Of a DNA stretch of 64,000 nucleotides, positions 1 to 64,000 are shown piece after piece. This stretch comes from an archaeon (GTDB lineage Archaea > Aenigmatarchaeota > Aenigmatarchaeia > GW2011-AR5): contig JANQNA010000007.1 in the NCBI GenBank assembly GCA_028279825.1, positions 183,877-247,876 on the forward strand, given 5' to 3'. Each line of letters starts with the position of its first letter. Within the stretch, counting starts at the first letter, position 1. Below the pieces are notes generated by a model. That model made no database searches, had not been told where the DNA came from, and saw only the letters and a list, made by a program, of their open reading frames with translations. A program made the position numbers and the translations under genes.

Positions 1-2
1 CG

Positions 3-530
3 GGTACATACGATGACAGTGACAGGGCATTCAAGATATCTGTGGAAGAATTTGAAGACGGATTTATACTGGAATTCAGGAAAGGATGGAACATGTTCTC
101 TGTTCCTGCTTCAACAGACAAGGTAACTCTGGAAAGAAGTGATTGCACGCCTAAAAGCAATCTCTGGTATCTGGATGGTGAATATAAGAGAACAAAAAAT
201 ATACAGAACCTTAGAAAGGGATACTGGATAGATATGGAAGAGGACTGCAAAGTGACTTTACAGTCAGAGGAGGAGTATCTTCTCTACAGTTTCTTTGACC
301 GAACAGGTCTGACAGAAGGATGGAACATGATTGGCGGCATCCCAGAAACAATGGAGTTTGCTGACATAAAAGGCGACTGTGAATTTGAAGACGGGCCTTA
401 CTGGTACAACCCGGAAAGAAATACATACGAAGTATCAAGATTCATGGAACCCGGCAAGGGCTATATTATAAAGATGGTTAGTTCCTGCAACCTTGGTCTG
501 AGCGGTGCACCACCAGCTTTACCGGTGTGA
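3..530 (+). CDS. Secreted/surface protein C-terminal part, two tandem GWNM...GKGYW modules (5' truncated by window)
   Basis: Frame stays open to the left edge (GTYDDSDRAFKISVEEFEDG...); two internal repeats GWNMFSVP...RKGYWIDM and GWNMIGGIP...GKGYIIKM. Confidence 0.7.
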   Translation, partial: GTYDDSDRAFKISVEEFEDGFILEFRKGWNMFSVPASTDKVTLERSDCTPKSNLWYLDGEYKRTKNIQNLRKGYWIDMEEDCKVTLQSEEEYLLYSFFDRTGLTEGWNMIGGIPETMEFADIKGDCEFEDGPYWYNPERNTYEVSRFMEPGKGYIIKMVSSCNLGLSGAPPALPV

Positions 531-535
531 TTGAT

Positions 536-745
536 ATGGGAAAACCAAAAACAACGACTTATGCAACGATACTTGTTATTGCCCTGCTACTTGCAGGTCT
601 TTTTTATGTCCTGACAACAAACACAGAAGGTATTGATTTGTTCGGCAGCGAAACAGCACCGGAAGGTCTGGAAGTTTTTGAGATAACTGAAGAGACAGAA
701 GAAACACCGCCACCACTGCCGGGAGTGCCTCTACTTCAGCAATAG
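536..745 (+). CDS. Small single-pass membrane protein, proline-rich tail
   Basis: Hydrophobic segment TYATILVIALLLAGLFYVLT followed by acidic/proline tail; immediately downstream of the previous CDS. Confidence 0.5.
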   Translation: MGKPKTTTYATILVIALLLAGLFYVLTTNTEGIDLFGSETAPEGLEVFEITEETEETPPPLPGVPLLQQ

Positions 746-1558
746 TTCTATTCCTTCGTAGAAAGGTACCTGCGGTTCCCATTTTAGAGATCTTATTTTG
801 TCTATGTTTGCTTTGCTGCGCTGGACGTCCCCTTCTGCAAGCGGTGCGAATCTTACATTTGTCCCGACACCGGAAATTGCGTGTATAGTATCAGCAACTT
901 CCAGAACGGATTTTTCTTTTCCGGTACCAACATTGTAAGTTCCTTCAAGTTCCATGCCCAGTAGCAGAGCTGCAACAACGTCTGAAACATGTATGTAATC
1001 CCTTGTCTGTGTTCCATGGCCGAAAACGGTTATGGTTTTGTTGTTTGGTATAATCCTGGAAAACTTGTTTATTACACTGTGGCCTCTTGATCCGTAAACA
1101 TTGAACAGTCTTGCTACGAAAGACCCTTCCGGACATACCCTCTCAGCGCGCAACTTGCTTTTTCCGTACTGGCTTATCGGCTTGCACTCATCTATCTCTT
1201 TCGGTTCTTTGATTTCACCGTAAACAGCTGCTGATGATGTGAAAATGACTTTTGCTCCATTCTCTTGAGCCGCTTCAAAGACTTTTTTCGCACCAAGATA
1301 GTTTGTTGTATAAACAAGATTTTCATCTGTCGCTCTTGATTCGGCTACACCAGCCAAATGAAAAACAACTTCACAACCACTGACGGCATCCTTTATCTCA
1401 TCGTCTCTTATATCTCCGGGAATGTTTTTTGCCTTTTTGTTGACAATTTTTCCGGAAGAGAAATTGTCAAAAACAACCACTTCGTGTCCTGCGGACAATA
1501 AGCGCTCTACCAGGTGTGATCCAATGAAGCCTGCGCCTCCTGTAACAAGTATTTTCAT
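731..1558 (-). CDS. NAD-dependent epimerase/dehydratase (UDP-glucose 4-epimerase-like)
   Basis: N-terminal MKILVTGGAGFIGSHLVERLL Rossmann motif and SDR YGKSK motif. Confidence 0.93.
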   Translation of the reverse strand: MKILVTGGAGFIGSHLVERLLSAGHEVVVFDNFSSGKIVNKKAKNIPGDIRDDEIKDAVSGCEVVFHLAGVAESRATDENLVYTTNYLGAKKVFEAAQENGAKVIFTSSAAVYGEIKEPKEIDECKPISQYGKSKLRAERVCPEGSFVARLFNVYGSRGHSVINKFSRIIPNNKTITVFGHGTQTRDYIHVSDVVAALLLGMELEGTYNVGTGKEKSVLEVADTIHAISGVGTNVRFAPLAEGDVQRSKANIDKIRSLKWEPQVPFYEGIELLLK

Positions 1559-1587
1559 GTGATTAGTTTAACGAAAACGCTTATAAA

Positions 1588-1743
1588 TTACGCGAAGAAC
1601 TTGAGAACCAACACGACACCGGCAAAAATTACGCTAATTGCGACTACGTGGTTCGGCTTCATCTTTATTTTTTCGTCTGCCTCGGCATACCTCATTAAGC
1701 CTGCGCTGGATTGCGGCATGTAGTTTTTTTCTTTTTCGGCCAT
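1588..1743 (-). CDS. Preprotein translocase subunit Sec61beta (SecG), 51 aa
   Basis: Hand translation of reverse strand: MAEKEKNYMPQSSAGLMRYAEADEKIKMKPNHVVAISVIFAGVVLVLKFFA; SSAGLMRY motif plus a single C-terminal TM is typical of archaeal Sec61beta; below ORF-track cutoff. Confidence 0.88.
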   Translation of the reverse strand: MAEKEKNYMPQSSAGLMRYAEADEKIKMKPNHVVAISVIFAGVVLVLKFFA

Positions 1744-1773
1744 AGTATTACTCTCTGGGAAATGTTTAAATAT

Positions 1774-2463
1774 CTAGATTTTGCGGCTCATGACGTAACG
1801 GAAGTCTTCCAGATAACTTCTCCAGTTACGCTTTCTTCTTCGTAAAAGATATCTAAAATTGCTGAAACCGTCCCATACACCTACACCTTTTACATAGCGT
1901 GCGGATGTTATCGGTATGTTTACAGTTTTTAGCCTGTTTCGTCCCACTTCAAATATGATTTCTACTGCTATCTCATAGCGCTCTGCCCGCAAATACAACT
2001 TTTTCAGGGCAGACGCGCGAAATGCACGGAACCCGCTTTCCGTATCTTTGAGATCCGTGGCAGATACAAAATTAGTTAGTTTGTTAAGGAAGAAGTTCCC
2101 AAATTTTTTGATAAACGGATAGGCTGCCAAGTTCCGGCGCCCAAGGACAAAGTCATAACCCTTGCTTATCGTGGCCACAAAATCAGGGATCTGTTTAGGA
2201 TCATGCTGCCCGTCCGCGTCTATTGTTATTACAATGTCTGCTTTCATTTTCAGGGCTTCTTTAAACCCGGTTCGCAAGGCACAACCCAGACCTCCGTTTA
2301 CTTTATGGTTTATGACTTTGGCGCCTGCACGCTTCGCTATCAAGGCTGTTTTATCTTTAGAAGCATCGTCTACAACGATGACTTTTCCGTATTTTTTTGC
2401 CGATTTGACTACATTTTCTATCGTTTTTTCTTCGTTGTAGGCAGGAATAATTATTGCTATCAT
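1774..2463 (-). CDS. Family 2 glycosyltransferase (dolichol-phosphate mannosyltransferase-like)
   Basis: IAIIIPAYNEEKTI, VVDDASKD, TIDADGQHDP motifs. Confidence 0.93.
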   Translation of the reverse strand: MIAIIIPAYNEEKTIENVVKSAKKYGKVIVVDDASKDKTALIAKRAGAKVINHKVNGGLGCALRTGFKEALKMKADIVITIDADGQHDPKQIPDFVATISKGYDFVLGRRNLAAYPFIKKFGNFFLNKLTNFVSATDLKDTESGFRAFRASALKKLYLRAERYEIAVEIIFEVGRNRLKTVNIPITSARYVKGVGVWDGFSNFRYLLRRRKRNWRSYLEDFRYVMSRKI

Positions 2464-2526
2464 ACTGTCACAATCCCTCTTGTTAATTTAAATGTATTGT
2501 ACATGTATTGATATAAGTGATTTTTA

Positions 2527-3114
2527 ATGCCGGGAAAGTTCATAGTTTTGGAAGGTCTTGACGGGGCTGGGATAACTACCCAGGCCACACTTCTTCGTAA
2601 TCAACTCATAAAAAAAGGCAAGGATGTTGTACTGACAAAAGAGCCGACCGATGGACTAATCGGTGGACTGATTAAATCTTGTTTGCGCAAGGAGTGGAAA
2701 ACAAATCCGCTGACACTTCAAATGCTTTTTGCTGCCGATAGAGCTCATCATCTTGTATCGGAGATAGAGCCGGCTATAAAAAAGAATAAGATTGTTATTT
2801 GTGATCGTTATGTACTCTCTTCCCTGGTTTTTGGCGGCCTGGAAGTATCAGTGGATATTCTAAAACAGTTTAATGCACACTTCATGAAGCCGCATGCAAC
2901 TATTGTGATAGATACTCATCCGAAGATCTGTATAGAAAGAATGAAGAAAGGAAGACATCATGTTGAGTTATTTGAAGAAGAACATAAACTCATGCAGATA
3001 AGAAACAATTTACTTGCACTTAAGAAGCACTTTCCTAATACTCATTTTGTTGACGGTAACAGACAACACGAGCTTGTGCTGGAAGACGTAAAGAGAATTG
3101 TGGAATCACTCTGA
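2527..3114 (+). CDS. tmk: Thymidylate kinase family protein with altered P-loop
   Basis: KFIVLEGLDGAGITTQ, DRYVLSSLVFGG; Walker A Lys replaced by Ile. Confidence 0.85.
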   Translation: MPGKFIVLEGLDGAGITTQATLLRNQLIKKGKDVVLTKEPTDGLIGGLIKSCLRKEWKTNPLTLQMLFAADRAHHLVSEIEPAIKKNKIVICDRYVLSSLVFGGLEVSVDILKQFNAHFMKPHATIVIDTHPKICIERMKKGRHHVELFEEEHKLMQIRNNLLALKKHFPNTHFVDGNRQHELVLEDVKRIVESL

Positions 3115-3678
3115 ACCACCTGATGTTCCATCAGAGGTATCTTCTTTTATTGGCTTGCCTTCTTTTACTTCTTCTTTCTGTTCCAGTTCCTGTTCAATCA
3201 TTTTCTCGCTTTTACCTTTCTTCAGATCTTCCTTTTTCGTTTCAAAGTATTCCTCAAACTTTGGTGTTGTGCTAAGTATTTTTGATCTCGCCCTTTTCTC
3301 GGACTTTACCAGTCCACGTTCATGTAATTCTTTTACATAATCGTATGTACGATTGCCGATGACTTTTACGATCTCTGACTGGCGAACAGGTTCATGGTAT
3401 GCTATTATGGACAAAACACGCAGCAGTCCCCTGGACATGTCAGCATGCGGTGTAAGGTTTGTTACGTTCTGCATGAATTCTGATTTTACAACAAGTTTGT
3501 AGCCTCCTATATCGGAAAGTTTTATTCCGTGCGCTGGATCTTCATACCGCTTCTCCAGTTCTTTCAGGGCTTTTTCCAGATCAACCTTGTAGAGCCCTGT
3601 CAGCTTCTTCAGCTCTTTGAACTCCAAAGGTTCTGATGTTGTGAACAATATTGCCTCAAGCAGTGCCAGTTTCTCCAT
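3106..3678 (-). CDS. scpB: Segregation and condensation protein B (ScpB)
   Basis: LLEAILFTTSEPLEFKEL, LRVLSIIAYHEPVRQSEI wHTH motifs; follows ScpA and SMC. Confidence 0.93.
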   Translation of the reverse strand: MEKLALLEAILFTTSEPLEFKELKKLTGLYKVDLEKALKELEKRYEDPAHGIKLSDIGGYKLVVKSEFMQNVTNLTPHADMSRGLLRVLSIIAYHEPVRQSEIVKVIGNRTYDYVKELHERGLVKSEKRARSKILSTTPKFEEYFETKKEDLKKGKSEKMIEQELEQKEEVKEGKPIKEDTSDGTSGGSE

Positions 3679-4348
3679 CTTTTTTCACCCTTATGTATAT
3701 TTCCTTGAACATTTCCTCCTGTGTGCAGACAATTTTTCCTCTTGTTTCCAGGTGCAATATAGGCAGGAAAGTTTTTACAATTTCCATACGCTTCCATGAA
3801 GGAACAAGATCGGAAAACGTTGTGCTATGCAAAATGGAAATTCTTTCATAAATGTCATTTATCCTCACTTCTATATCTTCTTCTTTTTCTATCAACCGTT
3901 CAACAGCTCTTCTCATGCGAAGTTTTTTTGTTTCTTTTTTCTCCTTGAAATCAAAGGCTTTGTTTAGTGCCGTGACTAACTCGTTAAGTGTTACCTTTCT
4001 TGTCGGCTTTCTGGTTATCGGAGGCAAAAGAGTTGGTACGTCTTCTATGTTCAGCGGTGGAACTTCTTTGGTTTCCAGTGCTTTCTGCTCCTCCTCTTCT
4101 AAAAGCAACTCTGCTTTCATGCGAAGCAGTATTGCTGCCACCAAAATGAAACGGGCCGGTATACGAAAATCGAACTGCTTTAACTGTTCTAAATATCTTG
4201 TGAATGCATCTACCAGTTTAATTATATCCAACTCTAACGGGTCCATTCCTTCTTCGGCGACTAATGTAGCCAGAACTTCCTGCCAGTCAGACCCAATAAC
4301 AATTGTCTGGATTACTTTGTTCTCGTCTATGATTACTTTCTCTTCCAT
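3656..4348 (-). CDS. scpA: Segregation and condensation protein A (ScpA, kleisin)
   Basis: MDPLELDIIKLVDAFTRYLEQL and ARFILVAAILLRMKAELLL typical of ScpA; operonic with SMC. Confidence 0.92.
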   Translation of the reverse strand: MEEKVIIDENKVIQTIVIGSDWQEVLATLVAEEGMDPLELDIIKLVDAFTRYLEQLKQFDFRIPARFILVAAILLRMKAELLLEEEEQKALETKEVPPLNIEDVPTLLPPITRKPTRKVTLNELVTALNKAFDFKEKKETKKLRMRRAVERLIEKEEDIEVRINDIYERISILHSTTFSDLVPSWKRMEIVKTFLPILHLETRGKIVCTQEEMFKEIYIRVKKDGETGTA

Positions 4349-4350
4349 AA

Positions 4351-6759
4351 TTATCCCTTGGGCATTTCGATTCCGAATACTTTTGATATACCGCCTTCTA
4401 TAGATACACCAAATACTTTATCGGCTTCTGATATTGTAAGATCGTTGTGCGTGATAACAATAAACTGTATGTTCTTTGAATACTTCTTGATAAGGTTACT
4501 GATCTTTCTTGTGTTTGCTTTGTCAAGTGCTGCGTCTATTTCATCCAGTACGTAGAATGGTGCTGAGTAATGCTGCATGACTGAAAACAGGAATGACAGA
4601 GATGCCAAGGTTTTCTCACCTCCGGACATGGCATCAAGGTTCACTATTTTCTTTCCGGACGGGCTGGCCTGGATAATCAGACCGGAGTCAATGTTGCCTT
4701 CTTCTTCCAGTACGAGTTTGCCTTCACCACCGTTTGACATGTCATGATATGTTTTTGAAAAGTTTGCGTTTATCTCGTTGAACGTCTCCATGAATTTCTC
4801 GAATCTTCGTGTCTCGACATCTTTGACAACATTGAATATAGCTTCTTTCTCCTCCAGCAACTTGTCAAGCTTTTTCTTTAACTCTTCAAATTCAATGTTT
4901 GTTGTTTCGAATTCGTCTATGGCTTTGAGATTCACGGGACCTATCTGGTTTATTTCTATCATGCATCTTCTTACACGTTCCTGGAGCTCTTCCTGTGTCT
5001 GGTCAAAATAGCTCTGAACATCGTTATACTCTTCAAATTCGGTTGTATAATTTTCAAGAGACGCTTCGAGTTTGGCTTTCTCGACCTTTGTTCTTCCCGC
5101 GGAACTTTGTAAAACCAGTCTTTCTTCGTACAACTGCTTTCTTCTTTTTCTGAGTTCAACAAGGTCTGTTTCTTCCTGGCTTCGCGCTGACTGGATCTTT
5201 TTCACTTCTTCCGATTCTTCTTTCTCCTCTTCCCTTAGTTTCTCCAACTGATCTTCGTACTGTTCTATTTCTGCCTTTAGTTTTTCATTTTCATGTTCGA
5301 ACTTAGAAGAATCACCACCAAATGAACCTTTACTCTTTTTGTAGAAACCTCCTATCATTGCACCTGACGTCTCGACAAGGTCACCGTCAAGTGTTGCTAC
5401 ACGGAAGTCTTTTATCTTTCTCGCTACGTCTATGTGTTCAACGACAAGCGTGCTGCCCAGAACGTATTTCATTGCATCCTCGTATTTTTTGTCAAATTTG
5501 ACAAGATCTATGGCATAGCCAATTACTTTTCCGCTGTATTTCTTTCTTGGACGTGTTTGTATTTTGTTTAAAGGAATAAACCTTGTTCTGCCAAGTTTCC
5601 TGCTTTTCAGGTGCTTTATGCATACAGCTGCTGTGTCGTCTGTGTCCACGACAATGTCATTCTTGTGTTTGCCCAAAGCCACATCTATTGATATTTCATA
5701 TTCTTTAGGAACGGAAATCAGACTGGAAACTGTTCCGTACACTCCTTTCTGACCCATATTCAAAACATGCTTTACAACTGCACTATCAGACTCGCCTTTC
5801 AGCCTTTCTATTTCACGTTCATTGAAATCTATTTTATCACGTTTCCTCAGAATGTCATTATTTATCTTGTCAATACTCCTCAGAATGTTAACGTTTCTGG
5901 ATTTCTTTATCAGTTCGTCACCTTTTCTAAGCACGCCTTTTTCCTTTTTCTCCAGTTCGGAATCAACTTTTGACAGTTCTTTTCCAAGATCATCAAATTG
6001 TTTTGTGCTGCCTACCAGTTCTTTTTCATGAACTGTTTGTTTTTCCTTTATATCTTTGATCTTCTTCTTGAGCAGCGACGCCTTTGATTTCCGCAGTTCA
6101 GTCTCAATCTTTCGGTATTTCTCGGCGTTTTCTTTTTCCTGTTTTAGCCGGGCTACGAGTTTTTGTTTTTCAGCTACAACTATCATGTTTTCTCTTACAC
6201 GAAGTTCTACCTTTTCCAATTCTCTTGTTGCCTTGTCCTTTTTCTCGTCGAATTCGTTTATTCCGGATATATCATCAATTACTTCTTTTCGTTCTTTGGA
6301 AGACATTTCTATTATTCTCGTGACGTCTCCCTGCATTATGATGTTGTAACCTTCTGAAGAAAGGTTTGCATAGGAAAGCGTGTCCAAAATCTTTGCTCTT
6401 GTTACGGTACGGCCGTTTAATTTGTAGACGGATATGCCGCTTCTTGTGACCCTTCTGGTTACCTTGATCTCTTTTTCACCTGGTATCTTGCCTTCACTAT
6501 TGTCAAGATAGATGGATACTTCGCAGAATTCCGAGGCTTTCTTGTCTTTTGCACCATTGAATAAAAGATTCTGCAGTTTACCTGCACGGATGGTTCTGGC
6601 AGATGTTGTACCTAGCACGAAGAGTAGACCATCTATGATGTTGGACTTGCCCGATCCGTTCGGACCGCATACACAGTTGAATCCGTCAGGGAAAGGAATC
6701 GTAACTCTATTTGCAAATGACTTGAATCCCTGCATTGTTATTCTGTCCAGTCTAACCAT
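4351..6759 (-). CDS. smc: Chromosome segregation SMC protein, short-armed (802 aa)
   Basis: N-terminal Walker A GPNGSGKSNIIDG, hinge GVYGTVSSLISV..., signature DAMSGGEKTLASLSFLF, Walker B FYVLDEIDAALD. Confidence 0.96.
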   Translation of the reverse strand: MVRLDRITMQGFKSFANRVTIPFPDGFNCVCGPNGSGKSNIIDGLLFVLGTTSARTIRAGKLQNLLFNGAKDKKASEFCEVSIYLDNSEGKIPGEKEIKVTRRVTRSGISVYKLNGRTVTRAKILDTLSYANLSSEGYNIIMQGDVTRIIEMSSKERKEVIDDISGINEFDEKKDKATRELEKVELRVRENMIVVAEKQKLVARLKQEKENAEKYRKIETELRKSKASLLKKKIKDIKEKQTVHEKELVGSTKQFDDLGKELSKVDSELEKKEKGVLRKGDELIKKSRNVNILRSIDKINNDILRKRDKIDFNEREIERLKGESDSAVVKHVLNMGQKGVYGTVSSLISVPKEYEISIDVALGKHKNDIVVDTDDTAAVCIKHLKSRKLGRTRFIPLNKIQTRPRKKYSGKVIGYAIDLVKFDKKYEDAMKYVLGSTLVVEHIDVARKIKDFRVATLDGDLVETSGAMIGGFYKKSKGSFGGDSSKFEHENEKLKAEIEQYEDQLEKLREEEKEESEEVKKIQSARSQEETDLVELRKRRKQLYEERLVLQSSAGRTKVEKAKLEASLENYTTEFEEYNDVQSYFDQTQEELQERVRRCMIEINQIGPVNLKAIDEFETTNIEFEELKKKLDKLLEEKEAIFNVVKDVETRRFEKFMETFNEINANFSKTYHDMSNGGEGKLVLEEEGNIDSGLIIQASPSGKKIVNLDAMSGGEKTLASLSFLFSVMQHYSAPFYVLDEIDAALDKANTRKISNLIKKYSKNIQFIVITHNDLTISEADKVFGVSIEGGISKVFGIEMPKG

Positions 6760-6901
6760 TGTTTCGCCTCTTCTTTTTAGATTCGTAGTAATTTAGTAAT
6801 AACTCTATTAAATCGTCGTAGGAATCGTTCTTTTTTCCTATTTCATCCAGTCGTTCTTTGTTCCGTCTTTTTATTCGTATAGTCGTTTCATCGTTAATCA
6901 T
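6752..6901 (-). CDS. Ribbon-helix-helix-like small DNA-binding protein (VapB/CopG type)
   Basis: MINDETTIRIKRRNKERLDEIGKKNDSYDDLIELLLNYYESKKKRRNNG; RHH-like pattern; overlaps SMC start by 8 bp. Confidence 0.7.
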   Translation of the reverse strand: MINDETTIRIKRRNKERLDEIGKKNDSYDDLIELLLNYYESKKKRRNNG

Positions 6902-6953
6902 TATGTATAGATTGTATACATGGTATATAAAGTATACATTCAATATATGTTTG

Positions 6954-8879
6954 ATGGCCTACAGATACATAGATCCCGGAACAGGCGGCATAGTGGTTAG
7001 TTCTTTGTGGGGGTATATTGTTACGGTACTGGCGGCAATAGCGGCTTTCATTGCCTATCTTGTTAAGCCATTGAGGCGTCTTTTAACAAACATAAGATTT
7101 CTCACTATAGTAGTTGTAGTAATAGCGTTGATTATAATGGTCTTGAGTGTAGCATCCGGTATGAATCATGAGAAGGTTATATTGTTAGGTATTGATGCGC
7201 TGGACGCCTCTCTTGTAGAAAGAATGATAAAGGAAGGTAAACTGCCGAATTTTCAGAAGCTTGAATATTCGAGACTGGAGAGTTCAATACCCCCGGAGAC
7301 TCCTGTAGCCTGGAGCGCGGCTGCCACCGGTATGAATCCTGGCAAGTTTGGCTTGTTCGACTTCATAGGAAGAAAGGGCTATAATCCTGTACTAACGCTT
7401 GTGGAGGAGAAGAAAGGAATTGTGGGTACAAAATATTCTTCCGGCCTGAAAGGCACGCCCATATGGGATATGACTTCTGCAGCGAGAATTCCGACTACGG
7501 TTGTTAAATGGCCGGTTACGTTTCCTGCCGAGGAGATATACGGCAGAATGCTGTCAGGATTGGGTACAGTTGATGTAAGAGGGCTCCTGAACAGCTACTC
7601 TTTTTATACGGAAAAAAACGAGACAAATAGGGAGGGTGACACGGGAAGAATTGTCAGTGTTCAGAGAAAGGACAATGTTATAGATACGCAACTTTACGGA
7701 CCTCTGCTGAACGGGCAGGATATGAAAGAAAATATGAAGATATGGATTTCTAATGAATTTGTTACCCTTGACTTTAACGAAAAGACGTACAGAATTGAAA
7801 AAGGCAGCTGGAGTGAGTGGATAAGACTGAAGTTCAGGGGCGGTATACTCAAAGATGTTTACGGAATATTCAGGGTTTACCTGATTAATACGGATCCTTT
7901 AGAAATGTACGTTACGTCTGTGCAGATAGATCCCGAAAACCAGTTGCTTGACATAACTTATCCAAGTGAATACGGAAAGGAATTAGCAGATGAAATTGGC
8001 CTGTTTTATACAATGGGCATGGCTGAAGATACAAAAGCTGTCGAAGAGGGTAAGATCTCCAAGGAAGTTTTCCTGCAGCAGATTAACCAAATAGAAACGG
8101 AAAGAGAGAAGATTTTTTGGAAGGAATTTTCCAGATTAGATGGCTTGCTTGCTTTTGCATTTGATTCGGGCGACAGGCTACAGCACATTTTCTGGGGTCA
8201 AAAGGACGTGGAGGACTATTACATCCGAAAGGACAAATTCCTGGGAAAAATACTCGAAAGAATGGATGATGATACAAAACTGATCGTTTTTTCTGACCAT
8301 GGTTTCACAAATTTTGACAGAACAGTCACGATAAACAGGTGGCTCGTTGAGCAGGGTTATATGTCTGTTAAAGACAACGGTACCCTCCTGGATTTTGTAA
8401 AATGGAATGAGACAAAAGCTTACTCACTTGGATTCTCAAGCATATACCTAAATCTTAAAGGCAGAGAACCTCAGGGTGTAGTGGAGGATAGAGAAATAGT
8501 CGAAGAGATTATTGGCAAATTAAAAAATCTTACGGATCCAAAGACTGGAAAGAAGGTTATAGTTAGTGCGCACAAACGCGAAGATGTTTATTCAGGAAAG
8601 TATCTTGAGGATGCGCCGGATATAATTATAGGATTTGAAAAGGGTTACAGAATGTCATGGCAGAACGCTATAGGTGGTATCACAGAGGAAATATTTTCAG
8701 ACAATACAGATGAATGGAAAGGTGATCATCTGGTTGATAACAGCCGCGTGCCAGGTGTTGTGTTTGCTAATTTTGAAATCCGTAAGGATGCAAAAATTAT
8801 TGACATAGCACCGACTGTTCTGGGAATGTTTGGTATAGAGAGTGATATGGATGGTAGAAACCTTGCTGTCGAAAAGTGA
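6954..8879 (+). CDS. Membrane-anchored type I phosphodiesterase / nucleotide pyrophosphatase (alkaline phosphatase superfamily)
   Basis: YIDPGTGG N-terminal TM region; LLGIDALDASLV, PVAWSAAATGMNPGKFGLFDF, FSDHGF motifs. Confidence 0.85.
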   Translation: MAYRYIDPGTGGIVVSSLWGYIVTVLAAIAAFIAYLVKPLRRLLTNIRFLTIVVVVIALIIMVLSVASGMNHEKVILLGIDALDASLVERMIKEGKLPNFQKLEYSRLESSIPPETPVAWSAAATGMNPGKFGLFDFIGRKGYNPVLTLVEEKKGIVGTKYSSGLKGTPIWDMTSAARIPTTVVKWPVTFPAEEIYGRMLSGLGTVDVRGLLNSYSFYTEKNETNREGDTGRIVSVQRKDNVIDTQLYGPLLNGQDMKENMKIWISNEFVTLDFNEKTYRIEKGSWSEWIRLKFRGGILKDVYGIFRVYLINTDPLEMYVTSVQIDPENQLLDITYPSEYGKELADEIGLFYTMGMAEDTKAVEEGKISKEVFLQQINQIETEREKIFWKEFSRLDGLLAFAFDSGDRLQHIFWGQKDVEDYYIRKDKFLGKILERMDDDTKLIVFSDHGFTNFDRTVTINRWLVEQGYMSVKDNGTLLDFVKWNETKAYSLGFSSIYLNLKGREPQGVVEDREIVEEIIGKLKNLTDPKTGKKVIVSAHKREDVYSGKYLEDAPDIIIGFEKGYRMSWQNAIGGITEEIFSDNTDEWKGDHLVDNSRVPGVVFANFEIRKDAKIIDIAPTVLGMFGIESDMDGRNLAVEK

Positions 8880-9642
8880 GTATATACTCAGGGAAACAAG
8901 AAGCCTGTTTAAAAATCCCGCTGTCCTGTGGTCAGGCGGAAAGGATTCAACAGTTCTTTTGCACATGATATCAGAAGTATTCCCGGATTTCCCTTTCAAA
9001 GTATTACATCTTGACAACGGAAAAGAATTTGCAGATACGTATGACTACATGGGTGAGATGAAGAAAGTATTCGGTTTTGAAGTTGTTACTGAACAAATAG
9101 AAAGAAAACATGACGATATAACAAAACTTTCATGCTGCGGTCATAACAAGACAGAGGCACTTAAGAGGGCTATCAGGAAACACGGTTTTGATGCTATAAT
9201 TGTCGGGATAAGATGGGATGAGCATGGAATAAGGGGAATAGAAAGATACTTTTCACCGAGAGACAAAGAGTTCAGATGGAAAGTCTTTGATATGGGCAAG
9301 TCACTTCAGGATGCGGAATTTGTAAGCTGGGGTATTGCTGTCAAAGACTTTGGTGACTGTGATCACGTCAGAGTTCATCCGCTTCTGCACTGGGCCGAGC
9401 TGGACATATGGAACTATATTGAAGAAAATAATCTTCCGGTTAACGGGTTGTACTTCTCGAGAAGCGGGCAACGTTTTAGAAGTATCGGATGCACGGAGTG
9501 TTCTGTTGCCGTTGGCTCCAATGCCAGAACAGTCAGGAATATAATCCATGAGCTGGAAAATACGAAAGAGGAAGAGAGAGAAGGAAGAAAACAGGACAAA
9601 GAATATGCAATGGAGCGCCTCAGATCGCTGGGTTATATGTAA
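8842..9642 (+). CDS. Phosphoadenosine phosphosulfate reductase / CysD-like PP-loop protein
   Basis: PAVLWSGGKDSTVLLHM PP-loop; HPLLHWAELDIWNYIEENNLPVNGLYFS; RSIGCTEC. Confidence 0.85.
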   Translation: MIWMVETLLSKSEYILRETRSLFKNPAVLWSGGKDSTVLLHMISEVFPDFPFKVLHLDNGKEFADTYDYMGEMKKVFGFEVVTEQIERKHDDITKLSCCGHNKTEALKRAIRKHGFDAIIVGIRWDEHGIRGIERYFSPRDKEFRWKVFDMGKSLQDAEFVSWGIAVKDFGDCDHVRVHPLLHWAELDIWNYIEENNLPVNGLYFSRSGQRFRSIGCTECSVAVGSNARTVRNIIHELENTKEEEREGRKQDKEYAMERLRSLGYM

Positions 9643-10931
9643 CCTAAGCTGCGGAGTATTTCTTCAGACGTTTTGTCAATTGTTACTGTAGGTATGTTTG
9701 TTATTATCTCTTCCAGCATTTTCCGGAGTTTTGCTGCAGAAGCACTGGAGGCAGTTTCATTTCTTTTTACATCGAACAACATTATCTTTTTTGTTAAGTT
9801 ATTTTTTGTAAAGGTCACTTCTTTTCCTTCCTGTTCTGCTATGGACTCTTCAAGGTTTGTATCTGACAGCCAGGCTGTGACGAATTTTAATTCATCGTTT
9901 CTTATGGATACTGCAAAAGAATCTCTTGGATTTGTATTTGATATTGTGAAATCTTTTTTCTTTTCCCACACAACTTCCCCGTCCATTTCAGGCTGCTCTA
10001 TGCTTAGTATGTCAAGTACTGTGGGCATTAAGTCAACGGTTTCAACTATTATATCCACCTTTTTGGGTTCTATACCGGGAGCTTTTATCATCATTGGTAC
10101 GTGTGTCTCTTCATCAAACAACGTTTTTCCGTGAAACACACAGTGCTCATCTTCTTCATAACCAAATTCAGAAAACCTGTGATCTGCAAAACATTCACCA
10201 TGATCGGATACGATTATTATTATTGTGTTATTGTCCAGTCTTTCGAGTAGCCTTCCTATCTGCCTGTCCATGTATAGAATTTCGCCGTCGTATTTTTCCA
10301 GGTCTTCTCTTATGGTTTGTGTCTTGGATACACCTAATTCACTGTATTTTGCTTCTGTGTATACATCTGTGTAGTTGTATATGTCGTATTCTTCCGGCGG
10401 ATTGTATGGTGTGTGCGGGTCATAGTAGTGGACCCACAAGAAGAACTTTTCCCGGTCTTCCAACCATTTCAATGCCCTGCTGGTTGTTTCCTCTGCCCTT
10501 CTTCTGGATGTTTCCAGACCATCAAAATGATCAAATTCATCCTTGAAGCCGCGCAGAATCTGGCTGCTTACAAACCCTGCCGTTACATATCCTTTAGGTT
10601 TCAATATATCGGTAATTGTTGTCAAGCCAGTTCCGTTATCTAGTGGAATAAATTTATTGTGATTCACAGGATATATGCCGGTGAAAATTGACCAATGTGA
10701 AGGGGGCGTATGCGGTATCTGGGAAAATGCATTTGTGAATACCACAGATTCTTTCGAGAATTTGTCTATATTTGGTGAAAGTTCCGGTGATATATGATCG
10801 TATCTGACTGTGTCAATGGTTATTATAACTATATTTGGGTATTTTTCCCCAGGAGAATTGGTAATTGACATGACGAGCACGATAACTGCTAATATTCCTA
10901 TTAGAATAAACGGAACCTTCATGCTATACAA
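9633..10931 (-). CDS. Sulfatase-superfamily (alkaline phosphatase fold) membrane-anchored hydrolase
   Basis: IVIITIDTVRYDHIS, HTPPSHWSIFTG, HYYDPHTPY, VSDHGE motifs; N-terminal TM. Confidence 0.87.
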   Translation of the reverse strand: MYSMKVPFILIGILAVIVLVMSITNSPGEKYPNIVIITIDTVRYDHISPELSPNIDKFSKESVVFTNAFSQIPHTPPSHWSIFTGIYPVNHNKFIPLDNGTGLTTITDILKPKGYVTAGFVSSQILRGFKDEFDHFDGLETSRRRAEETTSRALKWLEDREKFFLWVHYYDPHTPYNPPEEYDIYNYTDVYTEAKYSELGVSKTQTIREDLEKYDGEILYMDRQIGRLLERLDNNTIIIIVSDHGECFADHRFSEFGYEEDEHCVFHGKTLFDEETHVPMMIKAPGIEPKKVDIIVETVDLMPTVLDILSIEQPEMDGEVVWEKKKDFTISNTNPRDSFAVSIRNDELKFVTAWLSDTNLEESIAEQEGKEVTFTKNNLTKKIMLFDVKRNETASSASAAKLRKMLEEIITNIPTVTIDKTSEEILRSLGYI

Positions 10932-10963
10932 TTATAGCAAATCGATTAATACATAACTTTATT

Positions 10964-13900
10964 ATGCAGAAAATCCGTAAGCTAAATATGTACAATAGAC
11001 TATTATTAGTCGTTGTTTTCTGCGTATTTTTGCTGTCTGTTACTTATGCCTCTCAAGTACCTATACCGGGTCTTATTGCGCCTGAGGACAGCAACCTGAC
11101 TACAGTGAATAACGTTACTTTCATGTGTAACGTTACTGACGATGAACACGTTTATCGTATCTCTCTTTATCATAACATAAACGGTATTTTTTCTTTGAAT
11201 TCAACACGAAACATAATGGAGCTTGGGACAGACACCAACACGACGTTTTTGTGCCATTTCAATAATACCTATACGTGTGTTGATGGTGAAACGGGGACCA
11301 ATAGCTCAACGAGTTTTGTATCTGGAAAGTTCCTGACAGGTTTGCTTGTAAATGAGACTGATACACTTTCTTATCCGACATCAGGAAATGTTTTGGGATC
11401 AAAGGGAAGCATTGAGTTCTGGTTCAGAGTGGGCAAAAATACTTCCGATACTTCATGGTTATTTTCCACGGGACCCGCCGCTTCAAATGATTTGCAGATA
11501 TACATAAGCAGTGATGCACTTACTTTTGATCTCCATGACAGTTCGGCTTATACTGCTACGGCATATAGAAGTGTTTCATGGAATCAGGGAGAGTGGCATC
11601 ATGTGGTTGCTGTCTGGGATGTGAACAATCCTCCTGCGGAGGGCGGACAAAGGGCGGATTTGTATCTGGACGGGACAAACGAGAATGTTACACAGGATGA
11701 TTATTACACTGCTTCTATGGGGTCCTTAGGCACGACAATGTACATAGGAACCAAGCATGACGGTACATCCAATTCAAATGCTACTTTTGACGAATTCAGA
11801 ATATCAAGTGAAGTAAGAACAAAGGCACAGATAAACGAATCTTACTTCAAGGGTGCAAACAACCATAGTTTTGAGACGGCTAACTTTACAGTTACAAATA
11901 TCCCTGACGGGAACTATCTATGGAATTGTTTGGGTACTGACAATGAATCCCAGGTTAACTTCAGTACAAGCAACTTTACAGTAGGTATAGATACAACTTC
12001 ACCTTCAATTAACCAGATTATTCTTTCTCCCAACAGCACGGGTGACCTTGATCCTGATATGATTGTAAATGTGACTGCTAATATTACCGATACAAGCACG
12101 ATTGATACTGTTATATTTCAATGGAAAGAAACAGGTAACTGGAACAACGATTCAATGGGCTACGATGCCGGCACAGGTTTTTACGTTAATGCTACACTAA
12201 CTATTGATGTTACAGGAGGCGTGTATTTTTACAGAATATGGGCCAATGATTCTTTGGGACGTTCGGGATACTCAACGACACAAAACCTGACGGCAGGTTT
12301 TGATTACACCTGGACGGTAAGTCCTTCGGATATGGGTGTTGTATCAGGATACGTTAGTACAGGCACTAACGTTGTAAACCTTACCGTTAACAACACTGGT
12401 GATGATACACTTGGTTTTACTTTCAGTGATGACTGGCCATTCAACGTTACATACAACAGCTCGGTGGATCCTACCTATTACGTTCCTGCAAGTACGGCTA
12501 TAACGGTACTTGTTAATGCCACTTTTGAGACCCAGACCAATGAGAGAAATGTTACCTTTACAGTAACTGCTTCACACGGCACAGAAACACCAACACCTGT
12601 TACCAATACAACCGTTGGTGCTCTTAATTCATTCATAGGCGGCGCTTATCTAACAACGGCTATTACAGTGATACCTACCGTCGTCAACCAGAGTCAGACT
12701 GGTATAAACATAAATGCAACTATCAAAAACATAGGAAACGAGACTGCACATAACGTTACAGTTAACTGGACATTTCCTACTGGATGGACCAACACTTCCG
12801 GATATATTGAATGGAACCTGACAAACATAACATCTCAGGTTACTAACAGGAGCGACCTTGTAATGTCTTTATCTTCTTCAGCACCAAGCGGTCTTTCATC
12901 AATATGCATAAACGCTACTTCATGGAATACAAGCAGTCTGTCTTGCGACACAGTACAAGTTAGTTGTTCGAGCACGGATGGTGAGTGTGGTTCGGGTTGT
13001 ACGTACAACAATGATGCTGACTGTCCGGGTCCTACAGTAACCGGCGGAGGCGGCGGAGGCGGAGGCGCGCCATCGGCACTTGTGAAGAACCCTGTACTCA
13101 GCATAAGCGCACCTCTAAGAATTGATACTTTCAGAGGAATGAAAGCTGTGTTTGACGTGACTGTGGGTAACACACAAAGCGGAACTACTGCAAATGATGT
13201 GAAACTTTCTATAACCGGCCATCCGCAAACACTAATCAAAATCACCCCGTCTAAGGTGGATAAAATAAAAACAAACCTGGAAACATTCAATGTTGTTCTT
13301 ACAATACCTGAATATATGCAGTACGGCTCCTACAATCTTACTGTTAAAGCAAGCGCAACTTCCGTGGATACGGTAGCAAGGATAATTCTTTTCGTGCAGG
13401 ATGTTGAAAAGAATGAAACTATTGAAATATTTTCCAGGGCCCAGCAGAGTGTGGAAGAGATGATTGATTCCGGTTATAATTCCGAAGCTGTGTCTATTCT
13501 GCTGGACCAGGCAGAAGAGGCCTTAGACAATGAAGACTTTGATTCCGCCAAGGATATTTCAGAGAAAATAATTGCCACAAGGGACAGTGCGTTTAATGTT
13601 TATTCGACCCTGGAGGATATAGAAAAGTCCATGCAGGAAGCCGATGCTTACGGAATTGATTATCCGGAGACGCGCAAGTTTTACACCATGGCCGTTATGG
13701 CTGCCGACAGGGGTGACTTTGAAAAGGCTGAGGAGAGACTGAACAACGCGCTGCTGACACAGAGCTCTGAAATAAACACAAGACTGTTTATAATCAAGTA
13801 CTGGCCGCAGTTACTGGCCGGGGCGATAATATTGATTGTGCTTGCAGTATTTGTGCACAGGATAATACTCCTTAAATCGAAAGACTTCAGGATAAAATAC

Positions 13901-15043
13901 CTTGAAAGAGAGGAAAGGATCATAATGAACCTGATCAAGTCACTTCAGGTGAGACGATTTGAAAAACGTGATATGGGTAAGAGAGAATATGATGACGGTG
14001 TTGATGAATACAGGAAGCGGCTGGCCGAGATAAAGAGAGAGAAATCAAGGTTGTCTGCTAAGAAAATCAGGATTCTGAGCATAAAGGGTGTTGAGAGGGA
14101 TCTTGTCAAGCAAAGAGAGCATATAACAAAACTCATAAGAGAGATCCAGAAAAAACGGTTTGACTATGATCTTGTGAGCAAAAACACCTATGAAGAAACT
14201 GTAAGGGAACTGAAGGATGAACTGGCCGAGATTGATAAAAAGCTTGAAGAAAAGAAACACAGGAAAAGTTACGTTCTGGCTATTTTCCTGGTTGTTATTT
14301 TTTCCAGCGTCGGTTTTGCCGATAATACAACCATGAACAATGCTGCCTTGGCTATAGAGGCCGCTGAATTAGATATAATAGAAATGCAACAACTTGGATT
14401 TGCTGTGACAAGGGTGAATGATACCCTTGCCGAGGCAAAACTGCTCTACTCAAGAGGTGAATACGTAGCGGCGGAGTCTGTTGCCAAATACATTGATGTT
14501 TTGAAACGATCGGCAGCCAATATTGACAGCCTTATAGAAGATGCAGAGAATGCGATATATGAAGCAGACGTGAAAGGTATAGACGTATCCGCTGCTTCCG
14601 AACTCGTAACAAACGGCATAGATGCCTTCAGAATTGAAAGATATGAAGAATCGGAAAGTCTTCTGAAACAGGCTATTGACAAGGTCGACCAACTGGAGAC
14701 GCAGTTTACACTGGAAACTACGGCCATGCCGGAAATGGAAAGACTCCTTGTATCGGTAAAGACAAACTGGCAGCAGTTCCTGGTAATGGTCCTGGCTGCA
14801 TTTGCTGTTCTTGCTGCAGTATTCTTCGTATTCAGAAAGATAGCCAGAAAGATGAGAATAAGGACACTTGAGCACGAAAAAGCCTCTATAGAGTCTATAA
14901 TGAAGACTATCCAGAGGAAGTACTTTGAAGAAAATACGATGGCAAAGAGTGAATATATCGTAAAAGCGGAAAAATACCAGAAGAGACTGGGCAAAATAAG
15001 AAAAGAGATCTCGCTACTCAAAGGGAGAAACCGGCCGAGTTAA
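10964..15043 (+). CDS. Very large surface protein: LamG-like domain, CARDB-like domains, poly-Gly linker, duplicated TM/coiled-coil module
   Basis: Signal-like N-terminus; GSIEFWFRVG...WHHVVAVWD...LYLDGTNENV (LamG-like); GGGGGGGG linker; two related helical/TM/coil modules. Confidence 0.85.
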   Translation: MQKIRKLNMYNRLLLVVVFCVFLLSVTYASQVPIPGLIAPEDSNLTTVNNVTFMCNVTDDEHVYRISLYHNINGIFSLNSTRNIMELGTDTNTTFLCHFNNTYTCVDGETGTNSSTSFVSGKFLTGLLVNETDTLSYPTSGNVLGSKGSIEFWFRVGKNTSDTSWLFSTGPAASNDLQIYISSDALTFDLHDSSAYTATAYRSVSWNQGEWHHVVAVWDVNNPPAEGGQRADLYLDGTNENVTQDDYYTASMGSLGTTMYIGTKHDGTSNSNATFDEFRISSEVRTKAQINESYFKGANNHSFETANFTVTNIPDGNYLWNCLGTDNESQVNFSTSNFTVGIDTTSPSINQIILSPNSTGDLDPDMIVNVTANITDTSTIDTVIFQWKETGNWNNDSMGYDAGTGFYVNATLTIDVTGGVYFYRIWANDSLGRSGYSTTQNLTAGFDYTWTVSPSDMGVVSGYVSTGTNVVNLTVNNTGDDTLGFTFSDDWPFNVTYNSSVDPTYYVPASTAITVLVNATFETQTNERNVTFTVTASHGTETPTPVTNTTVGALNSFIGGAYLTTAITVIPTVVNQSQTGININATIKNIGNETAHNVTVNWTFPTGWTNTSGYIEWNLTNITSQVTNRSDLVMSLSSSAPSGLSSICINATSWNTSSLSCDTVQVSCSSTDGECGSGCTYNNDADCPGPTVTGGGGGGGGAPSALVKNPVLSISAPLRIDTFRGMKAVFDVTVGNTQSGTTANDVKLSITGHPQTLIKITPSKVDKIKTNLETFNVVLTIPEYMQYGSYNLTVKASATSVDTVARIILFVQDVEKNETIEIFSRAQQSVEEMIDSGYNSEAVSILLDQAEEALDNEDFDSAKDISEKIIATRDSAFNVYSTLEDIEKSMQEADAYGIDYPETRKFYTMAVMAADRGDFEKAEERLNNALLTQSSEINTRLFIIKYWPQLLAGAIILIVLAVFVHRIILLKSKDFRIKYLEREERIIMNLIKSLQVRRFEKRDMGKREYDDGVDEYRKRLAEIKREKSRLSAKKIRILSIKGVERDLVKQREHITKLIREIQKKRFDYDLVSKNTYEETVRELKDELAEIDKKLEEKKHRKSYVLAIFLVVIFSSVGFADNTTMNNAALAIEAAELDIIEMQQLGFAVTRVNDTLAEAKLLYSRGEYVAAESVAKYIDVLKRSAANIDSLIEDAENAIYEADVKGIDVSAASELVTNGIDAFRIERYEESESLLKQAIDKVDQLETQFTLETTAMPEMERLLVSVKTNWQQFLVMVLAAFAVLAAVFFVFRKIARKMRIRTLEHEKASIESIMKTIQRKYFEENTMAKSEYIVKAEKYQKRLGKIRKEISLLKGRNRPS

Positions 15044-15076
15044 CCCTTTTTAAATGTTTTTTCTAAATAACGAGCC

Positions 15077-16276
15077 ATGGATTACGATGCAATAATCATT
15101 GGCTCCGGACCTGCGGGTGCCACAGCAGCAATGTACCTCGGGCAGGCAGGCAAGAAGGTTTTGCTTGTGGACAAAGAGAGTTTTCCGAGGGACAAGATAT
15201 GCGGCGATGCACAGGGCAGGAAAGCGGCTAACATATTGAGAGAACTCGGTGAGGAAGAAGGATTTCGTAAGCTGCCAGGCCATAATGTTTACGGTATAAC
15301 AATGAGCAGCCCTAACGGAACACTTGTCAGCATAGACATAACCTCCAGAGATAATCCCCCTCCCGGCTACTGCCACAGAAGAGAGGTTTTTGACGAATAT
15401 CTTCATAACTGTGCCGTAAAGGTTGTGGAATTCAGGAATCTTATGGTTGCTGATATAATAGTTGAAAACGGATTTGTGAGGGGTATAAAGGACGTTGAAG
15501 GCAACGAGTTCAGGGCGAAGATTGTCCTGGCTGCTGACGGCGCAAACAGCATGGTTGCCAGAAAATTCGGACTTTTGCATAATCCACCTGAACACTTCAT
15601 TGTCGGTACAAGACAGTATTACAAAGGCGTTACGGGCATGACTGACCGTATAGAAATACACCTTGTGAAACATCTTCTACCCGGATACTTCTGGATATTT
15701 CCTCTGGAAGACGGAACGGTTAATGTTGGTCTTGGAATGATTGTAAAGGACATGAACGAGAAGAAGATAAACCTGAAAGCGGCTATGCTTAAAGAAATAG
15801 CAGAAAATTCGCTTTTCGTGGATAGATTCAAAGATGCAGAGCCTTTAGAGGATGTTAAGGGATGGAATCTTCCTCTCGCAAGTCATCACAGAAAGAATCA
15901 TGGCAACGGGTTTTTGCTTCTTGGAGACGCGGCGTCACTCATTGATCCGTTAAGCGGTGAGGGCGTTGGTACTGCGATGATTTCCGGTAAACATGCAGCC
16001 AAAACTGCTCTGGCTGCCATGGAGTCAGATGATTTTTCAGAGCAATTTTTATCAGTTTACGACAAAAATCTGTGGAATGAAATAGGCGAAGAAATAGAGG
16101 CAAATTACAAGCTTCAGAAACGCGGCAAAAGGTTTCCTTTTTTGATAGACAAGTTATTCGGAAAGGCTGCCAAGGATGAAAACTACAGAAAGAAACTGGA
16201 AGACAGACTGCCATATACATCAGGCAGACAGGAAATGGGTTCTGATGAATTTATAGAGGAACTTCAGGGCCAGTAG
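15077..16276 (+). CDS. Geranylgeranyl reductase family FAD-dependent oxidoreductase
   Basis: DYDAIIIGSGPAGATAAMYLGQAGKKVLLVDKESFPRDKICGDA; LLGDAASLIDPLSGEGVGTAM. Confidence 0.93.
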   Translation: MDYDAIIIGSGPAGATAAMYLGQAGKKVLLVDKESFPRDKICGDAQGRKAANILRELGEEEGFRKLPGHNVYGITMSSPNGTLVSIDITSRDNPPPGYCHRREVFDEYLHNCAVKVVEFRNLMVADIIVENGFVRGIKDVEGNEFRAKIVLAADGANSMVARKFGLLHNPPEHFIVGTRQYYKGVTGMTDRIEIHLVKHLLPGYFWIFPLEDGTVNVGLGMIVKDMNEKKINLKAAMLKEIAENSLFVDRFKDAEPLEDVKGWNLPLASHHRKNHGNGFLLLGDAASLIDPLSGEGVGTAMISGKHAAKTALAAMESDDFSEQFLSVYDKNLWNEIGEEIEANYKLQKRGKRFPFLIDKLFGKAAKDENYRKKLEDRLPYTSGRQEMGSDEFIEELQGQ

Positions 16277-16311
16277 ACTGTTTCTTAAAGATTTGGAGGG
16301 GTCATAGAAAA

Positions 16312-16899
16312 ATGGAGCCCATGAAAGGAGCTGAAGCTGAATTAAAAAAGGACGGGGATGCGATCATAAAAAATCGCATAGCGAAAGGTTACAGGCTGGA
16401 AGAACTGGATAAGGCGTTAAGGAAGAAAAGGACACGGCAGGAAGCAAGACTTCTGAGAGAAGCGAGACGCGCCGGAGTGGCTACGCCACAGATAATAGAA
16501 GAACATGAAAATTCTATAAAAATGCAGTACATATACGGCAGGAAAGTCATGGATATTCTTGATGAACAGCAGGAAATAGCGACACTGATCGGGAAGAATA
16601 TTGGAAAACTGCATTCTTACAACATAATACACGGGGATCTGACTACTAGCAACATGATATTTGACGAAGGAAAGTTATTTTTCATCGATTTTGGTCTTGG
16701 TTTTGTGTCAAAGCGGGAGGAAGATAAGGCAAACGATTTATACCTTCTGGAAGAAGTGCTCGAATCCACGCATTTTGCTGTTTTTAAAAAGGTATGGAAA
16801 ATGATAATAGATGCCTATAAGTCCCAATATCCGGAGGGAGAGGAAGTTATTAAAGTGTTATTAAAGGTAGAAAAGAGAGGCAGGTATAAGGAAAGATGA
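16312..16899 (+). CDS. KEOPS complex kinase Bud32
   Basis: GAEAELKKDGDAIIKNRIAKGYR...RTRQEARLL; HGDLTTSNMI; IDFGLGF. Confidence 0.95.
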   Translation: MEPMKGAEAELKKDGDAIIKNRIAKGYRLEELDKALRKKRTRQEARLLREARRAGVATPQIIEEHENSIKMQYIYGRKVMDILDEQQEIATLIGKNIGKLHSYNIIHGDLTTSNMIFDEGKLFFIDFGLGFVSKREEDKANDLYLLEEVLESTHFAVFKKVWKMIIDAYKSQYPEGEEVIKVLLKVEKRGRYKER

Positions 16900-16901
16900 T
16901 T

Positions 16902-16958
16902 ATGGCTAGAATGTCTTTGAAAAGCAAGGCTTTTCAGGACATCCGACCAAAGAGATGA
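16902..16958 (+). promoter_or_regulatory. 18-codon mini-ORF (MARMSLKSKAFQDIRPKR) in rpsO leader, containing a perfect 8-bp hairpin
   Basis: ATG GCT AGA ATG mimics rpsO start; TGAAAAGC-AAG-GCTTTTCA at 16918-16936. Confidence 0.5.
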
Positions 16959-16963
16959 TAATT

Positions 16964-17410
16964 ATGGCTCGAATGCATTCAAGGAAACACGGAAGATCGG
17001 GATCTACAAAGCCTGAGAAGAAGAGGCACGCATGGCTTATGTACGATCCGCAGGAAATCGAGAAGCTTGTAGTTAAACTGGCCAAAGAGGGAAAAACGGA
17101 CGCGCAGATCGGGCTTGTTTTAAGGGATCAATACGGGGTCCCGGATGTTAGAGCACTTGGCATGAGAATTTCGAAGATCTCTGAAAAGGAAGTGAAAAAG
17201 GAAGTTCCTGATGATATTTACAATCTGATTGAAAAAGCTGTTGAGCTGCATAACCATTTGAATGCTAATTCACATGACGCAAAGGCTATACACGGTTTGG
17301 AGCTTCTCGAATCAAAGATTCGTAGACTGGGCAAGTACTACGTCAAGAAAGGCAAACTTCCGGAAGGCTGGAAGTACAACATAGAAATGGCCAGATTACT
17401 AGTAAAGTAG
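16964..17410 (+). CDS. rps15: 30S ribosomal protein S15
   Basis: MARMHSRKHGRSGSTKP...GKTDAQIGLVLRDQYGVPDVR. Confidence 0.97.
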   Translation: MARMHSRKHGRSGSTKPEKKRHAWLMYDPQEIEKLVVKLAKEGKTDAQIGLVLRDQYGVPDVRALGMRISKISEKEVKKEVPDDIYNLIEKAVELHNHLNANSHDAKAIHGLELLESKIRRLGKYYVKKGKLPEGWKYNIEMARLLVK

Positions 17411-17429
17411 GCCTATTTTTAAGGATTTC

Positions 17430-18776
17430 TTGGTTAGTTTAATCATGAATCGTCATCAGCTTGTGGAATACTATTCTAACGAACACGTGATATCAGAAAT
17501 TCTGAAGGCTGCGAAAGACAGGGAGGTTGCTGGTGCTTTCTGGGACGGGCGATATGATCAACGGCCTAATATCGTGCAATATCCTTCTGACATTGTGCAG
17601 ATGGTCAAGAAGGGGATTACTTCTTTTCACCTTTCAGTGGAACATTGGTCAAATCCGATGGCCATAACTAATGACAACTATGACAAGATACGGACAGGCT
17701 GGGACATGATAATCGACATTGACTCGAAGCTTGGGCTGGACGAGTCAAAGATAGCCGCGCAACATATCTGTAAACTGTTAAAGTCGTACGGTATCAAGAA
17801 CTTTGGAATAAAATTCTCTGGTAGGCGTGGTTTTCACATATCTTTGCCTTCTGTTATGTTTCCAAAAGAAATAGACTATAAACCTCTGGCAAAGAAGTAT
17901 CCTGAAACACCAAGGATAATAGCGAATTTCATAAGAGAGAAAATCAAAGACGAGCTCTTAGCAGAGCTCGTTAAGCAGAAGGGTATGAAGAAACTGACGG
18001 CTACACTAGACGAAGTCCCTAGTGAGGTAAACCCTTACATGTTTGTTGAGGTGGAAAAAGACTGGGGAAACAGACATATGTTCCGCGCGCCGTATTCGTT
18101 TAATGAGAAAACATGGCTGGTTTCCGTGCCGCTAAAGCTGACAGATCTGAAGAATTTCAAAAAAGAAGATGCAGAAAGCACTAAAGTGCTTTCTAAAAAG
18201 CATCCCGACTTCTTTTCAGGCGAAGCAGATGAAGCAGCAGAGCTGCTTACGGATGCGATTGACTGGAACGTGCTGCAAAAGAAAAAAGAAGTAAAGACAA
18301 AAAAGAAACTTGTCAAATTCGAGAGGAAGGTGCCTGAAGAACACTTTCCTCCATGCATAAAGAATATACTTAATGGTCTACCAGACGGCCGAAAGAGAAG
18401 TACATTTACACTGGCTAACTTTTTGAGAGCGATGAAATGGACATCTGAGGAGATAGAGGACAAGATAACAGAGTGGAACCAGAAGAATAAACAGCCATTA
18501 CCATCTTCCTTTTTACTTGGCCAGATCAGATGGGCAGAGCGGAACCAGAGGACCAGCGCGAACTGTTTTAACGACCAGTTCTATGTGTCTATTGGAATCT
18601 GTAAACCTGATCCCACATGTAACAGGATGAATGCCAAAAAGACAAGCAACCCTATGGCGTATCCTATGAGAAAGATACCTAAAAAGAGGAAGTTCCGCGG
18701 TTTTTCCTGTGGTGTGTGTAATAAGGAGTTTAAAACCTCGAAGAGTTTACAGCTTCATAAATCCAAAACTCATTGA
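17430..18776 (+). CDS. Fused DNA primase: PriS catalytic domain plus PriL-CTD-like Cys domain plus C2H2 zinc finger (start may be the internal ATG of MNRHQL)
   Basis: YYSNEHV, WDMIIDIDSK, FGIKFSGRRGFHI; HFPPCIKNIL...ANCFND...GICKPDPTC; C-terminal FSCGVCNKEFKTSKSLQLHKSKTH. Confidence 0.9.
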   Translation: MVSLIMNRHQLVEYYSNEHVISEILKAAKDREVAGAFWDGRYDQRPNIVQYPSDIVQMVKKGITSFHLSVEHWSNPMAITNDNYDKIRTGWDMIIDIDSKLGLDESKIAAQHICKLLKSYGIKNFGIKFSGRRGFHISLPSVMFPKEIDYKPLAKKYPETPRIIANFIREKIKDELLAELVKQKGMKKLTATLDEVPSEVNPYMFVEVEKDWGNRHMFRAPYSFNEKTWLVSVPLKLTDLKNFKKEDAESTKVLSKKHPDFFSGEADEAAELLTDAIDWNVLQKKKEVKTKKKLVKFERKVPEEHFPPCIKNILNGLPDGRKRSTFTLANFLRAMKWTSEEIEDKITEWNQKNKQPLPSSFLLGQIRWAERNQRTSANCFNDQFYVSIGICKPDPTCNRMNAKKTSNPMAYPMRKIPKKRKFRGFSCGVCNKEFKTSKSLQLHKSKTH

Positions 18777-18796
18777 TTTTAATATGTTCCAGATAC

Positions 18797-19315
18797 TCAC
18801 TTCTTATGCTTACTTTTGAGATGATTAGGGATCTGGAGAGAACGGAAAGGGACAATAAAAAACTGCAGAAACTCCCGGAAGATATCTTTGTCCAGATAGG
18901 CGAGTACATAAAAAGAAAGGAAAAATCACAAAAAGATAGCAAGGATATCATGGAACTGGAGAGTATCAAGTCCACGATAAACAGGCTGTTTGAGTTAAGA
19001 GAGAGGAAGCTTCTTTCTTCAGTTGGTGACACCGTGAGGACGGGCGTACCACCGGAGAATATGTCAAAGGAAGAGGAAACCGTTTTCTATAAGCTTGTAG
19101 AGCTTGTTAAAACCCACAGGGAACAGTTTTTCACCAGTCTTTCCAGGGGAAAGATTGATCACAAACCGATGTACAAGATCCTTAAGGATATACCTGCTTT
19201 TGTTGGTCCTGACATGAAGAGTTATGAATTCAAGGAAAACCAAGTTGTAGAGGTGCCAGAACCCTTGAATAAGCTTCTTTTAGAGAAAGGTTTGATAGAG
19301 GTGGTAAAACAATGA
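18797..19315 (+). CDS. GINS complex subunit (Gins51/15-like); exact start uncertain
   Basis: Downstream of primase; C-terminal DIPAFVGPDMKSYEFKENQVVEVPEPLNKLLLEKGLIEVV fits GINS B-domain. Confidence 0.82.
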   Translation, partial: SLLMLTFEMIRDLERTERDNKKLQKLPEDIFVQIGEYIKRKEKSQKDSKDIMELESIKSTINRLFELRERKLLSSVGDTVRTGVPPENMSKEEETVFYKLVELVKTHREQFFTSLSRGKIDHKPMYKILKDIPAFVGPDMKSYEFKENQVVEVPEPLNKLLLEKGLIEVVKQ

Positions 19316-19596
19316 GAATGAAAGAGGAACATATGCTAAACTGTCAGACGTATAGGGACGAATTTGTCATTGTTTCCGGCGACTCACAGCTTATAGTGAA
19401 ACCTGCGGATGATTCTGGAGTGTATCATGTCTCGGTGCACGGTAGTGGATTTAAATACAGTGAACGTATCGAACTTCCTTTCTGTCACTATATGACCAGT
19501 AGTGACGTGTTCCCTGGGATTGGACGTGGAATTGGAATGCGCCCACATCCATTTTGGATAGATAAAATCTTCGTTCGTGATACAACACAATGTTAA
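19312..19596 (+). CDS. Orphan hypothetical protein
   Basis: ATGA overlap with GINS; no recognisable domain. Confidence 0.45.
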   Translation: MRMKEEHMLNCQTYRDEFVIVSGDSQLIVKPADDSGVYHVSVHGSGFKYSERIELPFCHYMTSSDVFPGIGRGIGMRPHPFWIDKIFVRDTTQC

Positions 19597-19623
19597 ATAG
19601 TTTACCCAAGAGAGTGATATTTC

Positions 19624-19914
19624 ATGAAAATACCTAAAATCCAGAGGAAATACTGTCCAAAGTGCAGAAAACATACACAGCATACAGTGGAAGAGGCAAA
19701 GAGAAAGCCCAGAAAACAGGCTAGCAAGAGCCAGAGACGGTTTCTTCGTAAATTGAAAGGTTATGGTTCTTTTCCCAAGGAAAATCCAAAAGGAAGGGAG
19801 AAGCCTACCAGAAAGCTGGATCTTAGGTACAAATGTAAGGAATGCGGCAAAAAACACTCTATTGGCGAGGGATTCCGCATAAAGAAGTTTGAGCTTACAA
19901 AAGCTGGCGAATAA
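19624..19914 (+). CDS. rpl44e: 50S ribosomal protein L44e
   Basis: [20 protein letters not shown]...[23 protein letters not shown]. Confidence 0.97.
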
Positions 19915-20548
19915 ATTGGTATTAGAAGGAATATTCGGATTTTTGCTTGGTTACCCACCTGTCATAGCAGTGTTAATATTCTCGATTTTCATCCTGGTTA
20001 TAATAAACATTTTCTATAAAGTCCTGATAAAACAGGATGATGCTAAGGCTCTCAAAGAGCGCTCTAAAGAAATCAGCAAAGAAATGAAAGAAGCCCAGAA
20101 AGCCGGCAAGACTGAAGAGTCCAAGAAGCTGATGGGTGAAATGATGAATAACAACAGTAAACTCATGAGAATGACAATGAAGCCTATGCTTGTTTCGCTT
20201 ATCGTTGTGATGATATTTCTGCCAACAATGAACACGTTCTACGGCGACAAGTTTGCCGGCGTTGACGACGGGCAAATTTCTTTGCACGGTGTTGACTATG
20301 ACTTTGCAGTGGAAGACGGATCAATAAGTGTTGCTGGAGAGGATTGTAATAACTGTATAGTTAAACTGGGTGATAGTCCCTACAGGATTGCTTTGCAGGA
20401 CGAGACAGTCAAGTTTGCCCAGGTTGTTGCTACGACTCCTATAGCTTTCCCTGTGTTAGGTGATTCATTCGGATGGCTTGGATGGTACATTATTACTTCT
20501 TTCCCAATAGTTGTGATTACCAGAAAGTTCATGAAGATCCACGTCTAA
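19889..20548 (+). CDS. DUF106 / EMC3-TMCO1-like (Oxa1 superfamily) membrane protein
   Basis: N-terminal [25 protein letters not shown] charged region, [18 protein letters not shown]. Confidence 0.85.
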
Positions 20549-20587
20549 TACGGATCCTTTCTTTTGAAAAAGAAAGTCTACGTATTA
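20546..20587 (+). terminator. Two-part stem-loop overlapping the DUF106 stop codon
   Basis: Outer TAATACG/CGTATTA; inner CTTTCTTTT-GA-AAAAGAAAG (9 bp perfect). Confidence 0.55.
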
Positions 20588-20635
20588 CCAAAGAAAACTA
20601 TTACAGGGTCTAGGCATTACCAAAAAGAACTATTA
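20584..20635 (+). repeat. 20-bp imperfect direct repeat, 2 copies, 32-bp period
   Basis: ATTACCAAAGAAAACTATTA (20584) and ATTACCAAAAAGAACTATTA (20616). Confidence 0.75.
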
Positions 20636-20660
20636 TAATCTTGACGGGAACTATATTCTT

Positions 20661-21593
20661 ATGGAATTCATCATCAGGAGCCATGATGTATCGGAAGTGG
20701 ACAGGTATCCCGGAGCTAGAACAGTAGAGGAATTGCTCCGCAACGGGATAATCATTCTTGATAAATGGTCCGGGCCTACGTGCAACGACGTGTCAGCCAC
20801 GGTAAAAAAACTTCTGAAGCGTCAAAAAACAGGCCATGCTGGGACATTGGATCCGGGCGTTACGGGCGTTCTGCCTATAACTCTGGACAACGCCTGCAAG
20901 GTCATGCCTGCTTTACAAAATTTAGACAAAGAGTATGTGGGTATAATGAGGATGCACAAAGATGTCAGCTTGACAGACGTAAAGAAAACAGCCAAGCAGT
21001 TTGTCGGGAAGATAAAACAGACACCACCATTGAGATCAGCAGTTGCGCGCAAAGAAAGAGAGCGCAAGATCAATTCGTTGGAGATTTTAGAGGTGGATGG
21101 TAGGGACGTGCTTTTTCGTGTTAGCTGCCAGGCAGGAACATACGTAAGAATGATCTGCCATGATATCGGCAAGAAACTTGGCGGAGCCAACATGGCTGAA
21201 TTGAGGAGAATCAAATCAGGACGATTCGACGAATCTAAAGCCTGTAAAATGGAGGATGTTGTTGATGCTTACATTGGCGATAAAGAAACGATAAGGAAGT
21301 TTGTCCTGCCGGTGGAAGCGGCAATCGAACACCTTCCGAAGATAATCATAAAAGATTCCGCGGTTGCTTCTGTGGCCAACGGCTCGCCTGTCTACACGCC
21401 TGCTGTTTCCAGAATAAGCAAGAGTATGATGGTAAATGATACTGTAGCCGTGTTAACCCTGAACGGTGAGCTTGTTGCGCTGGCAAGGGCCAACATTTCC
21501 GCCCAGGAAATGTCTAAACGTAAGGAGATAATGGCCAAGACTGACAGGGTAATTCTAGACAAACCAGGAATTAAAGCTTTTTCCAGGAAGTAA
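20661..21593 (+). CDS. cbf5: tRNA/rRNA pseudouridine synthase Cbf5 (dyskerin)
   Basis: GIIILDKWSGPTCNDV, KTGHAGTLDPGVTGVLPI, C-terminal PUA. Confidence 0.96.
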   Translation: MEFIIRSHDVSEVDRYPGARTVEELLRNGIIILDKWSGPTCNDVSATVKKLLKRQKTGHAGTLDPGVTGVLPITLDNACKVMPALQNLDKEYVGIMRMHKDVSLTDVKKTAKQFVGKIKQTPPLRSAVARKERERKINSLEILEVDGRDVLFRVSCQAGTYVRMICHDIGKKLGGANMAELRRIKSGRFDESKACKMEDVVDAYIGDKETIRKFVLPVEAAIEHLPKIIIKDSAVASVANGSPVYTPAVSRISKSMMVNDTVAVLTLNGELVALARANISAQEMSKRKEIMAKTDRVILDKPGIKAFSRK

Positions 21594-21597
21594 TAGC

Positions 21598-21765
21598 ATG
21601 CTTTCGAAAGAAATTCTGGATATACTGGCCTGCCCGAAGTGTAAAAACGGAGTGGCTTACGACAGGGACAAACAGAAACTGGTATGCTCAATCTGCAAGA
21701 TAAAATTCAACGTTCTGAAAGGCGATATACCTGATATGCTTTTAGAGAATGCGAAGAAAATCTAG
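21598..21765 (+). CDS. Trm112-family small zinc protein, 55 aa
   Basis: Hand translation MLSKEILDILACPKCKNGVAYDRDKQKLVCSICKIKFNVLKGDIPDMLLENAKKI; below ORF-track cutoff. Confidence 0.85.
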   Translation: MLSKEILDILACPKCKNGVAYDRDKQKLVCSICKIKFNVLKGDIPDMLLENAKKI

Positions 21766-22319
21766 CTTAGATTTTCCAGACCTTTCCACCATTCTGTAGA
21801 ATTCATGCTTTTCATTTCTTTGAATAACCTTTTAGCAGATTCTGTTTTGAGGTATCTGTCATTTTTCTCCATCCAATATAAGCAGCCTTTGTGGCCGGAA
21901 TCTGCATATTCTTTTGCCTGGAATAACAACTCCAGGCTGTCAGCATCTCTTGCTATGAGAGCTTCTTTGGAAGTTTTATTGTTGAATTCTTCCAACAGTT
22001 CAATGATATCTTCTGCGCCTATGGACTTCATCTGTTCCGTGAAGGCCTGCAGTTCTGCCTTATCCTTGTTTATGTACCTTTGCGCAACCTTGTCAAGATC
22101 ACCTATTCTGGTCTCAGGAATATCATGGAAGGCACACATCTTCATTACTTTGTCGACATCTGCGCCCTCAAGTTTTGCCAGAATGTAGCCTATTATTGTG
22201 ACCCTGTGGGAGTGTTCGGCCACACTTTCCGGATTAGGGACACCTTCTGCCTTGAACCAGGCTCTTCGTATACGCTTCAGGCTACCAGCCTCAAAAATAA
22301 ATTTTGCTATTTCCTTCAT
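21762..22319 (-). CDS. HD-domain hydrolase (YfbR/HDDC2-like 5'-nucleotidase)
   Basis: FIFEAGSLKRIRRAW, ESVAEHSHRV, FHDIPETRIGD, RDADSLE. Confidence 0.92.
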   Translation of the reverse strand: MKEIAKFIFEAGSLKRIRRAWFKAEGVPNPESVAEHSHRVTIIGYILAKLEGADVDKVMKMCAFHDIPETRIGDLDKVAQRYINKDKAELQAFTEQMKSIGAEDIIELLEEFNNKTSKEALIARDADSLELLFQAKEYADSGHKGCLYWMEKNDRYLKTESAKRLFKEMKSMNSTEWWKGLENLS

Positions 22320-22372
22320 TTGTACGTATAGAATACAATCTTTTTAACTCTTAGAAAGAAGCTATCAAGAAA

Positions 22373-22529
22373 GCTGGGATGGCAGAACTTGGTAAACGCG
22401 CAAGCCTGGAAAGCTTGTTCTCCGAAAGGGGAGCGAGGGTTCAAAACCGAGGAAGGATATCCTTCCTAAGGTGTTACCAACCTTAGGTGGCTTTGCATGC
22501 TACATCGGATGAAATTCCCTCTCCCAGCG
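22373..22529 (+). tRNA. tRNA-Ser(GGA), with predicted 70-nt intron in the T-loop (22446-22515); CCA not encoded
   Basis: Acceptor GCTGGGA/TCCCAGC; anticodon arm CAAGC-CTGGAAA-GCTTG; variable arm TTCTCC-GAAA-GGGGAG; T-stem GAGGG/CCCTC split by the intron; splicing restores TTCAAAT. Confidence 0.9.
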
Positions 22530-22559
22530 CTATTTATTTTTTTGTGAAATAGTACTCGC

Positions 22560-23276
22560 ATGACAAGACACGGCAGGATTTTCGAATTGGGCCAGCCTTA
22601 CGTGAATGTGGAAAATGGCGGTGCGTGTTTTTCTTGGCCGGATAAAACTTTCAAGGAAGCTTTTAAACATAGATGGAGAGAACTAGGGCCTGTACTGCTT
22701 GAGCGTGTCAGACATTATATGGACCAGTTTGACTTTAATGAAAGCCCCATTTATCCATATATGAGTGAATCAGGTGTAGGAACTGGTCTTACTTATTACA
22801 TAACGTCTCATCATGGTTGCGGCTGGTTTACAATTGGAGATTTTCCTTTTTCGGGGATGACAGCGTTCCATAATATGGATGGATACAAAGAATGGGCCGT
22901 GGGTTTCAATACTGCTTCGGACACGCTGGAACTATTGGATGATACCTTGGAAGCACCAAGGGCTCTGAAAAGGGATGGCGGATATGTCTTGCGGTATCCG
23001 CTTCCTGAAGGTAAGAAAGTTTTTGATGCTGAACGATATCCGTATATTCTTGACAAGAAGTGGTTGCAGGAAAGATTTGATCTGTTTTACAAGCTTGAGT
23101 CCCCGACGCCTATAGATGTTGAAGTAAGCGATGAAACACAGGAAATTCGTGCAGGTAATGGTGTTATACACGTAGAGAATGGTGTTTGTGAGTCTTCAGG
23201 ATTTAAGGGATTTGATGCATTCAGACCGGGTTTCCTGATAAAAACATTGTTTTCCTCGTTTGAGGATATGGAATGA
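22560..23276 (+). CDS. Orphan hypothetical protein (238 aa)
   Basis: Long ORF, ATGA overlap with next gene; no recognised domain. Confidence 0.6.
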   Translation: MTRHGRIFELGQPYVNVENGGACFSWPDKTFKEAFKHRWRELGPVLLERVRHYMDQFDFNESPIYPYMSESGVGTGLTYYITSHHGCGWFTIGDFPFSGMTAFHNMDGYKEWAVGFNTASDTLELLDDTLEAPRALKRDGGYVLRYPLPEGKKVFDAERYPYILDKKWLQERFDLFYKLESPTPIDVEVSDETQEIRAGNGVIHVENGVCESSGFKGFDAFRPGFLIKTLFSSFEDME

Positions 23277-23671
23277 GTTCTATGAGTATTCCTTACGGTG
23301 AGATAGATCCCAGAATCAGAAGACTTGTATATGCTTTGAATGGAGTAGGAATTAAAACACTTGATGCATCATGTGAGGGGCATAATGACCGTCCATATGT
23401 ACATTCTCATCCATGGGTTGCAATCGATCCTAATAGTTCAGTAGAATTATTGGATGGAATGGTTGATAGATATAATCGACAACACGAAATTCAATGGGAA
23501 AGACGAATTAGGGGAGAAAGTGCCAAAACTGTGCTGGAAACTGTCACATATAGGGAATTGTGTTCACAGTGTGGCACAGATTCAGAGGAAATCAGTGAAT
23601 TACAACTGGAAGAATTAAAAATAAGTGCTGAACAATTGGCACTATTCATTGAAGACAATATAAATCCTTAA
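23273..23671 (+). CDS. Orphan hypothetical protein (132 aa)
   Basis: IDPRIRRLVYALNGVGIKTLDASCEGH; translationally coupled to previous gene. Confidence 0.6.
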   Translation: MSSMSIPYGEIDPRIRRLVYALNGVGIKTLDASCEGHNDRPYVHSHPWVAIDPNSSVELLDGMVDRYNRQHEIQWERRIRGESAKTVLETVTYRELCSQCGTDSEEISELQLEELKISAEQLALFIEDNINP

Positions 23672-23688
23672 GGATAGATATTGATAGC

Positions 23689-24846
23689 ATGGCCTTGGAA
23701 ATACAGATTCTTTTTGATATCGCCATAATACTTATTGCGGCAAAGATATTGGGTGAAATAACGGACAGGCTCAAGATTTCTTCACTTGTTGGCGAGGTTT
23801 TAGGCGGTCTTATTGTCGGGCCGATACTTTTGTTGGTCCAGCCGAATGATTTTTTAGCCCAGCTGGCGAATCTTGGCGTTCTATTTCTGGTCTTTATAAT
23901 CGGACTGAACACGAAGTTTGACGACCTGAAAAGAGACGTCTACAAAGGCAGTACACTGGCCGTGGCTGGTGCGCTGCTTTCTTTGGCGGCAGGTTTTGTG
24001 TTAGGATTCTATATATTCGGATCTTTGGATGTTGCCATTGTTGTCGGCGTGGCTGTAGCTTCGACAAGCACGGCTATTTCGTTAAGGTCACTGATAGACG
24101 TGGGTGAGTTCAGAACAGCCCTGTACCACAAAGTTACTGTTTTGCTTACAGCGGATGATGTTGTATCGATACTTTTACTGTCTTTCCTGACCTCATATTT
24201 CACATTTGGTGCTGTGGAGATATGGAAAGTCGGCGCATTATTCTTTGCAGTTATCGGATTTTTCTTCCTGATACTAACGGCAGGTTCGAGACTGGTTTCA
24301 ACCACTTTGGACGTTCTGGGTAAGCTGAAAGACGAGCAGATTTTGATTGCTTTCCCGCTGGTTATAGTCTTTATTGTGGCTTTCCTGAGTGAGCATGTCG
24401 GAATGGCCGGAGTTACCGGGGCCTTTTTAGCGGGTATGGCCATGAACAGGTCTCCGCTGGCAGAAAGCGTGATAACACCGAAAATGAAGACGATCGGCGA
24501 TGGATTTTTCATACCAATATTCTTTGCTTACTCTGCTCTAGCGCTTGATCTGACAACATTTGCAGAATTCTGGCCTGTCATAATTCTTTTGGTTGCCGTG
24601 ACTGCCATCACAAAGCTGATTGGTTCAGGTCTTTTAGCCAGGATTTACAGCATGAATAAGAAGGAACAGCTTGTTCTGGGTGCAAGCGCGATTCCAAGGG
24701 GAGAATATTCCATAATAGCTGCCCAGTTTGCTTTGGCAGCAGGCATACTCACAGGACAGATATATACGGTTATTTTGTCGTTTGTCATACTCAGCATAAT
24801 AATAACCCCGATTGTGCTTCATTTGGCTCACAGGGCCAAAGCGTGA
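23689..24846 (+). CDS. Cation:proton antiporter (CPA2/Kef-type)
   Basis: Multi-TM; ILGEITDRLKISSLVGEVLGGLIVGP; FLVFIIGLNTKFDDLK; GAFLAGMAM; IPRGEYSIIAAQFALAAG. Confidence 0.93.
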   Translation: MALEIQILFDIAIILIAAKILGEITDRLKISSLVGEVLGGLIVGPILLLVQPNDFLAQLANLGVLFLVFIIGLNTKFDDLKRDVYKGSTLAVAGALLSLAAGFVLGFYIFGSLDVAIVVGVAVASTSTAISLRSLIDVGEFRTALYHKVTVLLTADDVVSILLLSFLTSYFTFGAVEIWKVGALFFAVIGFFFLILTAGSRLVSTTLDVLGKLKDEQILIAFPLVIVFIVAFLSEHVGMAGVTGAFLAGMAMNRSPLAESVITPKMKTIGDGFFIPIFFAYSALALDLTTFAEFWPVIILLVAVTAITKLIGSGLLARIYSMNKKEQLVLGASAIPRGEYSIIAAQFALAAGILTGQIYTVILSFVILSIIITPIVLHLAHRAKA

Positions 24847-24869
24847 AGAATTATGAGTAATTCTTACGC
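24841..24869 (+). terminator. Stem-loop overlapping antiporter stop codon
   Basis: GCGT(G)AAGAATTA-TGAG-TAATTCTTACGC. Confidence 0.6.
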
Positions 24870-24901
24870 CTAGAATTCTGTCAATACGACGAATCCTAAG
24901 A

Positions 24902-24912
24902 TTTAAAAAGAT
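24902..24912 (+). promoter_or_regulatory. Possible archaeal TATA-like element upstream of L10e
   Basis: AT-rich ATTTAAAAAG about 30 bp upstream of the CDS; by inspection only. Confidence 0.35.
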
Positions 24913-24938
24913 TCTGACCGATCTCTTAGAGTGATATC

Positions 24939-25460
24939 ATGGGATTAAGACCTGGACGATGTTATAGAAAACTGCAGAGACCTTATACAAGACAGAGCAT
25001 GAGAGTTCCTAAAAAGGGATTCGTAAAGGGTGTGCCGAAGCCGAAGATTTCTGCATTTGAATCAGGAAAAAAGGCCAAATATGATGCCAGATTATTTTTG
25101 ATAGCTGAGAGACCTGTTCAGATAAGGCACAATGCACTGGAATCAGCAAGAGTATCGGCTATCCAGGGCATGGAAAAGGGAATAACAAGGGGTAATACTT
25201 TCTTCATGAAAATAAGGATTTATCCGCATCATGTTCTAAGGGAAAATGCCCTCGCAACTGGTGCAGGTGCTGATCGTTTCCAGCAGGGCATGAGACAGAG
25301 CTTTGGAAAGCCTATTGGGACTGCAGCAAGAGTGAGAAAGAACCAGAAAATCATGGAAATCCAGGTCAATAAAAATTCAATATCTACAGCAAAGGCTGCC
25401 CTGAAAAGAGCTGCTCACAAGATGCCTACTCCCTGTAAAATCACGATAGAAAACCTCTGA
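24939..25460 (+). CDS. rpl10e: 50S ribosomal protein L10e (uL16)
   Basis: MGLRPGRCYRKLQRPYTRQSM...ADRFQQGMRQSFGKPIGTAARV. Confidence 0.97.
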   Translation: MGLRPGRCYRKLQRPYTRQSMRVPKKGFVKGVPKPKISAFESGKKAKYDARLFLIAERPVQIRHNALESARVSAIQGMEKGITRGNTFFMKIRIYPHHVLRENALATGAGADRFQQGMRQSFGKPIGTAARVRKNQKIMEIQVNKNSISTAKAALKRAAHKMPTPCKITIENL

Positions 25461-25492
25461 ACTTTTTATATCCGGGAACATAAGTGGTGATT

Positions 25493-26404
25493 ATGAACAT
25501 TATAGAAGTAACGAACGTATCGAAAAAACTCAAGAGTAAAGGAAAAGAAGTTTTTGCGTTAGGTAATGTTTCATTTAATGTCAAGAAGGGCGAGATATTC
25601 GGGTTGCTGGGGCCGAACGGTGCAGGCAAAACTACAATGGTAAACATACTACTGAACGTGTTAGTTCAGGATAAAGGTACTGTAAGCGTGTTCGGCAAGC
25701 GTATAGGTACGGATACCCTGGAAAAAATGAACCTTGTTTCAGGTGATATTAGATTTCAATGGACTTTATCAAGTAAGCAAATACTGGAGTTCTACGGACG
25801 TATATACGGTTTAACAAAGAAAGAACGGGAAAAACGGATCAGCAAGCTGAGTAAACTTTTTGAAATAGACCATTTTATGAACAGAAGATTTTCCTATCTT
25901 TCCACAGGCGAAAGAATGCGGCTGAATTTTGCTAAAGCTATGCTCAATAAACCAAGTCTGCTTTTACTGGACGAGCCGACACTAGGTCTTGATCCCGATA
26001 TAGCGATAAAGGTGCGTGAGGAGATAAAGCGTGTAAACAAAAAATTTGGCACAACCATACTCCTGACAAGTCATTATATGAACGAGGTAGAACAACTTTG
26101 CGACAGAATAGCCTTCATGGATAACGGTGAAATAGCAGAAATTGGTTCTGTCAGAAAAGTCCTTACTTCAGGCGGACTCTTTGATATGATTGTTAAGGTA
26201 ACGAAGGTCAAAAAGCCTCTGGAATTAAGGGCGCGTGGTTTCAAAATAAGAGGTAAAACGCTTAGGAAACAATTGAAGCCCGGAGAAAGCCTGAGTACGA
26301 ATTTATCATTCCTTTCAAGAAATGGTATCCAAGTTTTGGATGTTGAAACTAAAAGACCTACTTTGGAAGATTATTTTGTCAGAGTGGCGAGGCGAAAAGC
26401 GTGA
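25493..26404 (+). CDS. ABC transporter ATP-binding protein (ABC-2 export type)
   Basis: GLLGPNGAGKTTMV, LSTGERMRLNFAKAML, LLLLDEPTLGLDPD. Confidence 0.95.
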   Translation: MNIIEVTNVSKKLKSKGKEVFALGNVSFNVKKGEIFGLLGPNGAGKTTMVNILLNVLVQDKGTVSVFGKRIGTDTLEKMNLVSGDIRFQWTLSSKQILEFYGRIYGLTKKEREKRISKLSKLFEIDHFMNRRFSYLSTGERMRLNFAKAMLNKPSLLLLDEPTLGLDPDIAIKVREEIKRVNKKFGTTILLTSHYMNEVEQLCDRIAFMDNGEIAEIGSVRKVLTSGGLFDMIVKVTKVKKPLELRARGFKIRGKTLRKQLKPGESLSTNLSFLSRNGIQVLDVETKRPTLEDYFVRVARRKA

Positions 26405-27186
26405 AATGGTATAAGGTACAGGCGTTGATATACAGGGAAGGGAGAATTTTTCGTAACGCGAAGTACAGAGCTGTATTATTTTTGTATTTCCCGATCACCA
26501 CGATAATTATATGGGGCCTATTTTCCTCTTCTGTTCAGGGACGTGCTCTTGAAACAGGCATGCTGGTTCTGATAGTTAATGTATTCTGGAATTTTGGCCA
26601 ACTTGCACAAAGTTCTACAAATATGGCAATGATGGACGATTCGTTTAGCGGCAGCCTGAAACATATATTTGTTTCGGGTGTTTCGAGTACAGAGTATATA
26701 CTAGCAAGGATAATCACATCATCCCTGCTGTCGGCGGTGGTTGTAGTCCTTTTGATTGGTTTGTCTGTATACGCTTTCCAGGCAACAATACTTTTGGCAA
26801 ACTTTTCGCTGGTTGTTATACTAACATGTCTTACCCTGATAGCGTCTATAGGTTTGTCAGTATTTGTTGCAGGTATGATACTTGCGCTTGGAAAAGAATA
26901 CGGGTTTCTTTCCTGGTCATCCATACAGATTTTTGTACTATTATCGGCACCTTTCTATTCGATTTCTGTGTTCCCGGAGATTATACAACCAGTTGCATGG
27001 GTGATGCCGTTTACGAATATTTTTGAGGGTATTAGACAATTGATAAGTGCCGGATTCGTAGACCCAACACTAATAGTAAATGGTGCCATAATTTCAGTGG
27101 CGTATTTGGCCGTTTCGTTTCCGTTTTATACAGCTGTGTTCAGGCACGCGAAAAAGAACGGCAATCTGGTGAAAATGGGGAGCTAA
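26401..27186 (+). CDS. ABC-2 type transporter permease
   Basis: Multi-TM, overlaps the ATPase gene; MPFTNIFEGIRQLISAGF. Confidence 0.9.
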   Translation: MKWYKVQALIYREGRIFRNAKYRAVLFLYFPITTIIIWGLFSSSVQGRALETGMLVLIVNVFWNFGQLAQSSTNMAMMDDSFSGSLKHIFVSGVSSTEYILARIITSSLLSAVVVVLLIGLSVYAFQATILLANFSLVVILTCLTLIASIGLSVFVAGMILALGKEYGFLSWSSIQIFVLLSAPFYSISVFPEIIQPVAWVMPFTNIFEGIRQLISAGFVDPTLIVNGAIISVAYLAVSFPFYTAVFRHAKKNGNLVKMGS

Positions 27187-27189
27187 AAT

Positions 27190-27552
27190 CTATTTCGTAG
27201 AGATGTAGTGAATAAAATCGACAAAATTACAGCCAGGAAACGCATACATTATGGTTTTTTGGGTCTCCGGCTCGGCTGTTATTGCGAACAAAAGAACAGC
27301 GACGATGGATGACACAAATCCCACTCCAAAACCGGCATATTTTCTGAATTCCGACTCCAGTTCTTCTATCTGTTCCGGATATAGTCTTACTGTTCTTGAC
27401 CCTTGTGATAAACCACTATATATTTCTTTGTTTTTTTTGTATCTACTCGTGAGTCTGGCAGGTCCTTGTACGCCTTCTGCCACTCCATACCAGAATTCTC
27501 TATCTTTTACCATTCTTCCTGCCATTTTGTATGCAGTTCTTGTAAAACTCAT
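27190..27552 (-). CDS. Hypothetical membrane protein
   Basis: FGVGFVSSIVAVLLFAITAEPETQ C-terminal TM. Confidence 0.5.
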   Translation of the reverse strand: MSFTRTAYKMAGRMVKDREFWYGVAEGVQGPARLTSRYKKNKEIYSGLSQGSRTVRLYPEQIEELESEFRKYAGFGVGFVSSIVAVLLFAITAEPETQKTIMYAFPGCNFVDFIHYISTK

Positions 27553-27620
27553 GAATTATCTAAAAATCTGATCTTTTTAACCAAAATTCAGTTTAAAAGC
27601 CTTTCGACACAACTTTAATT

Positions 27621-28385
27621 ATGGTTGACTTTTCAAAGGCATTATCGAGATCGTGGAATTATGCCAAGGATCTTAACAGGATTGGCGTTCTTACGCTGCT
27701 TGGTCTGATAGCAATGGCTGTTTTATTTGCGCCATTGCTGTTCATGGGTACGACACTGACAGGCGTGAACATTTTGCAGACAATCGGCGGGCTGTTTGTC
27801 GGTGTTATTGTAGCAGGCCTGATATTCGTATATACATCTGTTCTTTTCACACACAACTATGCAAACCAGAAATCTCTGGGAAAAAGTTCTGATTATGCAA
27901 AGTCGGTTTTCCTCAGATTTCTTGCAGCGCTGATAATAATCGCTATAATAAACATGATTCTTTCAGTAATACCAATAATCGGTATTGTTCTGGTAATTGT
28001 TGCTACACTTATGTTACTGTTTGTGCAGCCGGAGATAGCCGTCAGCAATACAGGCCTGTCAGCCTCTTTTTCAAATTCTTATGATCTTTTCATGAAAAAC
28101 AAGCTTGATGTGGTAATAACGGTGATACTGGCAGCCGTTCTCGGTGTTGTCTTATTCCTTATATTCATGATACCGATGTTCATAGTAGCAGGTTTCGGTG
28201 TCATGGCCTTCTTCATGACAGGTGATATTACTTCGGTACTGGCAGCCGGTATACCGATGTTCATAGTAGCAGGTATCATATTCGTCATTGGAATGGCATT
28301 CACATTCCTGTTCACCAATTCCATAAAGACAGATGTCTATATGCAGCTGAAAAAGGGCAAAAGCCCTAAGAAAAGGAAACGTTAA
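27621..28385 (+). CDS. Multi-TM membrane protein
   Basis: Several hydrophobic helices; near-repeat IPMFIVAGFG / IPMFIVAGII; basic C-terminus. Confidence 0.75.
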   Translation: MVDFSKALSRSWNYAKDLNRIGVLTLLGLIAMAVLFAPLLFMGTTLTGVNILQTIGGLFVGVIVAGLIFVYTSVLFTHNYANQKSLGKSSDYAKSVFLRFLAALIIIAIINMILSVIPIIGIVLVIVATLMLLFVQPEIAVSNTGLSASFSNSYDLFMKNKLDVVITVILAAVLGVVLFLIFMIPMFIVAGFGVMAFFMTGDITSVLAAGIPMFIVAGIIFVIGMAFTFLFTNSIKTDVYMQLKKGKSPKKRKR

Positions 28386-28409
28386 AAAAGGCTTCTTCTA
28401 AGTCTAATT

Positions 28410-28934
28410 ATGGCAGAAGTGCTTGATAAGGGTACGATAAAGGCATTAAGTGCCGAGGCCAGACAGCAGATGGTAAAGCTTTTGGCCAAGAGACCTTACA
28501 CAGCCAGCGAGATATCCAAGCTTACAGGCAGGCATGTGACAACGGTTACACAACATTTGGATATCCTGGAAAAGGCAGATCTTGTCAAGAAAAAGCCTAC
28601 GAGCAAGTGGGTTTATTATGAACTAACAGATAAAGGGGAGAGGCTGTTTAAACCTAAATTCTATTCATGGGTAATCGTATTTTCTATATCAGTTGTGTTC
28701 ATGTTTGTGGGATTTCTGAGATTATTCAGATTTGACAGCATGACAATTACGAAAAATATGGAGGCATTTGCCAACGACGGTGCTGTAGGAGGTGCAGCTT
28801 CACCAATGATGACTGAATCTGCAATGCAAACAGCAAGGGACGTAGAAGCGGTGCCAATAGACTACATTGCATACGGGCTGATAATTATAGGTCTGATAGG
28901 CCTTGTTTATCTGGCTTATAAGCGAATGAAATGA
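28410..28934 (+). CDS. Membrane-anchored ArsR-type winged-helix regulator
   Basis: N-terminal KALSAEARQQMVKLLAKRPYTASEISKLTGRHVTTVTQHLDILEKADLV wHTH; two C-terminal TM segments. Confidence 0.85.
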   Translation: MAEVLDKGTIKALSAEARQQMVKLLAKRPYTASEISKLTGRHVTTVTQHLDILEKADLVKKKPTSKWVYYELTDKGERLFKPKFYSWVIVFSISVVFMFVGFLRLFRFDSMTITKNMEAFANDGAVGGAASPMMTESAMQTARDVEAVPIDYIAYGLIIIGLIGLVYLAYKRMK

Positions 28935-28976
28935 GTCATTTGTTCAATATAAATAGGTTTTTAACAGCATGATTCA

Positions 28977-29753
28977 ATGTCAAGTGAACCTGTCCCGAGT
29001 GGTGAATTAGCAGACCTTTTACCGGCGTTGGAAGAGCCGTATTACGGATATTCTTTCTATAATGAGTCTCATAGACCAGCTTGTGATTTAGTTGGTCTTG
29101 ACCATGAATCTCTTGTGCGCACTGATGCTGCTTTCAGTATGTTTCACGAAAAATGCTGGTACCATCCTTACTATGAGGGCACTAGTCAATATAAGTACGT
29201 TCCGATAATTTCTTTTGCCGAGAACATTTTCGGAAATATTGGGGATAAAACAGTAGTCGAGATAGGTGCTGGTGATACAGGAACAATCCCACTTGCTTAC
29301 TTTGCGTCCAGAGGCGCGCAAACTTTTGGCTTTGATTGTCAGAAACCTTCGTCGGAAGCAGAAAAATTCATGAAAGAACATGGTGTGACTTTTGTTTCCG
29401 GTAAATGGGAAGAGGTCGGATCATATTTTCCTCCAGATTCTGTAGATCTTATATATGTGAAATTCATGATACCCAACCCGGAAACCGGCGGCAACTGTTC
29501 GAGACCAGGTAGGGAATATGACAGGCGAATTTCATCTGAAATGAGAAAAATATTGAAACTCCAAGGATTTTTTGTTCTCAGCGATAATAATTCACAGGAA
29601 ACTCCACTAGAATATTATCCCGATCCAAATATACTCGTTGATGATGGATACAGCTATCATTTATTCAGGTTACCTGGATATGCATATGGTGGGAGATTTC
29701 ATATTTTTCAAAGAGACGACAAACCACCGCAAGCACGGAATTTTTTTTACTGA
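28977..29753 (+). CDS. SAM-dependent methyltransferase-like orphan
   Basis: KTVVEIGAGDTGTIPLAYFASRGAQTFGFDCQ Rossmann-like motif. Confidence 0.6.
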   Translation: MSSEPVPSGELADLLPALEEPYYGYSFYNESHRPACDLVGLDHESLVRTDAAFSMFHEKCWYHPYYEGTSQYKYVPIISFAENIFGNIGDKTVVEIGAGDTGTIPLAYFASRGAQTFGFDCQKPSSEAEKFMKEHGVTFVSGKWEEVGSYFPPDSVDLIYVKFMIPNPETGGNCSRPGREYDRRISSEMRKILKLQGFFVLSDNNSQETPLEYYPDPNILVDDGYSYHLFRLPGYAYGGRFHIFQRDDKPPQARNFFY

Positions 29754-30328
29754 TAGCCGAAATCTTCCGGCTGAAGAGCGAATTCTTCACCGCGTTTTTC
29801 CTTAATCAGTTTTGCGAGAAGCCACATGATAAGAGCGACGGATTTCTTGCCTTTGTTGTTGCACGGCAGAACAACGTCTATGAATGATGTGTCGTTGAAT
29901 GTATCTGCCAGACCTATAATTGGTATTCTCATTGTTATTGATTCTTTAATGGCTTGTTTGTCTGCAGCAGGATCAACAACGATTATTGCTTCCGGCTCGA
30001 AAAAGTGCTTATAAGAAGGATTTGTCAGGGAACCAGGCATGAATCTTCCTGCGATGACTTTTGCACCTATAACTTCGCCGAATTTCTTTGCAGGATCCTG
30101 GCCGTTCTCTTTACGGGATACAATTAACATTCTCTTCATTGGTGCCAGCATGTTAGCAGCGTGTTCGATGCGTTTATCAAGCATGCCGACGTTCAGAACA
30201 GCCAATCCATTAGGACGAACCTTGTAAATGAACCTTTTCATGTCTGCTGTTTTTGATGTCATTCCTATATGTACACCGGCTGATAGATATTTTTCTCTTG
30301 GAATCAGTAATTTGGTCTTCATAATCAT
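29747..30328 (-). CDS. rps2: 30S ribosomal protein S2
   Basis: [50 protein letters not shown]. Confidence 0.96.
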
Positions 30329-30534
30329 CGCTTTTTAGGAGGAGCGCGTGTTATTGTTATAGGAAGAACATCCTTTTCAAATTCTTCCTGTGCTACTGCT
30401 TTTGGATCACTAACAGATGTTTTTATCAAAAGAGGCGCACCCATTGATATCTGCAGCGCACGGGCTGATATGATTCTCGTCCTTTCAAATCGTGTTAAAG
30501 TATCATGAAACAGCTTACTCACCAAAACAATCAT
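30325..30534 (-). CDS. rpoK: DNA-directed RNA polymerase subunit K (Rpb6)
   Basis: [25 protein letters not shown]; upstream of S2. Confidence 0.93.
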
Positions 30535-30555
30535 TAAAAGAAAATCTTTTTAAAC

Positions 30556-31356
30556 CTAGCCAATATACCGAATATCCTCACTTTTCTGTCCTTTTGACAT
30601 ATCTGAGAGGACTTTTTTGTGTATTTTGTCAGTCTGTTCTATCCTCTGCTCCATCTCGCCAATCGTTTTTTCCAGCTTTTGCATGTCCACTTTTATGTTC
30701 AGTATCTTTACCAGAACATGGAGAACGGAATCAGCCGCTTTTGGATCGGTTAACAACGGCATGCCAAGGGTTTCACCCATCAAACATAAACCGTCTATAC
30801 CGTGTAATTTTCCAATACCTATCATCAAACCGGATGCGCCTACAATTGTTCCTATCGGATGCTCTTTTCCAAAGTCAATCCCGAATTTTTGATACTTTTT
30901 CAAAAGCTTCTTATCGTTGACAGCACCAATGACTCTTGGATTCTCTACCTGCTGTCCTTCTGCAAAGCCGCCTAAAGTTATGATCTCTTTTACACCCAGT
31001 TTTGTGGCGAAATTCAGGATAGCATGAGAAATCTCATAGTGCCCTTCCGGCGTCACACTTTGGGTGTCACCGGTTAAAATTATCAGGTCCTTGGTTTTGC
31101 CTTTGTGATAGTAAAATTCACACTTAAGCAGGCCAGCTATTGAGTCGTTTTGTAAAAGTACCAGCGGCAAAAAGTGCGGTGAATACAGTTCAGCGAATTT
31201 CTTCATTTTTAGCTCATTTATCAGATAGCCGGCTGCAACTCTTCCCACGTTTCCTATACCCGGCAAACCCTCAACTAAAACAGGTTTCCTGAGTTTTACT
31301 TTGGTTAACAGTTTAATATGCGTTTCCATTTTCTTCACCGTTGAATCGTATCCCAT
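30556..31356 (-). CDS. PAC2-family protein (proteasome assembly chaperone-like)
   Basis: LVEGLPGIGNVGRVAAGYLINEL; LGGFAEGQQ; GLMIGIGKLHGIDGLCLMGET. Confidence 0.92.
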   Translation of the reverse strand: MGYDSTVKKMETHIKLLTKVKLRKPVLVEGLPGIGNVGRVAAGYLINELKMKKFAELYSPHFLPLVLLQNDSIAGLLKCEFYYHKGKTKDLIILTGDTQSVTPEGHYEISHAILNFATKLGVKEIITLGGFAEGQQVENPRVIGAVNDKKLLKKYQKFGIDFGKEHPIGTIVGASGLMIGIGKLHGIDGLCLMGETLGMPLLTDPKAADSVLHVLVKILNIKVDMQKLEKTIGEMEQRIEQTDKIHKKVLSDMSKGQKSEDIRYIG

Positions 31357-31379
31357 TTTATATCTGGGATCTTCCCTTA

Positions 31380-31538
31380 TTATTTACGGGCTGCACGTCT
31401 GTATTTGCCGAATTTTTCGGAAAATTTGGGCGGATGTGCTGTGCGTGTTTTACAACCACAACCACAGTCTGATTTCATTGTATAACATTTGCAGTCTTTA
31501 CATTCACAATTTTTACATGTGCACTTCTTTATCTTCAC
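31380..31538 (-). CDS. nop10: H/ACA RNP protein Nop10, cysteine-enriched (52 aa, GTG start)
   Basis: Hand translation (M)KIKKCTCKNCECKDCKCYTMKSDCGCGCKTRTAHPPKFSEKFGKYRRAARK; AHPPKFS...GKYRR tail; GTGA overlap with aIF2alpha stop; aIF2alpha-Nop10-PAC2 order. Confidence 0.85.
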   Translation of the reverse strand: MKIKKCTCKNCECKDCKCYTMKSDCGCGCKTRTAHPPKFSEKFGKYRRAARK

Positions 31539-32284
31539 TCGACCATCTCAAATGATATTTCAGCATCACCGGACTTGATGTTTTCCAGCTTTTCTAAAAA
31601 TTCTTTTTCGCCTTTTTTGGCGTTCATTGAAGAGTATCTTACCATATAATCCGGCGCGGCAATATACTGTATTTTCAGACCACTACCTTCCGCGGCAGCC
31701 AATAACTTCTTAATAATATTTACCCCGGCTGGTTTATAAGTCTTAACATGCAACCTCGCACGGAATTCGAATTCCTTTTGTGTGATAGATTTTTCAGCAA
31801 TAGCCCTGATTTGATCTACCCATGCCTTTGGTATATCGTTTTCTACCAGAACTTCAGGAGTCTGGATTGATATCTTGAATCCGTCGTACAGAGAACCAAA
31901 AGTATCTTGGAGCTTAAAGCCTACTTCTTCATACGCCTGTTCTAAAGTCTTTCCCAGTTGTTTTGCTACCAGTTCAAGCATCTTTTCAGCGCGCTGGTTC
32001 AATCTATACTCCTTGGTTTTGTTGTTTTCCTGTTTTTTGTCCACTCTTTTGAGTGATAGAGAAATATGATCCCCGTCTATCCGGACTACCTTTCCGACTC
32101 TGGTCTGGCCCTGTTTCACGTACTGGCGGATATCTTTGACCCAGCCTGAGCTGATTTCGGATATATGCACCATGCCTTCACGGTCGTATTCTTCCATGTA
32201 TACAAAGACAGAATGAGGATTGATCTTGGATATCTTGCAGATTACCAACTCACCCTGCTGCGGCAGACCTTTCTTTTTGACCAT
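31535..32284 (-). CDS. Translation initiation factor aIF2 subunit alpha
   Basis: S1 domain GELVICKISKINPHSVFVYMEEYDREGMVHISEISSGWVKDI. Confidence 0.96.
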   Translation of the reverse strand: MVKKKGLPQQGELVICKISKINPHSVFVYMEEYDREGMVHISEISSGWVKDIRQYVKQGQTRVGKVVRIDGDHISLSLKRVDKKQENNKTKEYRLNQRAEKMLELVAKQLGKTLEQAYEEVGFKLQDTFGSLYDGFKISIQTPEVLVENDIPKAWVDQIRAIAEKSITQKEFEFRARLHVKTYKPAGVNIIKKLLAAAEGSGLKIQYIAAPDYMVRYSSMNAKKGEKEFLEKLENIKSGDAEISFEMVE

Positions 32285-32333
32285 AACAAAACTTCGTGTT
32301 AAGGCTTTTATAGATAGGTTTTATGCTTTCGAT

Positions 32334-32831
32334 ATGGTTACTGAAGCAGATTTTCAAAGGGCACAATACGATCCTCTGAATAGGAAATCATTTGTTCAAC
32401 AGGTTGCTAGAGGAGAAACCAACTGCCATTTTGATGGAGTTTATTATCAAGCTCTAGTTCATGGAGATGATGTAATGGAAACAATTCCACATCCATCTAC
32501 AAGACATGGACGTAGCGGTTATCCGTCAAAAATCGTTATCTATGATTGTGTATTTGAATTGGATTGGAGTTTAACTGAATTTTTTTGTGCTCTAAGATAT
32601 CATGAAGGTGAGCATGCCAGACAGTTGTTTGAACGACCTGGTTTTTATCTCAATTCTCCTGAAATAGCTGAAGCTGAGGCATATAGAAATGAACTCGTAC
32701 AGATAGCTGAGCTTGGCCTGGATATATCAGATGAGTATGTCAGAAGAACGCTCTCGGCATTGAGGGCACTAGAGGAAGAGATAGGTTCCAGGTTTTTACC
32801 AAAACAAGTATTGGAAAGAATTAGTCCATGA
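32334..32831 (+). CDS. Orphan hypothetical protein (165 aa)
   Basis: ORF from internal ATG ([11 protein letters not shown]...); 3' end overlaps S27e 3' end. Confidence 0.5.
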
Positions 32832-32994
32832 CTTCTTCTACGGAAGTTTTGATGTCTGCCAGACCGCCTTTTGGCTCTGCTAGTACGGTCTCACAAACCA
32901 GACACTTTACAACAGTGGCAGCCTTATTGAATATTATCTGCTCATTCTTGCATTTCTTGCATTTTACCTTCAGGAACTTGCTTTTAGTCTCCAT
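32821..32994 (-). CDS. rps27e: 30S ribosomal protein S27e (57 aa)
   Basis: Hand translation [57 protein letters not shown]. Confidence 0.93.
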
Positions 32995-33070
32995 TCATAT
33001 CACTACCAAGCAAAAGGATAAAAAGGTGTGTTTTTATACTTTTACTGCAACATCTAAAGAGGTGAGATTG

Positions 33071-33379
33071 ATGACAGAAATGAAAGCAGAAGAAATTCTG
33101 GAAATCGTTGAAATCGCAAGAGATACAGGCAAGATAAGGAAAGGCATAAACGAGGCCACTAAAGCAGCTGAACGAGGCGCTGCTAAGGCAATAGTTGTGG
33201 CTGAAGACACTGATCCTCCAGAGGTTATAATGCATCTGGACCCTCTATGCCAGGAAAAAAACGTAAAATTGCTGAAAGTACCAAGCAAAAACGAGCTTGG
33301 GAGAGCAGCCGGTCTTGAGGTATCTTGTGCGGCTATCGCGGTTCTAGAACTTGGAGACGCTGCAAAGAAGATGAAATAA
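33071..33379 (+). CDS. rpl7ae: 50S ribosomal protein L7Ae
   Basis: [50 protein letters not shown]. Confidence 0.97.
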
Positions 33380-33380
33380 A

Positions 33381-33590
33381 ATGGCAGACGACGCAACACC
33401 AGCAGAAGTAATTGCTGTTTTTGGTAGAAGTGGAACTAAAGGCGTAACTTCAGTTAAGTGTAGGGTTACCGATGGAAGGGACAAAGGCAAGATACTTACA
33501 AGGAATGTAATGGGCCCGGTCAGAATGGGCGATGTAATAATGCTTAAGGAAACAGAAATGGAATCATCTGGTTCCTACGGTAGGAGATAA
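33381..33590 (+). CDS. rps28e: 30S ribosomal protein S28e
   Basis: [56 protein letters not shown]. Confidence 0.96.
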
Positions 33591-33592
33591 TT

Positions 33593-33829
33593 ATGGAAAG
33601 ACACGTAAGTACGGTTCGATTGCCACCTGTTGTAGAAAGTAGATCAGTTGAAGTGGCCGGTCGTACTGTTAACTTCAAGAGATATGGTGATGGTTCTTTT
33701 ACTCATGTTTTTGTGAACCCAAGTGGGAATCGCGAAGCAGGAGTTTCTCGCAAGCCTGGTATAACATTTAATGCGTACGTTAGAGGCGTATCTGCTGACC
33801 TTGAGATATATTTGGGTGCTCAATTATGA
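33593..33829 (+). CDS. Orphan hypothetical protein inserted between S28e and L24e
   Basis: 78-aa ORF, ATGA overlap with L24e start. Confidence 0.55.
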   Translation: MERHVSTVRLPPVVESRSVEVAGRTVNFKRYGDGSFTHVFVNPSGNREAGVSRKPGITFNAYVRGVSADLEIYLGAQL

Positions 33830-33993
33830 AATGTTCGTTTTGTGCTACGCAGGTAGAGAAAGGTACGGGGAAGATGTTTATCCAGACCAACGGCAAGATA
33901 TTCTACTTTTGTTCTAACAAGTGTGAGAAGAATCAGGTGAAATTGAAGAGGGACCCGAGAGACTTCAAGTGGGCACAGCCTGACAAGAAATAA
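33826..33993 (+). CDS. rpl24e: 50S ribosomal protein L24e (55 aa)
   Basis: Hand translation MKCSFCATQVEKGTGKMFIQTNGKIFYFCSNKCEKNQVKLKRDPRDFKWAQPDKK. Confidence 0.95.
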   Translation: MKCSFCATQVEKGTGKMFIQTNGKIFYFCSNKCEKNQVKLKRDPRDFKWAQPDKK

Positions 33994-34012
33994 TTATTGA
34001 TGTTTTATTTCA

Positions 34013-34282
34013 TTATTCCCTTATTCTCCAATACTTTATCTGGCCTAAGAGGAATGTAACGGCAAAGACTATGTAGACAAAAAGGAAGCTAAAATCTGTG
34101 AAGAAGTATCCTATATCTACTAAATCCCCCTGGATCCTCATGTAGAACCCTACTGCAAACAGGCCCAATGGCAACAACACTATCTTTACTAGGTCTAGAC
34201 TTTTCGTGAATTTTCTGAAAAATCTAAGCAGGACTATTGTTGATACCAAAAATACAGTTAGTATTGTCAATAATTCTAACAT
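34013..34282 (-). CDS. Small membrane protein
   Basis: Three hydrophobic segments. Confidence 0.5.
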   Translation of the reverse strand: MLELLTILTVFLVSTIVLLRFFRKFTKSLDLVKIVLLPLGLFAVGFYMRIQGDLVDIGYFFTDFSFLFVYIVFAVTFLLGQIKYWRIRE

Positions 34283-34396
34283 AAGATGAAGTGGAGAGAA
34301 AAGTACTTAAACCTATATACTATAATATATATTTTATAATAAATAATATCAGGCAAAAATAAAAAACTTTAAGAGTAGCTTTGACTTATTCTAATT

Positions 34397-35149
34397 ATGT
34401 TTGAACTGCGAAAAACCCCAGTTTCACTTGTAGAGCTGAAGAGGCGTTACGCAGAGGGTGAAAGGGATTTCACAGGCATAGTATGTACCGGTGTTGATTT
34501 TTCCAAAACAGACCTGTCCGGATGCGACTTTACAGGATCAAACCTGAGCTACAATAATTTTAAAAGCGCTAACCTGTCTGACTGTAATTTTACCAATACT
34601 AACCTTAGATGGTCCGGACTTGAAAGAGCAGACCTGAGGAATTCTGACTTTACAAAGGCAGACTGTTCTTACACTTCATTTAACAAGGCAAAGATGGAGG
34701 GCACAATTCTCCATAAAACGGATTTGTCGTACTCTTTTCTTTATGACGTTGACAGGGACAAGCTGGACCTGAAAACGGCTGTCATATATACTGCCGCTTT
34801 TCATCCTTCGGAAGTAACGGAAGAAGGCAAGGCACATGTTGCAGAAGAAATGAAAAAGATGAAAGGAAACATACATTTCGAGACATTTCACAGACTTGAG
34901 TTTATTGTGAAACATGAGTGGGAAATCGCTGGCAAATCCATAAATGTGGAAGACCGAAAAAGTGCCTACGGTGCCACCGAGAGCGGCGAACACGTTAGTT
35001 ACGGTACAGGCGGCGGCGGTGCACATGTTGGATATGGCGCCGGCGGCAGTGGGAATGTAGGCTCATATACCACTTCCAATGAGCCAATATTCGGTACTAT
35101 TGATCCGCTGACAAATGTAAAAAAGAAGAAAAATGCCTATCAGAAGTAA
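34397..35149 (+). CDS. Pentapeptide-repeat protein with Gly-rich C-terminal region
   Basis: Repeats CDFTG SNLSY NNFKS ANLSD CNFTN TNLRW; tail SYGTGGGGAHVGYGAGGSGN. Confidence 0.9.
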   Translation: MFELRKTPVSLVELKRRYAEGERDFTGIVCTGVDFSKTDLSGCDFTGSNLSYNNFKSANLSDCNFTNTNLRWSGLERADLRNSDFTKADCSYTSFNKAKMEGTILHKTDLSYSFLYDVDRDKLDLKTAVIYTAAFHPSEVTEEGKAHVAEEMKKMKGNIHFETFHRLEFIVKHEWEIAGKSINVEDRKSAYGATESGEHVSYGTGGGGAHVGYGAGGSGNVGSYTTSNEPIFGTIDPLTNVKKKKNAYQK

Positions 35150-35611
35150 TTACCTGTTCATTTTCTTGATGGCTCTTATTATGTCTATTTTTGATATGAC
35201 ACCGACCAGTTTTCCTTTGTGCGTTACTGGTAAACGATCTATCTCATAACGGCTGATTAATGCTGTGGATTTGTAAAGATCTTCTTCAGAGTCTATAACT
35301 ATCAATGTCTTGTTCAAAAAGTCCCTGACTTTTAGTTTCATGATCCTTTTCACACTTTCTTTGACTTTCTGGTCTTTTGCCTCTATAACGCCAAGTATCA
35401 TTTCAAAGATATTGTCGTCTTCATTGATCTTGTCGTATATGTTCACGGCCCTGATCACGTCTGTCTGCGTGATTATGCCTACTAGACGGTTGTTCTCCAC
35501 AACAGGCAAACCGGATATTTTCTTTTCAGCCAGAATATTGACAACCTTTCCGAGAGAATCAGCAGGTTTTACGGTTATCGGCCGTTTGGTCATTATGTCT
35601 TTCACTTTCAT
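35150..35611 (-). CDS. CBS-domain pair protein
   Basis: VKDIMTKRPITVKPADSLGKVVNILAEKKISGLPVVENNRLVGIITQTDVIRA and a second CBS motif. Confidence 0.95.
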   Translation of the reverse strand: MKVKDIMTKRPITVKPADSLGKVVNILAEKKISGLPVVENNRLVGIITQTDVIRAVNIYDKINEDDNIFEMILGVIEAKDQKVKESVKRIMKLKVRDFLNKTLIVIDSEEDLYKSTALISRYEIDRLPVTHKGKLVGVISKIDIIRAIKKMNR

Positions 35612-35828
35612 ATTGTTAGTTTTGATGAGGGAGGATAAAAAGCTTAAATGCTTTGAGTTGAACCATATACAGGTGGATAGGCGTACTCTGTACGTCAGTC
35701 TATTTCAGTAAGGGTAGGGGAAGGCCAATATTTGGCTACTATTTGCTCCAATGAACCTTACATAAAACGTAGTGATGAACGGCGTAAAAGGTACGTCAGT
35801 TTGTCTGTACGACATTCAGGTATTTTGA

Positions 35829-36287
35829 ATGGCGCAAGAGACTAAACGAATAGTCAGGGTAATGACAACTGATATAGACGGACAGCTATCTGTAGAGAGA
35901 GCGCTGCGCAGGATAAAAGGTGTCAGCTTCATGTTCTCAAAATCTGTCTGTACAGCTACACAGACGGACGGTAAAAGGAAAATCGGGGATCTTTCTGAGG
36001 AAGAGGTCAAAACAATAGAAGCATTTATCAAGGATCCAAAACTTCCGGACTGGATGTTAAACAGAAGAAAAGATCCTGAAACCGGCAAAGATCTGCACCT
36101 TTCGATGGCACAGCAGCAGCTGAAGAAGAGAGAGGATATCAACACGTTGAGAAGAATCAGGGCTTATCGCGGTATAAGGCATGAGCTTGGCCAGCCAACA
36201 CGCGGCCAGCGTACACGTTCAACATTCAGAACACAGAAAGCTGTTGGCGTGAGCAAGAAGAAAGCACAACCTGCTAAGAAGAAGTGA
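35829..36287 (+). CDS. rps13: 30S ribosomal protein S13
   Basis: RRIRAYRGIRHELGQPTRGQRTRSTFR. Confidence 0.96.
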   Translation: MAQETKRIVRVMTTDIDGQLSVERALRRIKGVSFMFSKSVCTATQTDGKRKIGDLSEEEVKTIEAFIKDPKLPDWMLNRRKDPETGKDLHLSMAQQQLKKREDINTLRRIRAYRGIRHELGQPTRGQRTRSTFRTQKAVGVSKKKAQPAKKK

Positions 36288-36292
36288 TAGTT

Positions 36293-36832
36293 ATGGGACA
36301 GCCAAAAAGAATCCGAAGAAAATACGACAGACCGAAGAAACCTTACGACAAGGAGAGGATTGACAGGGAAAAGAAGATCATGGAAACATACGGTCTGCGT
36401 AGAAAGAGAGAACTCTGGAGAGCGGAAGGTATTGTTAGGGACTACAGACGCAGAGCCAGGGATCTGCAGGCCCGCGAGGACAAAGAACAGGAAAAGGTAC
36501 TTTTAGAAAAGCTGAATAAGATCGGCATAAAGTGTGAAAAATTAGATGACGTTCTTAACATCGGCGTTGATGATATTCTGCTTAGAAGACTGCAAACAGT
36601 TATCCAGAAGAAGGGCATTGCCAATACCGTCAACCAGGCAAGACAGTTCATAGTTCACGGGCATGTTCTGATAGATGATCGCAAAGTCGTATGGCCAAGT
36701 TTCATAGTTGAGAAGGGTACAGAAGAGAAAATAACTTTGAACCAGACGGTTGCCTCAAAGGTACTCAAAGAGGACACAAAAAGGGCAGAGGAAGCGAGAG
36801 AGTTAGCGGAAAAGAAGGTGAAGAAAGAATGA
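36293..36832 (+). CDS. rps4: 30S ribosomal protein S4
   Basis: MGQPKRIRRKYDRPKKPYDKERIDREKKI; S4 domain ARQFIVHGHVLIDDRKV. Confidence 0.96.
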   Translation: MGQPKRIRRKYDRPKKPYDKERIDREKKIMETYGLRRKRELWRAEGIVRDYRRRARDLQAREDKEQEKVLLEKLNKIGIKCEKLDDVLNIGVDDILLRRLQTVIQKKGIANTVNQARQFIVHGHVLIDDRKVVWPSFIVEKGTEEKITLNQTVASKVLKEDTKRAEEARELAEKKVKKE

Positions 36833-37026
36833 GTGAATTAAGCCAGGAACAGTTACTAGAGAGTTTTGAGTATCATACAATGATGCAACAAAGACATGAA
36901 AGACGAGCAGAAATATTTTCGAAAATACCAGGCTTTAGAAGAGTGGTTGTACCGTATGAAAATATGATGATCAGGTATCATGCTGAAATGCGTCGTGGCG
37001 CAGATGAAATGATGGGTGGTTATTGA
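36829..37026 (+). CDS. Orphan protein ORF1 inserted in ribosomal operon
   Basis: ATGA-coupled to S4; shares YH-x6-H-x2-RA and Y-x3-M-x2-[YH]HA with the following orphan. Confidence 0.55.
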   Translation: MSELSQEQLLESFEYHTMMQQRHERRAEIFSKIPGFRRVVVPYENMMIRYHAEMRRGADEMMGGY

Positions 37027-37027
37027 T

Positions 37028-37046
37028 ATGCCTAAAGAAAAATGGG
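37028..37046 (+). repeat. Duplicated copy of the rps11 start (ATGCCTAAAGAAAAATGGG); second exact copy at 37524-37542
   Basis: 19-bp exact direct repeat flanking the orphan gene; forms mini-[14 protein letters not shown]. Confidence 0.9.
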
Positions 37047-37059
37047 AAGTGAAGAGAGA

Positions 37060-37518
37060 ATGAACCAAATTGCATATATTAGACATACTGACAGAGCGTT
37101 TGGGCACCAAGACCGTCGCAAAAATCTTGAAAGTGGAAAAATCAGAGTTCCTTATTTTACTGGCGCGAGATGGACTTGGAATAGATTATGGGAAGGCTAT
37201 CATAGTGTCATGATGCTACACGGAGGTTTTCATGCTCACGATGCATATACTTCGAAAGCGGATAGGAAAAGTGAAAGGAGAAGAAAGGTATCTTCGGCAA
37301 ATCTTCATGCTAAAAGGGCAAAGGAGCTTAAAGGAAAAAATCCTGAGGGTTATCATAATAACAAAAAAATGGAACACAAGGAAAGAGCATTGTTGTGGAG
37401 GGATGACGCGATTCAGAGACCAGCCTTTACACCGTCCTGGTTTCATCGGATTGGTATAATGTATAACAAACAAATGGCACAGCATCATGCTAGAGCTGAA
37501 ATGTTAGGAGATCGGTGA
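37060..37518 (+). CDS. Orphan protein ORF2 inserted in ribosomal operon
   Basis: ATGA-coupled to the mini-ORF; His/Arg-rich; related to ORF1 C-terminal motifs. Confidence 0.55.
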
Positions 37519-37523
37519 ACAAG

Positions 37524-37913
37524 ATGCCTAAAGAAAAATGGGGAATAGCGCATATATTTTCATCTGTGAACAATACGATAGTTCATATCACAGATGTTAC
37601 AGGTGCCGAAACAATAGCGGTCTGTTCAGGCGGGCAAGTGTCTGACAAGGACATGAACAAGGGAAAACCTTTCACGGCGATGAAGGCTGCGAGAAAGGCG
37701 GCTGAAAAGGCATCAGCTGTCGGAATTACAAATCTTCATATTAGAATTCGTGCACCCGGAGGCATTAAAGCAAAGATACCCGGACAAGGGGCTCAGCCTG
37801 CGATAAGAGCTCTGGCTAGAGCAGGATTCAGGATCGGTCAGATTGAAGATGTAACACCAATACCACACGACACGTGCAGAAAGAAAGGTGGTAGAAGAGG
37901 TAGGAGGGTTTAG
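37524..37913 (+). CDS. rps11: 30S ribosomal protein S11
   Basis: [32 protein letters not shown]...RIRAPGG. Confidence 0.97.
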
Positions 37914-37914
37914 T

Positions 37915-38679
37915 ATGGATGTGAAAATATTGGAAAAAACGGAAAATAGAGTAAAATTTATTCTTGAAAAATCAAACCCAGCTTTCGCTAACGCGTTCAG
38001 AAGGCTGATGAAAGCGGAAATACCAACTATGTCTATTGAATATGTAGACTTTGAGGAAAACACATCAGGCATGTTTGACGAGCTTATTGCCCACCGCCTG
38101 GGTCTTGTACCCCTGGTCTTTGACAAAAGCTTCTATGAGCTGAAGTCAAAATCAAAGAGTGCAACAAAGACGGAAGTAACACTTGTACTGGAGAAGGAAG
38201 GGCCATGCGTGGTCAAGGCCGGTGACATGAAGTCTACAGATGACAAGGTCTACCCGGCTGAAAAAGATATTCCTATAATCGAGCTGCTGGAAGGACAGAG
38301 GCTGAAATTTGAGGCTGTTGCACAGCTTGGATTTGGTATAGATCATATAAAGTGGCAGGCAGCCAACGTTGGTTACAGATATAAGCCAAGCGTAAAGACA
38401 AGCGGCGCTGATCCAAAGGTGGTCGACATTTGTCCTACGGATGTGTTTGAGAAGAAAGACGGAAAGGCAAGAGTGAAATCAGAAGACAAGTGCATACTTT
38501 GTATGAGATGTACAGAGGTCGGAAGCGGAGTGACCGTGACTGCGGACGATACAAGCTTCATATTTGATGTTGAATCTGTATCCGGCCTAACGGCCTCGGA
38601 AGTTTTGTCAGTTGCCCTGGATACACTGGAAGAAAGGGCAAAGGAGTTAGGTGAAAGCGTAAAGAAAACCGTCAAGTGA
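37915..38679 (+). CDS. rpoD: DNA-directed RNA polymerase subunit D
   Basis: NAFRRLMKAEIPTMSIEYV; Fe-S type CPTDVF...CILCMRC motif. Confidence 0.96.
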   Translation: MDVKILEKTENRVKFILEKSNPAFANAFRRLMKAEIPTMSIEYVDFEENTSGMFDELIAHRLGLVPLVFDKSFYELKSKSKSATKTEVTLVLEKEGPCVVKAGDMKSTDDKVYPAEKDIPIIELLEGQRLKFEAVAQLGFGIDHIKWQAANVGYRYKPSVKTSGADPKVVDICPTDVFEKKDGKARVKSEDKCILCMRCTEVGSGVTVTADDTSFIFDVESVSGLTASEVLSVALDTLEERAKELGESVKKTVK

Positions 38680-38711
38680 TATTTAAAACTTGAAGCCAAA
38701 CCATTGATCAG

Positions 38712-38838
38712 GCGGGGATACCCAAGTCTGGTCAAAGGGGCAGGACTTAAGACACCTTTTTGGGAAAAAGCTGTACCAAAAACGTGACGGAAATCCTGTG
38801 GCTTAGTGCCTGCGAGGGTTCAAATCCCTTTCCCCGCA
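38712..38838 (+). tRNA. tRNA-Leu(TAA) with predicted 41-nt intron (38752-38792) at the canonical 37/38 site; CCA not encoded
   Basis: Acceptor GCGGGGA/TCCCCGC; anticodon stem CAGGA/TCCTG; loop CTTAAG^A; T-arm GAGGG-TTCAAAT-CCCTT. Confidence 0.92.
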
Positions 38839-38859
38839 CTATATTATAGACCAGAGTGA

Positions 38860-39186
38860 ATGAATATGAAACCAACAGGACCAAACGAGAATGTAAAAAA
38901 ACTGATAGAGAAATTCAGAAAGGAAAAACGCCTAGTCTTAGCCAAGCATTTAGCTAAGCCTGCAAGAAGCAAAAGTCCTGTGAATGTTACAAAGATAGAC
39001 AAGATGTGCAAAGAGAATGACATAGCTGCAGTGCCTGGAAAAGTGTTAGGATCGGGGGAAATAAAGAAACCGGTAAATGTTTACGCATTGAATTTTTCCA
39101 AGGAAGCAGAGAACAAAATAAAAGCGGCCGGAGGGAAATGTGCATCTTTGGAAAGTCTTGACAAAAAAGCGAGGATCATTATATGA
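38860..39186 (+). CDS. rpl18e: 50S ribosomal protein L18e
   Basis: KPARSKSPVNVTKIDKMCKENDIAAVPGKVLGSGEIKKPVNVYAL. Confidence 0.95.
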   Translation: MNMKPTGPNENVKKLIEKFRKEKRLVLAKHLAKPARSKSPVNVTKIDKMCKENDIAAVPGKVLGSGEIKKPVNVYALNFSKEAENKIKAAGGKCASLESLDKKARIII

Positions 39187-39575
39187 TTGTAGACGGAAAG
39201 AATGCGGTACTTGGAAGACTGGCTGTAAATACTGCAAAGAAGCTTATGGCCGGGGAAGAAGTTCACATATACAACGCAGAGAAAGTGATAATTACAGGAA
39301 GGCCAATAGAGATAAAGAAGAAGTATCTTGAGAGAAGGGCGCGGGGTTCACCGCATCACGGACCGTTCTTCCCAAGAATGCCAAACTTGATAGTCAGAAG
39401 GACAATAAGAGGCATGCTGCCATATAAAACAAATAAAGGGCGGACAGCTTTCAAGAAGTTACGCGTATACAACGGTCCGCCTAAAGAGAAGGCGGAAAGC
39501 GTTGCTACGAAACAGATAAGAAGCAAGTTCATAACAGTCGGCGAGGTAGCAAAGACATTAGGGTGGAGTGGATGA
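39183..39575 (+). CDS. rpl13: 50S ribosomal protein L13
   Basis: DGKNAVLGRLAVNTAKKLMAGEEVHIYNAEKVIITG; RTIRGMLPYKTNKGR. Confidence 0.96.
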   Translation: MIVDGKNAVLGRLAVNTAKKLMAGEEVHIYNAEKVIITGRPIEIKKKYLERRARGSPHHGPFFPRMPNLIVRRTIRGMLPYKTNKGRTAFKKLRVYNGPPKEKAESVATKQIRSKFITVGEVAKTLGWSG

Positions 39576-39985
39576 AAAAGAAAAAGACCTTGATAACTAT
39601 AGGAAAAAGGAAGAAATCTACAGCCCGTGCTGTTGTTACGGAAGGCAAGGGAAAGATAACGATTAATTCAAGATCAATTGATACAATGGAACCAAGGTAT
39701 GTCCAGCTAAGAGTGAATGAACCTGTAATGCTGGCTGGCGAAAAGGCCAAGACAATGGACATAAAGGTCCGCGTGAGCGGCGGGGGCGTCTGGGGACAAG
39801 CTAACGCTTCACGTACGGCTATTGCAAATGCTATCGTCGGATGGACAAAGGACAACAAACTAAAAGATATGTACACTGATTATGATAGATCGCTGCTAGT
39901 ATCAGACCCCAGAAGAACGGAACCACACAAACCTTCCAGATCCAGCAAGGGTCCAAGAAGATCAAAGCAGCAGTCAAAGAGGTAA
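39572..39985 (+). CDS. rps9: 30S ribosomal protein S9
   Basis: GKRKKSTARAVVTEGKGKITINS; VSGGGVWGQANASRTAIANAIV; SKGPRRSKQQSKR. Confidence 0.96.
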   Translation: MKKKKTLITIGKRKKSTARAVVTEGKGKITINSRSIDTMEPRYVQLRVNEPVMLAGEKAKTMDIKVRVSGGGVWGQANASRTAIANAIVGWTKDNKLKDMYTDYDRSLLVSDPRRTEPHKPSRSSKGPRRSKQQSKR

Positions 39986-40006
39986 GCTTTTCAAAAAAGC
40001 TTAACC
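39981..40006 (+). terminator. Stem-loop overlapping S9 stop codon
   Basis: GGTAAGCTTTT-caa-AAAAGCTTAACC (one bulge). Confidence 0.5.
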
Positions 40007-40040
40007 AAAATGGGAAGATCAAAAATAATAGTGATGTAAA

Positions 40041-40235
40041 ATGATAATACCAGTAAGATGTTTCACATGCGGAAAGCCGATAGCAGGCCTCTGGGACAAG
40101 TTCAGAGAGCGAACCGGGAGAGGAGAAGAGCCGGGAAAGGTTCTGGATGACCTGAAGGTGGACAGATATTGTTGTCGTGCACTGCTGCTTACACACAAGG
40201 ACGTCGTAGATAAGATAGCAAAGTATCGTGCCTAA
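40041..40235 (+). CDS. rpoN: DNA-directed RNA polymerase subunit N (Rpb10)
   Basis: [21 protein letters not shown]...[12 protein letters not shown]. Confidence 0.97.
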
Positions 40236-40266
40236 GCCTTTTTCTTCAGAAGAAAAATCCTTAAGG
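40231..40266 (+). terminator. Stem-loop overlapping RpoN stop codon
   Basis: TTTTTCTT-cag-AAGAAAAA core with outer CCTAAG/CTTAAGG pairing. Confidence 0.55.
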
Positions 40267-40303
40267 GAAAAAGAATTATTAAGTTTTCTGTTGTTAGTTA
40301 ATT

Positions 40304-41014
40304 ATGGATATTGTTCAACTGCTGGCTATAGCAAGAGTCAAGCCCGACAAGAAGCTTGACCAGTACTTCTTAAAGGAAGATTCAATAATTGAAGAGGAAA
40401 TCGGCTATGCTGAGCTGGCGCCTGAAGATACGGTGCTGGAGGTCGGGGCCGGAATAGGCAACCTGACGATACATCTGTCTAAAAAATCCAAGGTTATTGC
40501 CATTGAGAAGGATTTTTCATTCTCAAGACTGCTTAGAGGCATTCCAAATACAAATGCAATCATGGGCAATGCTTTAGAGGTATTGGAATCTTTGAGAGGT
40601 TCAAACAAATTCAACAAGATAGTCGCGAATATTCCTTATTCAATATCTCAGGACTTGATGATAGAATTCTTCAGGCACAGATGGGATACAGCTGTCATAA
40701 TGGTCCAGAAGGAGTTTGCTGAAAAATTAGTATCAGAAGAACGGCTTGGCAAGGTTATGAAGGAGCTGGCTGACATAAAGATTGTCAAGAATGTTCCTGC
40801 CGAAGCGTTTTATCCTAAGGCCGTAAAATCTTCGATTTTACTCATTAAGCAGAAGAAGCTTATAGATTATGATTTCTGGAACTTTGTTCATGCATTACGG
40901 CCTAACAAGAATGTGTCAAATCAAGTTAAGAAATGCTCCCCGAGCATTTCTAAGAAGAAGGTTCACCAACTGTCAATAGGTGAAATAAAACAACTTTACA
41001 AGAGAAATTCGTAG
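40304..41014 (+). CDS. ksgA: rRNA adenine dimethyltransferase KsgA/Dim1
   Basis: LDQYFLKE; VLEVGAGIGNLTIHLS; KIVANIPYSIS. Confidence 0.94.
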   Translation: MDIVQLLAIARVKPDKKLDQYFLKEDSIIEEEIGYAELAPEDTVLEVGAGIGNLTIHLSKKSKVIAIEKDFSFSRLLRGIPNTNAIMGNALEVLESLRGSNKFNKIVANIPYSISQDLMIEFFRHRWDTAVIMVQKEFAEKLVSEERLGKVMKELADIKIVKNVPAEAFYPKAVKSSILLIKQKKLIDYDFWNFVHALRPNKNVSNQVKKCSPSISKKKVHQLSIGEIKQLYKRNS

Positions 41015-41069
41015 GTTAATTCTATAAACTAGAAATACTTAAGAACCCGCAAATCTATAGGTAATCGAT

Positions 41070-41699
41070 ATGTCTGAAACAATAGCATTACAGAATGAAT
41101 TATTTGCTGATGTGGGTAGGCGAAGCTCTGACCTTGGGCCATCACCCAAGTACGGCGAAGGAGCCGGCGTGCTCAGACCTTATGTTGATGCCGCAATAGG
41201 CAACCTGAGGAAGTATTATCAGAAGGTAGTCGGACAAAGGCCCGATTTTGGCGATGCACGCATTTCAATGAAAAAACTACCCATTACACGCAGAGGTATT
41301 ATGCACGGTGCATATGATCCTGCCACGGGACGCGTTTATGTTAACAAGGACTCTGTTGAAGCAGGCCCTGATACGCCAATCAGGAAAAAACTAAGGAAAA
41401 AGGGCTTGACTGAAAACCCACAGGATGTTGTTGCACATGAACTTACACATCATACACAAAAGAAAACGGGTGCTATACAGAGATATTCTAATAGACTCGG
41501 TAAACTGGCGAGATACGTTATAGAAGGTGCAGCAAGTATTATTACCGGTGAAATTACGGGCAGGCCCCAGGATTCATACCCGAGAGAACAGAGTACAGTG
41601 AGCCGGCTTATGAAAAGATACGGGATTAAGGACATGGTAACCGGTACAGCCCCGGTTAGAGTCAGACGTGCATTTGTTCCTGCGTACAGGACCGCTTAA
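41070..41699 (+). CDS. Putative zincin-like metalloprotease
   Basis: DVVAHELTHHTQKKTGAIQ (HExxH-type, HELTH). Confidence 0.6.
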   Translation: MSETIALQNELFADVGRRSSDLGPSPKYGEGAGVLRPYVDAAIGNLRKYYQKVVGQRPDFGDARISMKKLPITRRGIMHGAYDPATGRVYVNKDSVEAGPDTPIRKKLRKKGLTENPQDVVAHELTHHTQKKTGAIQRYSNRLGKLARYVIEGAASIITGEITGRPQDSYPREQSTVSRLMKRYGIKDMVTGTAPVRVRRAFVPAYRTA

Positions 41700-41908
41700 G
41701 ATACTATGATTTTATTCTTGCCGCGGAAGGTTGAACCCATTTTGGTCTCGTCAGGCACGTGACCTTTCTGGAGCATTCTTATTTCCTGAAGGGTCTGAAG
41801 ATGCGATTTGCTGTGAATCTTCAGCGCTCTCCAGCTTGGAAATATCTGTTCACAACGCATGCACTTTACGGATTTCACCTTTTTCCCGGCCTTTTTCACT
41901 TTTCTCAT
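41696..41908 (-). CDS. Small C2H2 zinc finger protein
   Basis: VKCMRCEQIFPSWRALKIHSKSHL, C-x2-C-x12-H-x3-H. Confidence 0.8.
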   Translation of the reverse strand: MRKVKKAGKKVKSVKCMRCEQIFPSWRALKIHSKSHLQTLQEIRMLQKGHVPDETKMGSTFRGKNKIIVS

Positions 41909-41958
41909 ACTGTTAATAATGAAAGAAGAAATAAAAAGATATTTGCAAAGATACAGGA

Positions 41959-43053
41959 ATGCTTCTTTACAGATATACTCCAAAAACAACAGCAGATCTT
42001 GTAGGTAATAAAAAGGCTATACTCGGGATAAAGGAATTCCTGGCAAAATGGAAGAAAGGTATGTCTCTTTTGGTTCACGGCCAGCCTGGCAGCGGCAAGT
42101 CTTCTGCTCTTAAGCTGCTTGCCAAAGAGCTTGGCTACCAGGTTATGGAAGTTCACGGGAATGAGAAGATTGATGTCAAGAAGCTGATACAATCTTCAGG
42201 TCAGCAGGGCGTGTTTTTCAGAAAAAAAGTCATACTTGTGGAAGACATTGACACCAAGGCAATAAGAGGCATAGGTGACCTGATAAAAAAGAGCAGTCAT
42301 CCCGTGATATGTACGGCGGCTGACGCCTATAAGGTTAATCCTCCTGTCAGAAAACTCTTCAAACTGATGAAATTTGAAAAGATACGTGATATGGAGCTTC
42401 TCAAATTCGCAGAAAAGGTATGTGAGAAAGAAAAGATAGGCATAGAAAAGAGGAACCTGGAACAGATCGTGAAGATATGCAACGGTGATGTGAGATCTTT
42501 GCTGATAGACATTGACGCGGTAAGGCTTGGCGTGAACGTAAAAGATCTTGGTTACAGGAATATTGAAGATAACGTGTTCAACACGATAAGACTGATCTTC
42601 AAGACAATGAGTATTGACAACACAAAAATTGCTTTAGAGAAATCAGAGAAGGATGCTGAAGAGATCTTCCACTGGCTGGAGGAAAACATAAAAGAGGAAT
42701 ACGATCTGATATCTTTAGCAGATGCTTATGATTATCTTTCTAAAGCGGATGTTTTTTACACAAGAATAATCCGGAGACAATCATGGTCCCTGCAGAAGTA
42801 TTTTTCCGGCCTGGCTGTCTACGGCACTGCTCTGGCCAAGAAGAAGGCTTCTCCCAAATTTGTAGCTTACAGGTATCCAAGAATTCCAAGAAGAATCAGT
42901 CCTGCGGCCCTGGAAAAACTATCAAGACCTTTGCATACATCAAGAAGGAAGAGCGTGAAGTACCTGCCTGTCGTGAAAATGCTGGCAAAGAGTGGCGATA
43001 TCTGTGAAGATCTGGGTATGGACGAAAAGGAAACAGCTTCAATACTTGGCTAG
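41959..43053 (+). CDS. rfcL: Replication factor C large subunit
   Basis: LLYRYTPKTTADLVGNKKAI; HGQPGSGKSSALKLLAKELGY; CNGDVRSLLIDID. Confidence 0.94.
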   Translation: MLLYRYTPKTTADLVGNKKAILGIKEFLAKWKKGMSLLVHGQPGSGKSSALKLLAKELGYQVMEVHGNEKIDVKKLIQSSGQQGVFFRKKVILVEDIDTKAIRGIGDLIKKSSHPVICTAADAYKVNPPVRKLFKLMKFEKIRDMELLKFAEKVCEKEKIGIEKRNLEQIVKICNGDVRSLLIDIDAVRLGVNVKDLGYRNIEDNVFNTIRLIFKTMSIDNTKIALEKSEKDAEEIFHWLEENIKEEYDLISLADAYDYLSKADVFYTRIIRRQSWSLQKYFSGLAVYGTALAKKKASPKFVAYRYPRIPRRISPAALEKLSRPLHTSRRKSVKYLPVVKMLAKSGDICEDLGMDEKETASILG

Positions 43054-43454
43054 GCGCCTATCAGTTCCTGAGAAGAATTGTATTTTGTGAAATTGAATAT
43101 TATCTGTTCGTGAGACGCCACCAAAAGATCTATATCTACTGTCTCAGAACCTGAACAGTCGGGCGGGTTTATCGTATATTCTAAATTCACCAAAAAACCT
43201 TTTGCACCCAATGAGTCTTCCGTCAGCTTTTTTAATTCGTCGAGACGGGTTGTAAGATTTATGCAGCTGCCGTTTGTCATCGTGTTTTCAGCTATGTAAT
43301 TAAACTGGTCCATGATATTGTAGAAATGAAAATCATTTGATACGCGTGCCTGGGAGGATGCGTCTATAATGAAGTAATCTTCCAGTAAGACGGATATACT
43401 AAGAAATACGCTTGTTGCAACTACCGCGGAAATTATGAACCACTGGCCCTTCAT
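43050..43454 (-). CDS. Secreted pilin-like / membrane-anchored protein
   Basis: MKGQWFIISAVVATSVFLSISVLL N-terminal hydrophobic helix resembling class III signal peptide. Confidence 0.6.
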   Translation of the reverse strand: MKGQWFIISAVVATSVFLSISVLLEDYFIIDASSQARVSNDFHFYNIMDQFNYIAENTMTNGSCINLTTRLDELKKLTEDSLGAKGFLVNLEYTINPPDCSGSETVDIDLLVASHEQIIFNFTKYNSSQELIGA

Positions 43455-43747
43455 GGGTTCACCGCCACAATCTGTGCGTGCATAACATCTCCTATTCTAA
43501 TAACGTTAGACTTGTTTATTATGTTTTCGTTTACAAGAAGATCTATTATTTCGTTGCCTACCGCATTTATTATTGTGGCGTTTTTCACCAGGTCAATGGC
43601 TTCCTCTTTCTCGCAGTTTTTATCTGAATAGAAGTCATTAACTTCTATGGAAACTTCCCCTTCTGAAAAATCCTTGCCTAATACGTCTTTGTCGCATATT
43701 GCAAGTAACTTTTCTTCGCCCTGTTCGAAAAGTCTATAAGAGAACAT
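43451..43747 (-). CDS. DUF424-like archaeal protein
   Basis: KLLAICDKDVLGKDFSEGEVSIEVNDFY...ATIINAVGNEII...VIRIGDVMHAQIV pattern. Confidence 0.8.
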   Translation of the reverse strand: MFSYRLFEQGEEKLLAICDKDVLGKDFSEGEVSIEVNDFYSDKNCEKEEAIDLVKNATIINAVGNEIIDLLVNENIINKSNVIRIGDVMHAQIVAVNP

Positions 43748-44145
43748 TATATCCGCCTTGCAGGTCTTTTGGCACCGCACGCCTCGCATTTAATGAACAT
43801 GTAGTTATCAATCTTTTGTATTGATGTATCGGGTTTTCCACATTCCTTGCATAAGACAAATTCTTTTGCATATTCCTTTATCCGCTGATTAACAAGGGAA
43901 GAATGGGCTTTTCCCTGAAGTATGAGATCGTTGCCCCTCATGTTACCGGGCATTGCAAGTTCTTTGAACATAAATTTTGACATTTCGCTTACTTCCCTGC
44001 GCAGCTTCTTTGCTATATCCGTGAAATTCTTTATTGTTGTCTGCCGTTTTTCCGTATAGACTGATGCCGTTGGTATTTCGAACCTGGATTCGGTCTTGGC
44101 CGGTATACTCTTCATTGCTCTTTTCAGAAGTTCTTCATAACTCAC
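43747..44145 (-). CDS. Translation initiation factor aIF2 subunit beta
   Basis: KTTIKNF-like QTTIKNFTDIAKKL; zinc ribbon CKECGKPDT...CEACGAKRP. Confidence 0.95.
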   Translation of the reverse strand: MSYEELLKRAMKSIPAKTESRFEIPTASVYTEKRQTTIKNFTDIAKKLRREVSEMSKFMFKELAMPGNMRGNDLILQGKAHSSLVNQRIKEYAKEFVLCKECGKPDTSIQKIDNYMFIKCEACGAKRPARRI

Positions 44146-44497
44146 TTACATCACCCATATACTTTGTTTTTGCCGATTTGATTGTTCCCGTCACGCCCAG
44201 TATCTTTATGATACATCTTGTTTCTCCTATCATAGATATAAGCGAAAGTACTGTACGTACGTTCTCAACACTATTATGCCTACACTTTAAAATACCTGTC
44301 TGTTTTGTCTCGCTATAAGAATTGTGCACAAACCAGATACCTGCCTCCGAAGAACCGAGCTCTCCTAGAAACTCCATTGAATTGGTCCAGACAGCATTCA
44401 CAAACTCGCCGTAAATCACTGGTGTATCCGATATGATCTCGAAGACTATGTATCTCTTTGCAGGTCTCATGCTTGGCGGTAATATCTTAGGCTCCAT
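44135..44497 (-). CDS. rnp2: RNase P component 2 (Pop5)
   Basis: PPSMRPAKRYIVFEII; CRHNSVENVRTVLSLI. Confidence 0.9.
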   Translation of the reverse strand: MEPKILPPSMRPAKRYIVFEIISDTPVIYGEFVNAVWTNSMEFLGELGSSEAGIWFVHNSYSETKQTGILKCRHNSVENVRTVLSLISMIGETRCIIKILGVTGTIKSAKTKYMGDVSEL

Positions 44498-44817
44498 TAT
44501 TCTCTAACTCCTTCGTATCTTTTTTGTATACTATCTTTCACTAACTTGAATGCCTTTTCTGCATCAACGTTTAATTGGTTTGATAGGCGCAAAATAACAA
44601 ACAATAAGTCTCCTATGCCATCTTCAAAAACATCAGACTTTTCCTTGATTATGCGCTTTCTTTCTTCCAGTTCTTTGTACCTCAGGTGTTTGCTCATTTC
44701 AAGAAGTTCCTCATGAACATGATCAAACTTGTCTATGTTTGGGTCGTCAGACCAATTGTTTTTTTCTGCAAATTCCTTGATTATCTTTTGGGCTTCACTT
44801 ATCTTCAATTTTAACAC
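44497..44817 (-). CDS. MazG-like nucleotide pyrophosphohydrolase
   Basis: HEELLEMSKHLRYKELEERK...DGIGDLLFVILRLSNQL. Confidence 0.85.
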   Translation of the reverse strand: MLKLKISEAQKIIKEFAEKNNWSDDPNIDKFDHVHEELLEMSKHLRYKELEERKRIIKEKSDVFEDGIGDLLFVILRLSNQLNVDAEKAFKLVKDSIQKRYEGVRE

Positions 44818-45493
44818 CTTCCATTCGCGCTCCGCTCAATTTCTCACGGTTCCGCTTCACGATATTCTCAGGTACAGTCGACACTGTTTCTATGGCTTTG
44901 CCAAGTTCCAGGCCAAGTATGTTCGCTATTGAAGCTAACTCACGGCCGGATCTCATTCCCCACTTGTTTATAGCAGCTGATGATGTAATGATTTTTGTGT
45001 TGTACTTTTTGCAAAGCTCAATATTCTTCTTCAAAGATGACAGAGTGTAGATTCTGTTACGTTTATAAGACTCTAAAACCTCTCTAAAATTCAGTTCTAT
45101 TGCCACGTTATTGTCGTGAGCTGCACGGACGCAAATATGATCTAATCCAGAGTCTTTGCGGCCTAACTCCGGGTGGCACAGCACGTCTACCATTGAGTTT
45201 TCACAGGCAGCCCTGTTGACATCATAATTGCCGCCATGGACCATGAGGACTTCCGCTTTGTCACGGGCCTTTTTGGCTAAATCATTCAGGTCCTGGGCCT
45301 TCGAGGCTTTGATCATCAAACAGGAGACAAGGTCTATACCCTCTGCCTTTGGCAATTCACTAGCTTCGCTAGTGAAGTACCTTACTATACCTATGCCTGA
45401 GAAGCCCAGATGCCTTGCCATCTGAGCCATTTCTTCTACAGTATTCTCGCCTATAGACAGGCTTGTTTGTATATTCAGATCGTAGAATGTCAT
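44795..45493 (-). CDS. rnp3: RNase P component 3 (Rpp30)
   Basis: VDVLCHPELGRKDSGLDHICVRAAHDNNVAIELNF. Confidence 0.93.
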   Translation of the reverse strand: MTFYDLNIQTSLSIGENTVEEMAQMARHLGFSGIGIVRYFTSEASELPKAEGIDLVSCLMIKASKAQDLNDLAKKARDKAEVLMVHGGNYDVNRAACENSMVDVLCHPELGRKDSGLDHICVRAAHDNNVAIELNFREVLESYKRNRIYTLSSLKKNIELCKKYNTKIITSSAAINKWGMRSGRELASIANILGLELGKAIETVSTVPENIVKRNREKLSGARMEGVKIEDK

Positions 45494-45536
45494 AAAAGAT
45501 AGTTCACGAGAAAGTTTTTAACTAGAACAAAAATAG

Positions 45537-46004
45537 CTATTTTCTGCTTTTCTTTCCGGAAGAAGTTAAGCCGCGGAAGGCCCTTCTGCGCTGCGTGACA
45601 ATCCAGTTTCTTTCCTTATCCTTCTTTACGGAAGGGTGGGACTTGTCAACGATTATAACTTCGTAATACTTGTATTTTCCGTCTTCTGCCACGATATAAG
45701 AATTCAGAACTTCCATGTTCGGGAACTTTCGCGCTACGCGCTTTTCGGCAATGGCCTTTTTGTTCATGACGGGCGTGTAGAAAAGACCCATTTTTCTTGG
45801 TTTTCTACCCTGCATTGGTGTAGGTCTTCGGCGTCCACCCTTTTTGATACGTGTTCTTACAATAACAAAACCTTGTTTAGCCTTGTAACCAAGAGTTCTT
45901 GCCCTGTCAGCCCGGGTTGGCCGCGCTACGCGCTTCACAACAGGCTGTTTTCTCCATCTGCTTATACGAGGAGAAACAGACTCCTTTACGTCTTTATACT
46001 TCAT
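45537..46004 (-). CDS. rpl15e: 50S ribosomal protein L15e
   Basis: RPTRADRARTLGYKAKQGFVIVRTRIKKGGRRRP. Confidence 0.96.
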   Translation of the reverse strand: MKYKDVKESVSPRISRWRKQPVVKRVARPTRADRARTLGYKAKQGFVIVRTRIKKGGRRRPTPMQGRKPRKMGLFYTPVMNKKAIAEKRVARKFPNMEVLNSYIVAEDGKYKYYEVIIVDKSHPSVKKDKERNWIVTQRRRAFRGLTSSGKKSRK

Positions 46005-46063
46005 CAGAGAAGGTTGCAAACTTAATTATTTAAAGTTGTTTACAAAATTAGGATTGTGATAAG

Positions 46064-46291
46064 ATGGGTGCAGGAATAAAGCTTGTTATCGGTCTGATAA
46101 TATTTCTTTTAGGTCTATATTGGTATATGCCAAATACCATAGTTACATCAATCTTTGGCAGAACGGCCTTCCAGTCGTTTCTGACAGTATTCCAGGGACT
46201 TTTCGGGTTGGTCCTGATAGTTCTTGGTCTGATTGTCGCATGGATAGAGTATGAAGACATAAAATGGTCAAGAAAGGGCAAGAAGAAATAG
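46064..46291 (+). CDS. Small membrane protein
   Basis: Two hydrophobic segments. Confidence 0.6.
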   Translation: MGAGIKLVIGLIIFLLGLYWYMPNTIVTSIFGRTAFQSFLTVFQGLFGLVLIVLGLIVAWIEYEDIKWSRKGKKK

Positions 46292-46351
46292 ATTTTTACT
46301 ATTTGTCGATACTCTCAGTACTCTTTATCTAATTTCTCTCTAAATTTCTCT

Positions 46352-47446
46352 ATGCGTGCTGTTGAACTTCCAGATTCGATACGTAAACAAATGATGCCTA
46401 AAATGACGAAGGATTTCTTCGGGCCATCGCCCGGTATATTCATTGGTACGTACGGCTATCCGGATGTCAACACAGGACCACTGGGAATGGTAACACAGAA
46501 CAACTCGAGCCCGGCGGACTGGTTAAAAAAGAGCTATCAGGAGATAATAGCCATAAGATCAGGGATGATAAGATCGGCGAAAAAGGAAAATATTTTCTCT
46601 AAAGAGAAAATAGTAGCGAACATGCAAGAGATTTCCCTAGCAAAGGTGCCAACGGAAGTCGAAATGATGTTCAACAAGGCACCAAGGCTTTCAATAAACT
46701 TCGATGCGATTGTGCAGCCAATGGGGGCATTTGCAAAACTGGAAAAACTGACAGTAACGGAAAATCCCAAGATTTCGAGAAAAGTTGAAAGAATAACTTC
46801 TGATGACCTGAAAGCGGCAGAGTCCACGTTCCAGCTTTATAGAGCTGGAACAGATGTGTACAAGGTCCAAACGATTCTTTCTTCCGGTGCTTTAGGTATC
46901 GCGAAGCGGATGGTGCCGACAAGATGGTCGATAACTGCCACGGATGATATAATCGGTAAAAGCCTGCTAAAGCAAGTGAGAGATTACAAGTCTGTAAACG
47001 AATATATGGTTTTCGAGGCGTTCAATCTGGATAACCATTTTTTGATACTTTTAATGCCAGGCAGCTGGGAATTTGAAAACGTGGAGAGCTGGTTTTCAGG
47101 AGCCTGGGGACTTTCACATGAGTATGAGCCGTTCTCCGGGCGTACTAAATATGCGGAGAAACAGGCAGGCGGATATTATGCTTCTAGACTGGCAATAATC
47201 GAGTATTTGAGGAAGATACGCCGCCAGGCAAGAGTTTTTGCGCTTCGCGAGATACACAAAGAGTATAGCACGCCCTTAGGCGTATGGCAGGTAAGAGAAA
47301 ACGTGAGGGCTGCCATGGCGAAGCCACGTCGCTTTGCTACGCTTAGGGAGGCTTTAACCTACATGGGACAGCTGACCAAGAAGCCGCTCAATCTTTATAC
47401 TGACAAAAGCAGGATTCTTCGGCAACGAAGGTTGACGGACTTTTAA
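46352..47446 (+). CDS. Nre family DNA repair protein with C-terminal PIP-like motif
   Basis: GPSPGIFIGTYGYPDVNTGPL; C-terminal RQRRLTDF. Confidence 0.85.
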   Translation: MRAVELPDSIRKQMMPKMTKDFFGPSPGIFIGTYGYPDVNTGPLGMVTQNNSSPADWLKKSYQEIIAIRSGMIRSAKKENIFSKEKIVANMQEISLAKVPTEVEMMFNKAPRLSINFDAIVQPMGAFAKLEKLTVTENPKISRKVERITSDDLKAAESTFQLYRAGTDVYKVQTILSSGALGIAKRMVPTRWSITATDDIIGKSLLKQVRDYKSVNEYMVFEAFNLDNHFLILLMPGSWEFENVESWFSGAWGLSHEYEPFSGRTKYAEKQAGGYYASRLAIIEYLRKIRRQARVFALREIHKEYSTPLGVWQVRENVRAAMAKPRRFATLREALTYMGQLTKKPLNLYTDKSRILRQRRLTDF

Positions 47447-47514
47447 GGGGTTTCCGTTTAAAAAGCTTATTCCTATAATCTTAGTAGAAAACACACAAAC
47501 CGGAGGTTAAAAAC

Positions 47515-47742
47515 ATGGTACAATTCGAAACCATAAAAAGTGAAGAGATAAAATTCGGCAACAACAACTTTTTGGAAATTGCCAGGAAAAAAGCTATAGC
47601 GGATGACGGAGAAAACACATTCATCTCTATAAGCCGTGGTTTTATAACCCAGAATGGCGAGAAAAGATACAGAAAGTCGTTCAGCGTGCCTATCGACGAC
47701 GAAGTAATTTCGTTCATAGCAACAAAAATTAAAGAGATTTAG
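47515..47742 (+). CDS. Hypothetical small protein
   Basis: ORF with purine-rich upstream sequence GGAGG. Confidence 0.6.
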   Translation: MVQFETIKSEEIKFGNNNFLEIARKKAIADDGENTFISISRGFITQNGEKRYRKSFSVPIDDEVISFIATKIKEI

Positions 47743-47783
47743 GCGACTTTCCTTCTCTCTCTTTTTTTATTTTTGGTGACAAA

Positions 47784-48236
47784 ATGGAGTTAAAAACAGC
47801 GATAGAAAAAGCGAAAAACGATGAGACAATCAAGAAACTGGACGGTTATTTTCTCGGATCCTGTTTTGCATGCATAAAGAAAGCAAAGGACCCGATAAAT
47901 GAATGGACTTTACTCTTTTGCAAAGACGGCAAAGCCGTTGACTGTTTTGTAAACGATGGTTCTGTCACTATCAGCAAAGAAACGAGACCTTTGAAGGATG
48001 TAAAACAGGGTAATCCTGAGGAGGCAACTGTTACAGCGGAAACAGCGTTAAAACTGGCTGACTCCAAACACAAGAAACCAACTGCCAACATCCTGATTAC
48101 ACTGCACCAGAAAGACGCTTTGGTCTGGACAATAACAATGATTGATATGACAATGACGGCTACAAGTTATGATATTGACGCAAAAACAGGCAATATCGTC
48201 AAGGAAGAAACGACAAGCCTGATAAGGCAGATTTAA
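47784..48236 (+). CDS. Hypothetical protein (PepSY-like pattern possible)
   Basis: WTITMIDMTMTATSYDIDAKTGNIVKEE C-terminus. Confidence 0.6.
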   Translation: MELKTAIEKAKNDETIKKLDGYFLGSCFACIKKAKDPINEWTLLFCKDGKAVDCFVNDGSVTISKETRPLKDVKQGNPEEATVTAETALKLADSKHKKPTANILITLHQKDALVWTITMIDMTMTATSYDIDAKTGNIVKEETTSLIRQI

Positions 48237-48612
48237 TTTGTTCTTCCTGGAAACTAACTTTTATCTGCTGGCATCTTATTTCAAGATTATTCGCTTCTCT
48301 TTCTCCTCTTTTCAGAAATACAGGTGTTCTATGGCCTGAAATTTTTTGTCTTTCTGGAAGAATGAAGTATTCTATACCATCTTTTTTTATTCTGTCCCAC
48401 TGCCCATCCGGCTTTCTTGACGCAGCAAAATCATCATAGCATATTCTTTCTGGTGTTTCATAGACGGATGTTTTAATAATCCCCGGCAGAACATTTTCAA
48501 CACGATGTTTTACTTCATCTGCATACAGTGGTGGTGCTAAAGAAAGAATTGCTAGTGCGCCTAGCATTCTTGTGAAATAGTTGAATGACATCAGTATTAC
48601 TTTGGTGTGCAA
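48199..48612 (-). CDS. Secreted orphan protein
   Basis: Signal-like YFTRMLGALAILSLAPPLYADE. Confidence 0.5.
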   Translation of the reverse strand: MHTKVILMSFNYFTRMLGALAILSLAPPLYADEVKHRVENVLPGIIKTSVYETPERICYDDFAASRKPDGQWDRIKKDGIEYFILPERQKISGHRTPVFLKRGEREANNLEIRCQQIKVSFQEEQIKSALSGLSFLP

Positions 48613-48965
48613 TGTTTTCTTACTTCATCAAATGCGCTTTGAAGTACTATTGCCCTGTCAGAATCGCGTGATACTACTTCGTCGCCTTCTTTTATTCGTA
48701 AATCGCTGCTAGATGGGTTGTCAACTATGGCTGTACAAGCTCCATCTCGGTTACAAAAATAATCCAATGTGCCGGCTTCTTCTGGCCCTTTTTTTTCACT
48801 TGAAAAAGCTGAGTATACATCTCTTCCGGGACCTAAATTATTTACAATATAATGTGTCCTGACACCATATCTGTTATTAGAACCACATTCAATTGGTTTA
48901 TCTGGTGCACCACACCCAACTAATGTTAATCCAAGTGCATATAGTAATGGCATTCTTCTTATCAT
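48597..48965 (-). CDS. Putative lipoprotein
   Basis: Lipobox MPLLYALGLTLVGCGAPDK. Confidence 0.6.
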   Translation of the reverse strand: MIRRMPLLYALGLTLVGCGAPDKPIECGSNNRYGVRTHYIVNNLGPGRDVYSAFSSEKKGPEEAGTLDYFCNRDGACTAIVDNPSSSDLRIKEGDEVVSRDSDRAIVLQSAFDEVRKHCTPK

Positions 48966-48969
48966 TTCA

Positions 48970-50202
48970 TCACCTCTTCAAGAAGTATATGGTCTTCTTC
49001 TTGATTTTTCTTGCTTCCATAAAGCCGTTTGCGATCATCTGGTTTACTCTCAGCTTTGTTTTCTTGCTGCTCTTTCCAGCGGCCTTGCTCAGAGCTGTAA
49101 GTGTCATACCTTCTTTTGGAATTGTGTTAACTATAACAATATCCGTGATTTCTTCTTCAAGACCGTCAATCAGCTTGCTGAGGACTTTTTTCTTGTCTGT
49201 GGCCCACTTTGGCAATTTCTTTTTTGTCTTTAACAATTCTTTGGCATTCAGCAATCTAAGCATGTAATCCACGCTGTTTAATCTCAGTAAATATGAATTG
49301 AAGTTATCTATTGTCTTGTTCATTTTTGCCTGGCTCTTTGACATCTTTGTTCCTGTGGATGTGACGGACTTCTTGATCTGTTCCATTTTCTTTGCAACTT
49401 CTTTGTACTCGCCGATCTGGTCGGTAACGGAACTATAATTGTTATCGAGCTCGGACACAAGTGAACTCTTTATGTCTGCAAGACCCGCGTCTATTGCACC
49501 CTCAATTACCGTGTCCGGTGCCTTTGCTTCTATAAGTTTTTGAATATCATCGAGTTTCTGGGATTCTGAAACGGCCTGACCCGTGACTGTGCTCTGTAAA
49601 TTTTCTATGTCGGAAATTATACGATCTGCCTCACCCTTTCCTTCTATTGATGCATGCAGACTCTCGGATACAGCCTCATATTTTCTGCCCAGCGCGCTCA
49701 TTGCGGCCATAAGGTCGCCAATCATGACCTTTATGTTTTCAAGATCATCACCGTCCTGGGAATCAAGCTTTGCCTTTATGTTCTGAAGGCCTTCATAAAC
49801 ATCATAGTATTTTCTGTCAAAGGAACCGATAGCAGCAGTTGTGTTGTCCAGAGACGTTTTTACATTTTCCATATCTTCTTTTATCCTCCTGTCTGCAAAC
49901 TCTTTTTCACCGTATTCCACACCTATCTTGCTCTTCATGTTCTGTACGTTATCAGAAAGATCGACGTATTTGCGCTCAACGGATGCGATTGATGTGTGCA
50001 ATCCGGACAGTATATTCTTTATTTCACGAAGGACATCTGCACTCAGGTTTACGTTCATACCTGCAAAAGTATCAAGTTTGTTAAGAATCATGTCAAGCTT
50101 ATTCTTTTCTTCGTTTGTTGTCTTTGCTTCTACGAGCCTTACAGCCATTCTCTCGTCACTTGGCTTTTCTTCATCAACTCTTACGTAAATTCTCTCTTCC
50201 AT
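48970..50202 (-). CDS. Coiled-coil repeat protein with C-terminal winged-helix domain
   Basis: Three RKY-containing coiled repeats; C-terminal TLTALSKAAGKSSKKTKLRVNQMIANGFMEARKIKKKTIYFLKR. Confidence 0.8.
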   Translation of the reverse strand: MEERIYVRVDEEKPSDERMAVRLVEAKTTNEEKNKLDMILNKLDTFAGMNVNLSADVLREIKNILSGLHTSIASVERKYVDLSDNVQNMKSKIGVEYGEKEFADRRIKEDMENVKTSLDNTTAAIGSFDRKYYDVYEGLQNIKAKLDSQDGDDLENIKVMIGDLMAAMSALGRKYEAVSESLHASIEGKGEADRIISDIENLQSTVTGQAVSESQKLDDIQKLIEAKAPDTVIEGAIDAGLADIKSSLVSELDNNYSSVTDQIGEYKEVAKKMEQIKKSVTSTGTKMSKSQAKMNKTIDNFNSYLLRLNSVDYMLRLLNAKELLKTKKKLPKWATDKKKVLSKLIDGLEEEITDIVIVNTIPKEGMTLTALSKAAGKSSKKTKLRVNQMIANGFMEARKIKKKTIYFLKR

Positions 50203-50294
50203 AGCCGTTTTAGTGACAAAAACGGTCTTAAGCTTAATCTATGTTGCGAACGTAATTGCTGTGTTATTTTTATAAATTACATAAAAATGATATT

Positions 50295-50816
50295 ATGCAG
50301 TACTTTTTTACGGATGTCTACGGATCCTGGCAGAAAACGCAGCAGGAGAAGCTGAGAAAGATAAAAAACCGTCTGGATAAGGAAACCTTCGGGAAGATTT
50401 TTGACGGCACGGTGCTGGATATAGGATGCGGAAACGGCTATTTGGAGAAGGAATACAAAAGAACCAAGATCATCGGCGTGGACACAAACCTGAGGATGCT
50501 AAGGAAGAATGTTGTTGTTTTTCCAAGGGTACTGGGCACGGGCGAATCTCTTCCATTCAGGAAATGGTCATTTGATTCCGTGGTTTCTATAGACACAATG
50601 CATTTAGTACGGAACAAAGATTTTCTCAGGGTGTTAAAACCCAAAGGATTTGTTCTTTTCTCCATGTTCTTTAACGACGAGAACTATGAGGAAAGGAGAA
50701 AGATGGTCCTTGGAAAACTGGAACAGCTTAAAATTCTGAAGGAGTTTGAAATAGATGCAAGGGAGAAAGAGTTTGTTGTTGTGGCTATAAAACCTACATC
50801 TCGTCTAAAACGCTGA
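50295..50816 (+). CDS. SAM-dependent methyltransferase
   Basis: GTVLDIGCGNGYLEKEYK; LGTGESLPFRKWSFDSVVSIDTMH. Confidence 0.9.
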   Translation: MQYFFTDVYGSWQKTQQEKLRKIKNRLDKETFGKIFDGTVLDIGCGNGYLEKEYKRTKIIGVDTNLRMLRKNVVVFPRVLGTGESLPFRKWSFDSVVSIDTMHLVRNKDFLRVLKPKGFVLFSMFFNDENYEERRKMVLGKLEQLKILKEFEIDAREKEFVVVAIKPTSRLKR

Positions 50817-52434
50817 CGCCCAAAAGATCCAGACCGTTCTCTATTACCTGCATAACCGATTTTATCAAAGCGATACGCTTTGCTTCATCATCGGATCCAA
50901 TTACTTTATGGGTGTGATAGAACTCGTTAAAGAGCGTGGCTAACTCGAATATGTAATTAGCTATCAGATTTGGCTTGTTTTCTTCTGCGCTGCGTTCCAG
51001 GACATAGGAAAATTGCGACAATTTCTTGATTATGCTTTGCTCTACGGCTTCTTCATATACAGGATTTTTTGAAGGTTTTGACCTGGTTTTCTTTAAAATA
51101 GAATTGGCACGCGCATACGTGTACTGTAAATAAGGTCCCGTATCACCCTCAAAACTAAGGATTTCGTTCCAGTCGAACTTCATATCACGTACCCTGTCCC
51201 TGGAAAGATTGCTGTACTTTATTGCACCGATTGCAACGGCTTTTGCGACTTCGTCGCTGTTCTTCAGGTCGGGATTTTTTTTCTTTAAAGTCTCCTTTGC
51301 CATTTCTATTGTTTTATTCACCACGTCTTCCATGAAAACTACGTTGCCTTTTCTTGTTGAGATTCTTCCGGTAGGCAGCGATATCTGGCCAACGTCGACG
51401 TGTACACATTCACCTTCTTTGATATAGCCCAATAGTTCGGCCATACGGAAGACCTGCCTAAAATGCAGTCTTTGTTCGGAACCTACGACGTACAAACGTT
51501 TCCAGAACCTGAATTCTTTTTTCTGGTATTTTATTGTTGCAAGATCCCTTGTAAGATAGAGCGTAGCGCCGTCTGATTTTTGTACCAGGGCTGTGGGCAT
51601 GTCATCAAATGTTGCAATAATCGCGCCGTTTTCCTCTTTAGACACCTTCTTCTTTAGAGTCTCCTGGATTATGTCTTTAAGCATTGGCATGTAGAAGCTC
51701 TCGCCTATGGAATGATCAAATTTTACCCCTAGAACCCTGTACATCCTGTCAAATTCACGCAAGCTTACTTCCACGAACCATTCCCAGATTTCTTTTGCTT
51801 CCTTATCCCCGTCTTCCAACCGTTTGAACCAGGCTCTTGCCTCGTCGTTTAATTTTTCATTTGTCTCGGCTTCCCTGTGGAATTTTACATACAGCTCGAG
51901 TAATTCTTCTATCGGGTTTTTTTCTACCTTTGCTTTATCTCCCCATGTTTTGTAGGCGTAAATAAGCTTACCGAACTGTGTTCCCCAGTCACCCAGATGG
52001 TTATCGGATATTACCTTGTATCCCAAGAATGTGTAAATATTATTCAGTGCCTGGCCCATTATTGTCGTGCTTAAATGACCTATTGTCAGAGGTTTTGCTA
52101 TATTTGGCGAGGAATATTCGATGACTACGGTCTTTTTCTTGTCGGCGGATCCGTACTTGTCGCCTCTCCTGGAAATCTCGTCAATGACTAACTTTGAGAA
52201 TTCGTCATAGTTGATGTAAAAATTAAGATAGGGACCCTTTGCTTCAATCTTTTGTATCAGATTTGGCAATTTCTTGAACTTGGCTTCCAGCTCTTTGGCT
52301 ATTTCTACAGGACTGCGTCCTTCTTTCTTTGCAGCTTCAAAACAAGGCGCGGCTAAGTCGGCATCTATACCTTTCGGGGGTATTTCCACCTTTCCGGCGA
52401 GTTTTTCACACTGTTTTTGAAATTCATTAAACAT
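50794..52434 (-). CDS. argS: Arginyl-tRNA synthetase
   Basis: VIEYSSPNIAKPLTIGHLSTTIMGQAL; HLGDWGTQFGKLI; class I. Confidence 0.97.
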   Translation of the reverse strand: MFNEFQKQCEKLAGKVEIPPKGIDADLAAPCFEAAKKEGRSPVEIAKELEAKFKKLPNLIQKIEAKGPYLNFYINYDEFSKLVIDEISRRGDKYGSADKKKTVVIEYSSPNIAKPLTIGHLSTTIMGQALNNIYTFLGYKVISDNHLGDWGTQFGKLIYAYKTWGDKAKVEKNPIEELLELYVKFHREAETNEKLNDEARAWFKRLEDGDKEAKEIWEWFVEVSLREFDRMYRVLGVKFDHSIGESFYMPMLKDIIQETLKKKVSKEENGAIIATFDDMPTALVQKSDGATLYLTRDLATIKYQKKEFRFWKRLYVVGSEQRLHFRQVFRMAELLGYIKEGECVHVDVGQISLPTGRISTRKGNVVFMEDVVNKTIEMAKETLKKKNPDLKNSDEVAKAVAIGAIKYSNLSRDRVRDMKFDWNEILSFEGDTGPYLQYTYARANSILKKTRSKPSKNPVYEEAVEQSIIKKLSQFSYVLERSAEENKPNLIANYIFELATLFNEFYHTHKVIGSDDEAKRIALIKSVMQVIENGLDLLGVSVLDEM

Positions 52435-52517
52435 AGAATTAACTTGTTGGACAGTCTTAAAAAAGGGTCCAGTCACTGCATAAATGTGATGGAATTTGAG
52501 CATTTAAACTTTGCTGC

Positions 52518-53498
52518 GTGCAGGGAATTATGGATAAACTGGAGAAGGCTAAGGAGAGTATTTACAAGGCTTCAGAAGAGCCTGAAGGTGATCACGTAAA
52601 GGGATTTACTTTTGAAAACCTGGACTTTCGGAAATTTATTGACGCTTACAAAACAACAGGCTTCCAGGCTACGCATCTGGGAAGGGCAATAGATATAGCC
52701 AAGAAAATGCGAGAGGACAAGGTCACTATTTTCCTTGGATTTACGTCAAACATGATTTCTTCCGGCGTCAGGGAAGCTATTACTTACCTTGTGAAGAACA
52801 AAATGGTTCATGCTATAGTTACAACAGCCGGCGGCATAGAAGAGGACATAATCAAGTGTTACAAGCCGTTTATCATTGGTGACTTTAGACTGGACGGAGC
52901 GAAGCTTCGTGAGAAAGGTGTAAACCGTACTGGAAATCTTCTGGTGCCTAACGACCGTTATGTCAAGTTTGAGGAAATCTTTACGAAGCTGTTAAAAGAG
53001 CTGATGGAAGAGCAATCACAGGGCAAAATAGCTACACCTTCGGAGATTTGCCGTCGTTTGGGCGAAGCCGGTGATGAAACTTCGTTCTTGTATTGGGCTG
53101 CAAAGAATGATATTCCTGTGTTCTGTCCTGGCATAACAGACGGATCTATTGGTGACCAGATGTTTTTCTTCAGAACGGAAAACGATCTAAAGGTGGACGT
53201 GGCACAGGATATATCAAAACTGACGGACATGGTTTTGGATGCTAAAGAAACAGGCTCGATAATTCTTGGCGGTTCACTGCCGAAACATCACATCATGAAT
53301 GCAAACATGATGAGAGAGGGCACAAAATATACAATTTATATTAACACAGCAATGGAGGGCGACGGGTCTGACAGCGGAGCTTTGCCTGAGGAAGCAAAGT
53401 CCTGGGGAAAAGCAGCCGCTGACGTGGACTCGATAAAGATCCAAGCTGATGCAACTATTGTGTTTCCTATTCTTGTGGCAGGCGCGTTTGTTGATTAG
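52518..53498 (+). CDS. dys: Deoxyhypusine synthase
   Basis: FLGFTSNMISSGVREAI; VTTAGGIEEDIIK; NTAMEGDGSDSGALPEEAKSWGK active-site Lys region. Confidence 0.96.
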   Translation: MQGIMDKLEKAKESIYKASEEPEGDHVKGFTFENLDFRKFIDAYKTTGFQATHLGRAIDIAKKMREDKVTIFLGFTSNMISSGVREAITYLVKNKMVHAIVTTAGGIEEDIIKCYKPFIIGDFRLDGAKLREKGVNRTGNLLVPNDRYVKFEEIFTKLLKELMEEQSQGKIATPSEICRRLGEAGDETSFLYWAAKNDIPVFCPGITDGSIGDQMFFFRTENDLKVDVAQDISKLTDMVLDAKETGSIILGGSLPKHHIMNANMMREGTKYTIYINTAMEGDGSDSGALPEEAKSWGKAAADVDSIKIQADATIVFPILVAGAFVD

Positions 53499-53782
53499 TT
53501 CGACAAATCCGGATCGTATCCCTTTTGTTTGAGAAACAGTTCCGCGTATGCTTTTTCTTCAGCTATACGAGCTAAAGCTTCTGGTTTTGTTATTTCTCTA
53601 TCAACAAGAGCCCGTAATATTTTTTCTACTGTCGGAAATTCTACATAGACAACTGGTTTGTCTATACCATTCGCCACATGATCAAAATTTGATAGTACTT
53701 GACGCGCTATGGTACTTTTCTCCTGCGGGGTTTCTCCCCAGGTATACCTATCTAATCGTTTTTGTATGTCCTGTTCAATCAT
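53495..53782 (-). CDS. Orphan hypothetical protein
   Basis: ORF only; ATG-proximal to YchF-type GTPase 5' side. Confidence 0.45.
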   Translation of the reverse strand: MIEQDIQKRLDRYTWGETPQEKSTIARQVLSNFDHVANGIDKPVVYVEFPTVEKILRALVDREITKPEALARIAEEKAYAELFLKQKGYDPDLSN

Positions 53783-53812
53783 GAGATAAAGATGTTGAAT
53801 ACTTTATTAAAA

Positions 53813-54973
53813 CTATCGACCAGCCTTTATAGAAATAATGTCGCCGTGCTGCAATTCGTGCGTGGCTGATATATTTCTTCCGGTTTTTACGTCTACGGCT
53901 GCAATAAACTTTTTACCGATGTCCTCATGCACAGCATATGCTAAGTCATGAGCAGTTGAGCCACGCTTTAGCAGCAGCGCATCTGGAAGCACGTTGCCCT
54001 TTTTGTCTGTGTACTTGTGTTCATTTTCTACGGGATAAACAACAATCATTTGCAGCTTCTGGAAAACAAGTTCGTTGATTATGTTTTGCACACCTGTTGA
54101 TCCATAAGTATCAAGGAGTAAGCTGATTCTGTCCAGTGCCTGCTTGTGCTTTTCGTCAAGCTCCTTTAAAGTTCTAAAGGAGTTATCACCGGGCTTGTAA
54201 TCTACGATTCCTTTTTCTGCAGCCTTTCGCAAGGCCAATTCTGTGTCAGCAGAACACGGGTTAACCCGTTCACGAAACTTTTCGTATATCCGGTCTGCTC
54301 CGGTGATGTCTATCTTGTTGGCTGCTATGATTATTGGTTTACTTTTACTTCGCAAAAGCTTCAGGAAATCCAGGTATTGTTCATCAGTGGAATCTATGGA
54401 AAAATTGGCTTCTTTTATGGCTTCTTCTACAGCTAATTGACTGATTTTCAGACCTGAAAGCTGTTTGTAAATAGCATCTGAGAGTTTGCCCTTTGTGGTC
54501 TCGATACGCTTTGCTGTTTGCTGAAGACCCTTTTTTAGAATACCTAACATCCAGTAATCGAGTTCTTTTTCAAAGAATTCAATATCTCCTTCAGGATTGT
54601 GGCCGCTGGTCGGGTTACCTTCGCTATCGGTGGAACCGGAAATGTCTATTACATTGATTATGCCATCGGCTTCCATGGCATCAGCGAGAAATTGGTTGCC
54701 CAGGCCCCTTCCTTTATGTGCATCCGGCACGAGACCTGCTACGTCTATGACCTTTACCGGAACAAAGCGTGTACCGTCTATACATTTTGAGTTGTTCGGG
54801 GAACACTTGACCTTCAGGGATTTGCATGCGCACTCCGTGCGCACGTAAGTAACCCCACGATTTGGTTGTATTGTTGTAAAAATACGATTGCTTATTTCTG
54901 CGTCGACCAGTGTGGATGCTGAGAAGAAAGTTGTCTTTCCGACGTTTGTTTTGCCGCAGACAGCTATGAGCAT
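53813..54973 (-). CDS. YchF/Obg-family GTP-binding protein with TGS domain
   Basis: IAVCGKTNVGKTTFFSA; VIDVAGLVPDAHKGRGLGNQFL; IAANKID; TGS ATHELQHGDIISI. Confidence 0.94.
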   Translation of the reverse strand: MLIAVCGKTNVGKTTFFSASTLVDAEISNRIFTTIQPNRGVTYVRTECACKSLKVKCSPNNSKCIDGTRFVPVKVIDVAGLVPDAHKGRGLGNQFLADAMEADGIINVIDISGSTDSEGNPTSGHNPEGDIEFFEKELDYWMLGILKKGLQQTAKRIETTKGKLSDAIYKQLSGLKISQLAVEEAIKEANFSIDSTDEQYLDFLKLLRSKSKPIIIAANKIDITGADRIYEKFRERVNPCSADTELALRKAAEKGIVDYKPGDNSFRTLKELDEKHKQALDRISLLLDTYGSTGVQNIINELVFQKLQMIVVYPVENEHKYTDKKGNVLPDALLLKRGSTAHDLAYAVHEDIGKKFIAAVDVKTGRNISATHELQHGDIISIKAGR

Positions 54974-55023
54974 TCTATAACTAAATCACATACTTTTAAG
55001 AATTAATAATTAAACAGATACAG

Positions 55024-55482
55024 ATGAAGATTTGCAAGGTCTGTGCACAGAGTGATATGCTTTGTGCAGCGTGCCAAAAGAAACTGGAAGACGGCCAGAT
55101 AAAACAGGCAGAGGTAGATTTTTACAGGGCCGTCAAAGAACTGGGTGTTGAGCTTGTTGACGTTCTTGAGAGAGGCAACAGGTTATATGTCATAGCCGAT
55201 TCTAATAATTCAAGGAAAATTATCGGACCGGGCGGCAAGACCATAAGAAAAATATCCGAGCAACTTGGCAAACAGATAAAAGTTCTGGAAAAGACAGAAG
55301 GCACCGACAAAGAAGTAATAGAGAAACTTATCGGCGTGCCTGTAAAAGGTGTCAATACTGTTTATTCTCCTTCGGAGTCATACAAGATCCGTTTAGATAA
55401 AAAGTACAGGAAAATGGCCGAGCCGTTAAAATCTGTTGTCAGTGAAATTATTGGCAAGAAAATAACATTCGTTTTCGAATAA
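55024..55482 (+). CDS. KH-domain RNA-binding protein (NusA-like)
   Basis: SRKIIGPGGKTIRKISEQLGKQI (GxxG KH loop); N-terminal Cys cluster CKVCAQSDMLCAACQ. Confidence 0.85.
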   Translation: MKICKVCAQSDMLCAACQKKLEDGQIKQAEVDFYRAVKELGVELVDVLERGNRLYVIADSNNSRKIIGPGGKTIRKISEQLGKQIKVLEKTEGTDKEVIEKLIGVPVKGVNTVYSPSESYKIRLDKKYRKMAEPLKSVVSEIIGKKITFVFE

Positions 55483-55845
55483 TTAGTAGCGTCTTGGCAG
55501 AGATCTTTCTATATTCTTTAACCGTTCATTGATTGTTTCCGTTTGGCTTCTTATAGCGGATAACTGGCTTTCTATCAGCTGCAACCGGTCCATGATATCG
55601 TATTTGTCGTCTACATTCCTTTCAGGTGCACGGGTATCGATAGAGCCGAAACCCGGCGGTTCTTCAAAACGCGGCGGTCCACCCAATGGTTCTTCGACTT
55701 TTCTAAACGGATCGTCCAGATTTGGAGGCGGCCTTTCCCTGGGAAAATCAGGTTCAGGTTCCATTGGTTCTGACAGAACGCTGGATCTTATGTCCTCATA
55801 ATCGCCTTTGTGATGTTTTTTTAACCAGCCGAACATTGTATTCAC
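55483..55845 (-). CDS. Hypothetical Pro-rich protein with C-terminal coiled coil
   Basis: PEPDFPRERPPPNLDDP...QLIESQLSAIRSQTETINERLKNIERS. Confidence 0.6.
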   Translation of the reverse strand: MNTMFGWLKKHHKGDYEDIRSSVLSEPMEPEPDFPRERPPPNLDDPFRKVEEPLGGPPRFEEPPGFGSIDTRAPERNVDDKYDIMDRLQLIESQLSAIRSQTETINERLKNIERSLPRRY

Positions 55846-55881
55846 CTTTTAATTATTGTTATTTTACCTAGTATAAATTGG

Positions 55882-56370
55882 TTACTCCTGCTGTATCCTG
55901 AACCTTTCCCTTATTTTGTCCCTCATTGAGTGAATATCATCCTTGGCAGCCTCAAGATACACCCTTCGCTGCTTGTAGTAAAAACCATAATTGTAGAACC
56001 ACCAGAACCATCTCTGGATGAAATTGCCGTATTCGTACTTTGTTTCTACGGTGCCCTTCAGCTGGACGTAAAAATTACCCGTGCCGTCTTTAGGATCATG
56101 TACCCCCTGCACTATGACACGCACATACGTCTTCGTCCAGTTGTCTTCCTCACGTTTTCCCATCCAGACACCGTAAAAATCGTTTTTGGGTGAGGTGACA
56201 TCCCAGCGTATATCTGTCTCCAGAAGATCCTTACCGGGGATCTTCATGGTGCTTTTTATCAGATCCGGCATCATGCCTAGAATAGCTACGGCTTTCGGGC
56301 CCTTATACTTCACCTTTGTTGCGTCGGCCGGTGCTGTTATATCGTCTATTATGTTGATTTTGCTCTTCAT
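55882..56370 (-). CDS. Uncharacterised protein, paralog A of adjacent pair
   Basis: Shares IxWDV...VxLKG...Y...RxFWxxFY...K with the next gene. Confidence 0.65.
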   Translation of the reverse strand: MKSKINIIDDITAPADATKVKYKGPKAVAILGMMPDLIKSTMKIPGKDLLETDIRWDVTSPKNDFYGVWMGKREEDNWTKTYVRVIVQGVHDPKDGTGNFYVQLKGTVETKYEYGNFIQRWFWWFYNYGFYYKQRRVYLEAAKDDIHSMRDKIRERFRIQQE

Positions 56371-56379
56371 AAAAATAAA

Positions 56380-56904
56380 CTAAAGCGTCTCAGTCTTGCC
56401 CTCACGAAGGGCTTCGCCAAAGTGTTTTATGCTGCTTTCCATTGACGTCAGTAATTCTTTTCCCATGTTGAGGAATTCCATACGTTTTTTGTGATAAAAT
56501 GACTGGTGCCAGAAACGCCTTACCATTTCATACAATATATTCTGCTGCCATACTGTGTCCTGAGGGTATTCTGTAATAAGTCGCGGCTTAAGACGGATAA
56601 CGGCCTTTCCTTCACCACCCGATACGAAGCCTTTCAGGGAAACTTCCGTGACTATGTAAGAATAAATGTCCAGAATCTTGTTCACTTCCCAGTCTATCTC
56701 GAATTTCTCTGAATCCTTGCCCTTTTCCCATGAATAGGTTTTTTCCTGTACATACGCGTCAGGGACGTTGAAAACTGTACGTATTAGCTCGTTGATTTTC
56801 TTGTAGAATAATTCCGGGTGCGGGCCTACGTAAGATATGCGGATATCCTTGACAGGTTCAAATATATAGTCCCAAATAAGCAGCTTGGTCCTTGCCCATA
56901 CCAT
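56380..56904 (-). CDS. Uncharacterised protein, paralog B of adjacent pair
   Basis: IDWEVNKILDIYSYIVTEVSLKGFVSGGEGKAVIRLKPRLITEY...RRFWHQSFYHKKRMEFL. Confidence 0.65.
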   Translation of the reverse strand: MVWARTKLLIWDYIFEPVKDIRISYVGPHPELFYKKINELIRTVFNVPDAYVQEKTYSWEKGKDSEKFEIDWEVNKILDIYSYIVTEVSLKGFVSGGEGKAVIRLKPRLITEYPQDTVWQQNILYEMVRRFWHQSFYHKKRMEFLNMGKELLTSMESSIKHFGEALREGKTETL

Positions 56905-57029
56905 TCTCTACACCTATGATAAAGATCTCATTCATAGTATAAATTGATTTTTATACAAGGAGAATACCTTTGTATTCTCTTGATGACCCTACGTGTCATT
57001 TTTATACGATACAAAGCAATAATTAGCTA

Positions 57030-57365
57030 ATGGTAGTGGAGATAATTATTGCTGCAATTATGATTGCTTTTGGCGTGCTTTCCATATACAAGTCTATAGA
57101 GGACGGCAAGTTTGACAGACAGCTGGGTATCGTAATGCTGATAGGTATAGCAGCCATAATAGGCGGAATATGGATAATTGTTACAAGACTGACGGTTATC
57201 ATGATTTTAACGAAATTAGCCGGTCTGGTACTTCTTGGAATAGGCATTTTCCTAGTAGTGGGATATCCCGAGACCAATGAATACCAGGCAGCCGGATTCA
57301 CAACAGGCGGCGTTTTCATCGGTATTGTTTTTCTTATATTGGGTGCATACCTGCTTTTTTTCTGA
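57030..57365 (+). CDS. Multi-TM small membrane protein
   Basis: Four hydrophobic segments. Confidence 0.65.
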   Translation: MVVEIIIAAIMIAFGVLSIYKSIEDGKFDRQLGIVMLIGIAAIIGGIWIIVTRLTVIMILTKLAGLVLLGIGIFLVVGYPETNEYQAAGFTTGGVFIGIVFLILGAYLLFF

Positions 57366-57427
57366 ATTAACCTACTTTTTCTGAAATAAAGAAAACTTTA
57401 ATTACTGAACTCAGAGTAAGAAACATC

Positions 57428-58993
57428 ATGGGAGAATATATACTGAAGGATTTGAGTAGGCATCCCCTTCGAGGAGATCCTAATAACCAGGAATTGCTTA
57501 AGCATTCGGGTACAGGCAATCCGTGGCTGGGTCATGTGCTTATAGCACCACCCTTTGAGTCACATATGCAATTAAACCTTACAGGACCCCCAGGATCTAT
57601 TCTTGGTCTTTACTACAGTCTTGTTTTCCAGTTCGGTAAATGGGAATACAAACTGGAGAAGGCTGATGAGTGGATAGAGGTTTCACCTGCTCACGCCCAG
57701 TTTTATCAGCTGACACAAAAACAGAAGGAAGATTTAGAAGGAAGAATAAAACAGGGTTTGGTATCAGTGTCGCAATCAATAGCTGACATGGAACTGCTGC
57801 TGCACGATCAAAGAAGGTATAAGGAATTTCTTCATTATCTTGGCTACCAGGAAAAAGACGGCAAGATAGACGTGAATGAGGATAAAGAGAAAGTGAGTAA
57901 AAGGACAGATAATCATTCACTGAAGGCCGTGTTCATTGACCAGGTTGACGCTCATACGGGCGAAGGAATATCAATGAGAAGTATTGTAAGCCGCTGGCCC
58001 ACACTTATCACGGACTTTATGACCATGGAAGACGAAGACATGGATACAAGCAAGTTGAGCGAAAAGCTGAAAGTCTCAAAAGCAGAAGCAGTTGTTTTAG
58101 TCACGAAGAATAAACTTTACCAGGAATGGAAGAGGATGTTCGGGCCGGAGATTAAAAACAGATATGACCGGATGGAACAACTCCTGCAGTCAAGACAGGC
58201 TTCCGTTGACCAATACAGGGAGTGGCTGAAGCCGTATATAGCCAGGCATAAACTGCTGAAGGAAGGCCTTTCAGCTTCAAGCAACAGGGGCTCCAAAACT
58301 ACAACACCTTTTGAAGCAGGCGGTATTGCCACGTCTTCTTCAAAGATAACATTATATGTCTGGAAGGACTTTTTAGTGCCGGAACTTTTCAAGGGCGGCT
58401 CGGAAGATACAGCCAAAATGCTTGCAACTGAAAAGGAACTGGAAGTGGATGATGACTGGACAAAAAAGAACCTGATATTCGGAGAGAAGTACGGTCTGAT
58501 AAATGAGTATTCATGGATAACAGAGGAATGGGTCAAGAAACAGAAGAAGAGCCTGTTCAAAGACCGGTTGATGACAAAACACAAGGTCTATTACTCATTT
58601 TTTGTGATAACGCTTGACCGTAATACCATCAGAATGCCGAGCGGGGAAGAATATGACGACGGTGTTTTCGACATAAACATGATAGTCATGAGCCAGAATG
58701 CTGTTTTTACCAAACTTCTGGAACTAAGGGCGAAACAGCAGGAGATGGAGCATTATATTGACAAGCTGCTTGGCATACATAAGCCTGCAATAGGTAAACA
58801 GCCTTATGCAGGGAAAGAAAGTACTGTCTCAAAAATACTTGACAAGTTCACATTTCCTTTACAGTTCGCGAAAAGAGGTCCTTACGAGAGAGACTTCAAT
58901 GACAGGATAACGAAGATATATGCAGCGCGCTGCGCACAGGAAAGATACGCGCCTATTGTCAAATATCTTAAACAGAAAATGGGTGTTGTTTAA
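57428..58993 (+). CDS. Uncharacterised 521-aa protein
   Basis: Long ORF; stop/start TAATG overlap with next gene. Confidence 0.75.
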   Translation: MGEYILKDLSRHPLRGDPNNQELLKHSGTGNPWLGHVLIAPPFESHMQLNLTGPPGSILGLYYSLVFQFGKWEYKLEKADEWIEVSPAHAQFYQLTQKQKEDLEGRIKQGLVSVSQSIADMELLLHDQRRYKEFLHYLGYQEKDGKIDVNEDKEKVSKRTDNHSLKAVFIDQVDAHTGEGISMRSIVSRWPTLITDFMTMEDEDMDTSKLSEKLKVSKAEAVVLVTKNKLYQEWKRMFGPEIKNRYDRMEQLLQSRQASVDQYREWLKPYIARHKLLKEGLSASSNRGSKTTTPFEAGGIATSSSKITLYVWKDFLVPELFKGGSEDTAKMLATEKELEVDDDWTKKNLIFGEKYGLINEYSWITEEWVKKQKKSLFKDRLMTKHKVYYSFFVITLDRNTIRMPSGEEYDDGVFDINMIVMSQNAVFTKLLELRAKQQEMEHYIDKLLGIHKPAIGKQPYAGKESTVSKILDKFTFPLQFAKRGPYERDFNDRITKIYAARCAQERYAPIVKYLKQKMGVV

Positions 58994-60681
58994 TGACTTA
59001 TCACGTTGGAATATCCACAGGTTTTTGGTACATAGGCAAGGATCCTGCTTTGCTGGGATTAGCCCAGAAGATAGGCGGATACGGTGCCACAGGAGGCGTG
59101 CATTTTGTACAGGTTGATCTAGAGACAATAGCTGAATTCTATGAGCCTGGCGTAAAGGAACAGATCAAGACTATGAAGGAGAAATTAGGGATACCTTATG
59201 TTGGTTTACACGGTGAAATTGCGGAAATAATGTCGCCAGATTCGGCAGAGCAGAGAATCTGGGACCAGACACATGACAGGCTTGTGCAGGCAGTAAAATT
59301 TGCTCATGACCTTGGATTTCTTTATGTAAACATCCACTTCTCGGCAAAGCCGATTATATCCATACAAGGTGAAGCCCAACAGAGGGTATATGGCGTTGGA
59401 TATCCTGTTGTTGATCCATACGGAAGACCATTGAGCAGACTAATCAACGGCCATAAGGCTACAATGGAAGAAGCAAAAAAACACATACCACCTGTTTACA
59501 GGTTACAACATACGAACGAGTTCAAAAGTGAGTACACCAAGCTTTTCGAAGAGAAGAGAATGCAGGCATACGAGGAGGCTGAAAGGGAATATGAACGGCA
59601 AATCAAGGCAATGCCTCAGCTGGATCAAGCACAAAAGAATGAAACCCGGAACAGGTTAAGGTATCAGGCTGAAGAAGGTGCAAGAAGGGCAGCAGAGGGA
59701 GAATCTCAGGGCAGTGATTTTCTTTTGAGGGTGTGGCTTAGCCTTAGTCCCAGAAACCACCTTTCATACAGCTTGGATGACGGGGAACTGGGAGCGTTCT
59801 TTATTGTTGCAAACTGGCTGAAAGAAACGGGTAATCCGCTTTGGAGCAGGATTACAGGCGGGGCGGAACCTGATGATTTGTGGTACGAAGATGAAGTTGC
59901 TTTCTCGGCGGCTGTTGCGTCTATGTACACATATGGTCATGTTAATGTGAAAAATAATCCTTCTAATAAGAAATACCTGGAAGGCAAAAGCATCAAGGAA
60001 TGGTGCGAAGAAAAAAAGATTTATCTTCTTTTTGAAGGCCCTGAAGCCAACAAGGGTGCTGAAGGATTTTACAGACTGTTTCACCCGAAACATTACTATC
60101 ATACTATAAAGTACCTTAATTCCCCTTACATCAAAGTTTGCATAGACATAGAACACACGGTTTCGCATGCACTGGATCCTGACAAGCTCTTCAAGAGCCT
60201 GCCTAACGATTTTGGTAAGCTGATTTTTCTGTTTCATCTGGGCCAGGCTGTGCCTTACGGCGGAACGGCTCACATACCATTAACAAGAGGTTCAAGGGCA
60301 CAGGAACAGACGTACAAATGGCTGCATACTATACAGAAGAAAGGATGGAAAGAGGGATTCATACTGTTTGAGAGGGGCGGCGGAAGATCCGGTTCAGGCA
60401 GAACTCCTTATGAAGTGTTTGAAGACAGTGTTCTTGCTATCAGGCAGATTGCTCTGTTTCTCGAAAAGGGAACAGATCCTAAAGATCTGCCATTGGAATT
60501 CTATGGTGTATCAGAGGAAAACAAGGCCGTGTTTGCCAAGGAGCTTGTGGCTATAAAGGAGCATGCGTGGGATCCGTTAGAAGGACTGCTGAGCGTATCA
60601 GAGGAAAAGCACACTTTCCTCAGCAAAAGCGCTTTAGAGAAAGGAAAGGCCCAGGAATGGGAAAAACGAAAGTACAGATAA
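58993..60681 (+). CDS. TIM-barrel (endonuclease IV / xylose isomerase-like) protein with large helical insertion
   Basis: HVGISTGFWYI, PYVGLHGEIAEIMSP, YVNIHFSAKP, VCIDIEHTVSHALDPDKL, FLFHLGQAVP motifs. Confidence 0.75.
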   Translation: MTYHVGISTGFWYIGKDPALLGLAQKIGGYGATGGVHFVQVDLETIAEFYEPGVKEQIKTMKEKLGIPYVGLHGEIAEIMSPDSAEQRIWDQTHDRLVQAVKFAHDLGFLYVNIHFSAKPIISIQGEAQQRVYGVGYPVVDPYGRPLSRLINGHKATMEEAKKHIPPVYRLQHTNEFKSEYTKLFEEKRMQAYEEAEREYERQIKAMPQLDQAQKNETRNRLRYQAEEGARRAAEGESQGSDFLLRVWLSLSPRNHLSYSLDDGELGAFFIVANWLKETGNPLWSRITGGAEPDDLWYEDEVAFSAAVASMYTYGHVNVKNNPSNKKYLEGKSIKEWCEEKKIYLLFEGPEANKGAEGFYRLFHPKHYYHTIKYLNSPYIKVCIDIEHTVSHALDPDKLFKSLPNDFGKLIFLFHLGQAVPYGGTAHIPLTRGSRAQEQTYKWLHTIQKKGWKEGFILFERGGGRSGSGRTPYEVFEDSVLAIRQIALFLEKGTDPKDLPLEFYGVSEENKAVFAKELVAIKEHAWDPLEGLLSVSEEKHTFLSKSALEKGKAQEWEKRKYR

Positions 60682-60687
60682 TTCAGA

Positions 60688-60987
60688 CTACTCTATTGGT
60701 CTTCTAGATGCTAATCTTCTTGCGAACAATTCCATTTCTTGTTCATTTAGAGGTGTTTTTAGTTTAACGCTATGACCTGTAACGTTAATCTCGTAACCTT
60801 GTGCAGAAACTACTTTGTCATTGGGTTCTATTAATCCACTCATCTTATCGAATAATCTTACGGGATCATCATCCGTGTACTGACTAATACCTTTATTTTC
60901 ATCGAAAAAATACTTGGTTTGATCAAGTACATGACAACCTCCCTCAGGTCTGAAGTATCTGATTTTGTAGCTAGTCCATTCAACCAT
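60688..60987 (-). CDS. Orphan hypothetical protein
   Basis: ORF only. Confidence 0.45.
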   Translation of the reverse strand: MVEWTSYKIRYFRPEGGCHVLDQTKYFFDENKGISQYTDDDPVRLFDKMSGLIEPNDKVVSAQGYEINVTGHSVKLKTPLNEQEMELFARRLASRRPIE

Positions 60988-61099
60988 GATCTAAAGGATG
61001 ACCAAAATCTTTTTATATATGTATATGTTACTATTGAGTAATTAAAATATGCTCATTTCCGTTATTTATATCGTCGGTGAGCAAGGATAATGTGAGCTT

Positions 61100-62296
61100 A
61101 TGGAGAAAAAACTTGACCCAAAAGTACTGAAGAAGCAGGAAGCTTTCCGCAAGAAACAGCTTGCACTCGCGAACAAATTTAAGGAGGAAGTGTTAGGGCG
61201 ATATAAGAATATTGTAAAGGCAATTGTTATATTCGGTTCTTTTACAAGACAGGATTTCCATGAGAAAAGTGATATTGATATGCTGGTCGTAATAGACGAT
61301 GTTACAGCAAGATTTACCCCGGAAATGAAGGACGAGTTTGATGATAGATTGTATGAAATAGCCAAAAAGACAGCGGACAGCATGACCGTGCAGCCTGCAT
61401 GGATGCTTAGCGAGTTCTGGGACATGGCAAGAATCGGCCATCCACTGCTCTTTACAATAGTAAGAGACGGATGGGCTCTGTATGATACAGGATTTTTCAT
61501 ACCGGTTAGAAAACTTCTTGAGCTTGGAAAGATTCCAACCACTCTGGAAGCCGTGGAGAAGTTCATGGAGACGGCACCGCAGAAAATAAACAGGGTAGAA
61601 ACAGCCAAATTGTACATGATCGCTGAGGACCTGTTTTATTCAATGCTTAACAGCTCACAGGCTGTTCTGATGTATATGGGCCAGAATCCTCCATCACCAA
61701 AACACACGCCTATTATAGTCAAGGAAGTTCTTGTTGATGACAAATTACTGGAAGAGTCATACCTTCAGGATCTTGAATCTGTTATAGAATTCCGTAAAAA
61801 GGTAGAGCATAAGGAAGTTAAGACGATAGACGGCCAGCAGCTTGATGATTACATAAAGAAGGCAAGATCTTACGTTTCAAGAATGGAGCAAATGCTATTG
61901 CAGCTTCAGAAGAAGAAAAAAGAGACGATTGTGCAGCGTAACTATGAGGTTATGATAAAAGCAGCTGTGGCTGCTCTTAAGAGAATAGATAACCTGCCTC
62001 CTGATCCAAAGGATCTGCCTTACGCTGTAAAGACACATCTTATTGATAAAAAACGCGTTGATCCTTACTTTTCGGATATTTTCAAGAAAGTAATAACCAT
62101 GAGGAAGATGCTGGATGAGGATAAAGCTTCAGAGTTGCCTCAAAGAGAGATAGAGATGATGAGGGAGTATGTGCGCAGATTTGTACAGGATCTACAGCCT
62201 ATTATAGATCCACTGCCTGAGAAGAAAACAGTAAAAAAGAAGAAGGCAGCAAAAAAGACTGTTTCTAAAAAGAAGAGAAAAACAAGGAAAAAGTGA
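61100..62296 (+). CDS. Fused nucleotidyltransferase (MNT)-HEPN-like protein with Lys-rich tail
   Basis: AIVIFGSFTRQDFHEKSDIDMLVV; HEPN-like RKKVEH (R-x4-H); KKKKAAKKTVSKKKRKTRKK tail. Confidence 0.8.
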   Translation: MEKKLDPKVLKKQEAFRKKQLALANKFKEEVLGRYKNIVKAIVIFGSFTRQDFHEKSDIDMLVVIDDVTARFTPEMKDEFDDRLYEIAKKTADSMTVQPAWMLSEFWDMARIGHPLLFTIVRDGWALYDTGFFIPVRKLLELGKIPTTLEAVEKFMETAPQKINRVETAKLYMIAEDLFYSMLNSSQAVLMYMGQNPPSPKHTPIIVKEVLVDDKLLEESYLQDLESVIEFRKKVEHKEVKTIDGQQLDDYIKKARSYVSRMEQMLLQLQKKKKETIVQRNYEVMIKAAVAALKRIDNLPPDPKDLPYAVKTHLIDKKRVDPYFSDIFKKVITMRKMLDEDKASELPQREIEMMREYVRRFVQDLQPIIDPLPEKKTVKKKKAAKKTVSKKKRKTRKK

Positions 62297-62301
62297 TTCT
62301 T

Positions 62302-62628
62302 ATGAGAATTCCATTAGTAACACTAGGTCTGGGATTAGTTCTTGGATGTACTGCGCCTGACGAAATTGTTAAGAAAGAATACGCTAACAGAGCTGAATAC
62401 ACTGACCGTAGAAGAGAAAACAGGTCATTATATCCGAAAAAAAAAGGTTTGTTCATTGACTACTATTTGAATGGTCAGGGAATTGATACAGTCCAATTGT
62501 GTGCCGGTGACGGACCGGTTTTTTGCGGCGAATTCAGTATTATTGATACATCTTTATCCAGAGAAATCAGGGAAGTCGCTGATGCAATAATAGAAGATTA
62601 TGCAGCCCAGGAAGCAGAACATGAATGA
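62302..62628 (+). CDS. Putative lipoprotein
   Basis: Lipobox MRIPLVTLGLGLVLGCTAPDE. Confidence 0.6.
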   Translation: MRIPLVTLGLGLVLGCTAPDEIVKKEYANRAEYTDRRRENRSLYPKKKGLFIDYYLNGQGIDTVQLCAGDGPVFCGEFSIIDTSLSREIREVADAIIEDYAAQEAEHE

Positions 62629-62717
62629 TTAAAATAATTCATGCTCAATCGCGGCACTATTCTATACAGACCGATACCTTTATAAGCCTTTACTATATAG
62701 TAGTGACAGTGATTTAG

Positions 62718-62927
62718 ATGGGTTTTGAATATCACGTTCACGGACTGTGGATATTAGGGACTTTAGCAGTTCTAGTGGGCTCAATAATGGCAGGAAATCT
62801 ACAATGGGTAGAGGGAACTACAGAAGCTAGCTTTGTTCTATCGGTTGTAATATCATTCCTGTTCATTTTGTTCGGTGGCGCACTATGGATATCTTCAGCT
62901 GTAAACGCTCGACATGAACAGCGATAG
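62718..62927 (+). CDS. Small membrane protein
   Basis: Two hydrophobic segments. Confidence 0.5.
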   Translation: MGFEYHVHGLWILGTLAVLVGSIMAGNLQWVEGTTEASFVLSVVISFLFILFGGALWISSAVNARHEQR

Positions 62928-62942
62928 AACTGTTTTTATTTT

Positions 62943-63494
62943 TTAAGAAGCAGCAGTGAATTCTGTTTTTCTTATCTCTACAGAACCGATAGGATATATC
63001 TTGTTGGATTCTTTCTTTACTTTGTGCTGGATATCACCGGCAATTATGGAATTTATGAATTCCTCTGAAGTTTGTTTCTTTGCGAAATCGTCAATTATGT
63101 CCTTTGCTGTTTTACGTGCAGCATCCTTTGTAGACTTTCCTACACGTCTTAGAAGCATGAAAACGGTCTTTACGCGGATTTTCTCCCCGTCTTTTGTTTT
63201 TACGTCCTGAATAACATCCACACGTCTACCATGACGCTGGACCATTCTGTATACCCTTTCACGAAGGCATTCATGGCCTACAAGCTTTGTAAAGGCCTTG
63301 TTTTCCTCGATTTTTTCTATTTTGATAGATACCTTGAAATAGAATTTTGAATAATCCCTGGAAATCTCAACAAGGCTTACATTCATCTTTCTGCCCATGA
63401 GCTTTCTTGGGTCAGCCGCTAGGGTCTCGCCTATTGCCTTGCCTCCGAACATATCCGGAGCCATTATCTCGTACCATTGTTTCTTTACTGCCAT
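62943..63494 (-). CDS. rps3ae: 30S ribosomal protein S3Ae (eS1)
   Basis: KKQWYEIMAPDMFGGKAIGETLAADPRKLMGRKMNVSL. Confidence 0.96.
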   Translation of the reverse strand: MAVKKQWYEIMAPDMFGGKAIGETLAADPRKLMGRKMNVSLVEISRDYSKFYFKVSIKIEKIEENKAFTKLVGHECLRERVYRMVQRHGRRVDVIQDVKTKDGEKIRVKTVFMLLRRVGKSTKDAARKTAKDIIDDFAKKQTSEEFINSIIAGDIQHKVKKESNKIYPIGSVEIRKTEFTAAS

Positions 63495-63577
63495 AATATC
63501 TTGCCTTATTTACAAAGGAAGGCTTAAAAAGGCTTAAAATGGCGTAATTTCTTAAGCTCACCATATAATTCATATGT

Positions 63578-64000
63578 ATGAAATTCTTGCAATTTGCCAA
63601 ACTCTATGAAGAGCTAGAAAGTACTACGAAGAAGCTTGAGAAGAGGGATATTCTGGCCGATTTTTATTCCAAAGCCGGGGACCTGTACATGTCCGTTACC
63701 CTTTCTACAGGCAGCGTGGGAGATAAAGAGTTAGGCGTGGCGGCAGAGATGATGAAACGGGCTATTGCTCGTGCGACAGGCGCGGGTTCTAAAGAACTAG
63801 TGGAGACTTTCAAAAAAACAGGGGATTTGGGATTAACAGTAGAGAAATTAATGGAAAATAGGAAACAGCAAACACTCTCGAAGAAAGCGCTGACAGCAGA
63901 GAAAGTATTTGAAAACTTGGGTAAATTACCGGATGTGACAGGGGCTGGTTCCCAGGACAAGAAAGTATCATTGGTAACAGAGTTACTTTCTTCGGCAACA
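63578..64000 (+). CDS. lig: ATP-dependent DNA ligase, N-terminal part (truncated by window end)
   Basis: MKFLQFAKLYEELESTTKKLEKRDILADFYSKA...ELGVAAEMMKRAIARATG, open to the right edge. Confidence 0.85.
   Translation, partial: MKFLQFAKLYEELESTTKKLEKRDILADFYSKAGDLYMSVTLSTGSVGDKELGVAAEMMKRAIARATGAGSKELVETFKKTGDLGLTVEKLMENRKQQTLSKKALTAEKVFENLGKLPDVTGAGSQDKKVSLVTELLSSAT

Follow-up and report, generated by a model that had tools for sequence, protein, structure and literature searches.

The tRNA-Ser(GGA) gene and its T-loop insert

Within the window (the whole 64,000-nt stretch of archaeal DNA analysed here), a tRNA-Ser(GGA) gene carries 70 nt of additional sequence in its T-loop, which raises the question of whether this is a working gene with a removable intron and, if so, what removes the insert and where it came from. 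On the sequence evidence, which comprises the gene itself, its fold and boundaries, covariation, family copies and homologues of EndA and RtcB, we consider it highly probable that the locus is a functional tRNA-Ser(GGA) gene, present in one copy, with a protein-spliced 70-nt bulge–helix–bulge (BHB) intron at position 59/60, and that this intron is one member of a structured family whose copies have spread. The gene occupies 22373–22529 on the + strand, from nucleotide 1 to the discriminator G73, as delimited by sequence, ARAGORN and a blind excision scan, and CCA is not encoded at its 3′ end. All cloverleaf parts named in a preliminary description made from the sequence alone are in place at these coordinates, namely the acceptor GCTGGGA/TCCCAGC, the anticodon arm CAAGC-CTGGAAA-GCTTG, a long variable arm and a split T-arm. 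The exons pair perfectly apart from the D-stem, where A12–C23 (22384, 22397) are mismatched in the mature tRNA and relatives carry T23; the mismatch is possibly tolerated or edited. Some 30 nt upstream of nucleotide 1 lies a TATA-like CTTTTTAA (22340–22347, +), a putative promoter element, and the string ACAATCTTTTTAA is also found upstream of the tRNA-Ser(GGA) orthologues in two genomes of the same genus (G002 and G003).

The intron (22446–22515, +) separates a 5′ exon of nucleotides 1–59 (22373–22445, +) from a 3′ exon of nucleotides 60–73 (22516–22529, +). ARAGORN yields no tRNA from the tRNA-Ser(GGA) precursor or from the window as a whole, and calls a full tRNA-Ser(gga) once 22446–22515 is excised; a blind scan of the genome for BHB-compatible excisions, covering 37 tRNA genes, arrived at this very interval for Ser(GGA), in agreement with the 70-nt T-loop intron first proposed. 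In the minimum free energy fold of the T-arm plus intron, the T-stem strand GAGGG (22435–22439, +) forms the outer helix h with CCCTC (22517–22521, +), and the exon strand TTCA (22440–22443, +) forms the central helix with the intron strand TGAA (22510–22513, +), a helix further supported by an A-U to G-C change in a tRNA-Lys(CTT) copy of the intron described below. The central helix lies between a 5′ bulge AAA (22444–22446, +; predicted cut after 22445) and a 3′ bulge ATT (22514–22516, +; predicted cut after 22515), as had been suspected from the BHB-like pairing. Inside it, the intron helix h′ pairs CCGA (22447–22450, +) with TCGG (22505–22508) and encloses three hairpins, two of which had been named beforehand: P1, GGAAGG-ATAT-CCTTCC (22451–22466, +), with double-sided changes in relatives; P2, TAAGGT-GTTACCA-ACCTTA (22467–22485, +), with TTAC conserved in the loop among relatives; and P3, GTGGC-TTTGCAT-GCTAC (22487–22503, +), likewise supported by fold and relatives. 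Cuts after the second nucleotide of both bulges yield the T-loop TTCAAAT; these are the AA^A and AT^T cuts originally suggested, and the resulting spliced sequence is a full tRNA-Ser(GGA) joined at 59/60.

The junction thus has the 4-bp central helix, two 3-nt bulges and two flanking helices of a BHB, and departs from the strict form by a single additional intron nucleotide that faces the 5′ bulge, an unpaired A (22509, +) between h′ and the central helix. The precursor fold lies 4.2–4.4 s.d. below dinucleotide shuffles (z = −4.35), with 0 of 200 shuffles as stable. Among 20,000 shuffles of the intron alone, with the exons kept fixed, 0.11% gave a perfect 4-bp central helix together with an in-register intron helix of 4 bp or more; the identical junction fold appeared in 0 of 1000.

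Orthologous loci and tRNA introns of the host genome

Orthology of the locus is anchored by a neighbouring gene (21762–22319, −; HD-domain-like, a motif label assigned by eye) that was matched by tblastn to the loci in G001, G002, G003 and G015. In G002 and G003, where the homologous neighbour adjoins the tRNA gene, the T-arm of Ser(GGA) is uninterrupted; both genes have D-arm introns instead, and that of G002 additionally has a variable-arm intron. The Ser(GGA) genes of G001, G011 and G016 carry different 59/60 introns with the inner helix GGCC/GGCC instead of CCGA/TCGG, and that of G015 carries a T-loop intron one position off 59/60 (position read by hand). T-loop introns at 59/60 are already known in other archaea, and non-canonical positions including this one are documented (PMC4090602); together with the orthologue comparison, this supports the reading of the insert as a 59/60 BHB intron of a known type. 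The documented introns and ours are alike in the 59/60 site, the BHB-type junction, the restoration of a standard T-loop and the many introns per genome. The rich sources in that work are Crenarchaeota and Nanoarchaeota, whereas the host here is a DPANN archaeon, and the present intron differs further in having three hairpins and relatives outside tRNA genes. In tRNA-Ser(GCT) of a distant relative (G074; L048 1536–1562), there is an apparent 10-nt insert at 59/60, below the size of a BHB stem.

The host genome (978 kb in eight contigs, estimated 91% complete) appears rich in tRNA introns: only 8 of 37 located tRNA genes are intron-free, in a set where the automatic splicer left 3 of the 37 unsolved and some of its solutions with several introns are questionable. 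Introns at 59/60 are present in at least five host tRNA genes, namely Ser(GGA), Ser(GCT), Arg(TCG), Arg(TCT) and Val(CAC). BLAST with the spliced tRNA found just one Ser(GGA) gene, so that a second, intact copy, raised at the outset as an observation that would speak against the intron, did not appear; because the genome is estimated to be 91% complete, some room is left for another. These observations bear on the possibility that the gene is dead or decaying, its T-loop broken by an insertion and the copy unused. The A12–C23 mismatch would fit such decay, as would the finding that, where eukaryotic tRNA genes are present in many copies, those with a T-loop insertion are often pseudogenes (PMC4090602). 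However, no other Ser(GGA) gene was found in the genome, the exons of this one are otherwise perfectly paired, the insert retains the BHB and covariation, and at least four other host tRNAs have an interruption at this site too; we therefore regard decay as extremely unlikely, and consider it very likely that a working tRNA gene here carries a BHB intron, which would be spliced from the transcript. What counts against this preferred explanation is the EndA without its catalytic lysine (see below), the one extra junction nucleotide, the A12–C23 mismatch and the 91% completeness.

Several further observations concern introns of this genome and its relatives. The Arg(TCG), Arg(TCT) and Val(CAC) introns of the host (L112, L032 and L031) are similar to each other, 32–33 nt long and all at 59/60. 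The D-loop introns of Thr GGT, Ser GGA and Ser GCT have a common sequence, CCTTTCTTTGnAAAGAAAG ... GGCTTCGCAATATTAAAGAAAGG (L023 about 1428–1510; L035, L062 and L052 upstream of the matched exons), and are a candidate second family of transposed introns. A tRNA-Leu in the window (38712–38838, +; TAA according to the automatic splicer) is interrupted close to the anticodon by an intron of about 41 nt, and is the sole tRNA of the window to reach the Rfam gathering score. A hairpin motif that other introns had seemed to repeat did not recur within the window. The 3′ portion of the 16S rRNA gene (L005 1–729) is about 180 nt longer than in the Rfam archaeal model, and the insert may be an rRNA intron. 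As to the identity of the host, a Kef-type neighbour protein (label by eye) shares 52% and 46% identity with proteins of two Candidatus Aenigmatarchaeota MAGs, on which basis we assign the host to Aenigmatarchaeota with moderate confidence.

Related intron copies in other tRNAs and in protein-gene spacers

New here are homologous copies of the intron at the T-loop site of Ser(TGA), Ser(CGA) and Lys(CTT), plus copies in spacers. A search with the intron alone found T-loop copies at 59/60 in tRNA-Ser(TGA) of G002 (90% identity, E 1.6e-21) and tRNA-Lys(CTT) of G010 (80%, E 1e-13), and a covariance model run over 160 genomes, trained on only three T-loop copies, added a fourth at 59/60 in tRNA-Ser(CGA) of G001. 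Among these four copies, 10 of 32 base pairs show double-sided changes. In the Lys(CTT) copy the host T-loop reads TTCG and the intron ends in CGAA, such that the central helix is altered on both strands. Covariance-model matches above 40 bits were confined to the host's archaeal family (f1), with several of these matches belonging to the training set of the second model; matches of 20–29 bits beyond the family, as well as the short BLAST matches L134, L136 and L138, were treated as chance. In the tRNA-Ala(TGC) genes of G012 and G017 the copies match on the opposite strand, which is possible because the intron hairpins are palindromic.

Outside tRNAs, shortened copies of the intron lie in protein-gene spacers, mostly directly after stop codons. 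In G002, a 45-nt piece sits between vapB-like and vapC-like (PIN-like) genes (labels by eye). In G003, spacer copies found with the covariance model start right after the stop codons of a thermosome gene, a NUDIX-like gene and a small cysteine-rich ORF, and one further copy lies between two ORFs; all have common ends, GCCGAG...GCTCCTATTA, that vary slightly. The NUDIX-like gene of G003, downstream of the thermosome gene, is flanked by two direct copies (L184, L191–L194), and is missing from the corresponding spacer of G000 (the host) and G001, while G002 seems to retain a remnant. Set against the hallmarks of a MITE-like DNA transposon, which are terminal inverted repeats, a target-site duplication and a related transposase, the G003 spacer copies show common ends and one pair that encloses a gene, while neither a duplication nor a transposase was established; the element is about 45–105 nt long and encodes nothing. 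An exact-pattern scan of viral contigs gave no match, and a virus origin was set aside.

Such copies, in several T-loops and in spacers, place the intron in a structured family that is dispersed and apparently mobile. Similar introns could also have arisen by gene conversion between tRNAs or by common descent rather than by movement of the intron alone, as near-identical T-loops across tRNAs make short-tract recombination possible. Three observations argue against this and lead us to consider it rather unlikely: the T-stems beside the copies are dissimilar (GAGGG, GCAGG and GCGGG), G002 has the intron in Ser(TGA) and lacks it in Ser(GGA), and copies occur outside tRNAs too. Similar introns in different isoacceptors with dissimilar flanks, together with an empty orthologous locus in G002 and G003, are the signs expected of a transposed intron. 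We consider the family likely mobile, with copies presumably spreading among the T-loops of different tRNAs and into the protein-gene spacers of the host's archaeal family.

A 2010 study, as cited in PMC4090602, describes very similar introns in different isoacceptors of related species, as here; set against what is cited of that study, the present family has its full copies at one site (59/60), an intron end that follows the host T-loop, and shortened spacer copies. The mechanism of tRNA intron transposition is called unknown in PMC4090602. For Caldiarchaeum, a model in which mobile elements disrupt tRNA genes (PMC3293823) similarly involves tRNA intron gain over short evolutionary time; that gain was tied to mobile DNA, whereas no evidence for an integrase or attachment site emerged here. 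With one intron in four tRNAs, empty sites, a compensatory change and spacer copies, models of archaeal tRNA intron gain can be compared at this family.

Putative splicing enzymes

If the intron is spliced by the archaeal protein machinery, the T-loop TTCA of the transcript would pair with the intron-end TGAA between the T-stem and the three-hairpin intron stem. EndA would then cleave both bulges, behind AA on the 5′ side and behind AT on the 3′ side, and ligation of the exons by RtcB would restore the T-loop TTCAAAT. A three-subunit or dimeric endonuclease had been suggested for such a relaxed junction. This expectation did not hold: the genome has one short, single-gene EndA, plus an RtcB ligase homologue. 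The EndA gene (L026 1474–2091, −; G000:C2 near 56150–56428), identified by Pfam and PDB alignment, encodes 196 aa in two domains, both found as Pfam domains. A Pfam search to E 0.1 for a second subunit in the host returned nothing beyond a weak match that falls within a long, unrelated ORF. Each family-f1 genome with a match has exactly one EndA homologue, a short gene, and the three-unit (epsilon-type) EndA of a relative, used as query, found only this same gene in the family.

The best PDB relative of the host protein is the alpha4 EndA of M. jannaschii (1A79; E 4.5e-34), which it resembles in being a single short gene product with N- and C-terminal domains and equivalents of Tyr115 and His125. 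In contrast, the equivalent of Lys156 is Ala, and the loop between Tyr and His is longer and Lys-rich, like that of N. equitans NEQ205. In an alignment to M. jannaschii EndA of 31 sequences from the class, all short or alpha-type, the catalytic Tyr and His are each kept in 31/31, and the catalytic Lys in 0/31 (Ala in 29, Ser in one, Thr in one), so that the Tyr-His-Lys triad characteristic of alpha4 EndA is incomplete. Lys is kept in two epsilon-type paralogues of the same class and in NEQ205. According to published work, all four EndA types conserve these three residues (PMC6379350), and Ala substitutions abolish activity in two EndA enzymes (PMC12397907). To our knowledge it is new that the sole EndA homologue of the host's archaeal family lacks the catalytic Lys; as two enzymes lose cleavage when this Lys is substituted by Ala (PMC12397907), the host EndA allows the catalytic mechanism to be tested directly. 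The loop before the catalytic His contains conserved lysines, in a KKGPK stretch, and our guess is that one of these replaces the catalytic residue. Alpha4 EndA is listed as narrow in specificity (PMC6379350), whereas the host genome has many non-canonical introns.

The missing Lys, from the sole EndA and from all 31 short sequences of the class, is also what would favour removal of the insert by a self-splicing group I-like RNA or by another nuclease, rather than by EndA at a BHB. An Rfam scan of the window matched no group I intron or other ribozyme or structured RNA, its sole match being a tRNA elsewhere in the window, and we rejected a group I or other known RNA identity for the insert. 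At 70 nt the insert is below the size needed for a group I core, and the BHB covaries with the host T-loop; removal other than by EndA is accordingly very improbable.

More speculatively, the EndA-spliced BHB intron might represent a mobile structured DPANN RNA/DNA element that survives in essential tRNA genes at 59/60 by forming a BHB from its own ends and the conserved T-loop, and so is hidden by splicing, that also lands beside protein genes, and that is removed by an EndA lineage without the classical Lys, perhaps via a lysine in the loop before His. We put this forward as a tentative proposal, the chances of which we place somewhat below even.

Within this one archaeal class EndA architectures vary widely, ranging from the single short gene to an adjacent two-gene pair, a fused double domain and the epsilon type, and some genomes of the class hold two EndA types.
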